Shown here one piece after another: positions 1 to 64,000 of a DNA stretch of 64,000 nt (position 1 is its first letter; each line of letters opens with the position of its first letter). This DNA comes from Isoetes taiwanensis. Lineage: Eukaryota; Streptophyta; Lycopodiopsida; Isoetales; Isoetaceae. Under the pieces are notes generated by a model. The model searched no databases. It saw nothing but the letters and a program-made list of their open reading frames with translations, and was not told where the DNA came from. Position numbers and translations under genes: made by a program. The stretch covers positions 1,839,454 through 1,903,453 of the forward strand of contig JAJEKV010000033.1 in NCBI GenBank assembly GCA_021234155.1. The letters are read 5' to 3'.

Positions 1-164
1 TTATTGATACTTCGTTTCAGTTACACGTATTGCTAAAGCGAGAGAAAGATAAAAGGCGGGTGGCACATTGGCAAAGAAGGCTCAAAGCATTTGAAGTTGA
101 AGGCCTTAATAGCAGCCCCAGATCTTAACATTGCGGATCGAGGAGAAGGACAAGCTAGTTACAG

Positions 165-455
165 TGCTAGCAAGATTCGCGGCGGGGCTTGATCTTAATG
201 CAGAAAGAAAGAGTCGTAGCATACGATTCCACGTAAGATGGTAATATGGCTTCGCTACGGAAACACCTTGATCGAGAGGAGCTATTGGCGGTAAGAGCTT
301 TAAAAGATCTGGAGACACTATCTATTGGGAAGAAAGTTCCAATTAGATCACCCAGGCCACGAGTCGATTACATCTTCACACAACCATTGTTGAATTTGGC
401 CTTAAAGAAGATGGATGGAGTTCACGGAAAGTACGACTTGAGGATTGTCTTCTAG
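165..455 (+). pseudogene. Ty3/gypsy RNase H domain, decayed
   Basis: The plus strand reads as the RNase H part of a Ty3/gypsy polyprotein, which degrades the RNA strand of the RNA-DNA hybrid during reverse transcription. Visible family blocks are LILMQKERVVAYDS (about 195-235), RKHLDREELLAVRALKDLE (about 258-315) and DYIFTQPLLNLALKKMDG (about 365-420). These match the usual order of GAVLMQ, the HEKNY-like block, the DHxSL block and the FTQPDLN block. The DHRSL motif is scrambled, stops precede the first block, and single-base shifts are needed to read through. Sequence before about 165 should be the end of the reverse transcriptase but is too worn to call. It belongs with the integrase immediately downstream, so the window starts inside an element. 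Orientation and identity are quite sure; it is not functional. Confidence 0.75.
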
Positions 456-739
456 CAAGCCGAAACAATGTGGTTGGGAGCCTTTCTGTCAAAGGCACCC
501 CTTAACAACAAAGAGTGCATTGCAATGCCATATCAACACTCACCGATGAGTTTGGCAAGAAAAATAGAAAATGGCCCTTAGCGGACAAGGACTTCCAGGA
601 AGTATGGGCAAAAACCTTTCTAAAGGAGGGCAAGAGCGGACAAGAGAGAGAGAAGCTAAACATTTTAAAAGGAAGGAAATCTCTTGTACCATAAAAAATA
701 AGTTGTGTGTGCAGGAATGTCCGGTCGAGAAGGTTGATT

Positions 740-2035
740 CTCATGACACCACAATAACAGCCAATAAGCCGACCCGCGCGGGTTTTCACGAAACCTACTT
801 CAAGATAAAGTGATTACTATTGGCGGGCATGAAGCCGGAATGTAAAGGTATATCTGTGAGTGTATGGCTATGTCCAGTAGGACAAAGTGAACAATTCTGA
901 ATTCGGGAGCATTAGAGCCATTGCGATACCAAACTCAAGTGAGGAGATAATAAGCATGGACTTCGTCGGGCTCCTAGAACCATAAAAGGCAAAGATGCCT
1001 TAATGGTGCGTAGTCATTGGAATTAATGAAAATGGGCACTGACTTGTAGAACACCGACGGCTTTGGACGCGAGCATTATTTATTCCTGAGGAGATTTTAG
1101 ACTCCATGGGATGCGAAATAATCTACATTAGGAGTTGAAGTTCATGAGTGCGATGGCGGGGATCTCTTCGGCTACCATGAAGACGAAATTGTCGATGAGC
1201 TCATTTATCACCTCAGAACCAGATGGAAGTGACGGGCCTGTCGGATAGCAGCGAAGATATGTTCGCGGAATTATATGCAGAACAAAGCATCAAAGTGGGA
1301 TGGCTTCATCTACTTGGTTGAGTTTGCATACAATAGCACCAAGCAAGAGTCATCCCAAATGTCATGGATTTATGATCAACTTCTGACTATACGATTGCTT
1401 GACACGGACACTTGGCACAACCACATGTCCAGGTAGAAATATCAGTGGATGTTAGCGAGATCGACGGAGTGGTTGAAGAGGTGCGAGGATACCTCTTAGC
1501 AGCAGAAGCGGGCAAAGAGCATAGCTGATGAAGCGCGAGCGATGAAAGGAGTTCAAGTGGGGGGCGATGTTTGGCTGAAGATAAAAGTCAAAATTAGCCC
1601 GAAACTCGCGCCGAGCAATTGCAAAGCTTGCTCAAAGGTGGGCTGGTCCATTCAAAATTGTGGCCGAGAAAAGTCGGCAGCCAAGCCTACAAATTGGACT
1701 TACCGGTACACGAAGATCGCGAGTCTTTCCGCGTAAAGAGTCTCCTAAAGAAACACCTCCTAATCCGGAGGAAGTATTGGAGACACGAGTTTCTGGAATT
1801 AGCGGACGATCAGCTTGAGATTGTCCACGAGAGCCCTCTTCGACGATCCTATAAGAAGGCGAGAAGATCTCAATTTCTCGATTACCTCGTGAAATGGGCC
1901 TTACCGATTGAAGGAAGCGCTCGTCGGTACTACAATCAGATCTTGGCGGTACTGAATTCATGGAAACAATGCAAAGGTAAAGCCCTGCGTCAAAGAGTAG
2001 TCGACTCGAACCAATGGGGAAGTGAGGTAATATAG
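740..2035 (+). pseudogene. Ty3/gypsy chromovirus integrase with chromodomain, decayed
   Basis: Integrase inserts the cDNA copy of the element. The zinc-binding region is recognisable at about 745-830 (AGFHETYFKIK followed by YYW after an in-frame stop). The catalytic core is at about 950-1370 (MDFVGLLEP near 957 and YLVEFAYNSTKQES near 1310). The C-terminal GDVWLK block is near 1565, followed by AYKLDLP and SLLKKHL between 1685 and 1760. From about 1800 the frame carries DDQLEIVHES and then KKARRSQFLDYLVKW (about 1855-1900), a chromodomain. This places the element in the chromovirus clade, whose chromodomain directs insertion to heterochromatin. Several stops and frame changes make it dead. 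The reading frame that includes the chromodomain ends at 2035. Confidence 0.8.
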
Positions 2036-2293
2036 AAGTCTACTTCCGATACCGCGAGGAGTAATTACGACTGAGAAAGAGGTCATTAGGATGCATGCTA
2101 GGGGAAGCCCCTCTGGTCAATGCTTATCACGGGAAGGATCCTTCGCGCTAATTACGGGGAGGATACCAGCATAAAAAAGCAACGCTAAAAGTGTAGGCAT
2201 GAGTGGCATCTTAGGCATGATAGGCTCTCCCGCGGCCATGATGGGCTTATAATCTTCCTCTGGCCGGAGATATGCCACATTCATTTAATAGTG
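2036..2293. other. Non-coding stretch after chromovirus pol
   Basis: This would be the 3' untranslated region or LTR of the chromovirus. No polypurine tract or paired LTR could be identified, because no second copy of the sequence lies in the window. Confidence 0.3.
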
Positions 2294-3090
2294 TTAATGG
2301 GTGGTTCCTAACAACCAACCCGCGCCATAATAAATAACCGGTACTAATGTGAGTGTTGAACCTGCGGGCCAATAGAGCGGCGAGCGGTAGGGAGGTTGCA
2401 CTACAGAACTTGTAGCATATGTAGTGGATAAATGCTTTTGCAAAGGATGAACAGCAAAATAATTTTGTCGCCAGTTATTCTTGATGCTATAATTGATGTT
2501 GAGTAGGGCATAAATTAAATGCCTTACCATGTGGTGATTGTAAACGTTGCAATTATAGCACTGGTATCTTATAATAATTACATTGATGCATGTACCATCC
2601 AAGATTCTTTGTGCGGTATTTTTCCAGGTGGGGAGACTCGTGATCTTGCGGGGCGACATCAATCCAAGGTGGGGAGAATGTGGCGTTCGGAATAATGCTC
2701 TGATTGTGAATCGTATATTATGCGACCGCGATCACTAGCACCTAATCGACTCGGGCGACATGGCTGGCTTGTGACTCCCTTAAAGGTAGTACCCTAGAGG
2801 TACAACCACATGAACCGATATATTGCACATGTTAAGACCACATGTGAATATAATATCTTTGCCATGTGGCAATGGCCCGATGACAAAAGGGATGACCTAA
2901 ATTACGTTCCTGCTTGTCGTAGCGTAAAAGCTTTGCGAAATTCACGAAACAACAATGCGAGGTTTTTCTCGTACGATTCACATTATCCTCAATCGATGTG
3001 CGGTGAAGATATGACCAATGGTGGAATGCTTGGGCTGACTTGCTGTGTGAGAGCTTGCATATGTGCCTCTTCTGCCCCATATCATTAGCC
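2294..3090 (-). pseudogene. Possible retrotransposon gag fragment (zinc-knuckle-like)
   Basis: The minus strand carries an open frame of 122 codons (2294-2662). It contains CYNCNVYNHHMVRHL, which resembles a CX2CX4HX4C zinc knuckle of a retrotransposon nucleocapsid with the last Cys replaced. A second minus frame (2832-3080) is Lys/His/Arg-rich. A gag on this strand cannot belong to the plus-strand pol at 1-2035, so it would be a second, opposite element. The match rests on one short motif and could be chance. Confidence 0.25.
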
Positions 3091-3824
3091 TTTGCTCAAG
3101 GATGCCGATAGCAGTTTTAGAAAGAGAAGTACGACCATAATAGTCGATAGTTGGGCAGGCATTGGTCCACTTGTATATATGGGCACAACTCCTGCCGGTG
3201 AGTCCTTTGCGGAGGAAACGTCTTACAATGCTTTATTGAATAGATGCGTGATGAGGGCGGGCCCGTCACTACAAAGAAGAATGATAATGTGTCGAATAAT
3301 CATCAAGAGCTTTTATAAAGAAGACAGCGCCCATGCCCTTATTCAGCGATTGTCTTGGCGAGTTTTATCAGCCTTGATTGTCGTCAAATAGTGTCGGACA
3401 TAGTGAAATCTTGAGATAAATGAGTGGATCGTGGGCATCGGACCAAAATGGCCCCAGCCCTAAATTCACCATTATAGGGATAAAAGGGGCACTGGCCTAA
3501 AGGGAAACCCTTTCGGTTTCAGCCCTATAAATTCCGGATTGGAGCGGCATTGGGCCTTTGGCACGAGCGATGCTTGAAGGAGCGAATTCCTTGGTGCAGC
3601 TTCGATCCAAGCCGGCAATCGAGATCGGCAACATGGGCGCCTTGAGAGGAGTGAGGGCAGCCAAGAAGCGGGTTAGTAGTTATCCGATGAATTAGATCGA
3701 GGAGTTTCAGCTCTCATTCCATAGGATTAGTATTCATTCTTAGCTATAAGCGACCCCTCACGACCTAAGAATGATAGATGCTAACAAAGGAACCTAACCA
3801 TGTATGATTAGGTAGATTAGAAGA
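3091..3824. other. Non-coding, possibly LTR-like DNA
   Basis: No coding blocks were recognised. At about 3520-3535 there is a TATA-like CCCTATAAATTCC followed by GC-rich sequence, the arrangement seen in retrotransposon LTR promoters. No matching second LTR is present, so this is only a suggestion. Confidence 0.2.
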
Positions 3825-3990
3825 GGAAGGAAGGAAGGAAGTTTATTTTAGCGTCCACGGAGGCGGAAGGCCTGAGGCTGACGAGCGGAGCAAAAAGCCA
3901 AAAACCCCAACACCAAAACAAAACAATGTAGCGTACGATTAGAACCCTACTCTTTTAGGGATGGAAAAAAGAGCCCACTTGGGAGGAAAA
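3825..3990 (-). mobile_element. LINE 3' end with (GGAA)n tail
   Basis: A short (GGAA)n run at about 3825-3841 is followed directly by TTTATTTTAGCGTCCACGG. The same junction, a microsatellite followed by TTTTAACGTCC or a close variant, occurs at 23176, 30829 and (other strand) 62120-62150. At 23176 it sits downstream of a LINE ORF1 on the minus strand. I read it as the 3' terminus of the same LINE family on the minus strand. No coding sequence of the element was recognised beyond about 3990. Confidence 0.4.
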
Positions 3991-6900
3991 ACCCTAACGG
4001 TGGGCTCTCAAATACCATGCCCCGGAAGAAACCAGAGTCGGCCCGAGAAATCTGCGGGATGTAAGCTCGGTCGCTACCATGGGTGATGCGAGTAGCGATC
4101 AATAGCGATTGGCCGGAGCATCTAAGATAAATTATTACTGCTACTTTCCGGACAGCAGGGCATATCTTTGAACCCATTTGGAGGCATGGTGCTCATCCTC
4201 TATCCGTGCATCTCCCACAACAACGACATATCACCTCTCCTCCACAGGGGATCCGTGCGCCATTCCACTGACACGTCTCAATTAGGTAGCCAGAAGACCC
4301 GTCCTTATGCGTGACAATAGCTCTCCGTTTCTTCTGAGAGATATAGATGTATTCCTAATTTCAGTTAAATTTGTGATGATGTTTTGACATTCTATGTACC
4401 CACTCTTGTGTATTGGGAAGGGTAGAGACCGAGCCCAAGTAGTTGGATGATCCTAGTTTAGCCCATTAATTCCCAATTAATGCGGCTGCAATGCATAAAA
4501 CCCGCTTTGAGCGTGGGTGTGAGCTAGAGCCAGTGACAAAGGGAGGGCTTGTCACAATCTGATTGATCCCTGCAGATTAGCATTAGCGGCTGGCCGAGAG
4601 CGTTGTGAGCGGACCTAATACCACAGCCTTTAGAGGCGAGGAGTATGGAGCTCGACACCTCTTGGGTGATCGTCATCTTCTAGGGGTTCAAATTAGGTAT
4701 CACGGCGGTGGCTCTGGCTGTTGTGATTGGCATGAACCTTCACGGAAGTGATCTCCTCTGCCTCATCGGTGGGAGATGCAACCAGTGGTAAATAGCCCCT
4801 CGGCTATTCACGGCGGGCTGGTCGGGGCTCAATACTTTTCGGCCTATCGCAAAGTATGCCGCGGGAGGATGAGTGGACTACCCAGCGGCCATGTGTTTCT
4901 ATGCCGGTAAAATCCATTTGCCATGGTGCAATGCGCATTGTTATCCCGGGAAGACCAAGCCGTCAGTCCTTTCCCAGAGTCGAGCACGGGTAGGATTTCC
5001 CATGTTATGTTGATGTCGCGTGTGTTGTTGCAGCTCTTTGTGATATGGTGGACCACCCTTGAGGTGGGTATGTTATTGTTGATATCGTATTGCTCATGTT
5101 TATTCGCTTATTCGGGCCGATCAGGAGGCGGGATGAATAACCGCGTCCATTCTTCCCGTCCAGTTCTTAACCACCATCAAGGGCAGATGTTAAGGTGGGC
5201 CTGACCTCATGTCGTGGCCGGATGCTGGTTTGAGGGATGATCTCCGGTTGTATCACGATCGGGGCGCCATTATGGTAGGAAGTCTAATTCGCGCGCCAGT
5301 ACTAATAGAAATGAGCCTCTAGGAATTCAATAGGCAATTACCGTATATGAACAGTGCCATGGTCACGGTAATCTTCTTACTTCTAGAAGTAACAAAAGCA
5401 ATTACATAGCCTTGAGTGTAGTCTTGAGGCGGAGTTTCTAAAGAGCCACCATTTGTCCATATGACATGTTGGGGAATATTAGGTTCAAGTTATTGAGCAT
5501 GCCACCAAATAGCTTAGTCAAAACCATATTATATTATCCGCACACTTATTGGCTTATTTTTTCCCTTTCCTCACATCATCCACAAAATACAAAATAGCTT
5601 GATGCGAGGTTTGTAAGCCAAGGAGCCTATATGGTGGCCTTGGAGGCAAAGATCTACTGCGATGCCTCTTAAGCACTTGTGGGAGAGTTAGTTTGGAGGA
5701 AGTGATGAAGGGATCAATAGTGGTTGTCTTCGATTACGATGGTGACAAAGCCAGCTGAGAGTCAAAGCCCTCCTACATCTATCATTGCAAATTGACCATG
5801 CTACAAACTACAAAATTGCTGCAAATACCTCCTCGGTCCTTGAGAGAGGGTTGCTAAACATGGCATGAAGTCAAGGATTGTTTTTTGTCTCTTTGAGAAC
5901 CACAGTGTATCGGAAACCCTTGCTATATTAAGGTCAATGGTCAGTCCTCAAAGAGACTACCCTTTGGCATATGCATCCTAGAATTTGGAGGAAAGCGGGG
6001 AACAAACTGAAATATGTTACCTCAAAGGTGTATGGGATCGATGCATTGATCTTTGGTACTCATGGACGGGGCTTAAGGGAATCATTAGGTAGCACCCAAT
6101 CGATAGAGGCGATATATGACAAGGTTATAGATCAAATAAGCGTACTTCGAGGCGAGGAAGGTCGGATAATAAATGGCCAACACACGGTATCACAGTTTAT
6201 GAAGCACTAGCAAATGATGGTTATACAGTTTCGACACACATATGCATCCTAACGGCCTTGGAATTTGTTCCGGCTAAAGAAATGAATAGTCCTCATATTG
6301 CAGCCAGGAAACACAACTCTTTGTGCAGCTCTGTGGCCTTGTTAGCAGCCACCAAAGCATAATAACTCTTCTTGAGGAACATTGTTCTTGATCCCAAATT
6401 ACCTCTATCTTGTGGTGAGCGAAGCGAAGTAAACCATGTTCTTACGCCTAGAGTTGGAGTATACGGGTTTGGGTGGCACCATCTTACGAATAGATCTACC
6501 ACAACTCCAATGGCGTTAATTGCCTTGCAAATGAACAAACTTGAATTATTCATCCTTTGCATTGCTCTTTGATGGGTTTGGAAACAGATTATTAGATTTA
6601 TACGGATGGTCGGTACGTGGTAAGCCAAGATAAAAACGTTTTCAATCATGGAGTTGCTCTATTGGCAGTCTCACATATCCGAAAGTGGGAAGAGACTATG
6701 ATAAATCTTTGGGCGGACTTGGCTCCATCCAAGGGTTCTAAGCATTTAAAATCTCATAGACCCGGTGGCGAGGTTTGCCCTCCTCCTAAGCGAGTAATTC
6801 AAGTACACATCTAGCCTGGTAAAGAGAGTGCTAAAGAGTGTGAGCCCGATTATAAATTCTAGCTCGGGTTATAGGGCCTTCTTTTATTTGTACTCTTTCC

Positions 6901-8999
6901 TTTATTTAAATGGTATCTCTGGATTCTCAAAAACACTTGAAGTAAAGGGCATGGTGCGCCGGTAATAGGTAAAATTGTCTCTCTTCATGTTTGTGTAAGC
7001 CATATGGCCTTCACGGCATAAGATCAGCCGACTCCTCTTGATGCAGTAGCGTAGCGAAAGAATGCGGTGTCAACTGACGGTTTGACTTTAATCTGTCTCA
7101 TTCATTCCATCCTAAAGGCAGCTGCTTTTGCATCATCTGCTATTTCTTTAGAGATATCACAAAGGGCTAATCATGCTTCTTCGGCCCGGTTTCAGAGCCC
7201 GAAATTCTTGGATTCGGTGCCAGCACTACGGTTAGGTTCTCCTTCTTTTCTTTTTAACTTTTTACCGAATGGTATTTTTTGTGCCGTATGGTGTTGTTGC
7301 TATAGTGAATCCTATTATAACGACTGAAAGGTAGTGTTTCTTGATAGATATAATTTGGGGTTAACTCACGCAATACATCCGAAGAAGTAATATTATGCAC
7401 GAAGCTTTGGCGATTAAGCCTTACCACAAAACAAACAATGGTTTTCTACGGTCAAATTGGCCAAAGAGATATCCATTAGGGTGAAGGGAACTGATCTTGG
7501 CAATGTAGAGCAAAGAGAAAGGGGCTTTAGGAAACATGGGAGCTAGCTTTCGGGACCATTCAACAATAGCCGGCTTAAAGCGGAAGAACATGGGCGCTCA
7601 CGGACCCAACAATTGTTTTAGAGAAAAATGCGATGAATGGGATCACAGCACGAATCTTAGTGATGCCATTGGTTATGAAGTGTTACAAATGAAGTCAATC
7701 TCATTAGCAATGGCAAAATGAACTTGGAATCCACGTAGCTCTACGGAGGAAAATCTTCAATAACAAAGCTGAGAAGGTGGCGGTAAAGACGCTCGACTTG
7801 GCTGGAAAGGATCGAGGAAATAAAGCTGGCGATAAGAGCAAAAGTGTTTCCAAAGAGAGAATCAACACCTCGTTCTATAGGTTGATCATCGGCTCGGGGA
7901 GATTCAAACATCAAAAAGAACACAAAGTTGATCTTTTACCACAAGCGATAGATTGATAAGCGAAGCCTTGAAAAAGCATGAAGGTGCGATTCAGCAAGAT
8001 CTCGTATGGGAGTAGAAAAAAGGGCCGGTGGTGGCAGACCATGGAACATGCAACCAATTACTCCACAATATGGAAGTCGATGATCTTCATGAAATAATGC
8101 ATACGAGCCCCAAAATGCCGAGGTTGTCGCATCTCAACCTCTCGCCGTAGATTTAGATGCGTGGGAGTTGGACATCCATGGAATCTTCTTGGCTTGCGGT
8201 TGCTGGAATGGACACAACTACTCACATTATGTATCCACCATGGTGGCAATGGCCTCTGAGACCTGCAGCGTTGAGGGTGGCCAGTCCTTCATGCCTGCGA
8301 AGCCACTGAAGAACCACACACGCTTTCGAGGCTACTATGTCGAGATGATCTCCAAGGTGAGGTCGATCTCATTTCGGGGAGTCGAAGAGAGGATGTCCTC
8401 GAACTCTGGCGGGGGGAAGGGAAATTCCTCCTACCCAGGAACCTCCAACGTGTGTTATGGGCCATTACCACTTGCCTAGCGAACCTGCGGTTTGTGTAGG
8501 TTGCACCACCATCGAGCACTACCTCCATAGGTAGTCAGGTGAATTTGTGTTGGAGATGCCGGCAGTACCAACTTACTATTAGAGTGCAGGCTGTTGGAGG
8601 CACTCCACGGGCATGATCCTTGGTGACATGAGGGACATCCAATGTATTGGAGGTGCACGCTGGCAAAGCAACTTCAGCGGAACGAAGGTCTTGCTTGACC
8701 CACGGAACTTCCAATGAGTGTTGGAAGTGCTAATTGGAGCGAGCACACCACCTGGCTGAGAAACCTCAAGCGTTCTGCATTGGAGGTCGACCTCTCAAAG
8801 AGTTTTAATGGCACATGTTCAACCGCGTCTTCGAGTCTCACCCGGACATATGGGCCGAAGCTTTGAGGCGTAGTCGAGGCAATCAACTGTACAAATCATA
8901 CACCAACGAAGGTTGTCGATAAACTTCCAAGAGCCCAAGAACATCGAAATTTGACCATTTGAGTCAGGAGTTATGACACGAGGGCTGAAACCCTAAGCG
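3991..8999. other. Degenerate intergenic DNA, no supported gene
   Basis: About 5 kb without a recognisable protein block on either strand. Open frames of 60-118 codons exist (for example 6293-6649 on the minus strand), but their translations have no domain-like conservation and are what mixed-composition DNA yields by chance. The texture resembles old retrotransposon sequence that has lost its reading frames, as in 1-2035. Confidence 0.4.
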
Positions 9000-9690
9000 G
9001 CATGATGTAAAACTCATTACAGTTATGTCTATCAATGCACCTTTATTATGATGGAAAGTTATCGTGCTTAATGTAAAACTAAGTACAATTATGTCTATCG
9101 ATGTAGCTACAGCATGCTTGGAATCTATTGATAATTATGGGGGTGTCTATTTATGATTTGGAAATTGATAGGGTGTCCTTGGAAACTACTTGTTATTTAC
9201 TATAATGTATTGGCACATGGCAGCTAAATTACAGTTATGTCTAGAGATGTAGCTATGCAACTGTATTATGATAGAAAGTGTAGTGTGCTTAATGTAAACT
9301 AATGATGGTTATGTTCATTGATATAGCTATGCAAACATGGTCGAATCTATTGATGACTATAGGAAATTCAACTCTATTAATGATTATGAGAAACGATAGA
9401 TTGATCAGAAAACTACTTGGTATTTAGTGTAGTCCTTGAGTATTTTGTTCTTAATGTAAAAATAACTATGGTTATGTCTATCCATGTAACTATGCACAAC
9501 ATGCTCGCATTTATTGGTGATTATGGAAAATTCAATACTATATTGAGGTTTATGGGAAATGATAGATTGATCAGGAAACTACTTAGGGTTCTTGTAGTCT
9601 TATTAGTTTCACAGCTAATTTGCATAGAAAAATGATAGATTGATCATAAAACTACTTGATGTTTACCATAGTCCTTGCTAGTTCCATATG
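9000..9690. repeat. Decayed tandem repeat, unit roughly 190 bp
   Basis: The phrases CTTAATGTAAAAC, GTTATGTCTATC, GATGTAGCTATGCA, ATTGATGATTATGG and GATAGATTGATCAGGAAAC recur in the same order about three to four times across this interval. An example is the run around 9060-9190 compared with 9290-9430 and 9450-9600. Copies are strongly diverged, so the array is old. The last partial unit ends near a poly-T run at about 9690. No coding potential was seen. Confidence 0.6.
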
Positions 9691-12039
9691 TTTTTTTTTT
9701 GTAATAGGACTTAAGTCAACTTATTTAGGGAAAATTCTAAAATTATCCTTATCCTATATTATAATGTTTAAGTGTGTCGTTGTGCATCAGCCCTCAAATG
9801 CGATAGCCCCAGGATTTTTACACCGTAAGGTTTGATGGTCAGTTTTGCAGGATGTGCTTCCTCCAGATCCAAGAAACACCTTGAATCGATTCGAACGAAC
9901 TAGGAGTTTGAATCCATATCTTTTGGCGCTAGATCTTTCCCAAATAAACCAAATAACTCTTAGATATTTTGCCAAGATTATGCTCACGGTGATGGCGATC
10001 TCCTCTTATTAACATTGAACTCTGTAGAAAGCGGTTGGCCAAGCCCTCCTTAGTAGAATGCTTTCGAAAATGTAAGTATTTATGGCTTTTACTACCCTAT
10101 TCTACCTTTTGCAAAGATCGTGGAAGGAAAGAATGGATTGATGGAGCTGGAGACCATCGCTAAGGAAAGCTATTTTCATTTTTAACTATAGCTCATTCGA
10201 GATAGGCTTGTGGGGATGATTGTATGCTGGGTTATCCCCACCTACAGCGAATGAGTCTTATGCTTCCTCTGATGTTATTAGCGAGGAGCCTATGGCGACA
10301 TTGAAAGGGAAAAAATGCATTTCCACTTAATGCATTGTTGTAGGAGAACATTTTTCAACCAATTGGTCTCGAATTCTGTCTACCTGTCTACTAAATTTTA
10401 TGTATGCTTGATCACGGTCATAGTTTTGCTTCACCGGCATAATTTCATTGCGAGCTTCGATGGCGTGTGTCATCTTGCCTACTTTATGTGGAGCTCGAGG
10501 ATATCTTGAAGGAGGTATATGGCTACTTACTTTTTTCTTTCAACTTTTGTGATGCTATCCACACTAATACGGAGATAGTCCACAACCTATAAGAAGTTTG
10601 AAGGCAAAATTAGAATAGCATTAAATAATAGTCCATTAATACGATGCATTCTTATGAAAAGTGTTGATTACATGGGAGAAACTGAATCTTAAACCGGTGG
10701 AATGGAATAAAGAATAAAAGCGTAAGTGCACTCAAATTTGTCTGTTAAGCAACAGAGTTGTTCAGCTCTAACGCGGCCGGTTACCTTAGGCAATAATGGC
10801 TGGAATGCTTGAGGGCTTGTAATCATTTCCTCTTACCAAATTTTTCAATACCCAAACCTAATGTTATAAGCCTAGAAAGGGCAAAATGATTGGGATGATT
10901 CTTCTAATTAATAAGCGAGCTTTGTGCACTTGCCTTTCCAGAATACATGGAGTGGAGACTTCCCTTGCCTTTTCGGCCATGGGTGGAGAAGAAGGAAGAG
11001 ACATTTTTATCCAATGCTCCCCAGACCCTCTCAGGTGGTAAAGTGTTTTAGCATACATGGCATTTCTAGATACTAGAGTCAATCATGCAAATATTGAAAA
11101 TGAATTCATCAAAAATCTTATATTGCTATTTAGATTTAACTTTGGTATTATGCTCATTCAGAAAACCTTCTTAATTGTTCTTTACATGAGGAAATAAGCT
11201 GCACTTCAAAACTATTGAGAAAGATAGTGTTATAAAGGCGTACTCTTTATTTGTTGTTCTAAACTGACTTGATACATTGACAATAGGCATGTCCTTGAAG
11301 TATGTAAAGTGCTTCCCTATCCAAAAGCCGATTTAAGGGCAAATCTAGCCACATATCTATAATCTGATAAATACATTGTACATATTTATCCTAGTACAAA
11401 TACTATCATGGCACCTTATCTCAAGGTGTATGGTGCTGCTTTATCTCATGGCATATCTTTGAGGTTATTAATCATAATGTGACACTATCTGGCTCTATCA
11501 CTTTCGGGGCATATCTTGAAGTTCTCACAATCTGCAGAACCTTGTCATGCATCTGGATTGCATAATAGAGTTCTTGATTTAAGTAAAATGCGGGCTCGGA
11601 TTCAAGGCTGAATTTTTTACGATTCTATACCTACATGAGTAAAATTGTTGTATGCTAGAGATGTGCTCTTGAGGAAGGCCTTTTATATAAAGAAACAAAA
11701 CTCGATGTTTTCTATATGGCAGTAAACGTACCAATACTGCATGCATGCTAAAACTATAAGCTTTAACCTCTACAATCATGCACTCCATGATGCACATATA
11801 TCTAACTAGGCATGTGCATGTATGCCACCTTTGCCAAATCTTGGAATCCAAAAGATTTAAGGGCATGAGATTAGCGGCCTGTAAGGACAATATTGAGCCA
11901 AATCTTCCAAGAATTCTAAAATTAAGAGCATGGGTTACAAGATAAAGTTGAATGGCCTTTTATCACGTCAACAAATTGCATAATGTTGATCAATTTACAC
12001 CAACACAAAGAAAGCACTTGAGGGCGCTTTATGCATTAG
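9691..12039. other. Intergenic DNA, nothing recognised
   Basis: Both strands were read without finding a domain, tRNA or clear repeat. Open frames at 10864-11082 and 11579-11890 (minus) look like chance frames. Confidence 0.35.
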
Positions 12040-12310
12040 CGCTTTTCATTCTGAGTTTCAACATATATAGAGTTCTAGGTTTTCAACATATATAAGTTCC
12101 CAAGCCCAGGTTGACTGATCTTACAACACAAAGCACCACACCGTATGCATTGCGACTTTTGATTTACAAGTTTCAACATATATAGGTTCCCAAATTATGC
12201 TTAACTTTCATTTCACAGTATATAGGGTTTCCAAGTAGTGCCTAAATTATGCCATCTTTACGTTATAGGTTTCAACATATAGGTTCCCAAATTATGCCCG
12301 ATACTTCATG
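12040..12310. repeat. Short dispersed/tandem repeat
   Basis: The phrase TTTCAACATATATAGGTTCCC and close variants occur about five times (near 12055, 12082, 12170, 12215 and 12270). Several are followed by AAATTATGC. Spacing is irregular (30-100 bp), so this is a degraded array rather than a satellite. Confidence 0.6.
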
Positions 12311-12944
12311 CCGCCTAGTATCATAATATAATTATCAAATTACCCTATATTTCAAAGTTATCCAAAATATCCCTTTTTTTTTGGCAAGCTGTATTTCTTT
12401 TCGGCGCTTGACGGACGCCCCCAAATTCGATTCTTGTTGTTGTTTCAGCAAAGCATCATTACCTTGAATCAGTAAACTTGTAAGCATACGGAAGGAATTA
12501 GGATTTAGGTTTATGCTTGAAGCCCTCTGGATATGGAAGGAATTAGTTGAAGATTGCAATGCTTGGGGAAACCTTTTCACGTAAGTGATGCATGTTTTTT
12601 GTTGAAAAGAAATATGATTATAGTAGTCAAAATTGGACCCAGAAAATACTTGATGAAAAATTTGCAATTTGATTCTCATTAGACCTTAAAACTGCAATTC
12701 AGACCCAAGCCATTGCATCCCATACTGAATTTATAGTCATAAAATCAGATAGAGATTGAGATCTGAGGGTGAAGTGCAAAGATGAGCATTACTTTATTGG
12801 CTCGAGAATGCATTTGCTAGAGGCCAAGATGTGTAGTTCGGCGTGGGAAACGCATATGTAGTGATGTTCAGCGATTGAATAATAAAGCCTCAAGGCAAGA
12901 TGGTTATGCATGAAATATGGGGATAAATTAGGGGGAGCATCACA

Positions 12945-14285
12945 TTTATAAGCCTATTGAGTTGATTGATGATTTTTATTAGAAGCCGGGTGTTAAGATC
13001 CACATATACGATTTGCTTATAATGCAAAGAGATAGCCATGGCTATACTAATGGAGATTATCAAAGAGGATACAAGAAAGTTACATGCATTTTGCGAAACT
13101 ATTAGAAACAATCCGGGAAGTTATGTTGCCATTGAAGAATGTGGAGGATGTTTTTACGAGGGGTATTCTTTGCTTTTTTGGAGAAGCTTGTCTTACTTGG
13201 ACTACGAGTTTGAGCCTTTCTTGAGATTGGGCGGCACTTTTAACGGGTAAATATCTTGGCCATTTGATTTGTACTTTCACAAGGTTCTACAGGAGGACTT
13301 TATCCTATGACATTTGGAATAATTGATACTTGAAAATCACGAGGAGAGGAAATGGATTTAGTTTTATAGCATCTGTGATGGTTTACATGTGAATCACGAG
13401 GGCTTACATTTATGTCGGATAGGGACAAGGGTTTGCATGGGGCTTTATATGTTGTTTTCCACGGCTACTTAAATGCATATTGCATGAGACATCTTGAGGG
13501 CAAACTTCAGAAGAAATCACGATAATATTGAGTTTAAATTTCTTTTTTGAAGCGGCAGAGCAAACCACGATCGTTAGTCCCGGTGAACAAGTTACTAATA
13601 TGAAAAGTGAATCTTGTAGCAACATATTGGTTGTTAGAAGGCTGCACCATCGAATCTTTGGGCCTGCTTATTTCCATGGACAACTTTGGTCACCTTGCTT
13701 CAAATTTATGAGGAGTCTTTGAATTCTCTATTGCTTGAGGGCGGGAGAAACCAATTATTGCCATGCTTACGGATATTAGACAATGTTGATGGAGATTTCA
13801 TAAGCGAGTAATGAAGCTAGAGCGAGCATTGTTAGTATCTGCGGGGCAAGTGCAACTTACACATTAGTGCACGAGGGAGGAAAGCATCAAATCTTATTAG
13901 AGACTGTGATTCTGAGAATTTTACCTTCAAATGGCATTATATTTGAAGTTATCACCACTTAGACATAGGTGGATTATTAGATCTTGAACATTATATATCA
14001 CGGTTATTTGTGCTTTGGCGGCATAGAGAATTCCTTGTGCTCATCTCGCGGTAGGAGCAATCCTCACAGTTGAAAAGACCACAAGAGTATGCTCATCCGG
14101 GATATTCATTAAAGGCATGGTGTAGTGATGCATATGTAGAGCATAATATTTCCATTTGAAGAAGATGTTTTAGAAGAAGAAGAGACAAATCACAAACCTC
14201 ACCTTTCTGCGTAAGCCGCGGGGCGTCCAAAGAGCCGGATCGCGTCTGGTCGGCAAAGAGAGCTCAAGGTGTAGGCAATATGGGC
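12945..14285 (+). pseudogene. MuDR/MULE-type transposase, decayed
   Basis: Mutator-like transposase, which cuts and pastes MULE DNA transposons. Recognisable blocks in family order are: the pre-catalytic segment AMAILMG/DYQRGYKKLHAF (about 13035-13095); IRNNPGSYV (about 13100); the first catalytic strand FLRLGGTFNGKYLGHL (about 13219-13267); SDRDKGLHGALYVVFHGYL (about 13414-13470) with the second Asp; AYCMRHLEGKLQKK; FEAAEQTTIVS (about 13545); LNSLLLEGG (about 13715-13745); and VDLEHYISRL with HPGY further on (13970-14110). The normal IDGTH is LGGTF here, so the first catalytic Asp is lost. Frameshifts and stops occur near 13050, 13310 and 13515. No terminal inverted repeats were identified. 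Family call is firm; activity is excluded. Confidence 0.8.
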
Positions 14286-17200
14286 GCCATAGCGGAAGAG
14301 TTCTGAGGGAATGCAATTACAGATTGACATTTATATTCATTTCTTGATATGTGATGTTCCAATCCACACTTACAATTGTATTACATTTTATAGTCACCTT
14401 ACATTATCTTTGATTATTGAAAAATTCTTTGCTGCTTTGTTGTTATGTTGTTATATCTTCTTTGCTTTGTTATGTGATTATTGCACTCCAACTGTTATGC
14501 TGATTATTGAAAAATTGCATGTGCAATGTGTGTTGGATTCATATTTCATTATGACATTTAACAGTTCTCTCAAAGAAGAGAGCTGCGTCAACATCGTCAT
14601 CATCTTGTTACGCCATAAATGTTGGCGTGCTTACTTTGCTGGAACTTTGATTATTCCATCCTCGTTAGTCTAACCATTTTGCGATCATGGAAAGCGGTCA
14701 CATTATTTTTGAGTTAAGATCAACAAAAGATCTCATGGTCTGAAACACATGTCACTAATATGGTATGGTCTTGGTTCTTTGTCACGTTTTGCTCTCTGTT
14801 TTCTTTCCATAGTTAATGCATTTGATTGCAAGTTAAAGAATATGTCGAGAAGTACATGTCAAGCGCCATAGAAGTGGCTTTCCCCATGAGATATCTTTGC
14901 ATCTTAATCATGCAGCGGCAAATCTCAAAGCAGGTATGAGGAGATATAATCCGGATCTCAGAGTGATTTGATTACGTTAGACTTAAGAGAGCCATCTTGA
15001 GGAAACTTGGATTTCTTGGATACAACGGCTTCATTAGCAAGATCAAAATGGACCCGGTTTGAGATACAATCCTCAATGTAGCCTTATTAGCATCTCTGGT
15101 GATTGCATTGGAGGGTTGGTTGTTTACCTCTGGCTTTAAAGCATGATGATAAAAGTTGTGTCCGGAAGAATGCATCACCTACCTTCCTTTGGTAGTCAAT
15201 TTGTAATCGTGGCAAAGTAATCCCATGCTTGAAAATCCGAGGAAACAAAGAGCGATGTGCAAAATCACAGTAAAGAGTATTTAGTTGTATGTATGGCGTA
15301 GAGGCATTCTAACAATTAAAACAAATACAAGGGCATATTCATAATTTCTAGGAAATATAGGGGCAATTTTAGAAATTTCCCATTTATTTATCACGGAACA
15401 TCTTGTATAATACATATACTCACAGGAAGCCAATCTAAAGCAGCTCCATGTGATGATAGATTACATATGGTCAACTTCGAAGTTGTGGCCTCCAAGCAAT
15501 GGATTTTGAAGTACGCATTACTAAACTAATGTTTATCATGCTTATTTGCATACCTCGGGCGCTAGTTTCTATGTTTGACTGATAGCCACTTACTAGTTGG
15601 AAATTCCTACCAAGACTTACATCTTTATTCTTGTGATCTTAGAGCTGATAAAGTTTATTTGTTTGTTTGTTCCAACTTCTAACCACGAGCTTAAAGATGT
15701 GGGGAGGGATGGTTGGAGTATTGGTTATATGCATTTTAAAGCTTCCCCTCTATAGACACAAATTTTGTTTATGAGATACACATGAGATCTAAACTATTAT
15801 GTTCATGATAGACCAAAGTTGCATGAAGGAAGTCCTTTTCTAAATCTAGGCATCTTTGGCCTCTCATCGGAGTTTAACACTTTGGCTAATCTAGCTCCCA
15901 TCTCTATTGATAGATATTAGAGATGAAACCATGTATAAAAGAGTATCTTATATTGAACAAATATCTCTTGTTTTGTGGGCTAAGGCTTGTGCTGCTTATT
16001 TTTCTCTTCCTCGTACTTTGCTTTCATACTTCTAACAGAAACACAACAATTTACTTGCATAAAAAAAGAATAGAATGCTCCCTCTTTGTTACAGTATGCA
16101 CCAATGCGAATATAATAGAGATAGAGGGGACAAAGACGATTAGGTTAGGTGATACTTTTATTGTACTTGAATTTGTCTTAAATATGTAAGCAGGCGCCAT
16201 AACACAGGCATAAGTGGTTTAATGGCGCACAATTGAAGATGGCGAATCGTATTGGGACAATTCAATGGTCGACTATCAGGATCATCTGTCTGAACAATCA
16301 GGATCAGGTGTTCTGAAAGATTTCTGAATAAAAATACAAGCAGCTACTGACACATGAACATGTTAGAATTGAGGCAATGCAGACAGGTTTCTCGATCTTG
16401 TTCAAAAGAATAAGCATAAATTACAGAGCGCTAAGAAGAACATGGAAGTTAGTTTGCAAGATTGCAGGAGAGGAAAAAAAGAAAACCTTTGGCACAGCTG
16501 GCTGACAGGAGTTGAATAGTTTAAACGTTTAAGAAATACGAGGAACATGGTTGTTGAGTTTGGATACAAAAACAGGAGCAAGATTCCGCGTGCACAATAT
16601 GGTGTTTCTTTTGACACAGACGGCTGGGTTTTGAATGTGTAGATTTCTATTCTGGTTTGTTGACTAATAAAGCAGAGAAGTTGGTCTGCAAATACAAGAG
16701 ACCAACACACCAGACATGAATCATCAATCACACTCTATGCTCCTACTCCACTTCTGAGCAGATTCTTCCCTTAAAAGAGCTGTGCACTTAGTCTAGAATC
16801 GAATGTCCTATCTATGCCATAGCCTGTTTGTACACATTCTTTGTTCTGAAGTTCCCCTTATGGATATTGACGAAGACTCTGTCCTTTTCACACTTCAAGT
16901 TATTTTACGCCTTTGTTTCCTCTCTTTTCTAATATGCTGTAGAATAGATGCCGCTCTTTCTTCCTTCATTTCAAGAATGTTGTGTGTAGAATAAAAGCTT
17001 GCCTTCAGTTTCCAAAGCAAAAACTTCGTCTCGTTTTCAGTATCAAACACAAACAAAGTTTACTCAGCACAGTAAAAGAATGAACCGTAACAGAACATAC
17101 CCATATTTCTGTAGATTACTCCGAGCATATTCTGTCTCTGCTCAGCTAACAAGTATTTCTATTTCATTTCCTTAGGAATTATACAAAAATCAAGCAGATC

Positions 17201-17480
17201 ATGCAAAAATTGTCCAACGTGTTATACATGTTAAAGCTGAAACATAAGATGAATCTGTACCATTGCCATATCATTCAAATGTTTAGAGATATTCTGTAGA
17301 CCATTTAAAATGCAAGAAAAGGGCGAAAGTACGAAAACGGGTGAAAATGGGGCAGAACTTTTGAGTATGAAATTGATTACTGTGAGCTGGATTACAGTGA
17401 GGTCCTATTGTTCCTTCCAGCACTTCTTGGGTGCTGGGCAGATTACAAATTTAAAGGGAAACTGAAGGGGCCAGATATGG
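14286..17480. other. Intergenic DNA, no supported gene
   Basis: The 120-codon plus frame at 14311-14673 is hydrophobic and AT-driven, and contains an internal repeat of GATTATTGAAAAATT. No family is recognisable. The frames at 15923-16189 (plus) and 16402-16731 (minus) also lack domain features. No RNA gene was seen. Confidence 0.35.
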
Positions 17481-17740
17481 TCAGGGCAAATCTTCACATA
17501 CAATCTTCATAGATTCTTAGGCTGAGCAGGAGGATTTCAGAGGAAACTGGAAGGAACCCAATGATCCAAAAAGTAGTGCAATGGAAATCTTTAGATACAA
17601 TCTTCATAGATCCTTGGAAACTTGGGAGAGTGATTTGAAAAGAAAATCAGGAAGGAACCCAATGAGCCAAAAGACTTGTAGACAAATCTTCATATATACA
17701 ATCTTGAAAGTTATTAGGCAGAAACAGAAAGGAAACAGCA
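17481..17740. repeat. Degenerate tandem repeat, unit about 100 bp
   Basis: Three diverged units carry, in the same order, CAAATCTTCA, ATACAATCTTCATAGATYCTT and GGAAGGAACCCAATGAKCC, beginning near 17488, 17583 and 17690. The open frames on both strands here follow the repeat and are not genes. Confidence 0.55.
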
Positions 17741-18073
17741 CGAGGAGAAATTTGTTGGTTGTAGAATGCCATAATCTGGAAAAGAATCTGCTTGCGAGAT
17801 GAATAATTCCCTGAAAGAGGAACAAGAAATGAAGATTAGAATAAAAGCATAGAGCAGGCAGAAAAAGAGAAAAAAAAAGGTTGATTGATTGACTGATTGA
17901 TTGATTGATCAGGTTATTGGAGGAGAGAATCCCTTCAATCCAAGGAAAGAACAAAACAAGTCAGGCCTGCTCCCGCATCGCCACAGGCGCCTGCAATAAA
18001 ATAATCAATCCTCCAAAGTGTTGAATATAACAGTCAGATATGAGTCAGCAGCAGGACAGACCCTTCACTGTCC
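17741..18073. other. Intergenic / possible 3' flank of the small gene
   Basis: Contains a short (TTGA)n-like run at about 17879-17910. For the minus-strand gene ending at 18074 this would be 3' UTR and downstream DNA. No clear poly(A) signal was singled out. Confidence 0.3.
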
Positions 18074-18596
18074 TCAGTTGAATTGAAGGGCTCCTTTCCT
18101 TTTTAAATCAAGCCTTCGCCGCTGCGGCACGACACCCTCCGGCAAAAATCTCAAATCCTGCTCCTTCAGCCCGCCTGCAATCAACACGTAGTTTTCATCC
18201 GTCAGTGCTCCAGATTCGTAGATCCGCGTCACCCCAGACAAGCCCTAAAATGAATAAATCCTAAACGCTTAAAAGCTTGGCAGTACACAGTACGAGAAAT
18301 TTAAAGTTTCTGTTCTGTCACATCATGCTCCTAGAGCCAAATTTATATATATGGCCTAGGCCTAGTTAACGCTTTTTTTGCCAAATCTTAGCCTTTAAAG
18401 GACCGCATGCATTCCTGCAATAATCAACTCGCTTCTCAGACTTTGCCACGGAAATGGAAATGCATTCCTTGGCTCTAAAATCTTGGCTCTTTGGCTTCGT
18501 TAGACATTCAAAACAGAGATCTTAGTCTGCTATAGTTGTACTGGCCTGCCTTACCTGCAAATTGGAGGATCTAAACCACAACCCAAATTGGCTCAT
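18074..18596 (-). CDS. Candidate small two-exon gene, 70 residues, unknown function
   Basis: On the minus strand an ATG at 18596-18594 opens 14 codons (MSQFGLWFRSSNLQ), ending in the donor CAG|GTAAGG. The 310-bp intron (18245-18554) ends TTCATTTTAG|GG. The second exon (18074-18244) has 57 codons, TGA stop included, and keeps frame. The predicted 70-residue protein contains VTRIYESGALTDENYVLIAG, then GGLKEQDLRFLPEGVVPQ and a basic tail RRRLDLKRKGAL. It has no signal peptide or membrane segment. Balanced charge, good splice sites and lack of decay contrast with the surrounding debris, which is why I list it. A 33-bp inverted repeat, AATCGTCT...AGACGATT, lies just upstream of the ATG in the presumed leader (about 18603-18635). 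I do not recognise the family. The prediction could be a chance pairing of a short exon with a 57-codon open frame. Confidence 0.4.
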
Positions 18597-21470
18597 CTTT
18601 TAGAATCGTCTAAATCTGATGGGAAGACGATTTAGAAGTAGAAAGTAATGGAGCTGTAATGAAAATCACAGGTTTTGGACTAAAGACGAAAAATGCAGTT
18701 TTCAAGTGCCAAATACAGATCAAGCACTTGCAGGATCTACAAGTGAAAATGGTGAAATAATAGCGAAATTATTACAAAGGATGGGAACCTTGTAAAGCGG
18801 CAGATGCATCAGTGGAAAACACGGCGACAAGAATAAAGTCCATCGGAGGAACGGTGCAGAAAAGGCAGACCAAAGAAACAAAACAGGAAGCTGCAGGGCA
18901 TTTTCCAAAACACAGGTAAGAAAGAAGAGACAATGATAAGGCATCAAACGGGACGAAGAAAGGGCAGGAAATAATGGAGGAAAAACCAAGGGAAAGAAGC
19001 TGGGGGGCGCCATGGCCAAAGCTTGGAAGCCCAAAAAGAGCTCCTCCGGTAGAAAGGCGCTGGGCAAGAGATAAGAAGTTGAATTGGAAGTGCGAGTCTT
19101 TCTTATAGACAGTTTTTGGAGGGTTAGAGAGAAAGGCCTTCAAAAGGCAGATGAGAGAAGGGCTGTTTCTGAGAAGGCTCCCTACCGCCTGCACTTCCTG
19201 AAATGCTCAGATTTTTACAAATTTATGCCTCCATTTTTTTTTTTGTTGCATCATTATTCCATGATTTCCATGTTTGTTTTCTCTAAATCATCCCTTGATC
19301 ATCTATGCATACTTCCAGCCTCCACTTTCTCCAGCCTTAAAATTTATATTGCCCTAAACGTGCTCTTTCTTCATTCAATGTTAGTCCTATCGTGAGGTGG
19401 TAATTATCTCCCTTTGTAACGCTTCTTATTTAATGGTTCCTTTTTCCTTTGCCCCTTAGCCCATGGTGGCACATTTTATTATCATATAATCCATCATACT
19501 TAGTATCATGGTTCTCTGCCCCTACGCTTTCCATCGCAGTTCTCGGTTGCAGCTTGCGATTGTCCCCAACTCTTTCCTCGCCTCTCATCTTCCCAATGCT
19601 CCCTCCATGCCCATCGATTCCCCTCGGTTTTAATGCTGCTCTCCCTCTTTCTGCTTGAAAAATAAAATCTTTCCTTTACACGCTCTTCTATTGTTCCCTC
19701 CTTGGCTTCCTCTGGCCCAACTTTCCTAACCACATTGATTAAAAGGTTCTTTATGGTTTCTTACACCCAAATCAAGCTTCGAGAAAGTTCAACAAAAGAA
19801 GACTTTTAGAATCAAGTTTCAAAAGAAAAACCCGGACACCCAACACATAGGAAGCCAAACAAGTAGACGTGCTTTTGCATCTCAAACTATCATTATCTAA
19901 CTAAGATGTATCCATTGTCTTTAGCTACATGGTGGCGTGATGCTTTATCGACATGAGAACCTAAAGTTGAAGGATGTTGTTAATATAAAGTCTGTCCTTT
20001 TTGGCAAAACCAACTCATTATAAAGTACTCATGACAAGTGCCTCGTTAAACTTGGATTAATCAATCTCGAATCCGCGACTTCAAACTTCTCGATTTGCTT
20101 TCCGATTTTTACGGTATCATGACTCCTAGATCTATGTGTTTTCAATCCTCAATGAATCTTCATGTAATCTTCCAACCAAAGTGTGGATGCCATCTCCTTT
20201 ATTGGAGTATCATGCTTCTAGCCTTTATAAGGGCTATAACTATATGGTATATATAGTTATGGCATTATTCTATCTTCATACTTCAAGGTTCATTGGAATA
20301 CCACCCATGTAATTTGTATGTTGGACAATAATAAATTCTTAACCACCTTTTAAGAGACAAAAGCTTATAAGTTCGAGTTCAATGTTCAAGGTTAGGTACT
20401 ATGAATTGTGACTTAAAATGAATTCAATGAGTCCACATATTTTAGGTCGGATAGAACACTCCATGAATTTTGGTTGGCCACGTGGAGTTCAGGTATTCAC
20501 CGAAACAATATTTCTCGCATTCAGCCTTGATCTAGACCGCGTGGCATCCTTGTGGATCTTGATTATTCATGTCTATTCAAATGAACTCACGGCGTTTGGC
20601 TCTATTTCCATATCAATTTCTCCGATAGGTAGTCGCTGAGTCAGCATCACGCATGAGACATGTGATTCTTATAGTCCTACTCGCTAAAGTTCATGGGACA
20701 TAGTTTCCATCCATGACTGCAGCATCAAGTACCTCCATATCAGCTAAAATGCTTCTACACAATCTTCTAGGGCTCCAAAGGAATGCATTATAACATACTA
20801 ATCTTTTTTGAGGTGTAGTCCACTGATACTTTCCTTCAAGGAATCTTTATCTCATTTGAATAATACTTATAACATGAATTCTACCACTTCTCTATTAGCC
20901 AATTTTACGTCTTTGTCCTGTAAGATTCCTCACCATTACATAATACATAGCTAGATAGATGAATAGTTAAATTTAACATCCCTCTTGAGACCAACAAAGG
21001 ACGGTAAACTCACAAATCAATGAGAAGTTGACCAAAAATAAGAGATAAGAAGATTAATATGTTCATGTTAAGGACTTTATTTGCAAATCTTTCCGATCAA
21101 GCATTGGAGAATATTTCCTATGTTTGTTAAACATACACAAAACTCAACATTCACACGTTGGATCACTACAATACATCGTGCATTTTCTTGGAAAGGGATT
21201 CAGCGGCCGATTGAATTGATTTGGTAGAGCGAGGGTCGAATGGTCTAATCAGGTAAAATTACTACTAATGAGCAATCAATTGCCATAAAAATTGAATGTA
21301 TTTCTCTTATATAGTAGGCATGTAAAGGTGTGATCAATGGCCCTTTAATTAAGCTAAATGGTTCATAAAGAAGCGCGGAGTCATAGATAGACTAGTAATG
21401 GTGCAGTTGCTGGAGCATAGAGATTAAAGGAAACCTGTAAATGCTGGAATGCAGTAGAAAAGCCATATCC
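18597..21470. other. Intergenic DNA upstream of the small gene
   Basis: The minus frame 18772-19194 (140 codons, starting MQAVGSLLRNSPSLICLLK) has an N-terminus that looks like an organelle-targeting peptide. It then becomes Ser/Phe/Leu-rich low complexity without a domain, and could be 5' UTR or a chance frame. From 19200 to 21470 nothing is recognised. Confidence 0.3.
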
Positions 21471-22962
21471 TTCCCCTTTCCTTTTCTCTCTCTCTCTCTC
21501 TACTTTTTTTTTTTCTTTCCTTTTCTTCGTCTTTCTCACATGTTTGTATTTTCCCATCCCTTTTCCTTCCCCTTCCACACACTACATTCAGATAGCCTTT
21601 TTCCCTTCCTTTTGCTCCTTTCTCCGCCTTTTCCCTCTTCTCTTTTTTTCTTTGCCATTTCCCTTCCCCTTTCTCTTTTTTATGCCTTCTCTTTTTCCCC
21701 ACCCTTTTCCATATCTTCCCTTTTTCTCAACCTTTTACTCTTTTCGCCCTTTTTCCATACCTATTTTTTCCCTTCTCTTTTCCTCCATTTCCCCTCTTTT
21801 CCTCCTTTTTTTGTGTACCATTTTTCCCTTCCATTTTTCTTTTTCTCCCTCAGTTTTTCCATGCCCTTTTTACCTTCCCTTTTCCATCTCCTCACCCTTT
21901 TCCCTCTTTCCTTTTCCATGTTCCTTTTCCTCTTCCCCTTTTCCATTTCCTTTTCAGGTGCCTCTCTCTCTTTTCCCCCCCTTTTCCATTCTTTTTCTTT
22001 TCTCTTCCCTTTTCCCATGCCCTTTTTCCACCCTTTTCTTCTTTCCTATTTTTTCAGGTGCTTCCTTTTCCTCCTTTTCCCACCCTTTCCCTCTTCAGGT
22101 GCAATTTTCCCTTCTTTCAACCCTCCTTTTTTCTTTTCTCTTTTCCTTCCTCCTTGTCTTTTCCTTTCCCTCCCTCCATCCTCCCTGCTTCCCTTTCCCG
22201 TTCCTTTTTCCGTTTCCTTTTCTTGAGTGGTTTTCTTTTCAGGTTTTCCTCCTTTTGCAGATCCTTTTCGTGCACTTTTTCCCTTCCTTCCTTTTCCTTT
22301 TCCTTTTCCTTTTCCATGCCTTTTGCACATTTTGTTTATTCTCTTATTTCCTATACCATTTTCCTCTTTTTCCCACCCTTTCTCTCTTTGCCTTTTCTTT
22401 TCCTTTTTTCTTTCCCTTTCTTCATCATTTCCTCTTCCCTTTTCTCTCATGCCCTTCCCCCTTCCCTTTTCTCGTTTCCCTCTTTCTTTTTTCCTTGTGA
22501 CCTTTACCTAGGTTCCCTATTCCCCTTGTCCTTCCCTTTTTCCCTCTTTTTTTTTTTCCCTTTTCCTATGCCATTGTCCCTTCCTTTTTTTCTCTTTCCT
22601 CAGCGGCTTCTCTTTTTTCCCCCCTTTTCCCATGCTCCTTCCTTTTTCCATGCTTTTTTCTCCTCCTCTTTTTCATGCTTTTTTTCTCCTTCATTTTTTC
22701 CTTTTCCTACCTTTTCCTCTTCCTTTTTTTTCCTTACCCTTTCCATTTACTTTCCGCTTCTCTCTTCCTCCTTCCCTCGTGCTGCCCTTTTCGGGTTCCC
22801 TTTTCCTTTTAGATTTCCATGCCTTTTTCTCTTCTCTTATCCCCACCCTTTTCCCTTTTCCTTTTACCCTTTTCCCTTTTCCCCATGTCTTTTTGCCCTT
22901 CACATTCTCCTTTCCACTTCCTTTTCCTTTTCCCTTTTCATTTTACCCTTTTTCCCTTAAGA
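21471..22962 (+). repeat. 1.5-kb polypyrimidine/polypurine tract
   Basis: Nearly every base on the plus strand is C or T, in irregular reiterations of CCCTTTTCC, TTCCTTTTCC and CTCTTTTCCC, interrupted by occasional ATG or GCA triplets such as CCATGCC and TCAGGTGC. It begins with a CT dinucleotide run at about 21487 and stops sharply at TTAAGAGATG (22957-22966). Overlapping open frames of up to 318 codons on both strands (Phe/Pro/Ser/Leu on one, Lys/Glu/Arg/Gly on the other) result from the composition and are not genes. Confidence 0.9.
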
Positions 22963-23100
22963 GATGAGCATGTGACCAACCAGTGTTGGTAAAGTAAATT
23001 CTGTCCTAAATCTAGGCAGCCGGATGCATCAAATAGTCGGCCATTCAAATTAGGGGCTTGATGCACACTACACACTTCACAGTATAACATTACTCCATGT

Positions 23101-23102
<2 letters not shown>

Positions 23103-23176
<74 letters not shown>
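23103..23176 (+). repeat. (GATA)n microsatellite, about 18 units
   Basis: An uninterrupted GATA tetranucleotide run. It abuts GAATTTTAACGTCC, the presumed 3' end of the minus-strand LINE at 23177-24000, so it is likely the simple-sequence tail of that element. Confidence 0.95.
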
Positions 23177-24000
23177 GAATTTTAACGTCCGCAAAAATCC
23201 AATCGGGTTATGGGACCCAATATAAGAGACGGGGTATAAGCCCAATCACAGTGACAAAAGACAAAGAATATAAACATAACAAACACACAATAGAAATAAT
23301 AATAAAGTGTGCAAGCACAATAAGCTAAAGGTAACCAAACCATGGGTTCTGAGGCCACTGATCTCGGATAATAGCTGTGCCTCCGCGGTACACTGCCTAC
23401 TTTCGTTGTAGCCTAGCCTCTCGCACCTTACACAACTCCTGGCGTCGTCTGGTCAGCTGAAGCGGAGAGAGATCCTCTTGAACTGAGAACTGGGTGCCTT
23501 TTAGATGACTTCCATGCTGAAGGACATTCAGTTTGTCCTGTGGGCTATTGAACTGCACGACGATATGACGGGGACGGTCTGGCCTCTGAGCCCCAACCCT
23601 GCACGCTGTAACAATGGCGGGCCTCTGAATATGCATAACATCTGTAAAGAAGTTAGCTGCATGTTCTGCATCCAAGGCAGGATTTGCCTCTGGCATACTG
23701 ACAATGCGCAAATTCAAGCTTCTGTCCACTGCCATCTGAGCGAATTCTGCTGCATGGGTGTTCCCAGGATCCGTATCCTATCTACTTGATCCTGCTCCTC
23801 CTCTTGTATACCATCATGATCTTTTTCTGTCATCTCTATATCGGCGGTTCCATAGGCCTCTGTTTGCATCCCGTCATCAGTGCATGTGCTCTCTAGGGTC
23901 TGCGTTTGGGCAGCAGTGCTGAATTTTGGGCAAGAGGAGGGAGACGACAAGATGGTGGAGTAGAGCAAATTCAATATCTAAAACAAAAGCTTACCGTCCA
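23177..24000 (-). mobile_element. LINE fragment: 3' end plus ORF1 protein remnant
   Basis: The minus frame 23397-23735 reads as the RNA-binding core and C-terminal domain of a LINE ORF1 (transposase_22-like) protein. Key blocks are RPRHIVVQFNSPQDKLNVL, HLKGTQFSVQEDLSP and TRRRQELCKVREAR. The upstream acidic segment (23714-23974) is rich in Glu, Asp and Gln, as ORF1 N-termini often are. A frame change separates the two parts. Between 23177 and 23397 lies a non-coding 3' segment starting with the family terminus TTTTAACGTCC and containing TTATGGGACCCAATAT. ORF2 is missing, so this is an internally deleted copy. ORF1 proteins bind the LINE RNA and act as chaperones. Confidence 0.65.
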
Positions 24001-26053
24001 AGGAAATCGTCATGCCTGCAAGAGATGCATTCTGCAAGGTGTCCAAAAGAAGATGATGGTCTTATGAGAGCAAGAGCGGAAGGACCTGTGCTTGAAGAGA
24101 GGCGTGCTAGTTTATGAGATCAAATTCTGGAAGCGAGAAATGTGTTCGAGCCATGTGACACGCAAAAGCTCTGCATCAGTGAAGTTATGGCGGCGTTGAC
24201 GATGTTTAGCCATGAGATATTGGTGTGAATTCTCAAGCAAACAGATAGCGTTTAAGCTGGGTGCAGAATCTGTGTAAACTCTAAGCTCTATACTAGTAAT
24301 TCAAAGCTCTATGCTAGCCGACCTGGGCTATGTCAACTTTAAGCTCTATGCTAGTAATTCAAGGCTTATGCTAGTTAGCCGAAAATTAATGCTAAGGGAG
24401 TGGCCTGTGAAGCAAAATTGAGCACACAAGGTCCAAAATAATTCAAAGCGACCCAAAACTTGATACCTATGGCCGAAATTGCAGATGGAGGTCTTTGCTG
24501 GCCTCGGTGCATTGCTGCAAAACAAAACCGAATCCGAACTCTGTAACTTGATGTTTACTCCGACAGGGAGTTACTTGGGCATGGCACACAGGGCCTTGAG
24601 GGCCTAGGCGCACAGGGTGGCGTCTTCAAGGCAAAGAGAAAACAACCGAAGTGAGAAGAGAGAAGACCAGCATTTTTGTAAGTTTCCTCATATCAACAAA
24701 TAACATGTGGGCAAGGCACGGAAAAGAGAATGTTTGATGTTTAGATATGTTTTAACATGCTATTTGTAAAATCCCATCGGTCGGAGCCATCGGATCGAGA
24801 TTCTAGAATAGGCGAGCATGCATGTCTCAAATGTATGTATTGCATGCATTTTCAAGTTGAGAGTTAGCTATTTAAGGCGAGATTCTTCATCAACATCTCA
24901 TCAGCACTTCCTCATCTCTCTCAGCAGTACCTTATCTCTATTTTTTGAAATCCTACAGGGGAGGGGCTTCTTCCTATTTGACTCGACCAATTTGACGTTT
25001 CTTTCCATGATGTGGCATGTTCTTGCCTGGTCTTGTACGACCCTCAACCTGGCTTAAGAGTCAAACATAAGAAGCCAACATGAAACTATGCTCAAGTTGG
25101 AGTTAGAACCTCCAGATCACTTAAGGTGATCAGTCTTTACAAACAAGATTCACTGAAATAGACAGTCGTACCTTTCCCATTTCTAGAAAATGGTAGCAGT
25201 ACTCAAAATGGGGCAACATCTCGCCAAAGCAAGAAAATGGTTGGTCCTCTCAGCCATGGAATAACAAAATGAGCATACTGAGGGGGTTTTCAACTTGTGC
25301 AAATGCCTTTGAGTGAGAATGTGATGGAATAGATGTATAGGAATGAATCTAAAGTACATGTATGAAGGACTGAATATAATATCATGGAAATGTCATGTGA
25401 ATGCAGTGTGAATGGTGGAGACATGATGTGAATGGAGTTTGAATGATGAAATGAGTGTGGAAGTGATGTGTATGGTGGATATGAAATGGAAGATGTGGAG
25501 TGTGAGTGTGCAAATCAAGTGCAATGAGTATGCTAATGTCATGAACTCGCCAAAACAATAAATATGTGCCTTTTGCTTGTCCAACCTTAAAGTGCAGCTC
25601 TAGTATGATGGTAAAGTTGAAGAGCAGAGTGCTTTTGGGAGATTGGATGCAAGAGTAAGAAACTAAGATGGCTGGTAGGACCACTTGAGACAGATGAATA
25701 GAGGTGGATCAAGGGTGCGCCTGCCATGGAAACATGAAGACACACCAGAAAATGAATTCAGCACCCTTTCATGGGATGTAAGGGCTATATAGGTCCTGCA
25801 CATATATGGAAGAAAAAGGCTAAATAATGGTAGTCAAATTCACATAGCAAGTGAATGTATTGATTGGTGAACCTGCACACGACACTTGTGAGAGCATTAG
25901 TACCCATTTTCTTTGTTTGAAATGTTTTGATGCTGTTTCTCATATCAGTCTTGCTTTCTGCAAACAAAAAACTAAATTTATCAAGCAACTGATCAAGTCA
26001 CAAAGAAAGGATAGAGCTAACTAGCCTACTTTATCAAAGAACACTAAACTTTT
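24001..26053. other. Intergenic DNA with a short local repeat
   Basis: At about 24275-24375 the phrase AAGCTCTATRCTAGTAATTCAA is repeated three times with decay. No coding sequence was recognised elsewhere. Frames at 25382-25684 (His/Thr/Leu-rich) come from a GTGTGGAATG-like low-complexity region. Confidence 0.4.
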
Positions 26054-26940
26054 CTACATAAAGAGAGACCCGCACACGTGTTGGTCCCAATATCTTTTCA
26101 AATGCGAAGTGTTTATAAGATTTGGCAATGGCATATCTGTGGTGATCTCTTTCAGCCAGTATGAGTTTGGACCTGCTGATTCCAAAACCTCATAAGGTCC
26201 CTCCCAAAAGTCTTTAAACTTCCCAACCGCATTTTCTCTTAATTTGTTCCATTTGCGTACAGGCTCCCCCTCTTTGAAAGTAACTTGAATCCTATGAGAA
26301 GCTTTGAATGCAGCCAAATCCTTGGCTTTTTTTAGCAAGCTGACATTCTCAGCCTCTACTCTATATTCATCTAGGTGTAACAAGGCATCCAACCTTTCCT
26401 GCAAAGCATGTTCAAATGGTAAGCATAGTTTATGAGCTAACCTTAAAGATGGAAGTTCGAGTTCAATTGGTAGCACAACTTCAATGCCATAGACTAAGTT
26501 GAATGGAGTATGATTTGTAGCTGCCTTAATGGTAACTCTTAAGTCCAAAGTGCATCCACTATCTTAAAATGCCAATCCCTTTTATTTGCTTCAATCGTCT
26601 TCCACGGAATACCTTTTAAAACCTTATTAGTGGCCTCAGCTTATCCATTAACTTGGGGGTAGTATGAAGAACTCTTAGTGTGCTTGACTTTAAGAATGTT
26701 CAGCAAATTAGTAATAACCTCATTCACAAAAGGTGTACCCCTATCAGAATGCAACTTAAATGGAACACCAAACCTGGCACACTCATGCTCATATCAAATT
26801 CTTGCTGTAGTAATGGCATTTTCTTGTGCTTCTACTCACTTGGTAAAGTAGTCAGTGGCCACAATAATATGCTGATGCTGACCTCCGAAACAGGGATGGG
26901 ACCTATATAATCAAGCCCCATATCTGAAAAGGTCCTGGAG
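26054..26940 (-). pseudogene. Ty3/gypsy integrase core and C-terminal domain
   Basis: The minus strand encodes an integrase. The core strand HSDRGTPFVNEVITNLL holds the second catalytic Asp (about 26750). SSYYPQVNG followed by AEATNKVLKG holds the catalytic Glu (about 26625-26680). TPFNLVYGIEVVLPIE lies near 26500, and the C-terminal GPYEVLESAGPNSYWL with NTSHLKRY ends near 26080. A stop interrupts PQVNG-Q-AEA, and the frame breaks again near 26545. The N-terminal zinc-binding part lies at 28165-28330, on the other side of an insertion. The style (GPYEV, YWLKEI, HLKRYW) is that of plant Ty3/gypsy Tat/Athila-like elements. Confidence 0.85.
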
Positions 26941-28164
26941 AAACAGTAGAATTCCTTTTTTTTTTTTGGATGCAAGATGTTTTGATTTTATTAAACATAA
27001 AAAAAAGAGGTACACGACCTTATTGGAGTGGCTCCACAATAGGCCAGATATTCAAATACAAGCACAATGGTCTACCCAATAGTCTGAGACAGAGGATCCA
27101 AGAACAGGTACCATTCCTTTCAGCTGGAGGGAAGGTGGAGATTACTCGATGGTCCAAAGTTAAAGCCATCTGAAGCTCATACCCGCAAGATCCAGACAGC
27201 TGAAGAGCACAAGGAGCAAATATCATCCTACGCGTTAACTTGGCATGGACTATCTTGCTACCAGCTATACTACAAGTGACTCTCCCTTCCATTACTGTAC
27301 TATGGGATGTATGCACCTTCTTCAAGCAAAGTAGCAGATTACACAAACCTGCCCCAGGGGGGGGTGTCCACTCGCTCTCAAATGCTGCTTCACCTGCCTG
27401 CATATACTTCAACTTCAGGACAACTCACTTAAAGGCTCCAGGTTCAGGTTCCCTTGGAACGCAAGGAACATGGCTCCATGAGTGAGCAACTGTTAAAGAA
27501 ATCTGGTCTCCCACCCAAGACTTCCTCCTTTAATCTCCTCCGTCCCCATACCGTCCGGTCATGAGTTATCCTTCAATCCTAATCTCCCCCTAGCTGGGAA
27601 AGGGGAAGGACTTAATTTTCTGCCCCAATGGCAATCATGTCAAGTAGCACAGCAGGCTGATATGCAAAGAACGGGCTCAGCCCAAACGACCCAACTGCCT
27701 ACCAAGAACAGCTGATCTGAGCACCTGCTTAAAGCGAGCAACCCACAATGAGTGCAGGCCTTCCCCTACTGCAAGGAGTGCAGCATTTACCCTGGCTTCC
27801 CATTTAACCTTTGCAAAGGCCTAAAAAACAAGACAAGATTACCTCCAGGACGACCCACAGCTAGGCCTCAAGAACTTCCAGAGATAGGCGGGCCTCAGGT
27901 GATGTCTGGGATCTCAGAGAAGATGGGCAAAGTTTCGTCTGCACCAGATCAAAGGCACCCAGCCACCAGAGCTTTTGCCACAACCTAAACCTGGAAAACA
28001 AATCAAGAGGATGGCTAGCAGCAGGCCTGGCCGCCCAGGCCCTTCCAGCCATGATTCTAAAGAGGTCTGCAAGGGAACGGGCTGCCGCCGCCATAGGCGG
28101 CTGCCCTAAGCCGCTCGAACCCTAAACGCCATCTCCATTGTTTCGCTTCGAAACAGTAGAATTC
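26941..28164 (-). mobile_element. Polyadenylated retroposon inserted in the integrase, 14-bp TSD
   Basis: The sequence AAACAGTAGAATTC occurs at 26941-26954 and again at 28151-28164, flanking 1196 bp. On the minus strand the insert ends in 12 As (T run 26956-26967) preceded about 20 nt earlier by AATAAA (26987-26992). These are hallmarks of LINE-mediated retrotransposition of a polyadenylated RNA. The insert starts at its 5' side with GC-rich sequence including GGCGGCGGCAGC and AGGGTTCGAG, like a plant 5' leader. Minus frames 27020-27412 and 27861-28094 are open but unrecognised. It may be a processed pseudogene, a SINE-like chimera or a deleted LINE. Confidence 0.8.
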
Positions 28165-28330
28165 AATGAAGCTATGAGAAGGATCTTCTTACCAAAGATT
28201 TGGCATTGACAGCAGGTTTTTATAATATCATAACAATCAAAACTGTAGGCTAGTACTAACTAGACCTGAGAATCTTTTTTGCTATGGTATCTCCAGCAAA
28301 ATGACCTCCACAAATGCCCTTGAGCATTTC
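28165..28330 (-). pseudogene. Ty3/gypsy integrase zinc-binding (HHCC) region
   Basis: Minus-strand translation gives IDEEEVAMIIKEMLKGICGG, then HFAGDTIAKKIL and CYDIIKTCCQCQIFGKK. This fits the H2C2 integrase zinc finger, with the first His replaced in this copy. It was contiguous with the integrase core before the retroposon at 26941-28164 split it. The upstream junction with the RNase H stub at 28339 lacks most of the usual RNase H domain. Confidence 0.75.
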
Positions 28331-29281
28331 CTTGATGATCATGGCAACTTCTTCCTCATCAATGCCAAGTCTATAGCTTTCTTAGTAATAATAATGTAGA
28401 CCTCAAATGGCTTATCCAAATTTGGAGTCTTGAATAGAGTATCTTCATATATGGATATGATCAGTAGGTCAAAGGCTTCTTGGCATTCTAATGCCCATGA
28501 AATAGGAATGAATTTGCTCTCAGACTTGAAGAACTTACCTACTTTGTTTAGGTTAGAAATAGAACTAATGATATGATCACAGTTCAGAATATACATTCTA
28601 AGAAACTAGTTATGTCAATGAAACTTTTAACCTGCTTCAATGTTTTAGGAGGCGCCAACCTTTTTAGTGCTTCAACCTTGCCTTGAGCTTCTTGGATTCC
28701 TTTGTTGGATACTTCATATCCTAGCAACTGCCCTTTGGATGCAAAGAAGATGCACTTCTTAGGATTAAGATTGACTCCAAAATTTCTGCATAAAGAGCAA
28801 ACCTTCTAAAGCAGTTCCAAATGATTAGTGGAGCAAGAACTTAAGCACAAGTCATCCAAGGACACTATGAATTCCTTGGTTGACATGGAACTAAAATAAC
28901 ATCCATATCTCTTTGGAAAGTGGTTGGTGCATACGTCAAACCAAAAGGCATCCTTTTTATGGCATAAGTGCCCCAAGGAGTAATAAAACAAGTTTTTGGT
29001 TGATCTTCCTCCTCAATGCTTATCTGGTGAAGATTTGAAAGACCATCCAGAAATGAATACATATCTTTTTCTTCCACAACATATAAAATTCCCTCTAGAA
29101 TTGACAAAGGGTAGCAATCCTTGATGATAGCTTTGTTGAGATCCTTATAATCTATACAAATTCTCAAGGCTCCACTCCTTTTCTCTATTGATACAATATA
29201 AGACACCCATTCAGGGTTGATGATCTCTATTATGACACCTGCATCCAACATCTTATATAACTCTTCTTTGATTAATCCCAT
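28331..29281 (-). pseudogene. Ty3/gypsy reverse transcriptase with truncated RNase H
   Basis: The frame at 28865-29281 carries the reverse transcriptase fingers and palm: KEELYKMLDAGVIIEI, RICIDYKDLNKAIIKDCYPL, SFLDGLSNLHQI and MPFGLTYAPTTFQRDM. The YIDD-like catalytic loop would follow at about 28810-28860. There the frame is broken, but DDLCLSS-type coding remnants are visible on the complementary reading. The thumb region (ECQEAFDLLIISI, TLFKTPNLDKPFEVYI) is at 28339-28596. What follows is only the first strand of the standard RNase H domain before the integrase zinc finger, so that domain appears deleted here. Confidence 0.85.
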
Positions 29282-29308
29282 AAGTGAGGCATTGATCCTT
29301 CTTAATTT

Positions 29309-29990
29309 TTAGAAAACAAGTTTGCATCCTTCTTTTATCTTAATTTCAAATTGATCGACCTCTTCTCTGATGCCAATGAGTTCTGAATAATCCCAAGAAA
29401 AGACATTTCCTCTATTGTCAAAGAAACTTGTAATCTCTTCTTGATTTTGAGTATAAAATAGATCTCCAACAAATAATGCTCTTTGTTTACCTTTTTTTGT
29501 GATGGTAATCTCTCGAGCTTGTTCCTCTTCTGATGTATTTATGACCAAAATAGGGCATAATGCTTTGGCCTCTCTTTCTTCAAGCTCTTCTAGGATAGCT
29601 CCCTCAGATAGGTGTGACATTAAAGTATCTCTGTGCAAAGCATCAGCCTCCCAGTTGTGCTCTCTTGGAATGTGAGTGATCTCTCGCGAGGCAAAGCTTG
29701 AAAGTACACCCATAGCCTGATTCTTCAAGGCTTCCATGTCTGCAATTTTTTGTTTGATATTCTCTTGAAACTTGCCTGCAAATCAGTTAAGAGTCACCAT
29801 AAATATGAATGTTAGCAATGTCCATCCACAGCCTTAGCTTTTTGAAGGCCTGCAATCAAACCCTTGTATTCTGCCATATTGGAAGTGACTTGGGGTTAAA
29901 TTCTTCCTACTTTAGCTAAAAGTTTGTTGGAAGAATGCTTCAAGACAACGGCAGATGATGCAACATTTAATTTTTTGGAAGTATTTCTAT
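29309..29990 (-). pseudogene. RNase H domain located upstream of the reverse transcriptase
   Basis: Minus-strand blocks in RNase H order: LLAKVGRI then PQVTSNMAEYKGLIAGLQKA (about 29845-29940); NIHIYGDS-LICRQVSREY (about 29755-29810, read across a frameshift and a stop); and SREITHIPREHNWEADAL (about 29640-29690). The last block lies in one open frame (29309-29737) that runs on into DNRGNVFSWDYSELIGI, the usual segment just before a gypsy reverse transcriptase. The RNase H is therefore fused N-terminally to RT in the same polyprotein frame. The AEYKGLI/GDSQLI/HIPRE style matches the extra archaeal-type RNase H of plant Tat elements, which in described elements lies between RT-RNase H and integrase. 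Confidence 0.75.
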
Positions 29991-30180
29991 TACAATAGAC
30001 ACATTATGGATAAATTTATCAGCTCTAGAAGTTTTGAGTTCAACAAGTTGCTTGTTTACCTCTGCTAGAGCTTCAGTGACTTTAAATAGATCTGCTTTGA
30101 TCTCTAAGACTTGAGAGTCAACCTCCTCCTTAGATTTCCTTTTGTCTTTCTGTATGGTATAAACATGAATGGGAGGATAG
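29991..30180 (-). pseudogene. Coiled-coil segment upstream of the RNase H
   Basis: The minus strand reads KSKEEVDSQVLEIKADLFKV followed by TEALAEVNKQLVELKTSRAD, a heptad-rich charged stretch ending just before the RNase H block. It is probably part of the same gypsy polyprotein (gag-like or linker). No start or zinc knuckle was found upstream before the SINE at 30236. Confidence 0.4.
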
Positions 30181-30235
30181 TGGTCATAGCTGGCATCAAT
30201 AGCATCAAGATAGATATTGTTAGTTGTTTTAATGT

Positions 30236-30433
30236 CACGCCACTAGACAACATCCAACTGGACATGTGACCACACACTACACTACATTGCTCAATCGGGC
30301 CCTGCCCCCAACCACTTTACATTGCATGTGTAGGATTTGACGCCCAATAGTTTAAAGTGTGATTCTGGGCGGTCTCGAACTCGAGACCTATATTTGCTAG
30401 AACTAGTGTGTTACCACTAGACCAAACACCCAG
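30236..30433 (-). mobile_element. tRNA-derived SINE, family 1, copy 1
   Basis: The minus strand starts TCTGGGTGTTTGGTCTAGTGG. TGGTCTAGTGG fits the RNA polymerase III A box (TRGYNNARNGG), and GTTCGAGACC about 45 bases later fits the B box. The body continues for about 130 bp with no coding content. The same head occurs at 50041 on the plus strand, which shows it is a dispersed element and not a tRNA gene; the region also cannot fold into a full cloverleaf with an acceptor stem. A 7-bp AGATAGA near 30207 and again near 30433 may be the target-site duplication. Confidence 0.7.
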
Positions 30434-30828
30434 ATAGAAAGGATCATGATGGAAAGATTCGACGGATTTAAAATAAATGGCTATGGAGTTTCTAATGCTT
30501 TAGGAAACCATAGGCCATAATAATGGAAATTTGAGGTGTTAAAGTTGAGTAATGCAAAATTTATAAGGTCTTTGGATGTGAATATATGGTAAACCTTTTG
30601 CGCGGAGCAAAGAAATACATAAGTGATTTGGAAGTCAATGGCAATGGTTATGGGATTAAAAGGATCATGTGGGTTGGGGGCAATAAAGTGGCGATAGAGT
30701 ACTTCGGTAAAAAGCAAAGGTAGAAATATATGACAAGAATACAAGGTGGTTACAGTGAATAATTTTAGAATGCAAAGTGAGAATGGCTAGGCTTAAGAGC
30801 AAAAGAGAATATGATCTGAATTGAATTA
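30434..30828. other. Non-coding, nothing recognised
   Basis: No domain or repeat was seen. The frames at 30481-30744 and 30665-30883 (minus) have no conserved features. Confidence 0.35.
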
Positions 30829-30880
30829 ATTGACTTCTCGTCCACGGAGGCAAATCGGCGATGGGACCCAATACAAGAAT
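30829..30880 (-). mobile_element. LINE 3' terminus cut off from its body by the inverted repeat
   Basis: The sequence TTGACTTCTCGTCCACGGAGG followed by GCGATGGGACCCAATACA matches the 3' end of the LINE at 23176-23230 (ACGTCC...TTATGGGACCCAATAT). It is most simply the end of the minus-strand LINE whose coding part lies at 31500-33935. Confidence 0.5.
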
Positions 30881-31430
30881 CATTAGGGTTTTTTTGAGAT
30901 TAAAAAAGGGCCTTCAAAACATGCCAACTAAGCCAAATGAAGATAAATGAACTACCAATCAGAAATCAGAGCCTGACGGGTCCAGTCAGCAAAACTGTTA
31001 TAACTAACTCACTGGATCACATTTTCTAGCATAACTATTGATAGAAAAGTCCAAATGAGCTCTCGTTTAGTGCAATAGATAGATCTCGTTGAGATCTTTC
31101 CAACCTTAGGTGCTTTGCACATATTTTAACCACTTATGATTGCCAAAACTCCAAAAAATATGGTTTTTACCATTTTTTACTATCCTACGAGACTAAAAGA
31201 TATGCAAACCACCCAAGATTGGAAAGATCTCAATGAGATCTATCTATTGCACCAAACAAGAGCTCATTTGGGATTTTCTATCAATACTTATGCTAGAAAA
31301 TGTGATCCAGTGAGTTAGTTATAACTGTTTTGCTGACTGGATTACCAGTTCTGTTTTCTGATTGGTAGTTCATATAGCTTAGTCAGCAGTTCTTAGAAGG
31401 CCCTTTTATGATCTCAAAAAATCCCTAATG
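30881..31430. repeat. 550-bp near-continuous inverted repeat (foldback element)
   Basis: The left end CATTAGGGTTTTTTTGAGAT is matched by the reverse complement of the right end ATCTCAAAAAATCCCTAATG. Matching continues inward along both arms for most of their length. Examples are TTATAACTAACTCACTGGAT at about 31000-31019 and its complement at about 31300-31325, and GAGATCTTTCCAA at about 31091 with its complement at about 31217. The centre near 31155-31165 folds on itself (ATATGGTTTTTACCAT). Arms are about 260 bp with a small loop, roughly 85-90% alike by eye, with one 10-bp length difference. No coding sequence and no obvious target duplication were seen. It sits between the LINE 3' terminus at 30829 and the LINE body, so it probably inserted into that LINE's 3' UTR. 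Confidence 0.9.
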
Positions 31431-33935
31431 GCAGCAGGCGTATTGCTGCCCGGGTTGAAAAAAAAAAAAAACCCGCCCCGAAGGTTTTCGAGGGAAAAAA
31501 GTTAGCAGCAATAAGTCCGCTAACAAGCTGTATAAATATACATACATATACACATCATGCAGTATTTCCTGCCCATCAAGTGGTTGTTCGGGGGCATATG
31601 CAAGCCCTTAGATCCATTATCTCCTGAATGTATGATTCCAGCGAGCGCATCGAGGCCGTGCTCGGTATCATGTGTAGCGGTTGGTTTGGTCTGACCAAGA
31701 GAGCATAGCATGCTCGGATCTGATGATATGCCTGAAAGCTCTAAAAAGTGTGACATTCATCCTCAATGGCTCCTATCTCGCAGCACTAGCAAAGCCTATC
31801 CTGGCGTGGTTCCCCAATCCACCTGCATGTCTCAATGCGGAGTGGTGGGCACCTGTGCGAATTGAGGCGATGAGCCCGTGCTTTTCATGGGCAGATGCGA
31901 ACGCAGGTAGCATTGTGGGCTGCAGTTCTATGGGGTTTATGTGTTCCTTGTAATGTGTCATTTTGACCTACTCCATGGTCCTAAGGTCCCAAAGCTTGCT
32001 GAGGAAATAAGTGTCAAGGTAATACCTCTGTGTCCACATGTATGCACCTGTGCTCCTGCACATTCCATCTGGCAAACCATTGAGCTCTCTTGTCCTTCCA
32101 GCAGGCCTTCAGCCGTTGCAGTCCCATTGCTATGGTGTAAGCCAGGTGCGGAAGACATGCATCGTCCATATTGACAATTTTCTGAAAATAGACAATGTGT
32201 TTATCAAGGGTTGCCCTCTGAAGTGGCAAAAATCCTGTCTTCTGCAACACGATTTGATATGGGACCGTGGATTTCACCCCGAGTACCCATGCTAAGAAGG
32301 CTTTTTACATTTGTTCTAAGTCATTCCAAGTCGCCAGGGATACCACCGGCCACGGACCTCAACCCCATACAGAAGAAAAGGTTCCACCAGTACCCTGAAC
32401 AAATGTGACTGATGACCCCAATCATATAGTGTAGCTATTGTTTTGCATTGCATAGAGCGCTTTCCAGCCTGCCGTGACCTGCATAGTGCCTGTTGGATAT
32501 ATCCCAACATAGTGCTGAAGGAAACTCCACTCCACAGTACTTGTAGGTGGGCGTCACCCCCACAATTTGCCCCCGATAGGTGAATGAAGGGGGTCTGGGG
32601 TGGCATAAAGATGATATTAGGACCACCTTAGTCTTGGCCAGACGCGCATGTCTATGGCCTAGCAGAATGCATCCAGGGCGTCTAAATGAAACTGCATATC
32701 CTCTAGAGTGTGGGTTAGGAGGTCGACATTATCCGCATAAATGAGCTGCCTGTTGACTTGATGCAAAAGCTGGGTGCCACCACCACCACAGTCAACAAGC
32801 CAAGTTTCGAACTGTCAATGTAAAGGCCAAATAGCATTGGAGAGAGAGGATATCTCTGTCGGACCCCGATACTGTTGGTAAATGGTTGCCCCATCGGTTG
32901 CATTAGGCTAGAACAACTCTTATGCAGCCTGTACACTGCATTCTGCATCTCCACAGGAAGCCCTAGTTGACGCAGTCTTGCCCACAGCTTTTCCTGAGGC
33001 ACAGTGTCAAAAGCTTTCACGAAGTCAAGGAAGTAGCAACATAGATCTTGCCAGCGATTTGCTGTCTTCAACCAAGGTCCTCAATGTGAAGATATGACCA
33101 ATAGTTGAGTGGCGAGGTCTGAAGCCTGCTTGCATGAGGGCCCACACGTCTGCTGCCTCTACCGATCTGGTCATCTACTGCTCGAGAATGCCAGCTAGAA
33201 TTTTGGCAAACATTGAACTGACCATGCCGGTAGTTGGCTGGAGTGTGTGGATCTCCTGCCTTGTAAATAGGAACAACCCTGCTTGTGGTCCATTGCTGGG
33301 GGAAACCTTCATATAATGCTCTGTTGAACAGGGTAGTAAGGATCGGTACTATAGGCTGCCCTGCCCACTTGAGCAATTTTGCTTGCATGCTGTCCAGGTC
33401 TGCTGCTTTCCCAATGACCAGATGTTGTAGGCCCTGGATGACATCATCCTCTGTAAGTTATACTGTCAGACCATTTTATGGGGGGTATGGGTGTTCGCAT
33501 CCCAGGGGGATCATATAGCTGCTGCAAGTACTGCTCCCACTGCCCAGTAGTGATATGCCATGTAGGCTACACTGGCTTGAAGCACCCTTCTCCAGAAGGT
33601 TCTGGGATAAAGCAGGTAGAATATTTCCCTTTGGTGCCTTGCGAGGTACCGCGCTTTCTTTTCCTTTAGGAATGCGTGATATTGTGCGGTGGCCTGTGGA
33701 CGCATAGCTGCGTCCGTTGATCTGGTGAAGCCTACGTTTGTGTTCCTTGTGTTCAGCATCAAACCACAGGTTATGCGGGAAGGTTGTGGTTCCTGGAATC
33801 CTTCGTGGGTGGTTTCTCCTGAAACACCATTCTGCTGTGGTTTGTAGTCACTCAATAAGCTGGCTCGTCTGCTGCTCTAGCATGGTGGCCAGCAAAATTC
33901 CTACCAGGTCATCTGTGAACATTCCGGCATAAGAC
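31431..33935 (-). mobile_element. LINE ORF2 (reverse transcriptase), 5'-truncated and decayed
   Basis: Minus-strand domains, from the 5' side: endonuclease-RT linker (33511-33930, with YHAFLKEKKARYLARHQRE); RT start LLKWAGQPIVPILTTLFNRA (about 33330-33380) and TTSRVVPIYKAGDPHTPANY (about 33230-33280); palm FLDFVKAFDTVPQEKLWARL (about 32970-33030); YPLSPMLFGLYID (about 32830-32860); catalytic loop IYADNVDLLTHTLED (about 32700-32745); thumb-like YKYCGVEF; LVEPFLLYGVEV (about 32355); and a C-terminal Cys/His box ending DECHTF...CYALL near 31700-31740. The catalytic YADD is YADN, so the second Asp is lost. Frame changes occur near 32430, 32700 and 33070. A stretch of A/T and GGGTT repeats near 31455 belongs to the 3' UTR. 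Non-LTR retrotransposons copy their RNA at a nicked target. Confidence 0.85.
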
Positions 33936-35265
33936 AAGAACCAAGTCCAAGATTTGAAACTTTGCTAAGTATTGACACTTTTATAAGCACCACATCCACC
34001 TGTTGCATATTCTTTATACTCACCTTGACCATGTTTAGAAATATGAAGAGAATCTATTTGCACAATTTAAAAGAATGCATTTGAGAGGTTTGCATCCTTC
34101 TCTTTTGCTTCTTTGACCAAATTAATGATATCAACAAGAATTGAATTGAACGAAGAATTAAGAAGTGAAATGACCATCTCTTGATCAACCATGTTAGTAT
34201 CTAGAATATCAATAAATAAAGGTCTGTATAGTGAGAGTTAAAATAAGTTCAACAAGGCCACATCAACCTACTTTGGATTAGATAAATATCATCCATGCAA
34301 TTTGGCAATATAGATCGCCCTAGAGAAGGAATAAGAAAATAACAGCTTCATGCCCTTCACTCAAACACTTAACCATCACAAGTGGTTCAAGTTTGATGGA
34401 GGTTCTTGTTCGACAATGATGTATTATTGGAGAGGGAAATTTTCTACGGTTATACAATTGGGCCATCATGTAAGAGTGAGGAACGCCAGAAGACTAATCT
34501 TAGTCGCTGTCTTTAAATTTGATTGGTATTGACTTATAGATCATCATATGGATTGCCACATCCATCTATATTATGTGGGATTACACTTCTATCATGTATC
34601 AAGCAATCAGTATGAGCACCTTTAGGAACAAATTAATCACAAATTCTTTGAAAGACTTTTATACAACCAAAACAAACAACACATGGACAAGTGAAAATCA
34701 CCTTTTTATTTGGAGTTCCAAGAATTGATTACAATAGTAAGATAATAAACAGGAATGGCTAGAAAAACATCAAGCAAAAAAGGTCCGAAGAGACTCTGAA
34801 ACTAGACAATCACTGGGGGGTTTCTAAGAGTTGAGAGACTAAGCCACCAAAAGAGCTTCAAGTCACAACATTATCAACCAGAGTAATCCCCCTTCCCTTT
34901 TGGAACTTTGAGAAACCCATGAGGATAAAAAACCAATTAGGAGCCAACTCTGTATGATGATCATCATTTGCTTGTAAGGTGACTCAAAGTATGTAGCAAC
35001 AAATGCGCGCCAAAAACATTATGACAACTCACAAATGATCATGAAACAGGAAGATATGTGAACCAAAATAATGCCACTCAAATAAAGATGCATGCGTGGA
35101 AGACATGCCAGCAACTTCCAAGAGAAGGCGTATGGAGGAAAATGCTTGTGCATCGCCTATAGTAGATAAGAATGCTACAATATTAGAGTGCGACAATAGT
35201 GTTGTTGTCTTGGGGGAGGGGGATGAGGGAGCTTTGCAACTGAGCAAGATATACATTGATCTATG
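33936..35265. other. Intergenic DNA, nothing recognised
   Basis: AT-rich DNA with only short chance frames (for example 34350-34532). No repeat family or RNA gene was seen. Confidence 0.35.
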
Positions 35266-36068
35266 TTGTTTGTGAGATTTGGCATTCATGTTCTTGAAGG
35301 CAGGGAATTCATCTTCTTCACTGATCTCGAAGATGCCGTATACAACAGGTACTTGGGGTGAAGTTTATTAGCATGACCAAACAGGAGGGCTTTCCACTCC
35401 CTGCAGATATGAACCTTCGTTGCATGGATTGCCAATATCATCCAAGGTCTAGCATGCTGGAGAAAGTGCGTGAAGGCAAAAATTTGGAAATTCAGTCTCA
35501 AAAAGATGCTTTTCAAAAAGCTAAACAGAACACATAGCTAGATAGAGAAAGAAGGTTAGACCATCTTACCTTCAGAGTATGCCCAATGGTAAGTTAGATA
35601 CTATCTAAGGAGGGATTTTCGTACTGAGTATTTACTGGCTAGTTGGCAAGTTGTATGCAAATAGGCAAGTTGTTTGTGAGATTTGGCATTCATGTTCTTG
35701 AAGGCAGGGAATTCATCTTCTTCACTGATCTCGAAGATGCCGTATACAACAGGTATTTGGGGTGAAGTTTATTGGCATGACCAACAGGAGGGCTTTCCAC
35801 TCCCTGCAGATGTGAACCTTCGTTGCATGGATTGCCAATATCATCCAAGGTCTAGCATGCTGGAGAAATTGCGTGAAGGCAAAAATTTGGAAATTCAGTC
35901 TCAAAAAGATGCTTTTCAAAAAGCTAAACAGAACACATAGCTAGATAGAGAAAGAAGGTTAGACCATCTTACCTTCAGAGTATGCCCAATGGTAAGTTAG
36001 ATACTATCTAAGGAGGGATTTTCGTACTGAGTATTTACTGGCTAGTTGGCAAGTTGTATGCAAATAGG
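35266..36068 (+). repeat. Recent tandem duplication, two units of about 403 bp
   Basis: The block from TTGTTTGTGAGATTTGGCAT to GCAAGTTGTATGCAAATAGGC occurs at 35267-35669 and again at 35671-36068. I see only about five base differences (for example ACTTGGG/ATTTGGG, TTAGCATG/TTGGCATG, AAGTGCG/AATTGCG) and one single-base length difference (ACCAAACAGG/ACCAACAGG). The copies are therefore young compared with the rest of the window. Confidence 0.95.
35683..35940 (+). CDS. Unrecognised 85-codon open frame in second duplicate
   Basis: The second duplicated unit contains an open frame from ATG at 35683 to TAG at 35940. Its translation includes IWGEVYWHDQQEGFPLPADV, then LRCMDCQYHPRSSMLEKLRE and a Lys/Gln-rich tail (KDAFQKAKQNT). 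In the first unit the same frame is broken by one extra A near 35380 and a stop in VY-HD. The protein-like composition (paired Cys, no low complexity) suggests a captured exon or element coding piece. No family is recognised, and the antisense frame is equally open, so a chance frame is possible. Confidence 0.25.
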   Translation: MAFMFLKAGNSSSSLISKMPYTTGIWGEVYWHDQQEGFPLPADVNLRCMDCQYHPRSSMLEKLREGKNLEIQSQKDAFQKAKQNT

Positions 36069-36949
36069 CTAAGGATCCAATTTCATTTACCCCTATCTCA
36101 AGCCCTGTGGGGATAGGACCAACCATAGATGCCAGAGGCGATACCTTGAGCTTAGAGAGCATAGAGCTTGTACCAGAGCCCTTAGCTCTACCGCAAGTAG
36201 TCAAGAGGTACACCGGCTTCCATCTTGATGTCTCGAGTAAGTATAGATCTAGGAGCCCATTGTGGAACAAATGACCGATACTTGTCCAATTTCCAAGGGT
36301 CAGAGGCAAGGTTGCAGTCAAGCATCCTCATCAGGGGAACTCTAATCTCCCTACCCTCATGGCAACCCTTACTAGCAAGAGCAGTGTAATCACAATCTTT
36401 CTCATTGGTGCTAATTTAACTAGATCACGCTTGCATTGCTACCCAGCCCATGGCAATCCTTTAGTTTGCCCACGAAGATTACAGATGAATTCAATTTGGG
36501 AGCTGAATTGGTCCAAGATCACTGGAACTAGGAACATTACTAACGAATGAATCATTGTTTCTTTGAGGTAAGGTTTAGAGAGTGTACCTCTCCATATATG
36601 CAATGAATATGGAATATAAGAACAAGATCATAAATCAAGATCACCCATAAGAACAAGATCATACATCAAAGACCTCAAAAGCAGCAGTCCACATACCCAC
36701 AAAAGAACTCTTAGCTTGTAAAGCAGCAAATGGGATGATCCACTAACTTTGTGGCATCCATAGTTGAGGAGCTTGGTAGTAGGACGCACAGCATGGGAAT
36801 GGTGATATAGCGGTCCCGAAATCTACATACAACTCATGAGTGTTACACTCTCCTTCCTTGAAAGAAGACAAAAATCATCCTCGGCATTGTTACAATTAAC
36901 TAGAACATACTACTTAGAAAAAGTAATACTTTGCCATTAAATTTTTTTA
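36069..36949. other. Intergenic DNA, nothing recognised
   Basis: Short frames on both strands without domain features. A local repeat ATAAGAACAAGATCATA is present twice near 36616 and 36648. Confidence 0.35.
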
Positions 36950-38775
36950 TCCAAAATTACATTTTCTAGATAGCATGCCTCCTTAGTTTAGGCATTCAAA
37001 AGGAGAGAAAGTCCTTCGACCCTCTTCCTTTCCCTAAGAGCTTCTTCTTTGCTTGCAAATTTTCGCTTGATCAAGTCTTCTTTGCATGTCATCCTCCTTG
37101 TAACTAATCCCTTGATTGAAGAACTTTTTCAGGTTCCACGGGGATTTTTAAATGTGGAGGAGCTCTAGATCATAACCTAATTTTCCCACTTTTCTAACTA
37201 TTCTGAACGATCCTACCCATCTTGATGCCCAACTTCTTTGTCATTCTAATTTATAATTTGCCTTTCTTAACCACAACTTTGAGCCTTACTTCATAATCTT
37301 TCTCAAAATTCTTATCCATGCAGTGCTTATCTATGTAGGTGTCTTGCCTTGCTTGTGTCTTAAGGATGCAGTTCCTTGCCTCCTTGCCGCTAACTTCCAT
37401 ATTTTAGAACAAATCTTGTACCAATTATGCTTCGGATACTGGGTCGTGCCATGTTGCTGGAGCCAAATAATTGGTATCTATATGTTACCATAAAAGGTGT
37501 CATGCCTGTAACGGTTCCGCCAGGATTTCTTGTATCTCTGGTGGAACTTCTTCTTCAGCTTGGATTGCATTTGACTCAGGTATCATTATAGTTAGCTCGA
37601 TATACTTATCTATCGTTGCATTCAGTTGCTTAAAGGACATCAGCTTAACTTCTTAGCTTAGAGAAACACCCCTTGTCGAGGACTGAAATTGTCCTTTCAT
37701 AGGAAACAATCAATGTGTAGTTCAACTTCAGCCATGCTGATGATTAGATCATACCTTTCTGATGCAAATACTTGCACTGATATTTACGCTTTGATGGTTG
37801 AAAAAGCTATTCATGCAACCTACTACTTCTTCTATGGGCATAGTCATTTGGCCATTGGTAGTCTGACTTTTCCTTTCTTGAAATCCCTTGTTGAAAACTC
37901 AAGCTTCTCTTTCAATGAGATGAAATTGTGGAAGCTTCCACTATCCATGAGAATTATAACTTCTTTTTTCTCCTATTTTGACTATGACAATTATGATGTA
38001 CGTTAATCATCAACCTTACCTGCATCAATGGCAGCATAGATTGTCATCCACTCATCCTCATCCTGTTCCTCTTCTCTAGTTGCTACTAGCAAGGCTTCAC
38101 ATTTCTCACTTTCATCCTCTTCCTCTGCTGCAGTGCCTCAATCATTGATTTTGAAGTTGGCCGACTTAACCTTAGGTAGTTATAAGTCATATGACTTGCT
38201 GACATACAAATAAAACTGAACTTTTTGGACCTTGCTATTTTTATTAGATATCAGCTTATTCAAGAATTCCTTGAGTTTTGGGTTCATTGAGGGCCTCCGA
38301 TCGTCTTTTTTTACCTCTTGTTATCGGGCCTTCCACTATCATTTTTTTCTATTTCTATCTTGCCAATTGAACGACTTTTTTTTTTTTAATTGTATCCTGC
38401 ATTCTTTCTGTTGTTCTGAAAGGATTCCTTGAAAGATTCCCCTTTTTTTTCTGTGGATTGATGATAGCTTCTCTTATTGCTGTCTCTTCTTGTAGGTGCA
38501 AAGCTTACTTAACATGTTGCAGTCAATTCCAGGTTCTTATCATAATCTTTTGCTTCTCTGATTGTCGTTAGTTTGCAATTCATTACTTACAGAGACCTCC
38601 AACGTATCCTTCGACAACTTCTTTTTCTAGAAGTGAAGCATTATAGTCTAAGGTTCACCTATGCACGTATGTATTTGAACAAAGACTTGCTCCTTTGGGT
38701 TAACCTTGCCACAGAATGTCGTTGCTTGATCATGAAATCATTTGGAATCCAATCCTTTCGAAAGTTTTGAAGGTA
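36950..38775 (-). pseudogene. Ty3/gypsy remnant, heavily deleted
   Basis: On the minus strand, 37150-37345 reads as an integrase C-terminal domain: KNFEKDYEV, LKVVVKKGK, IRMTKKLGIKMGRIVQ. It is preceded by QARQDTYIDKH (about 37335-37370) and TPFMVTYRYQLF (about 37465-37500). Upstream (37540-37660) is ELTIMIPESN, then EEEVPPEIQEILAEP, which resembles the segment before a gypsy RT. Further upstream (38020-38140) is an acidic run with EEEDESEKCEASLVATREEE. The RT itself is absent, so the copy has a large internal deletion. Many stops are present. Orientation is clear from the order of blocks; lineage is not assignable. Confidence 0.5.
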
Positions 38776-39349
38776 GTCCTTCCTTTTGGTCAATGCCAGC
38801 TTTATCGTACTCATTCTCGCATGTTTTCTTCACCAAATGCAAGGTGCCCCAATTAGCCCGCTCATTACTATCCTTGTACTATTGATCGAGCTCACCAATT
38901 CTCTGCCCCTTCAAAGATTTGGAGGCTTGGAGCTTTTTTCTCGTCTTTGTGTTCCTTCTTGTTGTGGCCTTCATTGTTTTGAGATACGGACGAGCTAGTT
39001 GATGTACTCTTCCTCCTCCTTGCCAAATGAGATGAGCTACGCCCTCGCCTAATAGTAGATATTGCTCTTAAATATGACGCTTGGAGACATGAGCATGAGG
39101 ATAAGATAACAAACCTTGTTGCGGGGTGTGTGCACTCGTATTGTGAGATGTAGGAAGTCTCAAACTCTTTCATTGGCATGATCTCCGTGATCAAGAGCTT
39201 GATTTCATCTCTGGCTCATTGAAGTAAGAGGTTTCGCTTGATGTGCAGTACTATTTTGGTTGATCACGAACCCATTGACCAATATGATTAAGTTATTCCT
39301 ACAGATCCTACGGTTTCTTGTTCAGCTAGAAAAAACAAACGTATTATAT
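38776..39349. other. Possible gag-side flank of the gypsy remnant
   Basis: The minus frame 38892-39194 has a basic, Ser-rich stretch (RRRKSTSTSSSVSQNNEGHN) and a Lys/Glu-rich part. It could be retrotransposon gag but carries no diagnostic motif. Confidence 0.2.
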
Positions 39350-39800
39350 CATTGCTAGCCTATATGCATTTCAAGTTAAAATATAGAAGGAATTACGCAC
39401 ATGTCCATTGTATATATTAAATCCTAAGGAAAAAAATAGTTTACATTATTGGTACAAGTTTGCTATGCCTCTACACGAAGCTCAAGTTTAATCACAAAAT
39501 TTAGGAGAAACCCCCTTATTTAATTCATAACCAATCACCAAGAAAATATGGTCTACCTAATTGCCAGCGTTTATGCGTTTAAAGTTAAACATACAAGGAA
39601 TTATACACAACATGCCGAATAAATATATTAAATCCCTAAGGGGAAAAAAGGTTTACATTATCCACACAAGATTTGTTATGCTTCTATACGAAGCACAAGT
39701 TTAGTTACAAAATTTGAGTCAAGCACCTATATTTAATTCGTAAACCAATGACTATCACTACTATCTATAGTTATGTTGGTTATATAGAAGAGATGGTCTA
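39350..39800. repeat. Tandem duplication, unit about 210 bp, diverged
   Basis: Two units share, in order, TTGCYAGCSTWTATGCRTTT, GGAATTAYRCACA, TATATTAAATCCYTAAGG, GTTTACATTAT, ATACGAAGCACAAGTTTA and TATTTAATTC. They start at about 39350 and 39560. Their divergence is far greater than that of the duplication at 35266. Confidence 0.75.
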
Positions 39801-40024
39801 CCTATTCTTTGCAAGCATCTAAGTCTCTGGGCCACCCTCTTGGTGGTCCATTGTAGGATAGACTACAAGAATGCAAACAGTAAGCCCATCTCTGCGAATT
39901 GCTCGGATTCGTGGTCGTCTACATCTTTGTGTATCGTTGCTCCATATGTATTTCCCAACTTGCACCACTATCTATGATGAGGTTCATGGGTTACCGGCGT
40001 TGCTTGTGGGAGTGATGCTACTAG
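39801..40024. other. Non-coding spacer
   Basis: Nothing was recognised before the LINE 3' end that begins at about 40025. Confidence 0.3.
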
Positions 40025-41085
40025 AAACAAAGAGAAATGAATGAAATATGAATTTAATATGTCTGCAAACCACCAGGCCTATGAGCCGTTTAACACTGTA
40101 CATTAAACATTGTAAAAAATATCTTCTAATGCATCTTCATAGAGAAATGCATCAGATATCTCCCACTTATCCTCCTCTTTCTCTTTAACTCCAATATCCT
40201 TTAGCATAGTTTCCCTTTGTTCCATCATCTACATTATAAACTTGCCTATAATATTTTTTGACAAATCAAAAAAGGTAACCAAGTCCTTACAATTTATTTG
40301 ATGCTTAGAATGGAGACCTGTATGTTGTGGACAATGCACAAGAACATGTGCCTCGTCTTCAACTTCCCCCATATCACATAGTTTACACATCCTGAGCTCA
40401 TGAGGTATATTACTCCATCCACCCAGTTCCACAACCAATCTGCGAGAACTGGGCCTTAATCTACTAATTGCATGCCTACATTTGATTGATACCCCTTCGC
40501 TTAAATATTTTGGCTGTTGAAGGGGAGGATTAATGAGTTTCTTATAATATTTTTTCTTCACCTCATGAACATGCCAAGATCTCTTTGCCACATGTTCTTA
40601 TACCCAATCCCTAATGTCTCTGTGTTGGATGAACAAATCATTCCAATCCCCATTTTCTCATCCAAATCTTCATATCCACATAACACCCTCTATCTCTCGT
40701 TGCATTCATGGCAATTCTAGGCATGCATTCTTCATGCATATCCTTTGCATTTCCCAAACATATTCAAGGGTTTTACACAAAGCCTCAGTATGGCATCATG
40801 CCACATTCCACTAGCATCCCATCGTATGGTTTTTTTTTTTGCTTTAACTCCTAATTCTGTTCTGAAAATTTTCTTCTGAACCTTTTCTATCTTTTTTAGG
40901 TCTCTTCCGCTAATCCAGGTGCCCACACCTCACAACCATACAATATTACGATTTCACCAGCACTTTATATAACGTTTTCTTTAAATCAAAATTCTAAATA
41001 TCTGCATTTTTACTCTTGCCTTGCATGCTATATAAAGCCTTCAGCCCACTACTCTCTCTGATCTCTTGCCCGATTCCAACTTTTC
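40025..41085 (-). mobile_element. LINE copy C1: ORF2 C-terminal part and 3' end
   Basis: The minus frame 40229-40591 carries the C-terminal domain: CRHAISRLRPSSRRLVVELG, then a Cys/His box C-KLCDMGEVEDEAHVLVHCP. Frame 40732-40926 carries the preceding segment (KIEKVQKKIFRTELGVKAKK). At the 3' end CCACCAGGCCTATGAGCCGTT is followed by a degenerate AATGAAATATG tail near 40030-40050. This matches the 3' ends of copies C2 (42273-42310) and C4 (44667-44730). The copy appears 5'-truncated near 41085, just beyond GLKALYSMQ. Confidence 0.75.
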
Positions 41086-41745
41086 GGGGAGGGAGGGAGG
41101 GAGAGAAGGAGAGAACCATCTTATCCATACTAGCAATTTCTTATCCTGTTTATACTCAAATCCTTTGTCAGATAACCATTAATCCATACCTTTTCTCCTC
41201 TCAACAATGCCCACTTGCTCAAGGCACCATTCTTATTCTCCTTGCTTGTAAATTGCACAATAATATGCCTCATGTTACCAAGGGATTTGCCCACCCGAAA
41301 TGCCTCAACTATGTCACCCATCAAAATCTAACTTAGATTTGATAAACATGCTTACCTTCTCCTTTTGTGTTCTCTCCTTTGTATCTTCTGGTAGACCAAC
41401 CACGCGAATTATTATTCAAGCTCTGATTGGATGCTCACTCAAAATTTCTCCATCTCTAATTGTATCTGCTCCATATAAACCTTTTTAAAATCCTTTATCA
41501 ATGAGTTCGCAACTTCTTTTAGAGATTCCTGCATTGCTGCCATCAAATCAGCCTTCATAGCTTCCATTTTTTGCTGAATAGAAAGGGCTAGCGATTTTTC
41601 CATAGAGCTTTCAAATATATCAACAAAACCTGTTATTGGAGACTCAAATTCTACTGCAAGCAAGACATCAGAGTCAAGCTCTGATGCCAAGATGGCTGGA
41701 GCATCTCGATCAGGGGAACTACGAGAAGGAGACTACCTTTGAGCT
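41086..41745 (-). mobile_element. LINE ORF1 fragment
   Basis: The minus frame 41439-41690 forms a coiled coil (MEKSLALSIQQKMEAMKADL, AAMQESLKEVANSLIKDF). Frame 41130-41324 carries the RNA-binding block SLGNMRHIIVQFTSKENKNG and EKVWINGYLTKDLS. These correspond to the trimerising coiled coil and core domain of LINE ORF1 proteins. A stop and frame change separate them near 41330-41440. The proximal edge is a GGGAGGGAGG-type run at 41090-41113, which may mark the junction with C1. A deleted C1 or a separate copy are both possible. Confidence 0.6.
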
Positions 41746-41929
41746 TTTTTCTTGGCCATATATATTAATCAACAAAAAAGAACCCGATCGAAAAAAGCAA
41801 TTCAAAAAGCGAAACAAATCCAAACCTAGTCATCCATATAGCATTGAAAAGGTCTTGGAACCACCTTTTTAAAGAGCCTAATACGTGACAATCTAACACC
41901 TTGTGCGAGAGTTATGGCCTGTCAAATTT

Positions 41930-42077
41930 TCGCCGCAGAAACCCTAGCGTCCACTGGGGGGAGTACAATTTACGTCATATCACAAAACAACATCCCACAT
42001 GGACATATGAAGGTCCTCTAAATGTCTCAACAGAGACTTGAACATAAGACCTTTTAATTTCTAACTAGCACCAGAGG
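41930..42077 (-). mobile_element. tRNA-like SINE, family 2, copy 1
   Basis: The minus strand reads TCTGGTGCTAGTTAGAAATT, then GTCTTATGTTCAAGTCTCTG and a tail with CCACATGTG-like sequence. GTTCAAGTCTC resembles a pol III B box, and TGGTGCTAGTTAG a weak A box. It is homologous to the adjacent copy at 42121-42215, which supports the call. Confidence 0.5.

Positions 42078-42120
<43 letters not shown>
42078..42120 (+). repeat. (GATA)n microsatellite
   Basis: About 10 units. It lies exactly at the 3' side of the minus-strand SINE at 42121-42215 and so is probably that element's tail. Confidence 0.95.
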
Positions 42121-42122
<2 letters not shown>

Positions 42123-42215
42123 CTTTTATATCATGCCACATTGGCAGCATCCATGAGGATATATGACGGACCTCCAGAGACTTGAACACAAGACCTCTTA
42201 ATTGCTAACCCAATT
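42121..42215 (-). mobile_element. tRNA-like SINE, family 2, copy 2
   Basis: The minus strand reads GGGTTAGCAATTAAGAGGTC, then TTGTGTTCAAGTCTCTGGAG and GGTCCGTCATATATCC. It shares head, B-box-like GTTCAAGTCTC and body with copy 1, and ends in (TATC)n. Identification rests on the pair of copies and the box sequence. No cloverleaf could be drawn. Confidence 0.5.
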
Positions 42216-42221
42216 AAGAGA

Positions 42222-42272
42222 GAAATGAAATGAAATGAAATGAAATGAAATGAAATGAAATGAAATGAAATG
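42222..42272 (+). repeat. (AAATG)n microsatellite, about 10 units
   Basis: Pentanucleotide run directly adjoining the 3' end of LINE copy C2 (minus strand), of which it is the likely tail. Confidence 0.95.
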
Positions 42273-43750
42273 TATTATGTCTATGAAGGCCTCATACGTC
42301 TATAAGACGACAAATTATAGTTTACATCAAGTCTTCTGGGAAGTCCACATCAAAGGGCTTCCTCAAGTTCCTCTCTTCAATCATCATCACTCTCAAACAA
42401 CAAAGTTTGTAATTGTTTTACACTAGATTCTCTTGTAGAACTTCAATAATGAAAGCTCCAACTAAATTAGCATCCAATGAACACAACTCAATCAAATTAT
42501 CAATCATAATACCATACCTAGCCCTAATCATCACATAATCAGGGCAACTTATCATCACATGATATTCATCTTCGACATCTCCACTACCACAAACCTTACA
42601 TGTACAACTGTCCCTGGCGATCTTCCCCCACGCCCACCTCAACCTCCAGTCTAAAGGAGCGAAGTCTCATCCTGCTGATTGCATACCTCTTAGCCATTGA
42701 GATATTAGCATGTAAGTGCATAGCTTGCATTAGACAAGGATTCGTATTAAGCCTATACATGCGCATCTTTGGTTGTGGACAACCACAATTTATCCATGAC
42801 TTTATGTTTGACCCATCTTCTAATGTCCCCATCATACATCAATGCCTCCTCGAAAGAAATATTCCATTTAGCCATCCATTGCTTAATGTCAAAGTACCAA
42901 CCATATTCTGCGCTTGCTTGCATCGCTTTATATGAAAGCCAACTGTCATTATGTTGCCTCAATTTCTTCACAAATTTGACGCATCTAATAAGAGCTTCTC
43001 CTTCCATCGACATAAGTCTGCATTTAGCAAGTAGCATGGGGTATGGAGTCTACATCTTTAGACCTAGCTCCTCTCTTCGGAATTTCTTCAATACTTGCTC
43101 AATATCCTCCCAGAGATTTTTAGATAGACTAGGCCCCCAAACCTCGCTTCCATATAAAATGACTATTTGTACCAATGCAAAAAAGAGTTTCATTAATCCA
43201 TGATCATAGATGTTTCTTTCTGCTCGGGCTCTGTAAAGCATATAAAGCCTTTAGCCCACCTTCAACCCTTTGTGCTCCATCTATGATTTTTATGGATAGC
43301 CAAACCTAAATATTTGTATATGTCATATACCTGTACATCATTCCGATTATATTTGAAATGATTCTCTTGCTTGAGTATCCCAACCGCCATCATTCTTTTT
43401 TGTCCAAGTTCACTTGCATGCTAGTATGAATGCAAAACAAAAATAATGCATCTAAATGTCTTTGCATGTGTTCCTTTGACCTAACGAAGACTACGACATT
43501 ATCGACATAAATCATAAATCAAAAGCCGTATCACATGACTGTAGGAGTCAGTACATCCATCCCATTTTCTATGAGCCAATCATCCAAGCTATCAATAAAT
43601 AGTCCAAACAAGGTAGAAGATAAAGGGCATCCTTGTTTTACTCCAATATTGCTTGGAATTTTGGTAGGATCATCAAGGGCAAGAGGGAAAGATAACTGCA
43701 CTAGCACCTTTTCATATCACATTCGTACTGCCTTAGGATTCCATGACCAA
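42273..43750 (-). mobile_element. LINE copy C2: RT palm to C-terminus and 3' end
   Basis: From its 5' side on the minus strand: a junction near 43750 inside an AVRM-like motif; VKQGCPLSSTLFGLFIDSLD (about 43570-43640, with shifts); the segment around YGSEVWGPSLSKNLWED (about 43110-43160); RFVKKLRQHNDSWLSYKAMQ (about 42900-42985); RYAISRMRLRSFRLEVEVG (about 42640-42710); and the Cys/His box CKVCGSGDVEDEYHVMISCP (about 42530-42600). The frame ends at 42418. The 3' UTR ends CATACGTCTATAAGACGAC...TATTATGTC and then (AAATG)n. Several frames are broken between 43250 and 43700. Confidence 0.8.
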
Positions 43751-44545
43751 ATGTGTGTTCTCCTACACATGCTCTGCAATGCACATAAAGCCCTTTGTCC
43801 ACCATCGATTCGTTGTGTGATGCATGCATTCCATCTATGATTCCTGTTAAATACAAGGCCCATTGAATATTTGTATGAATCACACATACTTACCATATTT
43901 CCTTTATATCTGAAAATGGGTTCTTGTTTAAGCGCTCCTACAATCATAATGCTCGTTTTTTCGAGGTTCACCTGCATACTTGTTTGATAACAAAAATCAG
44001 CCAACCCTTCCAAGTGTTTTTGCATATGATCCTTAGAGCGTGCAAAAATGACTACATCATCTGCATACATTAGCAACTGGATCAGATATCCATGTATTTC
44101 CATTCCCCCTGGGCAAACTCTTAAGCAACCAATCCTCTAAACCATCAATAAAAAGTCCAAACAATGTGGGGGATAGCGGACATCCCTGTTTCACCCCAAG
44201 ATTACTTTCAACCTGGATATCCAATGAAAATGGTAAAGATAATTGCACAAGCACGTTTTCATACAAAACTCGGACTGCATCTCTAAGCTCCTTGGGTACC
44301 TTCAACTTATCCAACCTTTCCCACAATTGGTCACATGGCACCTTATCAAATGCTTTCTTAAAGTCTACAAATGCCATGTAAACTGTTTTTTTAGTAGCTT
44401 TAACCATATCAGATATAGTTTTTAACACTAATAAGTGGTCTAAAGTAGCCCTTCCTGCTCTAAAACCTGCTTGTGATTCTGCGCACTTTTGATTGTGCTC
44501 TGCCCAAATATTAATCGTTTTTTCTAAGGTAGTGGCAAAAAGCTT
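43717..44545 (-). mobile_element. LINE copy C3: reverse transcriptase palm
   Basis: The minus frames 44057-44428 and 43717-44103 carry YMAFVDFKKAFDKVPCDQLW, GVKQGCPLSPTLFGLFIDG, the intact catalytic loop LLMYADDVVIFARS, VNLEKTSIMIVG and a thumb segment ending near 43755. Both catalytic Asp residues of YADD are kept. The copy is truncated on both sides: its 3' side merges into C2, and its 5' side stops next to the (AG)n run. This is the best-preserved RT of the cluster. Confidence 0.85.
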
Positions 44546-46850
<2,305 letters not shown>

Positions 46851-47412
46851 TGATGCTAAGTTCAATTTATTGCAAATCAAATTTTTTGGCTAATATCAAG
46901 AAATTCTTTGACCTTCGACTAACCAATATATCTGCTAAAATTTGTTGACTAACTATCAAGAAATGCTTTGACCTTCTTTACGATCTTCGACTAAACAAAA
47001 TCTACAACCAATCATTTTGTAGTGTTTCCTTTTAAGGGTATTCATGCTTGGCATGCCTTGCACTCATCCACTTTGCCTAGCTTTGTGATAGATGGTGGAT
47101 ATTAACCAATGGCAATGGCGTCATAGTGAGATAATGGAGGGCTTAAAATGCTCAATTTCCTAAACCAATGGAGGGATTGCTCAAGGGAAACTCGAAAAAC
47201 ATACCAATGACGTCCAAGGAAAGTGGATCAACATTCTTGGATATCATCCAATCGCGGATATCATCCAATCGCTGATTGCCATGTGGCAACCATTCTAATC
47301 AAGAATGGAGACAGAGTCTGCATTCTTGGAGTTACTTGGTGCATCCGGTGTCTTCTTCGTGGATTCTTTCCTTGACGTCGTGGAGTAGAAACAAGTTGAG
47401 CTTTCTTGTGCT
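46851..47412. other. Intergenic DNA
   Basis: Only short local duplications were seen, such as ATATCATCCAATCGC twice at about 47240-47270 and AAGAAATKCTTTGACCTTC twice at about 46895-46975. Confidence 0.35.
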
Positions 47413-47493
47413 GGAATGGGAGCTGGCTACCTCCAGCAGCCAGTCGCACCTACCTGGCGCTCCTGGCTGCTGGAGGTAGCCAGCTCACATTCC
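47413..47493. repeat. Near-perfect 31-bp inverted repeat with 19-bp loop
   Basis: GAGCTGGCTACC...CAGCCAG at 47420-47443 is perfectly complementary to CTGGCTGCTGG...CAGCTC at 47463-47486. After one mismatch (47419/47487) the pairing continues six bases outward (GGAATG with CATTCC). The loop is 47444-47462. A transcript of either strand would form a very stable hairpin. Confidence 0.95.
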
Positions 47494-50040
47494 CGCAACG
47501 TTTCACATAACAACCACCTAGCAAACAATAATTCGAGGTCAAAGAGCAAGCAACGAGGAGACCAACCACTTAAAGCAACAATCAACCAACTGTACTTATA
47601 TACAAGTTAGCGGTGGTTGTTGTTTGAGAGTTGAACAAAAAAATGTTGAAATGAAAACGGGTTGCATCTTATATGAATGACACATTTAAGACAGAGCTAC
47701 TAGATGAGAGGGATACAGTCAACAATTGTGTGCCAGTGTTTGGGTGTGACAGAACTGACCAAGTGCAAGTGTACTAGGCTAGAACAATTGTATGTCAAGT
47801 GTGTGTTTGGTTGGTTGTGAAAGGAATGAAAAAGTGACCAAGTGAAGTGTTAGTAGCAAATGTACTAGACTAGAAGGAGCATTAAGGGAGTGAACAATTG
47901 TATGGCAGAGTGTGGTTGAAATAGACGATGATGTGATTGGAATAATCTGAGAGGCAATAAGACATGGAGGAGGACAGAAGAAGGAAGGGTTAAGTTTAAA
48001 TGAGGAGGGGGTTAGACATTGGGGGGGGACAGTGGGTCCGAGGAGAAAAGACAGGGAAGGAGGGGTACAAGATGGGTGGTGTCTTGTCACCCAAAAAGCT
48101 ACAAGCAATACAGAGGAAGGCAGGGGGCGGCAGGCAGGGGCAATAAAATTTGAACCCAAAAAAGAAAGGGGAGGGGCATGCCTAAGACAACACCAAAAAC
48201 GCTGGGCCTTGTGTTCTGTGTTATCGAGTACGAGAGCGGGGGGCAGAGGGCACGCCTTTGTCTACTCTTCGGGGAGAGCTCCGGGCACACAAACAGAGGC
48301 GGAGGACGGTCTCTTCTCTTCGGGCACCGAGACCAGCCTGCCCGCCTTAAACCCTCTCCTGCCCGCCTTAAACCCTCCTTAAACCCTCCTTAGACCCTCT
48401 CAAACCCACCTTACATCCTCTAAAATCCTCCTTAACTAATTTTTTTTTTCCTCCGTATTTTTTCCTTGTCCCTTCCATGCTGATGATTCGAAATTGCTTT
48501 GGGCAGTGCAGCTCAAGTAGCGGAATCAGTCCGATGGGACTCTTGTTGACACTTTGTACTCAATGCTTGCCTTAACCGCCTAGCCCAACTGCATAGAGCC
48601 CAACCCTTGCCCTCCCCTTTACCCCTCTGATTTGACCCATTTTCTAGCCCCATATTTGACCCATTAATGCCCTGGTCCCACTCCATCCCTAGAATTTTCG
48701 ACCGCTAAGGTCAAATTCGAAGGAATATTACCTCCCTCTTTAATCCTGTTGTAGTAGCAGCCATGAATGCATCCCATTCTCCAAGGCCTGTATATGCAGC
48801 TAGTTTGAAATAGTAGTGCTGTAGAGTTTGGCACAGTAGAACTAGGGCTTCAAGTGCCATCATATGAATCTGAACACATTGGATCTTGCCATATCCCATC
48901 TGTGTGCCTTTCCAGATTTTGTATAGGCCATAGCTGCTACTTAAGTCAGTTCTGCTAGCTATGGTAGACTTAGACTTAGAGTAGAGGGCTAGTTTTAGAT
49001 AAAGCATGCATTTTGACCTTTGGAAAGATGGCAGGGCTGATCAGATTGCAGATTGTGTGGATGGGGTAATTGGAGGTGATTCTCTCGTTTTTACTTGCCC
49101 AAGTACAGCTCGGACCTGCAGTGTAAAGAAAAGAAATTTAAAGGGGAGATGCTTTCACTTTGGTTTCGTTTCTCGATGCTCAGTTAAAGAGCAAACGGAA
49201 ATACAACGGTTCATATTCTTTCTTGTGAATGTAGCAAGCTTCCAAGCAAGTAGTACTTGCAGTAGCGCTCCAGTTGTTCAACCTGGTTGCACTGTTATTT
49301 GAAAGTTTGATTTGATGAAAACGTGGGGTCCTTGCCTTCATATTGGCTGATCCATTTCAGAGCCAAGACTGCATGCACGTCCATCCGGGTTTGTGTTTGG
49401 GTGCAGGGCCTTATATTTGTGGACCATGGCTCACTATTTGCACCACCAATGCCATGGCCATGATTAGTCCACGAATGGACCGACTTTAAGTGGCATAGCA
49501 AGATGGAAATATAGAACATGTATGTGTATGTCCCTGCACACAATTGTTGGTGTCTTGAGCATGAATAACATGAGCTTCTTCTATTACTTTTGTTTTCTTG
49601 GTGACATCCAATGAAGTTTAGCATATGGGCCCATCTAGAAATGGTCTAAATTTAGTTTTGTCCTTGTTTGCTTTTATTATTCCCTCTGTATATTCTCATT
49701 CAAAATATGGACTATGTATCTAGTACGATTGCCAATAGATTAAGCTAGATTGAGGCACTAAGTTCATGCAGATACTGTTAGATCTCACCATGCCCCCATC
49801 TCCCAGGCGAAAAAGAAAAAAAAAGAAAAAGAAAAAAAATGATTGGTTGATCAATAAATAGATTAATAGATACTTTTATGTTCGGGACCTAATGGCAAGG
49901 GCATGACAACCAAACCAAACACACAAGGGCATGAAGCCTCGAATATATAACTTGGGCATGAGCCAAACAAAGAACTAGGGGCATGTAGCCCTATAACATT
50001 GAACAATGAGGTAAACTAGAACTACTTATTAGACAATTAG
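47494..50040. other. Intergenic DNA with a CCCTCCTTAAA minirepeat and a possible LINE end
   Basis: At about 48346-48432 the sequence repeats CCTTAAACCCTCC and variants six to seven times (loosely telomere-like but with an 11-bp period). Frames at 48032-48393 overlap this GC-rich part and show no domain. At about 49845-49900 ATAGATACTTTTATGTTCGGGA may be another worn LINE 3' terminus. The rest is featureless. Confidence 0.4.
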
Positions 50041-50165
50041 TGTGTCTGGGTGTTTGGTCTAGTGGTAACACGCGTCCTAGAACAAATATATTTTAAGTTC
50101 AAGGCCACCCAAAGCAATGTTGGTGTCGTACGTGCGTCGTACGTTCGGTCTTAGGCATGCTGAGC
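50041..50165 (+). mobile_element. tRNA-derived SINE, family 1, copy 2
   Basis: GTGTCTGGGTGTTTGGTCTA with A box TGGTCTAGTGG (about 50056) and B box GTTCAAGGCC (about 50097) matches the minus-strand SINE at 30236-30433 through the head (CTGGGTGTTTGGTCTAGTGG, then TAACAC). The body after about 50110 diverges from copy 1, so it may be truncated or a subfamily. Confidence 0.65.
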
Positions 50166-50695
50166 TCTATCTGTTCACTTACAAGCACCACAATTGGGCC
50201 AAGTTAGTAGCATAATAAATTATTGACGGCAATATTGTTAGCAAATTTTTAAATGAAATCATACCACTAAGGTGTGTCTCATCCCCTCGGCATCAATGCG
50301 TCAATGCATGCTGGAACACTGCTATAAAAAAACATTCTTGCAATGGCATACAAATGTCCTCTTGTGATCAGCATCCAAATAATCTTACTTGTATAATATC
50401 TGCTAGATCTAAAGTGATCAGCTGCTCCTCCGTGCCCAAGGACCTTGAGAGAGCTGACCCTCGGTGCCAAGAACCAATCCAGTGCTCCCAAGGACCTTGA
50501 GAGATATGGGCCTCAGCGCAAAGAACAGTGAGAGAGCTGAGAGAAGTAGGCATTTGAGATGATGCTGCATTTGAGAATAATAGACCTGGAGTCTGTTATT
50601 TCCTATGAGAAGCCCCTTTTTCAAGGTACAGACCTGTGGCATCTGTCTTCTCAACTTGAAATAAAATTGGAACATTTGCATTGTTGTGTATCCAA
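50166..50695. other. Intergenic DNA containing a 66-bp dispersed repeat
   Basis: The segment 50550-50615 recurs in inverted orientation at 60290-60354. The inner GTGCCAAGAACC and CCCAAGGACCTTGAGAGA phrases at 50435-50510 are a local tandem duplication. No gene was seen. Confidence 0.5.
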
Positions 50696-53040
50696 TTATA
50701 GTTGAGTATGCATCCATTTGCCTACATCACAATTGAAATTTTTATAAGGTCTTTTAAGAGCCATTTGCCATGTTCTGTTTTTGCACATATTGGAAGCCTT
50801 GATTTTGTTTCGGTTTCCACCAGGTGCTCAACACTTTCAATGCAAATCCAGCATGCAGATCCAACAAAAACTCAATCAACGATCCATGCAAGAGAGGTAT
50901 TTAGTAGGATATATTACAGTGAATTCTTTGTAGATAATAATGGAATATGGTGTTAACCCTAGCATTCTTCCTAGATCTTTTTCTATACATGGGTTACAAC
51001 AGGGAGTATATGAAGAAAGGAGAGCATTGTTATTTCTGCATAGCAAGACAGTGTATCTGCCCAGTCTGCTCACAAGCCCAAGATCGTCTGAGTTTTCTGA
51101 AGTTTTTTGCAACATAATCTAGACTTTGTGTTTTCAGGCATGTAAGTTCAAATCTATTGTTGAGGCTGTTCAGAGCTCTTGCAGAAGTTATATCTTCTAT
51201 TCTCCTTTTTTTTTGCAGGTCTGGGAAGGTGCTGGATATTTCTCAAGTTGTGATATTGCTCAAACTACATTTGCAAAATGAGATAAATGGATAATTCTTT
51301 GCCTTCTAGACTATATGCTGGGCGTTTACATGCTTCCTTGCTCTGGAGTACTGTTTGGTCTCTGCGTATTTTTTACCATATTCTAACACCAGGCATGGAC
51401 AATACATTTTTTGATTTGTATTTATCTGCTTTCGATTTTGCTGTAGGCTTGATCTGTAGGCTTCAATCAGGACCTCCATCGCTGGTGAATTGCCAATCAG
51501 AAAAACAAAGACGAAAATTCAAGACATCTTCCCAATCTGACAAGTGAGCCTCCACTTGCATGCATTTGAACATCTGAGTAGTTAGTTTTCCAGTCTGCCC
51601 ATAATTTCTGTGGATTGTTGTTAGCTGAAGATGGGTAACCAAAGCAATCATGATATAGGTGCAAAGTTTTTCTGTGGAGTATATGCAAGTAGAAGTTTAT
51701 CGTCTAATTTTCTACTTGGTACTGTTTGGTCAGCTTAAGATATACCCTGATGTGAATTTAATGGCCGTAAGATATACTCACCATTATTGGGATATATTTC
51801 TGAACCAGAGGCCAAAAATGCTGCCACTGGTACTGATGATCATATGACTGTAACAGGGCCCGAAAATGCCAAGTCTGAGGATCACAAGTTGAACGAAACC
51901 AGTACTGGTGATGAGATGCCTATAACAGCGGGATAAGGTAATAATTTTGATAAAGTAGGAGAAGAGGAATTTATAAACGGAGGATTATGATAAACCTGGA
52001 GGCATTTTTCCAGTTCTGAAGCTTTGAAGATTCATGATTAGCCAAGTAAGCTCCACTAGATTATTTCTTCTTTTCATCTTTGCTTTGTTATTGCACTTTC
52101 TTCTCTATAAGAACTTTTGTCATCTGCTTTATAGACCAGATGGTGTGGCTAAAGCCCTTGAGCTGTCTAGCAATGTAGGCAATGTCTGCTTTCCAGTCCC
52201 GCACCTTTGCATGGCTGCTTTTGATGTTTTTGTCTTCTGCCTGTTGCCTCTTTTGTGAAAGACACAACACTCATGATGTTTTCTCTTAGGAACAGTCTCT
52301 TGGCAAATAGATGCATAATATTCTGGAGGGTTATGGAACTTTTGGACAAGATATTGTGGAGGGATCTTATTTCAGATGCTTTACATCAACATTTTTGGGC
52401 TATAAATGAAACTGCCCTTCATAAATGAAGAAGAAACATTTGTAAACTTGGAGACAGGTATTGTACTTATCTTTATGGCTCTTATAATAGAAGTCAAAAT
52501 TTGAGTTGCAAGACAAATTGCATAATAACTAGAGCTAATTTTGTCGTAAAGGTTGTCCTAATGTTGGAGTATTTATAGTTTAAATATGATATACAATGTT
52601 GAGAAGCAGTAGATTTTGTGTTGCGAGTGGGCACTTTTCCAGCGAGCCAGGTTGCAATCGCCCTTCCAGCTTCTTTGTAATTGTTTAAGGTTCAGCTATG
52701 CTCTTTTTTTAATTTTGCTATTCCCTTGGTGAAGGAACAAGTTCCGGGGCTGCACATTACAAATGCATAACGTAAGCGACTATGCAGATCGATTTTGGAG
52801 CAACAAATGATTGTCTGATTTCCTAAATCCTGTTTGTTCTTTTACCCCTAGTGAAATCCGTGGCTGTGGAAGACCTGTTCATTCCTATTTCGTCTCAACC
52901 TAACAATCGAGGTGTCAGTTTTCAAGGCTGTGATACAAGCTGTTTATATCCTGTGTATTATTGTGTTGCTCGCTGTTGTTCGTATTCATTCCTTTTTAAG
53001 TTTGCAGCTTTGAATATAGCCTCTTCAGATACATGAAATG
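50696..53040 (+). other. Possible decayed or unrecognised host gene (exon-like pieces)
   Basis: Several plus-strand open segments follow good acceptors. One is TTGCTGTAG|GCTTGATCTG near 51443, reading RLQSGPPSLVNCQSEKQRRK to a TGA at about 51545. Another is 51805-51935, reading EAKNAATGTDDHMTVTG, then PENAKSEDHKLNETSTGDE and a stop, with an internal echo (TGTDDHM/STGDEM). A third is 52851-53036, reading KSVAVEDLFIPISSQPNNRG. T-rich tracts before AG (for example TTTTTTTTGCAG at about 51218) are typical of plant introns. I cannot join these into one frame and recognise no family. It may be a pseudogene or a non-coding transcript. Confidence 0.2.
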
Positions 53041-54280
53041 ATAAATGATTTGACATCTTGCAACAGATTGCATCAATACAAATCTTCTTTTACTACCATA
53101 TTTGAGATTATTGAAGATGATGCTCAGGCATTAGAACTTACGAAAAATATTAAATATATCTTGATAGCTAGGGGTATAGAGACACTATAGAGTATATGGA
53201 TGCAATAGATTATTGGAGTAATTAGACAACAAAGATGCCATTTTGTTTAGCAAAATTCACTTGATTCATCTTCCTTAATTACAACGACATGTTTGCTATG
53301 CCTCTTGATACATTATTTGCAGATACAACAATGCCAAAAAGTACAGGTGTAATAATGCCAAAAATACAGACATCATGAATTAAGAAACCACTTATTTTTC
53401 TAGTGTTTGCAATAAATTAGACGTTTGCCATCAACATTGCCCATAAATATAATGCATCATTAACAAGCCCAAAGTGAAGATATGTAAAAATGCAAAACAG
53501 GTTGATCAGATCTGGCTCATATTGAATTGAGACTTATTGTTTTATTTGCAAAGTCCTTGCTCATTGTGGTGATTGCAATATCCCTTAGTCTTGTGGATGA
53601 TGATTAATTCATTTTGTCTACATAGCATCTATGTAGATGCGATAGCATATATGTACATGTGATGATGTATAGAGGATTTATGTGACATTTCGACATCATA
53701 GAAAAATAAGTATAATTTTTATTACAATATCATGGGCTCAATTAGCAATTGTGAAATATTAGCAACACCCAGCACAGAGAGTACCACGGGCTTCCATAGA
53801 TACACAAAAAGCAACCCGGACATACCTTATCCATAACAACAATGATGACAACAGCTAGGAAAAGATTTTGGTTATTGAGAGATGAGCGATGCACCACTAG
53901 GGCACCAATTCCTAGGATGCCAAATATTTCTGGACAATAGTATGATTGACACAGATGAACAATCTACTAGTTAATGCCATTTCCACTGCCAGGAAAACAA
54001 GAACTACATCGCATGCCACAAAAAGTTTAAACTTCATCTTATGCCAAAAGTTTCAACTGGCTTGGCTGCTCTTTTAACTGCTACCTTTTTTTAGCTCCAT
54101 CCATCCATCCATCCTGGAGACTGAGAGTTGATTGGCTTTGAGGTATAGCTTTCCTTGTATGCCAGCTATATTATATTTACCCTCATCCATGTGGGTTTGT
54201 GGCATATTCCAAGTATATGTCAGTATATGCTCGAAAACATGACTTTGAAGTGTCATTTAAGCCATTTCATTCTCGGGTCA
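53041..54280. other. Intergenic DNA
   Basis: AT-rich, with a short (CCAT)n run near 54097-54115. No gene was seen. Confidence 0.4.
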
Positions 54281-54314
54281 CGGAGGGCAACCCTCCGTGC
54301 GCAGCACCTTGTTT
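54281..54314 (+). repeat. Hairpin-forming repeat GGAGGGCAACCCTCC, copy 1
   Basis: CGGAGGGCAACCCTCCGTGC followed by GCAGCACCTTGTTTT. The 6-7-bp arms around CAA form a small GC-rich hairpin. The same 30-odd bases occur in inverted orientation at 62196-62230, and the flanking 40 bases on the 5' side are also related (CATTTAAGCCATTTCATTCT versus GATTTAGGCCACTTCACCCT). Confidence 0.8.
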
Positions 54315-55795
54315 TTTTTTATCTATTTTTAGTGATTTAAATATTACATACAATGGTTTAGTAAAAAAGAACCCAAAAATCTTATTTTTGATTAAAACCT
54401 TCTTTTTCCAATCAAAAATCTGTAAAAAGCATCTGCAAATGAAGTAAAACAACTTGAAGACATTAAAATTGTACATAATTTCATTAAGACATCAAACCAC
54501 TTTCAAAGTTCTCAGGTGGCAATTAAAAGTAAAACTAAACTTTTGACAATTTAAAGTTTGAAATATTCAAACGCATGTTATCTGACTGCAATTCCTCATA
54601 AGTCAAGCCACTTTTCTGGGTTGATGTTATATTTCTTCATATGTCCATGCAAATGCGAGTATCCTAAGAGGTTATCAAAAGAGACATGCAAGTGTGAAAT
54701 TGGACGACTGCCCTATTTAAGACTACCTTCACCTCTGATGGCATACAAAAATATCAAATTTAATGTTGTAGAAGTGTGTTCCTTAATGGGATAATATGTA
54801 TATATACATAAACAATTTAATAATTAACTAAGAAAAAATTGAGTAATAAAAATAATCAATGGTTTAGATCACTAAACCCTTATTTGACCCTAATCTGTGG
54901 CAAACATCAGCTCAAAGCTGCGACTATGGCAGCCATAGCTTTGACCTAATGGTAGCGTATAGCTATGGCTACCACATTCGAGCTCTTAATGGCTATGGCT
55001 TCGAGCTAACGGGCAGCTTACAGCTTTGAGCTATGAGGCCAAGAATCAGAACCAAGAATCCATGCTGCCCTTGACATTTTATCTAGCAAAGAGCGGGAGT
55101 GTTCATACTGTTGTTACTTAAGCTTGAAATAGTTTTGGGCATCCAACAGCTGCGGTTGCAGATCAGGTGCTATGTTATCATGTAGGTCCTCGCTAATGAA
55201 AAATATATGGAGAATTGTGGAATAGCAATCTCCATTACTTATGCTATTGGAGTATTTATTTCAGCTATGCCTAGCTTATTCCTTTTATCATTGGAATTCT
55301 AGATATGATTATGCTATCCTACGCATCATAGGGATCTGTCGTATTGCTAATCCTATCGATATGAGTTCTGCATGGCGAACTTCGTTCTAAGAATATGGCA
55401 AGGCTTCATTCCAAGTATATGGCAAGGCTTCATTCTAAGAATATTAAGAGCTTGCATTTTCGATTGGATCTAACTCTGGACGGCTCTGTATTAGCTCCTC
55501 TTTTATTTCCCTTTTTACTGGAATGAAAGGGGGAACAACAAATCTGAACTTAACAACCAGAGAATCGAAGATAACTGCCCAATAATCGGATTTAGTCTGC
55601 TACCATTTTGTGTTTGGTTTTCCAAACAAAGGAAGCAATGTCGTCTGTAGGGGATACAGTCTCTAGCAAGGATGCTTGCAGGGGTTGCTTTTTGGCAAGG
55701 ATGCTTGCAGGGGTTGCTTTTTGTAGACGGATGCCAACAATCGCCATGCCACTGCTCTAGAGTTGGATGAAACAAGGCCCTGATTCTACTCGAAA
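54315..55795. other. Intergenic DNA with short tandem duplications
   Basis: Includes a 10-bp inverted repeat (ATTTTTGATT/AATCAAAAAT near 54380-54420) and repeats of CTATGGC and GCTTTGAGCT at 54905-55045. ATATGGCAAGGCTTCATTC occurs twice at 55395-55430, and a 31-bp unit (GCAAGGATGCTTGCAGGGG, then TTGCTTTTT) occurs twice at 55665-55725. No gene was seen. Confidence 0.5.
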
Positions 55796-56046
55796 TGTTA
55801 GGGCAGGCCACATTTCTCCATATTATCACCCTTCTTACATCCTATAACTTTCATGTCCTAACTGGCAAACTGCTAGTGCTCGCGGATTGAACAAAAGGGA
55901 GCGGCACGTGCGAAATGTGGACTGCCCCTAACATTTCGAGGGGAAATGTTCGCTGGCTGGCCATTACACGGGGTGCGGCCACTGGCTCGCCCTAACGGAC
56001 TCGCCAGGGCCTTACCCCGGCCAGCCAACGAACATTACCCCTAACA
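55796..56046 (-). mobile_element. 251-bp non-autonomous relative of the tyrosine-recombinase transposon
   Basis: It starts TGTTAGGG-CAGGCCACATTT (55796) and ends CCCCTAACA (56046), with an inner inverted copy GAAATGTGGACTGCCCCTAA ending at 55933. The first about 80 bp (CACATTTCT, TTACATCCTATAACTTTC, GCTAGTGC) resemble the left end of the element at 56729. The last about 130 bp (CACGTGCGAAATGTG, TAACATTTCGAGGGG, then a hairpin) resemble its right end. All coding sequence is missing. The terminal hairpin arms are 55945-55962 and 56019-56036 (17 of 18 pair). This is a MITE-like deletion derivative. Confidence 0.8.
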
Positions 56047-56079
56047 AAGACACGAGACATGCTGAAACTGTATATAACA

Positions 56080-56340
56080 AATGGGGCGTCTGCCCGATTT
56101 CATGCTATTTTGAATCTTTCATCAACAGTTTCAAAGATAATATGGGACGGGCAAATTGGGTGCTTGCCGGATTTGTGGATGAGGAATGTTTTAACATATA
56201 TAGTTCCAAAGGCCACAGGGGGCAAGCAAATTGGGCGCCTGCCCAATTTAAATATCATGTGGAAGGAACAATGTGCATGGAGTATGTAAGGCAAATTTTG
56301 GTAGAGCCAAACATTAAATTGGGCATCCGCCCAATTTGAA
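56080..56340. repeat. Four copies of the palindrome AAATTGGGC-N4-GCCCAATTT
   Basis: Copies lie at about 56080, 56151, 56225 and 56314. The last two are perfect or near-perfect palindromes (AAATTGGGCGCCTGCCCAATTT is the clearest); the first two have one to three changes. Spacing is 70-90 bp. No coding sequence was recognised; the frames at 56059-56339 on both strands follow the repeats. Confidence 0.75.
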
Positions 56341-56728
56341 TGCCAAGAAAAAGTAAAAATATGGGATTAACTTAAAATAAAGAAGAAGATGTCAATGAAT
56401 AAGGTAAGGCAATAGGCATGTTGAAGGCATAAACATAGAAGTTAGGAGAGCCCCGAATTGAGCACCCCCTTCTTGTGACAACACATAACAATAGAAGTTA
56501 GGAGGGCCCCAAAGTAGGCACCCCTTCCATATAAAATAAGAGACATGCATGCAAAAAGACCAAGAGAATGAAAATCCAAGCAGGCAAAGCAAGGAAACTA
56601 TATAATAGGAATATAAACAATAAGAAAGGAGATCTGTTAACCTTAGGCAGTCTTGGACATGCAGAAACACCTCAAAAGGTCCTCTGGATGATGGGTGACT
56701 TTCTTGGATATGCAAAAAGACCTCAAAA
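56341..56728. other. Spacer with two tandem duplications
   Basis: ATAGAAGTTAGGAGRGCCCC occurs at about 56436 and 56501. TCTTGGAYATGCARAAA followed by CCTCAAAA occurs at about 56650 and 56703. The second of these abuts the left end of the transposon, which helps fix the boundary at TGTTAGGG (56729), because CCTCAAAA belongs to the flank. Confidence 0.6.
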
Positions 56729-56864
56729 TGTTAGGGTAGGCCACATTTCTTGTTATTATCATCTGTTTTACATCCTATAATTTTCTATGACTTTCCTGTG
56801 ACACCTGGCAGAGTGCTAGTGCCAGCTGTCCTATCTAGTGCCATCTGGCAGTGCTTGTGCCAGC

Positions 56865-56995
56865 ACAATTCAAATTCACAATTAAATTATTCACAATTCA
56901 CCAATAGATTCAGTTTCCATTCAAAATTACAATTCACCAATAGATTCAGTTTCCATTCAAAATTTCAGTTTCCATTCAAAATTTGCAGTGCTTCA
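56865..56995 (+). repeat. Tandem repeat inside the transposon's 3' region
   Basis: CACAATTCACCAATAGATTC, then AGTTTCCATTCAAAAT, is repeated twice in full. A third partial unit, CAGTTTCCATTCAAAAT, follows, with ATTCACAATT leading in. It lies between the end of the recombinase reading frame and the left TIR. Confidence 0.9.
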
Positions 56996-57073
56996 AGCAA
57001 TCTGCAATTCATTACAAGTTTCATTCAAAAAAAAGGAGTTTCAACTGCCATTACATACATTCAACAAGTTTTA

Positions 57074-59040
57074 TCAGATAGACTTATCAGAATTACAAGA
57101 TTGCCTATGATATTTGTGGAGTGCGTTTTTGATCTCACTGGCATCAGTGCACTGAATGAACAAACAGTTGCTCACACTTGCTAAAAAGGAAAAACCAGAA
57201 ACGTGCTGTAGAGAATTACCACTGACAAGAGTTTTTGATGATGGGATTTTCAAATCCAATAACGTTTCATCAGAAATACCCTCATAGAAACTAGCATTTT
57301 CTTTGTCATTTCCAAAACCTGGAGGCTTAGAAACACAAATTGCTGGCATAGCAATTTCCTTCCCCTTAACTGAACTTGACTCCTTCACAGATACTTGATG
57401 GCCAGCACTGTCATTTGGATCAACTGCAACTAAAACACGAGATGGAGCAGAAGATGAACCAGTGCAATCATTGATTTGTTTCTTCTCAATTTCAGCAGCT
57501 AACACTGATTCATAAGTCCTGGGAGCACCAGTTTCAGTAACTGGATTAGAGATAATAGACATAGCAGCACGCATCTGAATATCCTTCGTCCTGTCATACC
57601 TAAGAAACAAAAATTATCAACAAATTATAACAACATTATACAATCAGAAATTACCAATAACTTACTTTTCATACGCTTCAAGTGATCGATGCCCTGTGAT
57701 TCTCATACCGACCTCAGCAGGAACACCTGCCATCGCCAATCGTGTAACAGTTGCAACGCATCCAGATTTATTCGAGATCTCCCTATGATCAATTAAAGAC
57801 CCCATTGTCTTAATACAAGATTTTATCATCTCCAGTCCAACTTTATTGGTGGAATACCAGACCTCAAAAGCAACAATCAGTAATAAAAGTTGAATCTCAA
57901 CCTAAGCAATAACATAAAAAAGGTCAAACTACTTACATTTCCAGCAGGCCTGTTGATAGAAGTCAGAAACAAACTCCTAGGTTCATCATTATCTTTGGCA
58001 GGCATATGCCTAACATATTGCTTAAAAGTCATGACAAAATCTGCCTCATGCGTGCGAACAGGCTCCCTAAAATGACTGCTATCATATCTTGTTGCAGTTA
58101 CCTGATAATTCTTGCTCGCCCTCTCACTGTATTCTATAAACTCACCACAGTCATCACTGCCAAGAGAAAGATCAGTATCTAGCAAATTATAAAGTTCTGT
58201 CGCTGCCCTAATCCCAAACCTTGAACAAAGGTAAAAACACAGACGTTTCTGACAGCCACGATTAAATGTCATTTGATGATCCACATCTGCTAATAGATCC
58301 CTTTCTAAACTGAAACTGATAGAAGGTGCCTTAACAGTCTTAGTCCCAACACCTTGCACCCTAGACCTCCTGGCAGCTAACACAAAAGCATATGTAGCTC
58401 TAGTGAAGATTTCATTCATAATTATATTGAGCCTCACTTCCTGATTTCCTGTCTCTCCAATCCTTTTCTCTTGATTCTTCCTGATCATTCTTCCAATAGC
58501 CCTGTATAAAACACTAAGGCTGCAAACACAAACAGTCAGCATAAAACCAAATTAAAAAATTGCATAAAAAACTTACCTGCCAGTGGGATACAGATCTCCA
58601 TTCTTCTTTTTCACTTGAAGCATGAATTTGACCAGCATATCATTTAACTCCTTCAATGGAATATCTTCGATAGGCATACTAGTATCAAGATCAAATGCCT
58701 TCCTCCAATTATCGAAACGTTTTCTAGCCTAAACCGAGACCCCAATAGACCTATCCCGACCACCAGATTCTGATTCCTTCATCAGTTCATCATCCAAAGC
58801 TAAAAACTCATCCTTATCCTTATTGTCCATATTATGCCAATCAATGTCCTTTACTTCAGCAGCAAACTCATCAATCTTATCAGAAGCAAAGGCTTCCAAA
58901 AACTTATCAACGTCTTCAGTAACTTCCTCCTCATCAACACCAGAAAGCATGGCAAAGGAATGCCACGTCTCAGCAGCCATCTGATCATCTATGGCACTCT
59001 GATAATCTATAGCACCTAGCTGATCTACAGAAGCATCCAT
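57074..59040 (-). pseudogene. Crypton/DUF3504-type tyrosine recombinase, spliced, catalytically decayed
   Basis: Four minus-strand exons can be joined with GT-AG introns: ATG 59040 to 58577; 58519-57937; 57862-57667; and from 57601 to the stop at 57074. Introns are 57 bp (58520-58576), 74 bp (57863-57936) and about 65 bp (57602-57666). The order is an acidic N-terminus; a SAM-like DNA-binding block (KELNDMLVKFMLQVKKKNGD, YPTGSLSVLYRAIGR); the catalytic fold with FGIRAATELYNL (first Arg) and YSERASKN (Lys); MTFKQYVRHMPAKD; VWYSTNKVG; and MRITGHRSLEAYEKYDRTKD (His and probable nucleophile Tyr). The HxxR box, usually NHSxR in this family, reads NKSGC, so its His and Arg are lost. A TAG at 58729-58731 interrupts exon 1 in frame. 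The C-terminal 170 residues are Ser/Glu-rich and unrecognised. The 59133 ATG is less likely than 59040 because it adds a hydrophobic leader atypical of the family. Such enzymes cut and rejoin DNA through a 3'-phosphotyrosine. Confidence 0.75.
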
Positions 59041-59814
59041 CTTTACAGGCCAGACAAAGAACAGAACCTTATAAGCTATAATGTTCACAAAGAAAAATAA
59101 AAAGGACATGAAAACAAGGTATTTAGCCATCACAGACCGATGTACACGCGAAATATTAGGGATATCGCAAAAAGCTCAAGATAAAAGCACAAAGTTTTGC
59201 ACGGAACAGACTAATCTGCATAGCAAATTCATATGCATAAGAAAGGTCGGGATAGGCTTGCAAGAAAGCACAGAAGCAAGAAAGAAAGGTCGGGATAGCC
59301 TTGCATGTTACTCCAACCGACACAACTGTAAAAAAAGCACACGGATCAGTCATATTCTCGTAGAAACATGCAAAAATAACAACAAGTCATGGTTTTATCT
59401 GAAGATTTTGCCAAGATATCAAGATCTTTCGCAAGAAATGATGCTCCATTGTTGCACGTACCTCCAGCTGACGAAATCTGCAAGAAAAACATGTTAGGAC
59501 GCATGCATTTCACAAAAATCATGCCAAAATTGAAAGATAATCATCAAAATCAAAAAATAATCATGCTAAACCTCTGAAAATACTGTCAGAAAATGCTGAA
59601 TCAACACAGAAGATGCTGGCGCCACTGAAAATGCTCCAAAATCGAGGCGCTACCACCAAAATCAACACCAGACAGTCCGCAACACACAAAAAGACGATGC
59701 AGCAAGCAAAAAAGTGGACAAGGAAGCTAAGCGGCTAACAGACCGCCATAGCTGACCTCGCCATAGCAAAAAATGTCGACTGTCCAAAATGTCCCAAAAT
59801 TTGGCGACACGTGC
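59041..59814. other. 5' region of the recombinase gene inside the transposon
   Basis: Presumed promoter and leader for the minus-strand gene. The plus frame 59081-59497 (138 codons) is Lys-rich. Its repeated piece AAAGGTCGGGATAGSCTTGCA (two copies near 59245 and 59285) argues for non-coding sequence. Confidence 0.4.
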
Positions 59815-59847
59815 GAAATGTGGCCTACCCCTAACATTTCGAGGGGG

Positions 59848-59918
59848 AATGTTCGGGCGTAGGCCATTACGCGAGGTGCGGCCACTGTACCCCGCGTAAT
59901 GGCCTACGCCCGAACATT
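59848..59918. repeat. Perfect 26-bp hairpin at the transposon end
   Basis: AATGTTCGGGCGTAGGCC with ATTACGCG (59848-59873) is exactly complementary to 59893-59918. The 19-bp loop contains GGTGCGGCCACTG. The equivalent loop in the 251-bp copy also contains GGTGCGGCCACTG although the stem sequence differs. Confidence 0.95.
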
Positions 59919-59928
59919 ACCCCTAACA

Positions 59929-62195
59929 GAAAGTCCTTCGGGAGGATGGGCGCTTTCATAAGGGGGTGGGAGGGGAGGGTGAGGGGTAGCGCATGATGGG
60001 ACAAGTGGCAGGCCCAAAATGAAATGTTCAAGGCGTATTTAGTGGGCCCATAACGTGTCACCCATCTTTTCAAGACTATTTAAAATCCAAAATAAAATTG
60101 CCACATGGACCTTTGGGTTGTTCAAATTCAAAATTTTCCCCTCAACTCAATATTGTCAAGCACCTTCTATCCCATTCCATATTCCAAGTGATTCGCCACC
60201 CGTCATAGCTGCTCTTGATTAGACTCATTTCCTCCTATTCTATCTCAATATTTTATCCTATATTTGAAACCGATCCATTAAGTGTTGGGGCTTCGCATAG
60301 GAAATAACAGACTCCAGGTCTATTATTCTCAGATGCAGCATCATCTCAAATGCCAACATCGATCCATTAAGAGTTCCGTCGTCCCAATCCACACCATTCC
60401 TATGCATATACAGTTAAAAGCAGTAATTAATAAAGGAAAACACAAAAACATATCCAACTGGAAATTGATAGACAGTGATTAAGGACGAAACTTAAATATA
60501 TGACCTCTAGGAGCAAGCCTTAACAAATAAATCGTGTATGGCAACAAAAAAGCTCTGCCAACAGAATCGTCATTTGAATCAGCATGTCATTTGAACCAGT
60601 GATTATATGTTGATCGACCTATCTGACCTAATACAACAGAGCTACAGGGCAAGCATCAAGCAAGATCCAGAACCACACAGCTAGTTCGGCCAGGGCAACA
60701 AATGAAATTCAGTTTATGTAGCCGACCAAGCCATGTCTTTGTGGCTGACGAAGCCAATCAATCAACTGCCATAAGCTCGAGCACATTTGCGCTCACGGAA
60801 CTCTCCATCCAGCAAACTAAAAATGGAGATACCAGCCAGGCGGCCGTTTATGGAATTAATGCCAGATTTGGCTCTGCAAAAAATCCACTGTACAGGGAAT
60901 GAAGCCGTCATTGTGCATATATTGTGCATGCCGGAATCATTTCGACCATTTACATTTGTAGAACACTTGGAATTGAACCATACTCTGCTAGAATCCAGAA
61001 CAAAATGAAGCCAAAAATTGAAAATGGAATAGCCCATTTCAATCGAACCATTGTGCAGGAAAATATAACCTGAAAATCCTATCTTAAGATTATATTGCCG
61101 TGAAGCCACGAAGACTCGTAGTTCAAATATTATTACCTAGATAGCCTGAAAGAAAATCGAAAGAGAATGGCTTGAAAGCTGATAGAAAAACCCTGCTTTT
61201 TTTTGTGCATTCCGGCCTTCAGCTTCAAAGATGCCTTCAGCTTCAAATCCGGCCTTAAGCTTCAATGATCCTTCGGCGCGGAAGGGAGGGCAGAATCCGA
61301 GGTGCAGAAGCCATAGCCAAGTCCGGCGGATAGCGTTTGTGCAGCAGGCTGATAATGGGGCTGGATGACCGACCATTTACAGGCAGCAGCCAGTTTTTAC
61401 CAGTCATCAGCATATGCTAGGTATATGCCAGCATATACTTGAATATGCCCACGTACCCACATAAACGAGGGTTTGCCCCCCTAGGGGCAACCCAAAAAGA
61501 GAAGTGTTAAAGAATGTCAATTGTTTCTGCACCTATAACTTGAGCTACAGAGGTCAGATCAGATGATCTTAGGCTCGTTGGAAAGTCTAGATAGAGAGCT
61601 TTCCATTGGCATATGATTTGACACAGATCTATCAAGGTAGATACCTGCTTTTTGTACTTTTCACTCCAGATACCTTTTTGCAAAGTGCATATTTGATGGT
61701 AATATGGTTTTTATCATAACTGACTCTATTTTGTATTTTTTATTGCGCTAGAAAGCTCTCTCCAGATTCTTTCTGATGATGTATGATATGATCATATTGG
61801 TTAAGTTTTCTGGGCCAAAATAACAAATTCTCGAGCGAATTTGATAACACCTGATTAAAACATTATTTGCACAAGAGCAAATCATACTCTTTGTCTAGCT
61901 GATCATTCTGGTCATGTACTTTGACCTATATCATTGCCGTGCAGTAAGCTTTTATGAAGATATTGAAGAGATGATGTTATCGTGGCCACGTTTTGTATCA
62001 GAAACTTTTAGTTTTGGTGTATTATGGGATTTGTGCTAGTTTATATGTTATTCATGAACTTGCCAATGTTTTTTAATCTTAGTAGTAATGATTGTACTAG
62101 CCCATTGTATGGGTCCCATGACCTATTGGTCTCCGTGAACGTTAAAAAAACTATTCTATTCTCTTCTATTTTTGAATTTTTATTTCTTTTTCAAA
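59929..62195. other. Intergenic DNA
   Basis: Holds the inverted copy (60290-60354) of the 66-bp repeat at 50550-50615 and a short CCTTCAGCTTCAA repeat at 61220-61265. It also has a region at 61400-61490 related in inverted orientation to 54190-54235 (CATATTCAAGTATATGCYRG). At 62120-62160 GGTCTCCGTGAACGTTAAAA is a plus-strand version of the LINE terminus with a CTATT-like tail. No gene was recognised. Confidence 0.45.
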
Positions 62196-62230
62196 TAAAA
62201 CAAGGTGCTGCGCACGGAGGGTTGCCCTCC
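62196..62230 (-). repeat. Hairpin-forming repeat, copy 2 (inverted)
   Basis: AAAACAAGGTGCTGCGCACG followed by GAGGGTTGCCCTCC is the reverse complement of the repeat at 54281-54314. Its presence next to a LINE-like tail here suggests a dispersed mobile sequence end. Confidence 0.8.
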
Positions 62231-62646
62231 AATTTTTCGAGGGTGAAGTGGCCTAAATCAAACCGTGAGTTATGTACAATATTTAAATTAAAGTAGACCC
62301 CTACCATGTTCTGACAATCAATTTGTAGCCCCCCTACATTCATGTACAAGCCCCTCCACAAGTGCCCCTCGATTGAATTGTGTATGCAATTGAGTTATTT
62401 AATGTTGTAGCGTTTTATGTCGTGCAGACACAATCACAGTTCGGATTCGGCCTGTTCAAGTGCTTCAGAGAAAGCATAGCCAAAATATTAGCCATAGCCA
62501 AAATGGTCTTCACAGAAACATCAGTTGGTTCCAGATCCAGATGCTTTTTTTTTTTTTTTTTTTTTTTTTTTTCTTCCGAACAGGCCATGGCCATTTAGAA
62601 GCGATATGCATTTTACAGTTGCTTGGATTTGATTAGACAGAAGCCA
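62231..62646. other. Non-coding, with a T26-like run
   Basis: A T homopolymer lies at about 62547-62572. If the exon at 62647 is real, this would be its promoter and leader. No TATA box was singled out. Confidence 0.4.
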
Positions 62647-63220
62647 TGGCTCTCTCTGCTGTGGCATCGGTTCAAGCAGCTAATCAAAGGTAAAAAGGTT
62701 TGAGCTTCTATGCTGGAATGTGTGCTTTAGAGCTTTTGGTAACTGGAAAGGATGGTTTTGTTTTAAACAAGCAGCTTATTGGCCCTTTTGAATGGGTTGT
62801 TGTATGTATATAAGTACTACTTTCTGTGATTTCTCTCTAAGTTTTTTGTTTAAGAGTTGCAAGTTCACGAGGAAGTGTTGTGATGAAAAACTTATAATTT
62901 ATGATGTAAATTTGCTATACACTACCGCTATAAGTTTTGCATCAAAGCTTCTGATGCAATACATGTTCCATGCTCTAGCACTGAATGTGCTTACTCTTTT
63001 TAATGAAAAGAACTTTGGTTGTAGTTTAGATACATGACAAAGTGGCCACCTTGAACTGTACATGAAAATTTTTTAGATACATGACAAAGTGGCCACTCTA
63101 GCCCTCTACTTAATCCTAAGATTTTATTGCAGCTTGAGCTGCGACCAATCTTGCAATGGGAACCCTGCATGCAATGATGATAATCAAAAGATCAATATGC
63201 ATATAAACGGTTCAAGTTAA
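62647..63220 (+). CDS. Candidate small two-exon gene (43 residues), speculative
   Basis: The ATG at 62647 has a plant-like context (GAAGCCATGGCT). Exon 1 (62647-62690) reads MALSAVASVQAAN and ends AAAG|GTAAAA. A 442-bp intron ends TTTTATTGCAG (63132). Exon 2 (63133-63220) continues in frame as SLSCDQSCNGNPACNDDNQK and ends at TAA 63220. The Ala/Ser-rich start resembles a plastid transit peptide, and exon 2 has three Cys. The product is very short, so this may be the truncated 5' end of a gene whose rest is lost, or chance. No family is recognised. Confidence 0.2.
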
Positions 63221-63339
63221 TTCATCAAAATAAAAGATTCGACCTGAATGGTGAACAGGAGACATAATCAGGTCCTGCCTTGTGGAAAAACGCAACCGAA
63301 GAGGGCTCTCCCCCATGCTCGCCACAAACTCCAACCTAA

Positions 63340-64000
63340 CAAACATTACAAACTTTTTATAAGCTTTCCCTGCACCGTTGCACCTACACTGCCACATCAT
63401 TTAAGGATGGTTGAAAATGTGATCTTATCCGGTTTTATACCCTCAGACTCCATGTTATCAAAGCATTCCAATGCAAGTTCACCTCTTCTATTTTGAACAT
63501 AATCAGCAATCACAGAATTCCTTGATGCCACATTTGGTCTTATACCGTCATTTTGCATTTTCTTCAGACAGTCCAAGGCAAGGTGACCTTGCTGAGCATA
63601 TCCAGCAATTATTGCATTCCATGAGACAACATTTCGACTAGGCAAGTTATAGAGCATCCAACATGCCTCTTCCATGTTCTTGCACTTGGCATACATATCC
63701 ACAATTGTACTCCCAATGACAACATCAAGTTGCAGACCACTTTCAATTATCTCCTCATGAATACATCTACCCTTCTCTATTGTGCCTATGGTAGTGCAGG
63801 CTTTCAAAAGCCCAAGAAATGTAACTTTGCTAGGTTTCGCGCCATCTTTCTGCATTCTTTGGAAATAATCCAGGTCTACATCCTTCTCCATTTTGGGCAT
63901 ATACTGCAACCATTGCGCTCCACGACACCACGTCTCTATTCTGTAATCCATCAAACACATGTTCTGCTTCCTCCAAACTCCCACATTTCCCATACATGTC
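63340..64000 (-). pseudogene. PPR (PLS-type) protein, 3' part, pseudogene running off the window
   Basis: PPR proteins bind organellar RNA through arrays of 31-36-residue repeats. The minus strand from 64000 begins MYGKCGSLEEAEHVFDGLQN and RDVVSWSAMVAVYAQNGE. A frameshift near 63895 moves the frame to that of 63397-63993: DYFQRMQKDGAKPSKVTFLG, LLKACTTIGTIEKGRCIHEE, VDMYAKCKNMEEACWMLYNL, RNVVSWNAIIAGYAQQG, CLKKMQNDGIRPN, CFDNMESEGIKPDKITF. The frame meets TGA at 63397-63399 exactly where LKACGS is expected. CGSVGATVQGKLI follows in frame, so the stop is a mutation. About five repeats with P, L and S features are visible. No E or DYW domain was seen downstream. The style resembles the large PPR families of ferns and other non-seed plants. 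Confidence 0.85.

Follow-up and report, generated by a model that had tools for sequence, protein, structure and literature searches.

The 64,000 nucleotides of Isoetes taiwanensis DNA analysed here (the window) contain a 3,200-bp element (positions 56729–59928, oriented by its gene on the minus strand) that carries a broken tyrosine-recombinase gene of the Crypton/DUF3504 type between structured ends. The element forms one insertion unit with a gain of three bases at its target, the recombinase relative is the only gene recognised in it, and the window also holds a non-coding relative whose ends are the same. With a probability of about 50%, we take it to be a decayed copy of a Crypton-like DNA transposon that encodes a tyrosine recombinase, has structured ends of its own and uses site-specific recombination. 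An earlier note on this DNA had recognised the enzyme type and proposed a single unit, and both parts of that interpretation hold; it missed that the copy is broken and that the layout of the ends resembles that of Helitron2.

The limits of the element are supported by a paralogous empty site and by the ends that it has in common with its small relative. Directly to the left of the 3.2-kb element lies an uninterrupted host repeat unit (56651–56703, plus strand), and the joined flanks of the element (left to 56728, right from 59929) give an alignment to this unit that runs through the junction (57 columns, 80.7%, E = 4.5 × 10−7 within the window). Against 56660–56712, the 35 bases with which the right flank begins scored 15, a value that none of 3,739 controls reached (maximum 13), and a phase-anchored comparison gave a flank score of 14 (0 of 9,080 controls reaching it; maximum 12). 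A broader comparison, of 62 flank bases with a 106-base target, was not significant, with 7 of 1,717 controls equal or higher (maximum 19.5); the significance of the empty site is carried by the narrower flank comparisons and the joined alignment. Because the joined flanks match an uninterrupted unit, the whole of 56729–59928, hairpin and gene included, would have entered as one piece, and a single insertion is the simplest reading of these alignments. The earlier proposal of one unit, with terminal inverted repeats (TIRs), a hairpin and the gene inside, is thereby borne out. We had also considered the hairpin as mere flanking DNA, which is ruled out by its presence in both elements and by an empty-site junction that lies outside it.

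The empty unit reads CCTC-AAAA-GGTCC and the filled site CCTC-AAAA-(element)-GAAA-GTCC, which amounts to a net gain of three bases. We read this gain as a direct repeat of AAA, or of RAAA with one difference, with AAAA as the left-hand copy and GAAA (59929–59932, plus strand) as the right-hand one; alternatively, the three gained bases could be part of the element itself. A TA duplication was ruled out, as the inverted repeat runs on past the TA. In the small element the corresponding bases are GAAA/AAGA, and its right flank, AAGACAC, holds no clean repeat of the left GAAA. The AAAA/GAAA repeat of the large element is backed by the empty site; a search of the window for an empty site of the small element found no paralogous unit.

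Both elements are directly preceded by the motif CTCRAAA (CTCAAAA at 56722–56728, plus strand, for the large element and CTCGAAA for the small one), which occurs at 28 of the 128,000 positions on both strands of the window. The uninterrupted host unit also carries CTCAAAA, so this heptamer pre-dated the insertion of the large element, and the possibility that it is element sequence is ruled out. In both elements the inner right repeat is likewise preceded by CTCGAAA. A target that resembles a sequence borne by the element is a prediction of conservative site-specific recombination.

The two ends of the element are unequal. The left inverted repeat (56729–56749, plus strand) opens the element, and its right counterpart (59815–59836, minus strand) is followed by an outward copy of CTCGAAA (59837–59843, minus strand). 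Of the 21-bp inverted repeats that had been placed around the gene, the left one stands, and the right one lies at 59815–59836 and not at 59928. The arms 56734–56749 and 59815–59830 are complementary at 16 of 16 positions, and with CTCRAAA added the match is 93% over 30 columns. Outside the right repeat sits a terminal hairpin (59842–59924) with 36-nt arms, two mismatches and an 11-nt loop, after which the element closes at 59928. Folded as DNA, 59815–59928 reaches −50.3 kcal/mol (z = −12.1), with none of 200 shuffles equally stable. The two extreme ends have only TGTTAGGG / CCCTAACA in common.

Each inverted repeat is itself palindromic (AAATGT-N11/12-ACATTT), and in both elements the left copy is one G shorter than the right. 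A variant of the AATGTTAGGG(G)TAGGCCA of the inverted repeats, AATGTTCGGGCGTAGGCCA, occurs in the hairpin arms. Allowing up to three mismatches, the repeat pattern has two matches in the window (0.01 expected), which are the right arms of the two elements; the left arms, with a spacer one base shorter, are unmatched by it. The looser pattern AATGTTNG-N(2-7)-GGCCA has six matches in the window, all within the ends of the two elements, compared with a mean of 0.07 and a maximum of 1 in 100 shuffles; this pattern was composed after the ends had been seen and fails two of the eight end-site copies, both in the small element. A search of viral contigs and genome contigs with the exact repeat patterns gave no match, and the Rfam and tRNA scans also gave none.

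The small relative (55796–56046, 251 bp) lacks a gene and has the ends of the large element, arranged in the same order. It aligns to the large element over 101 columns at the left end (77.2%, counted from CTC), over 84 bp of the right repeat and first hairpin arm (86.9%) and over the last 18 bp (100%), with homology ending at 56822 and resuming at 59804. It also has a hairpin (55939–56042), and 55912–56046 folds as DNA at −42.3 kcal/mol (z = −7.5; none of 200 shuffles equally stable). Of the 24 positions in the outer stem, 5 are changed on both arms from one element to the other, and these are paired in 5 of 5 cases in the large element and in 4 of 5 in the small one; stem position 6 is mismatched in both. 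Within the limits of two elements, this suggests that pairing has been kept, either through selection or because one arm was copied from the other. Through the small relative the ends are seen to form a family, which does not by itself make the gene a member of that family; gene and ends are tied together by a single gene-bearing copy. Both elements contain, between right repeat and hairpin, an inverted copy of a left-end junction (CCCCTCGAAATGTTAGGGG, minus strand; 59837–59848 and 55934–55945), which looks as though an element had inserted next to another at some earlier time.

Repeats of other kinds are found around these two elements. A 31-nt inverted repeat (56221–56251 and 56314–56344; 87% complementary, 62 nt apart) lies between them, with further related copies near it (AAATTGGGC...GCCCAATTT), and a perfect 29-bp tandem duplication (55666–55723) lies to the left of the small element. 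A second perfect tandem duplication, of 36 bp (56893–56964), sits within the large element on the 3′ side of the gene. Elsewhere, the window holds reverse-transcriptase fragments matching RVT_1 (28868–29308, E = 4.1 × 10−11; 32718–33080, E = 9.1 × 10−7, just below the cutoff; 44060–44683, E = 9.6 × 10−20), a partial pentatricopeptide-repeat (PPR) gene that runs off the window end (63400–63999; PPR_2, E = 6.1 × 10−27), as would be expected of a plant host, and a pyrimidine-rich stretch of about 1.5 kb (21421–22964) that is open in several frames, probably as an artefact of composition.

The recombinase gene (57074–59040, minus strand) consists of four exons (59040–58577, 58519–57937, 57862–57666 and 57599–57074), separated by introns of 57, 74 and 66 bp that start with GT and end with AG. 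The spliced frame has 589 codons ahead of the final stop, with one internal stop counted. All motifs quoted for this minus-strand gene in the earlier note were located, with KKKNGDLYPTGSL spanning intron 1. The description of a full recombinase layout holds only in part: the quoted motifs are present, but codon 104 (58731–58729) is a stop and the HxxR box has decayed. In a four-sequence alignment, the window protein has retained R259, K291, H407 and Y416 in the columns of the catalytic Arg, the Lys, the His of the TGH motif and the Tyr, respectively, and reads NKSGC where the homologues P0001–P0003 read NHSLR. Compared with the catalytic R-H-R-Y set, this decayed copy keeps the first Arg, the TGH His and the Tyr, and also the Lys, with KSGC in place of HxxR. 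With the stop at codon 104 and the KSGC box, the copy is broken, and the full enzyme could not be made from the sequence as it stands.

The assignment of the gene as a divergent Crypton/DUF3504-type tyrosine recombinase, which agrees with the earlier proposal, is a sequence-based one that rests on the homologues P0001–P0003, because the direct Pfam match is weak: the proposed search of the spliced protein with profile models matched DUF3504 with E = 0.0078 and 16.7 bits, below the cutoff of 29.7. A phmmer search of 5.77 billion proteins, in which the 7,995 candidates with the most words in common were scored, returned one protein at E ≤ 0.01 among them, P0001 (E = 1.9 × 10−7), with domains DUF3504 (1.2 × 10−36), Phage_integrase (4.9 × 10−9) and QRICH1 (1.4 × 10−6, just under the cutoff). 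A two-sequence profile of the window protein and P0001 also found P0002 and P0003, each with DUF3504, Phage_integrase and QRICH1. Identity to the homologues found is 24–26%, and the pairwise comparison with P0003 gave 79 identities in 326 positions (E = 3 × 10−13). A profile of all four sequences matched QRICH1 with E = 2.6 × 10−13, a match that we set aside, as three of its four rows are P0001–P0003.

Other searches with the window protein gave little. In NCBIfam it has no recombinase match, whereas the three homologues do; PHROGs returned only weak integrase matches (best E = 0.016), and a single-sequence search of the PDB gave one match at chance level (E = 0.79). Searching with residues 240–430 only produced 262 candidates, none at E ≤ 1, and in a protein-guided scan of viral contigs the pattern matched in 98 stretches, none of which was confirmed. 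A structure prediction for exon 2 with P0001–P0003 was discarded (mean pLDDT 39.7). In the parts of the element that we scanned, which were the spliced protein (in two pieces) and five further frames, Pfam gave no other family, and the best match in the further frames (E = 0.047) was far below the cutoff; in the same set, there was no match to a DDE transposase, a reverse transcriptase (RVT) or RepHel.

We favour a Crypton-like element, in which the inverted repeats and the arms of the hairpin would supply related binding sites (AATGTTNG...GGCCA) for the recombinase. The two extreme ends would be joined to form a circle, CCCCTAACA-core-TGTTAGGG, with a palindromic core site, and this circle would reinsert at a CTCRAAA-type target matching the core, leaving a short A-rich direct repeat; the hairpin may have some part in this. 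The similar sites in inverted repeats and hairpin arms argue for the reading, as do the resemblance of the target to the CTCGAAA inside the element and the short terminal direct repeats that Cryptons are described as leaving. Against it, the inverted repeats alone are wrongly oriented for excision by recombination between them, and the end layout is close to that of Helitron2 and HINEs. We write Crypton-like and do not file the element as a Crypton because Cryptons are expected to have no terminal inverted repeats, and here both inverted repeats and a hairpin are present.

The end layout is the starting point of the main rival explanation, which we regard as possible: the ends would be of the Helitron2/Helentron (HINE) type, driven by a RepHel protein encoded elsewhere, and the recombinase gene would be a passenger, acquired either by capture or through insertion of a Crypton into the element (with 56823–59803 as its outermost candidate limits). 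The likeness is striking. Helitron2 is described with a 5′ T, an inverted repeat at the 5′ end that folds into a 5′ hairpin, an inverted copy of this repeat upstream of a 3′ hairpin, and compensatory changes when relatives are compared (PMC3627910); HINEs with palindromic subterminal repeats near the 5′ end, a 3′ palindrome and, at a greater distance from the 3′ end, the inverted copy (PMC4067079); and Fusarium Helitron2 elements with a similar layout (PMC5148889). Here, too, the inverted repeats are asymmetric and palindromic, a terminal hairpin at the far end flanks the right copy on its outer side, and the stems co-vary in the two elements. The homology stop at 56822 and restart at 59804 would also be expected from nesting, and a Crypton of about 3 kb in an older element of about 250 bp would give the same picture in this window. 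However, the distances are larger than those described, with a much longer 3′ hairpin and a right repeat 92 bases from the end, compared with about 20–60 in the cited descriptions. The frames scanned gave no recognised RepHel domain. With the elements oriented as the layout requires, the downstream base is G in one element and A in the other, not the T of the described T-rich preferences; in the opposite orientation a T does follow, but the Helitron2 layout then misfits. Helitron insertion next to T would leave no target duplication, whereas the large element shows a net gain of three bases, and neither a short direct repeat nor a CTCRAAA target is a Helitron trait.

That the ends belong to a DDE cut-and-paste element, for example a Ginger-like one with TGTNR ends and a 4-bp duplication, and that the recombinase is its passenger or partner, seems unlikely to us. 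There is a precedent in MarCry-1_FO, in which a Crypton is combined with a Mariner element that has 16-bp TIRs and makes TA duplications (PMC3212892), and the ends here start with TGTTA and are flanked by AAAA/GAAA. A DDE-driven element is made less likely by the lack of any DDE match in the frames scanned, and the targets described for Ginger elements with TGTNR ends and 4-bp duplications (CCGG/CCGT for Ginger1, RTATAY for Ginger2; PMC2836005) are absent here. A hairpin outside the repeat is not part of the MarCry or Ginger descriptions in the available text of these sources. It is more improbable still, verging on negligible, that a domesticated DUF3504-related host gene lies between repeats by chance. 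The loss of the HxxR box would fit such a gene, as animal DUF3504 genes have lost most of the catalytic residues (PMC3212892); the internal stop in the frame, and the position of the gene within a demonstrable insertion, speak against it.

Returning to the Crypton-like reading, a stronger form of it is that there is a plant lineage of tyrosine-recombinase DNA transposons whose enzyme reads a folded hairpin at one end, conserved in shape and not in sequence, and inserts by core homology at CTCRAAA; we hold this to be rather doubtful. Integron integrases recognise attC sites as folded DNA hairpins, by shape. If such a lineage existed, it would unite the chemistry of Cryptons with a type of end that has otherwise been described for rolling-circle elements.

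Kojima and Jurka (2011, PMC3212892) list Cryptons of fungi, animals and stramenopiles in their table, and the only plant in the legend to the tree of that paper, which includes other recombinases too, is Chlamydomonas. Cryptons are described as generally lacking TIRs, with animal Cryptons reported to be without terminal repeats, and as leaving short (4–6 bp) terminal direct repeats that are alike in all copies (PMC8969392, PMC3212892); CryptonV comprises target-specific elements of cnidarians (PMC8869645). The label already exists in plants: a pipeline-made atlas of plant transposable elements lists 535 Crypton-labelled soybean copies, for which its available text gives no structure, and the older SoyTEdb has none (PMC8729191). 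In the available text of a land-plant review the word Crypton is absent (PMC9033089), in that of two further plant studies it appears only as a class in the introductions (PMC5846285, PMC11197308) and in that of another in general terms only (PMC11630846). Among the titles and abstract openings listed by our searches of the open-access literature, none reports a Crypton of a land plant or one with a terminal hairpin.

The element can be set beside four known systems. With DIRS-type retrotransposons it has a tyrosine recombinase in common, and DIRS-1 has inverted terminal repeats, but no reverse-transcriptase match occurs in the frames scanned here. Like MarCry-1_FO, it has a Crypton-type recombinase within a TIR element; unlike it, it lacks a DDE transposase match and its duplication is not TA. 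Cryptons resemble it in having a DUF3504/Crypton recombinase as the only gene recognised, what we read as a short terminal direct repeat, and non-coding derivatives; they differ in that the present element comes from a plant, has a terminal hairpin as well as inverted repeats, and encodes a protein of only 24–26% identity to the homologues found. The host range and insertion chemistry of such elements would become directly testable with a land-plant element whose ends are defined and for which a non-coding partner, an empty site and a target motif are available. With Helitron2, Helentrons and HINEs the element has in common a palindromic inverted repeat at one end, an inverted copy at the other with a terminal hairpin outside it, and co-varying stems; it differs from them in its lack of a recognised RepHel and of a downstream T, its larger spacing, its short direct repeat and its CTCRAAA target. 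This comparison raises the question of why the ends of a recombinase-bearing element resemble those of Helitron2.
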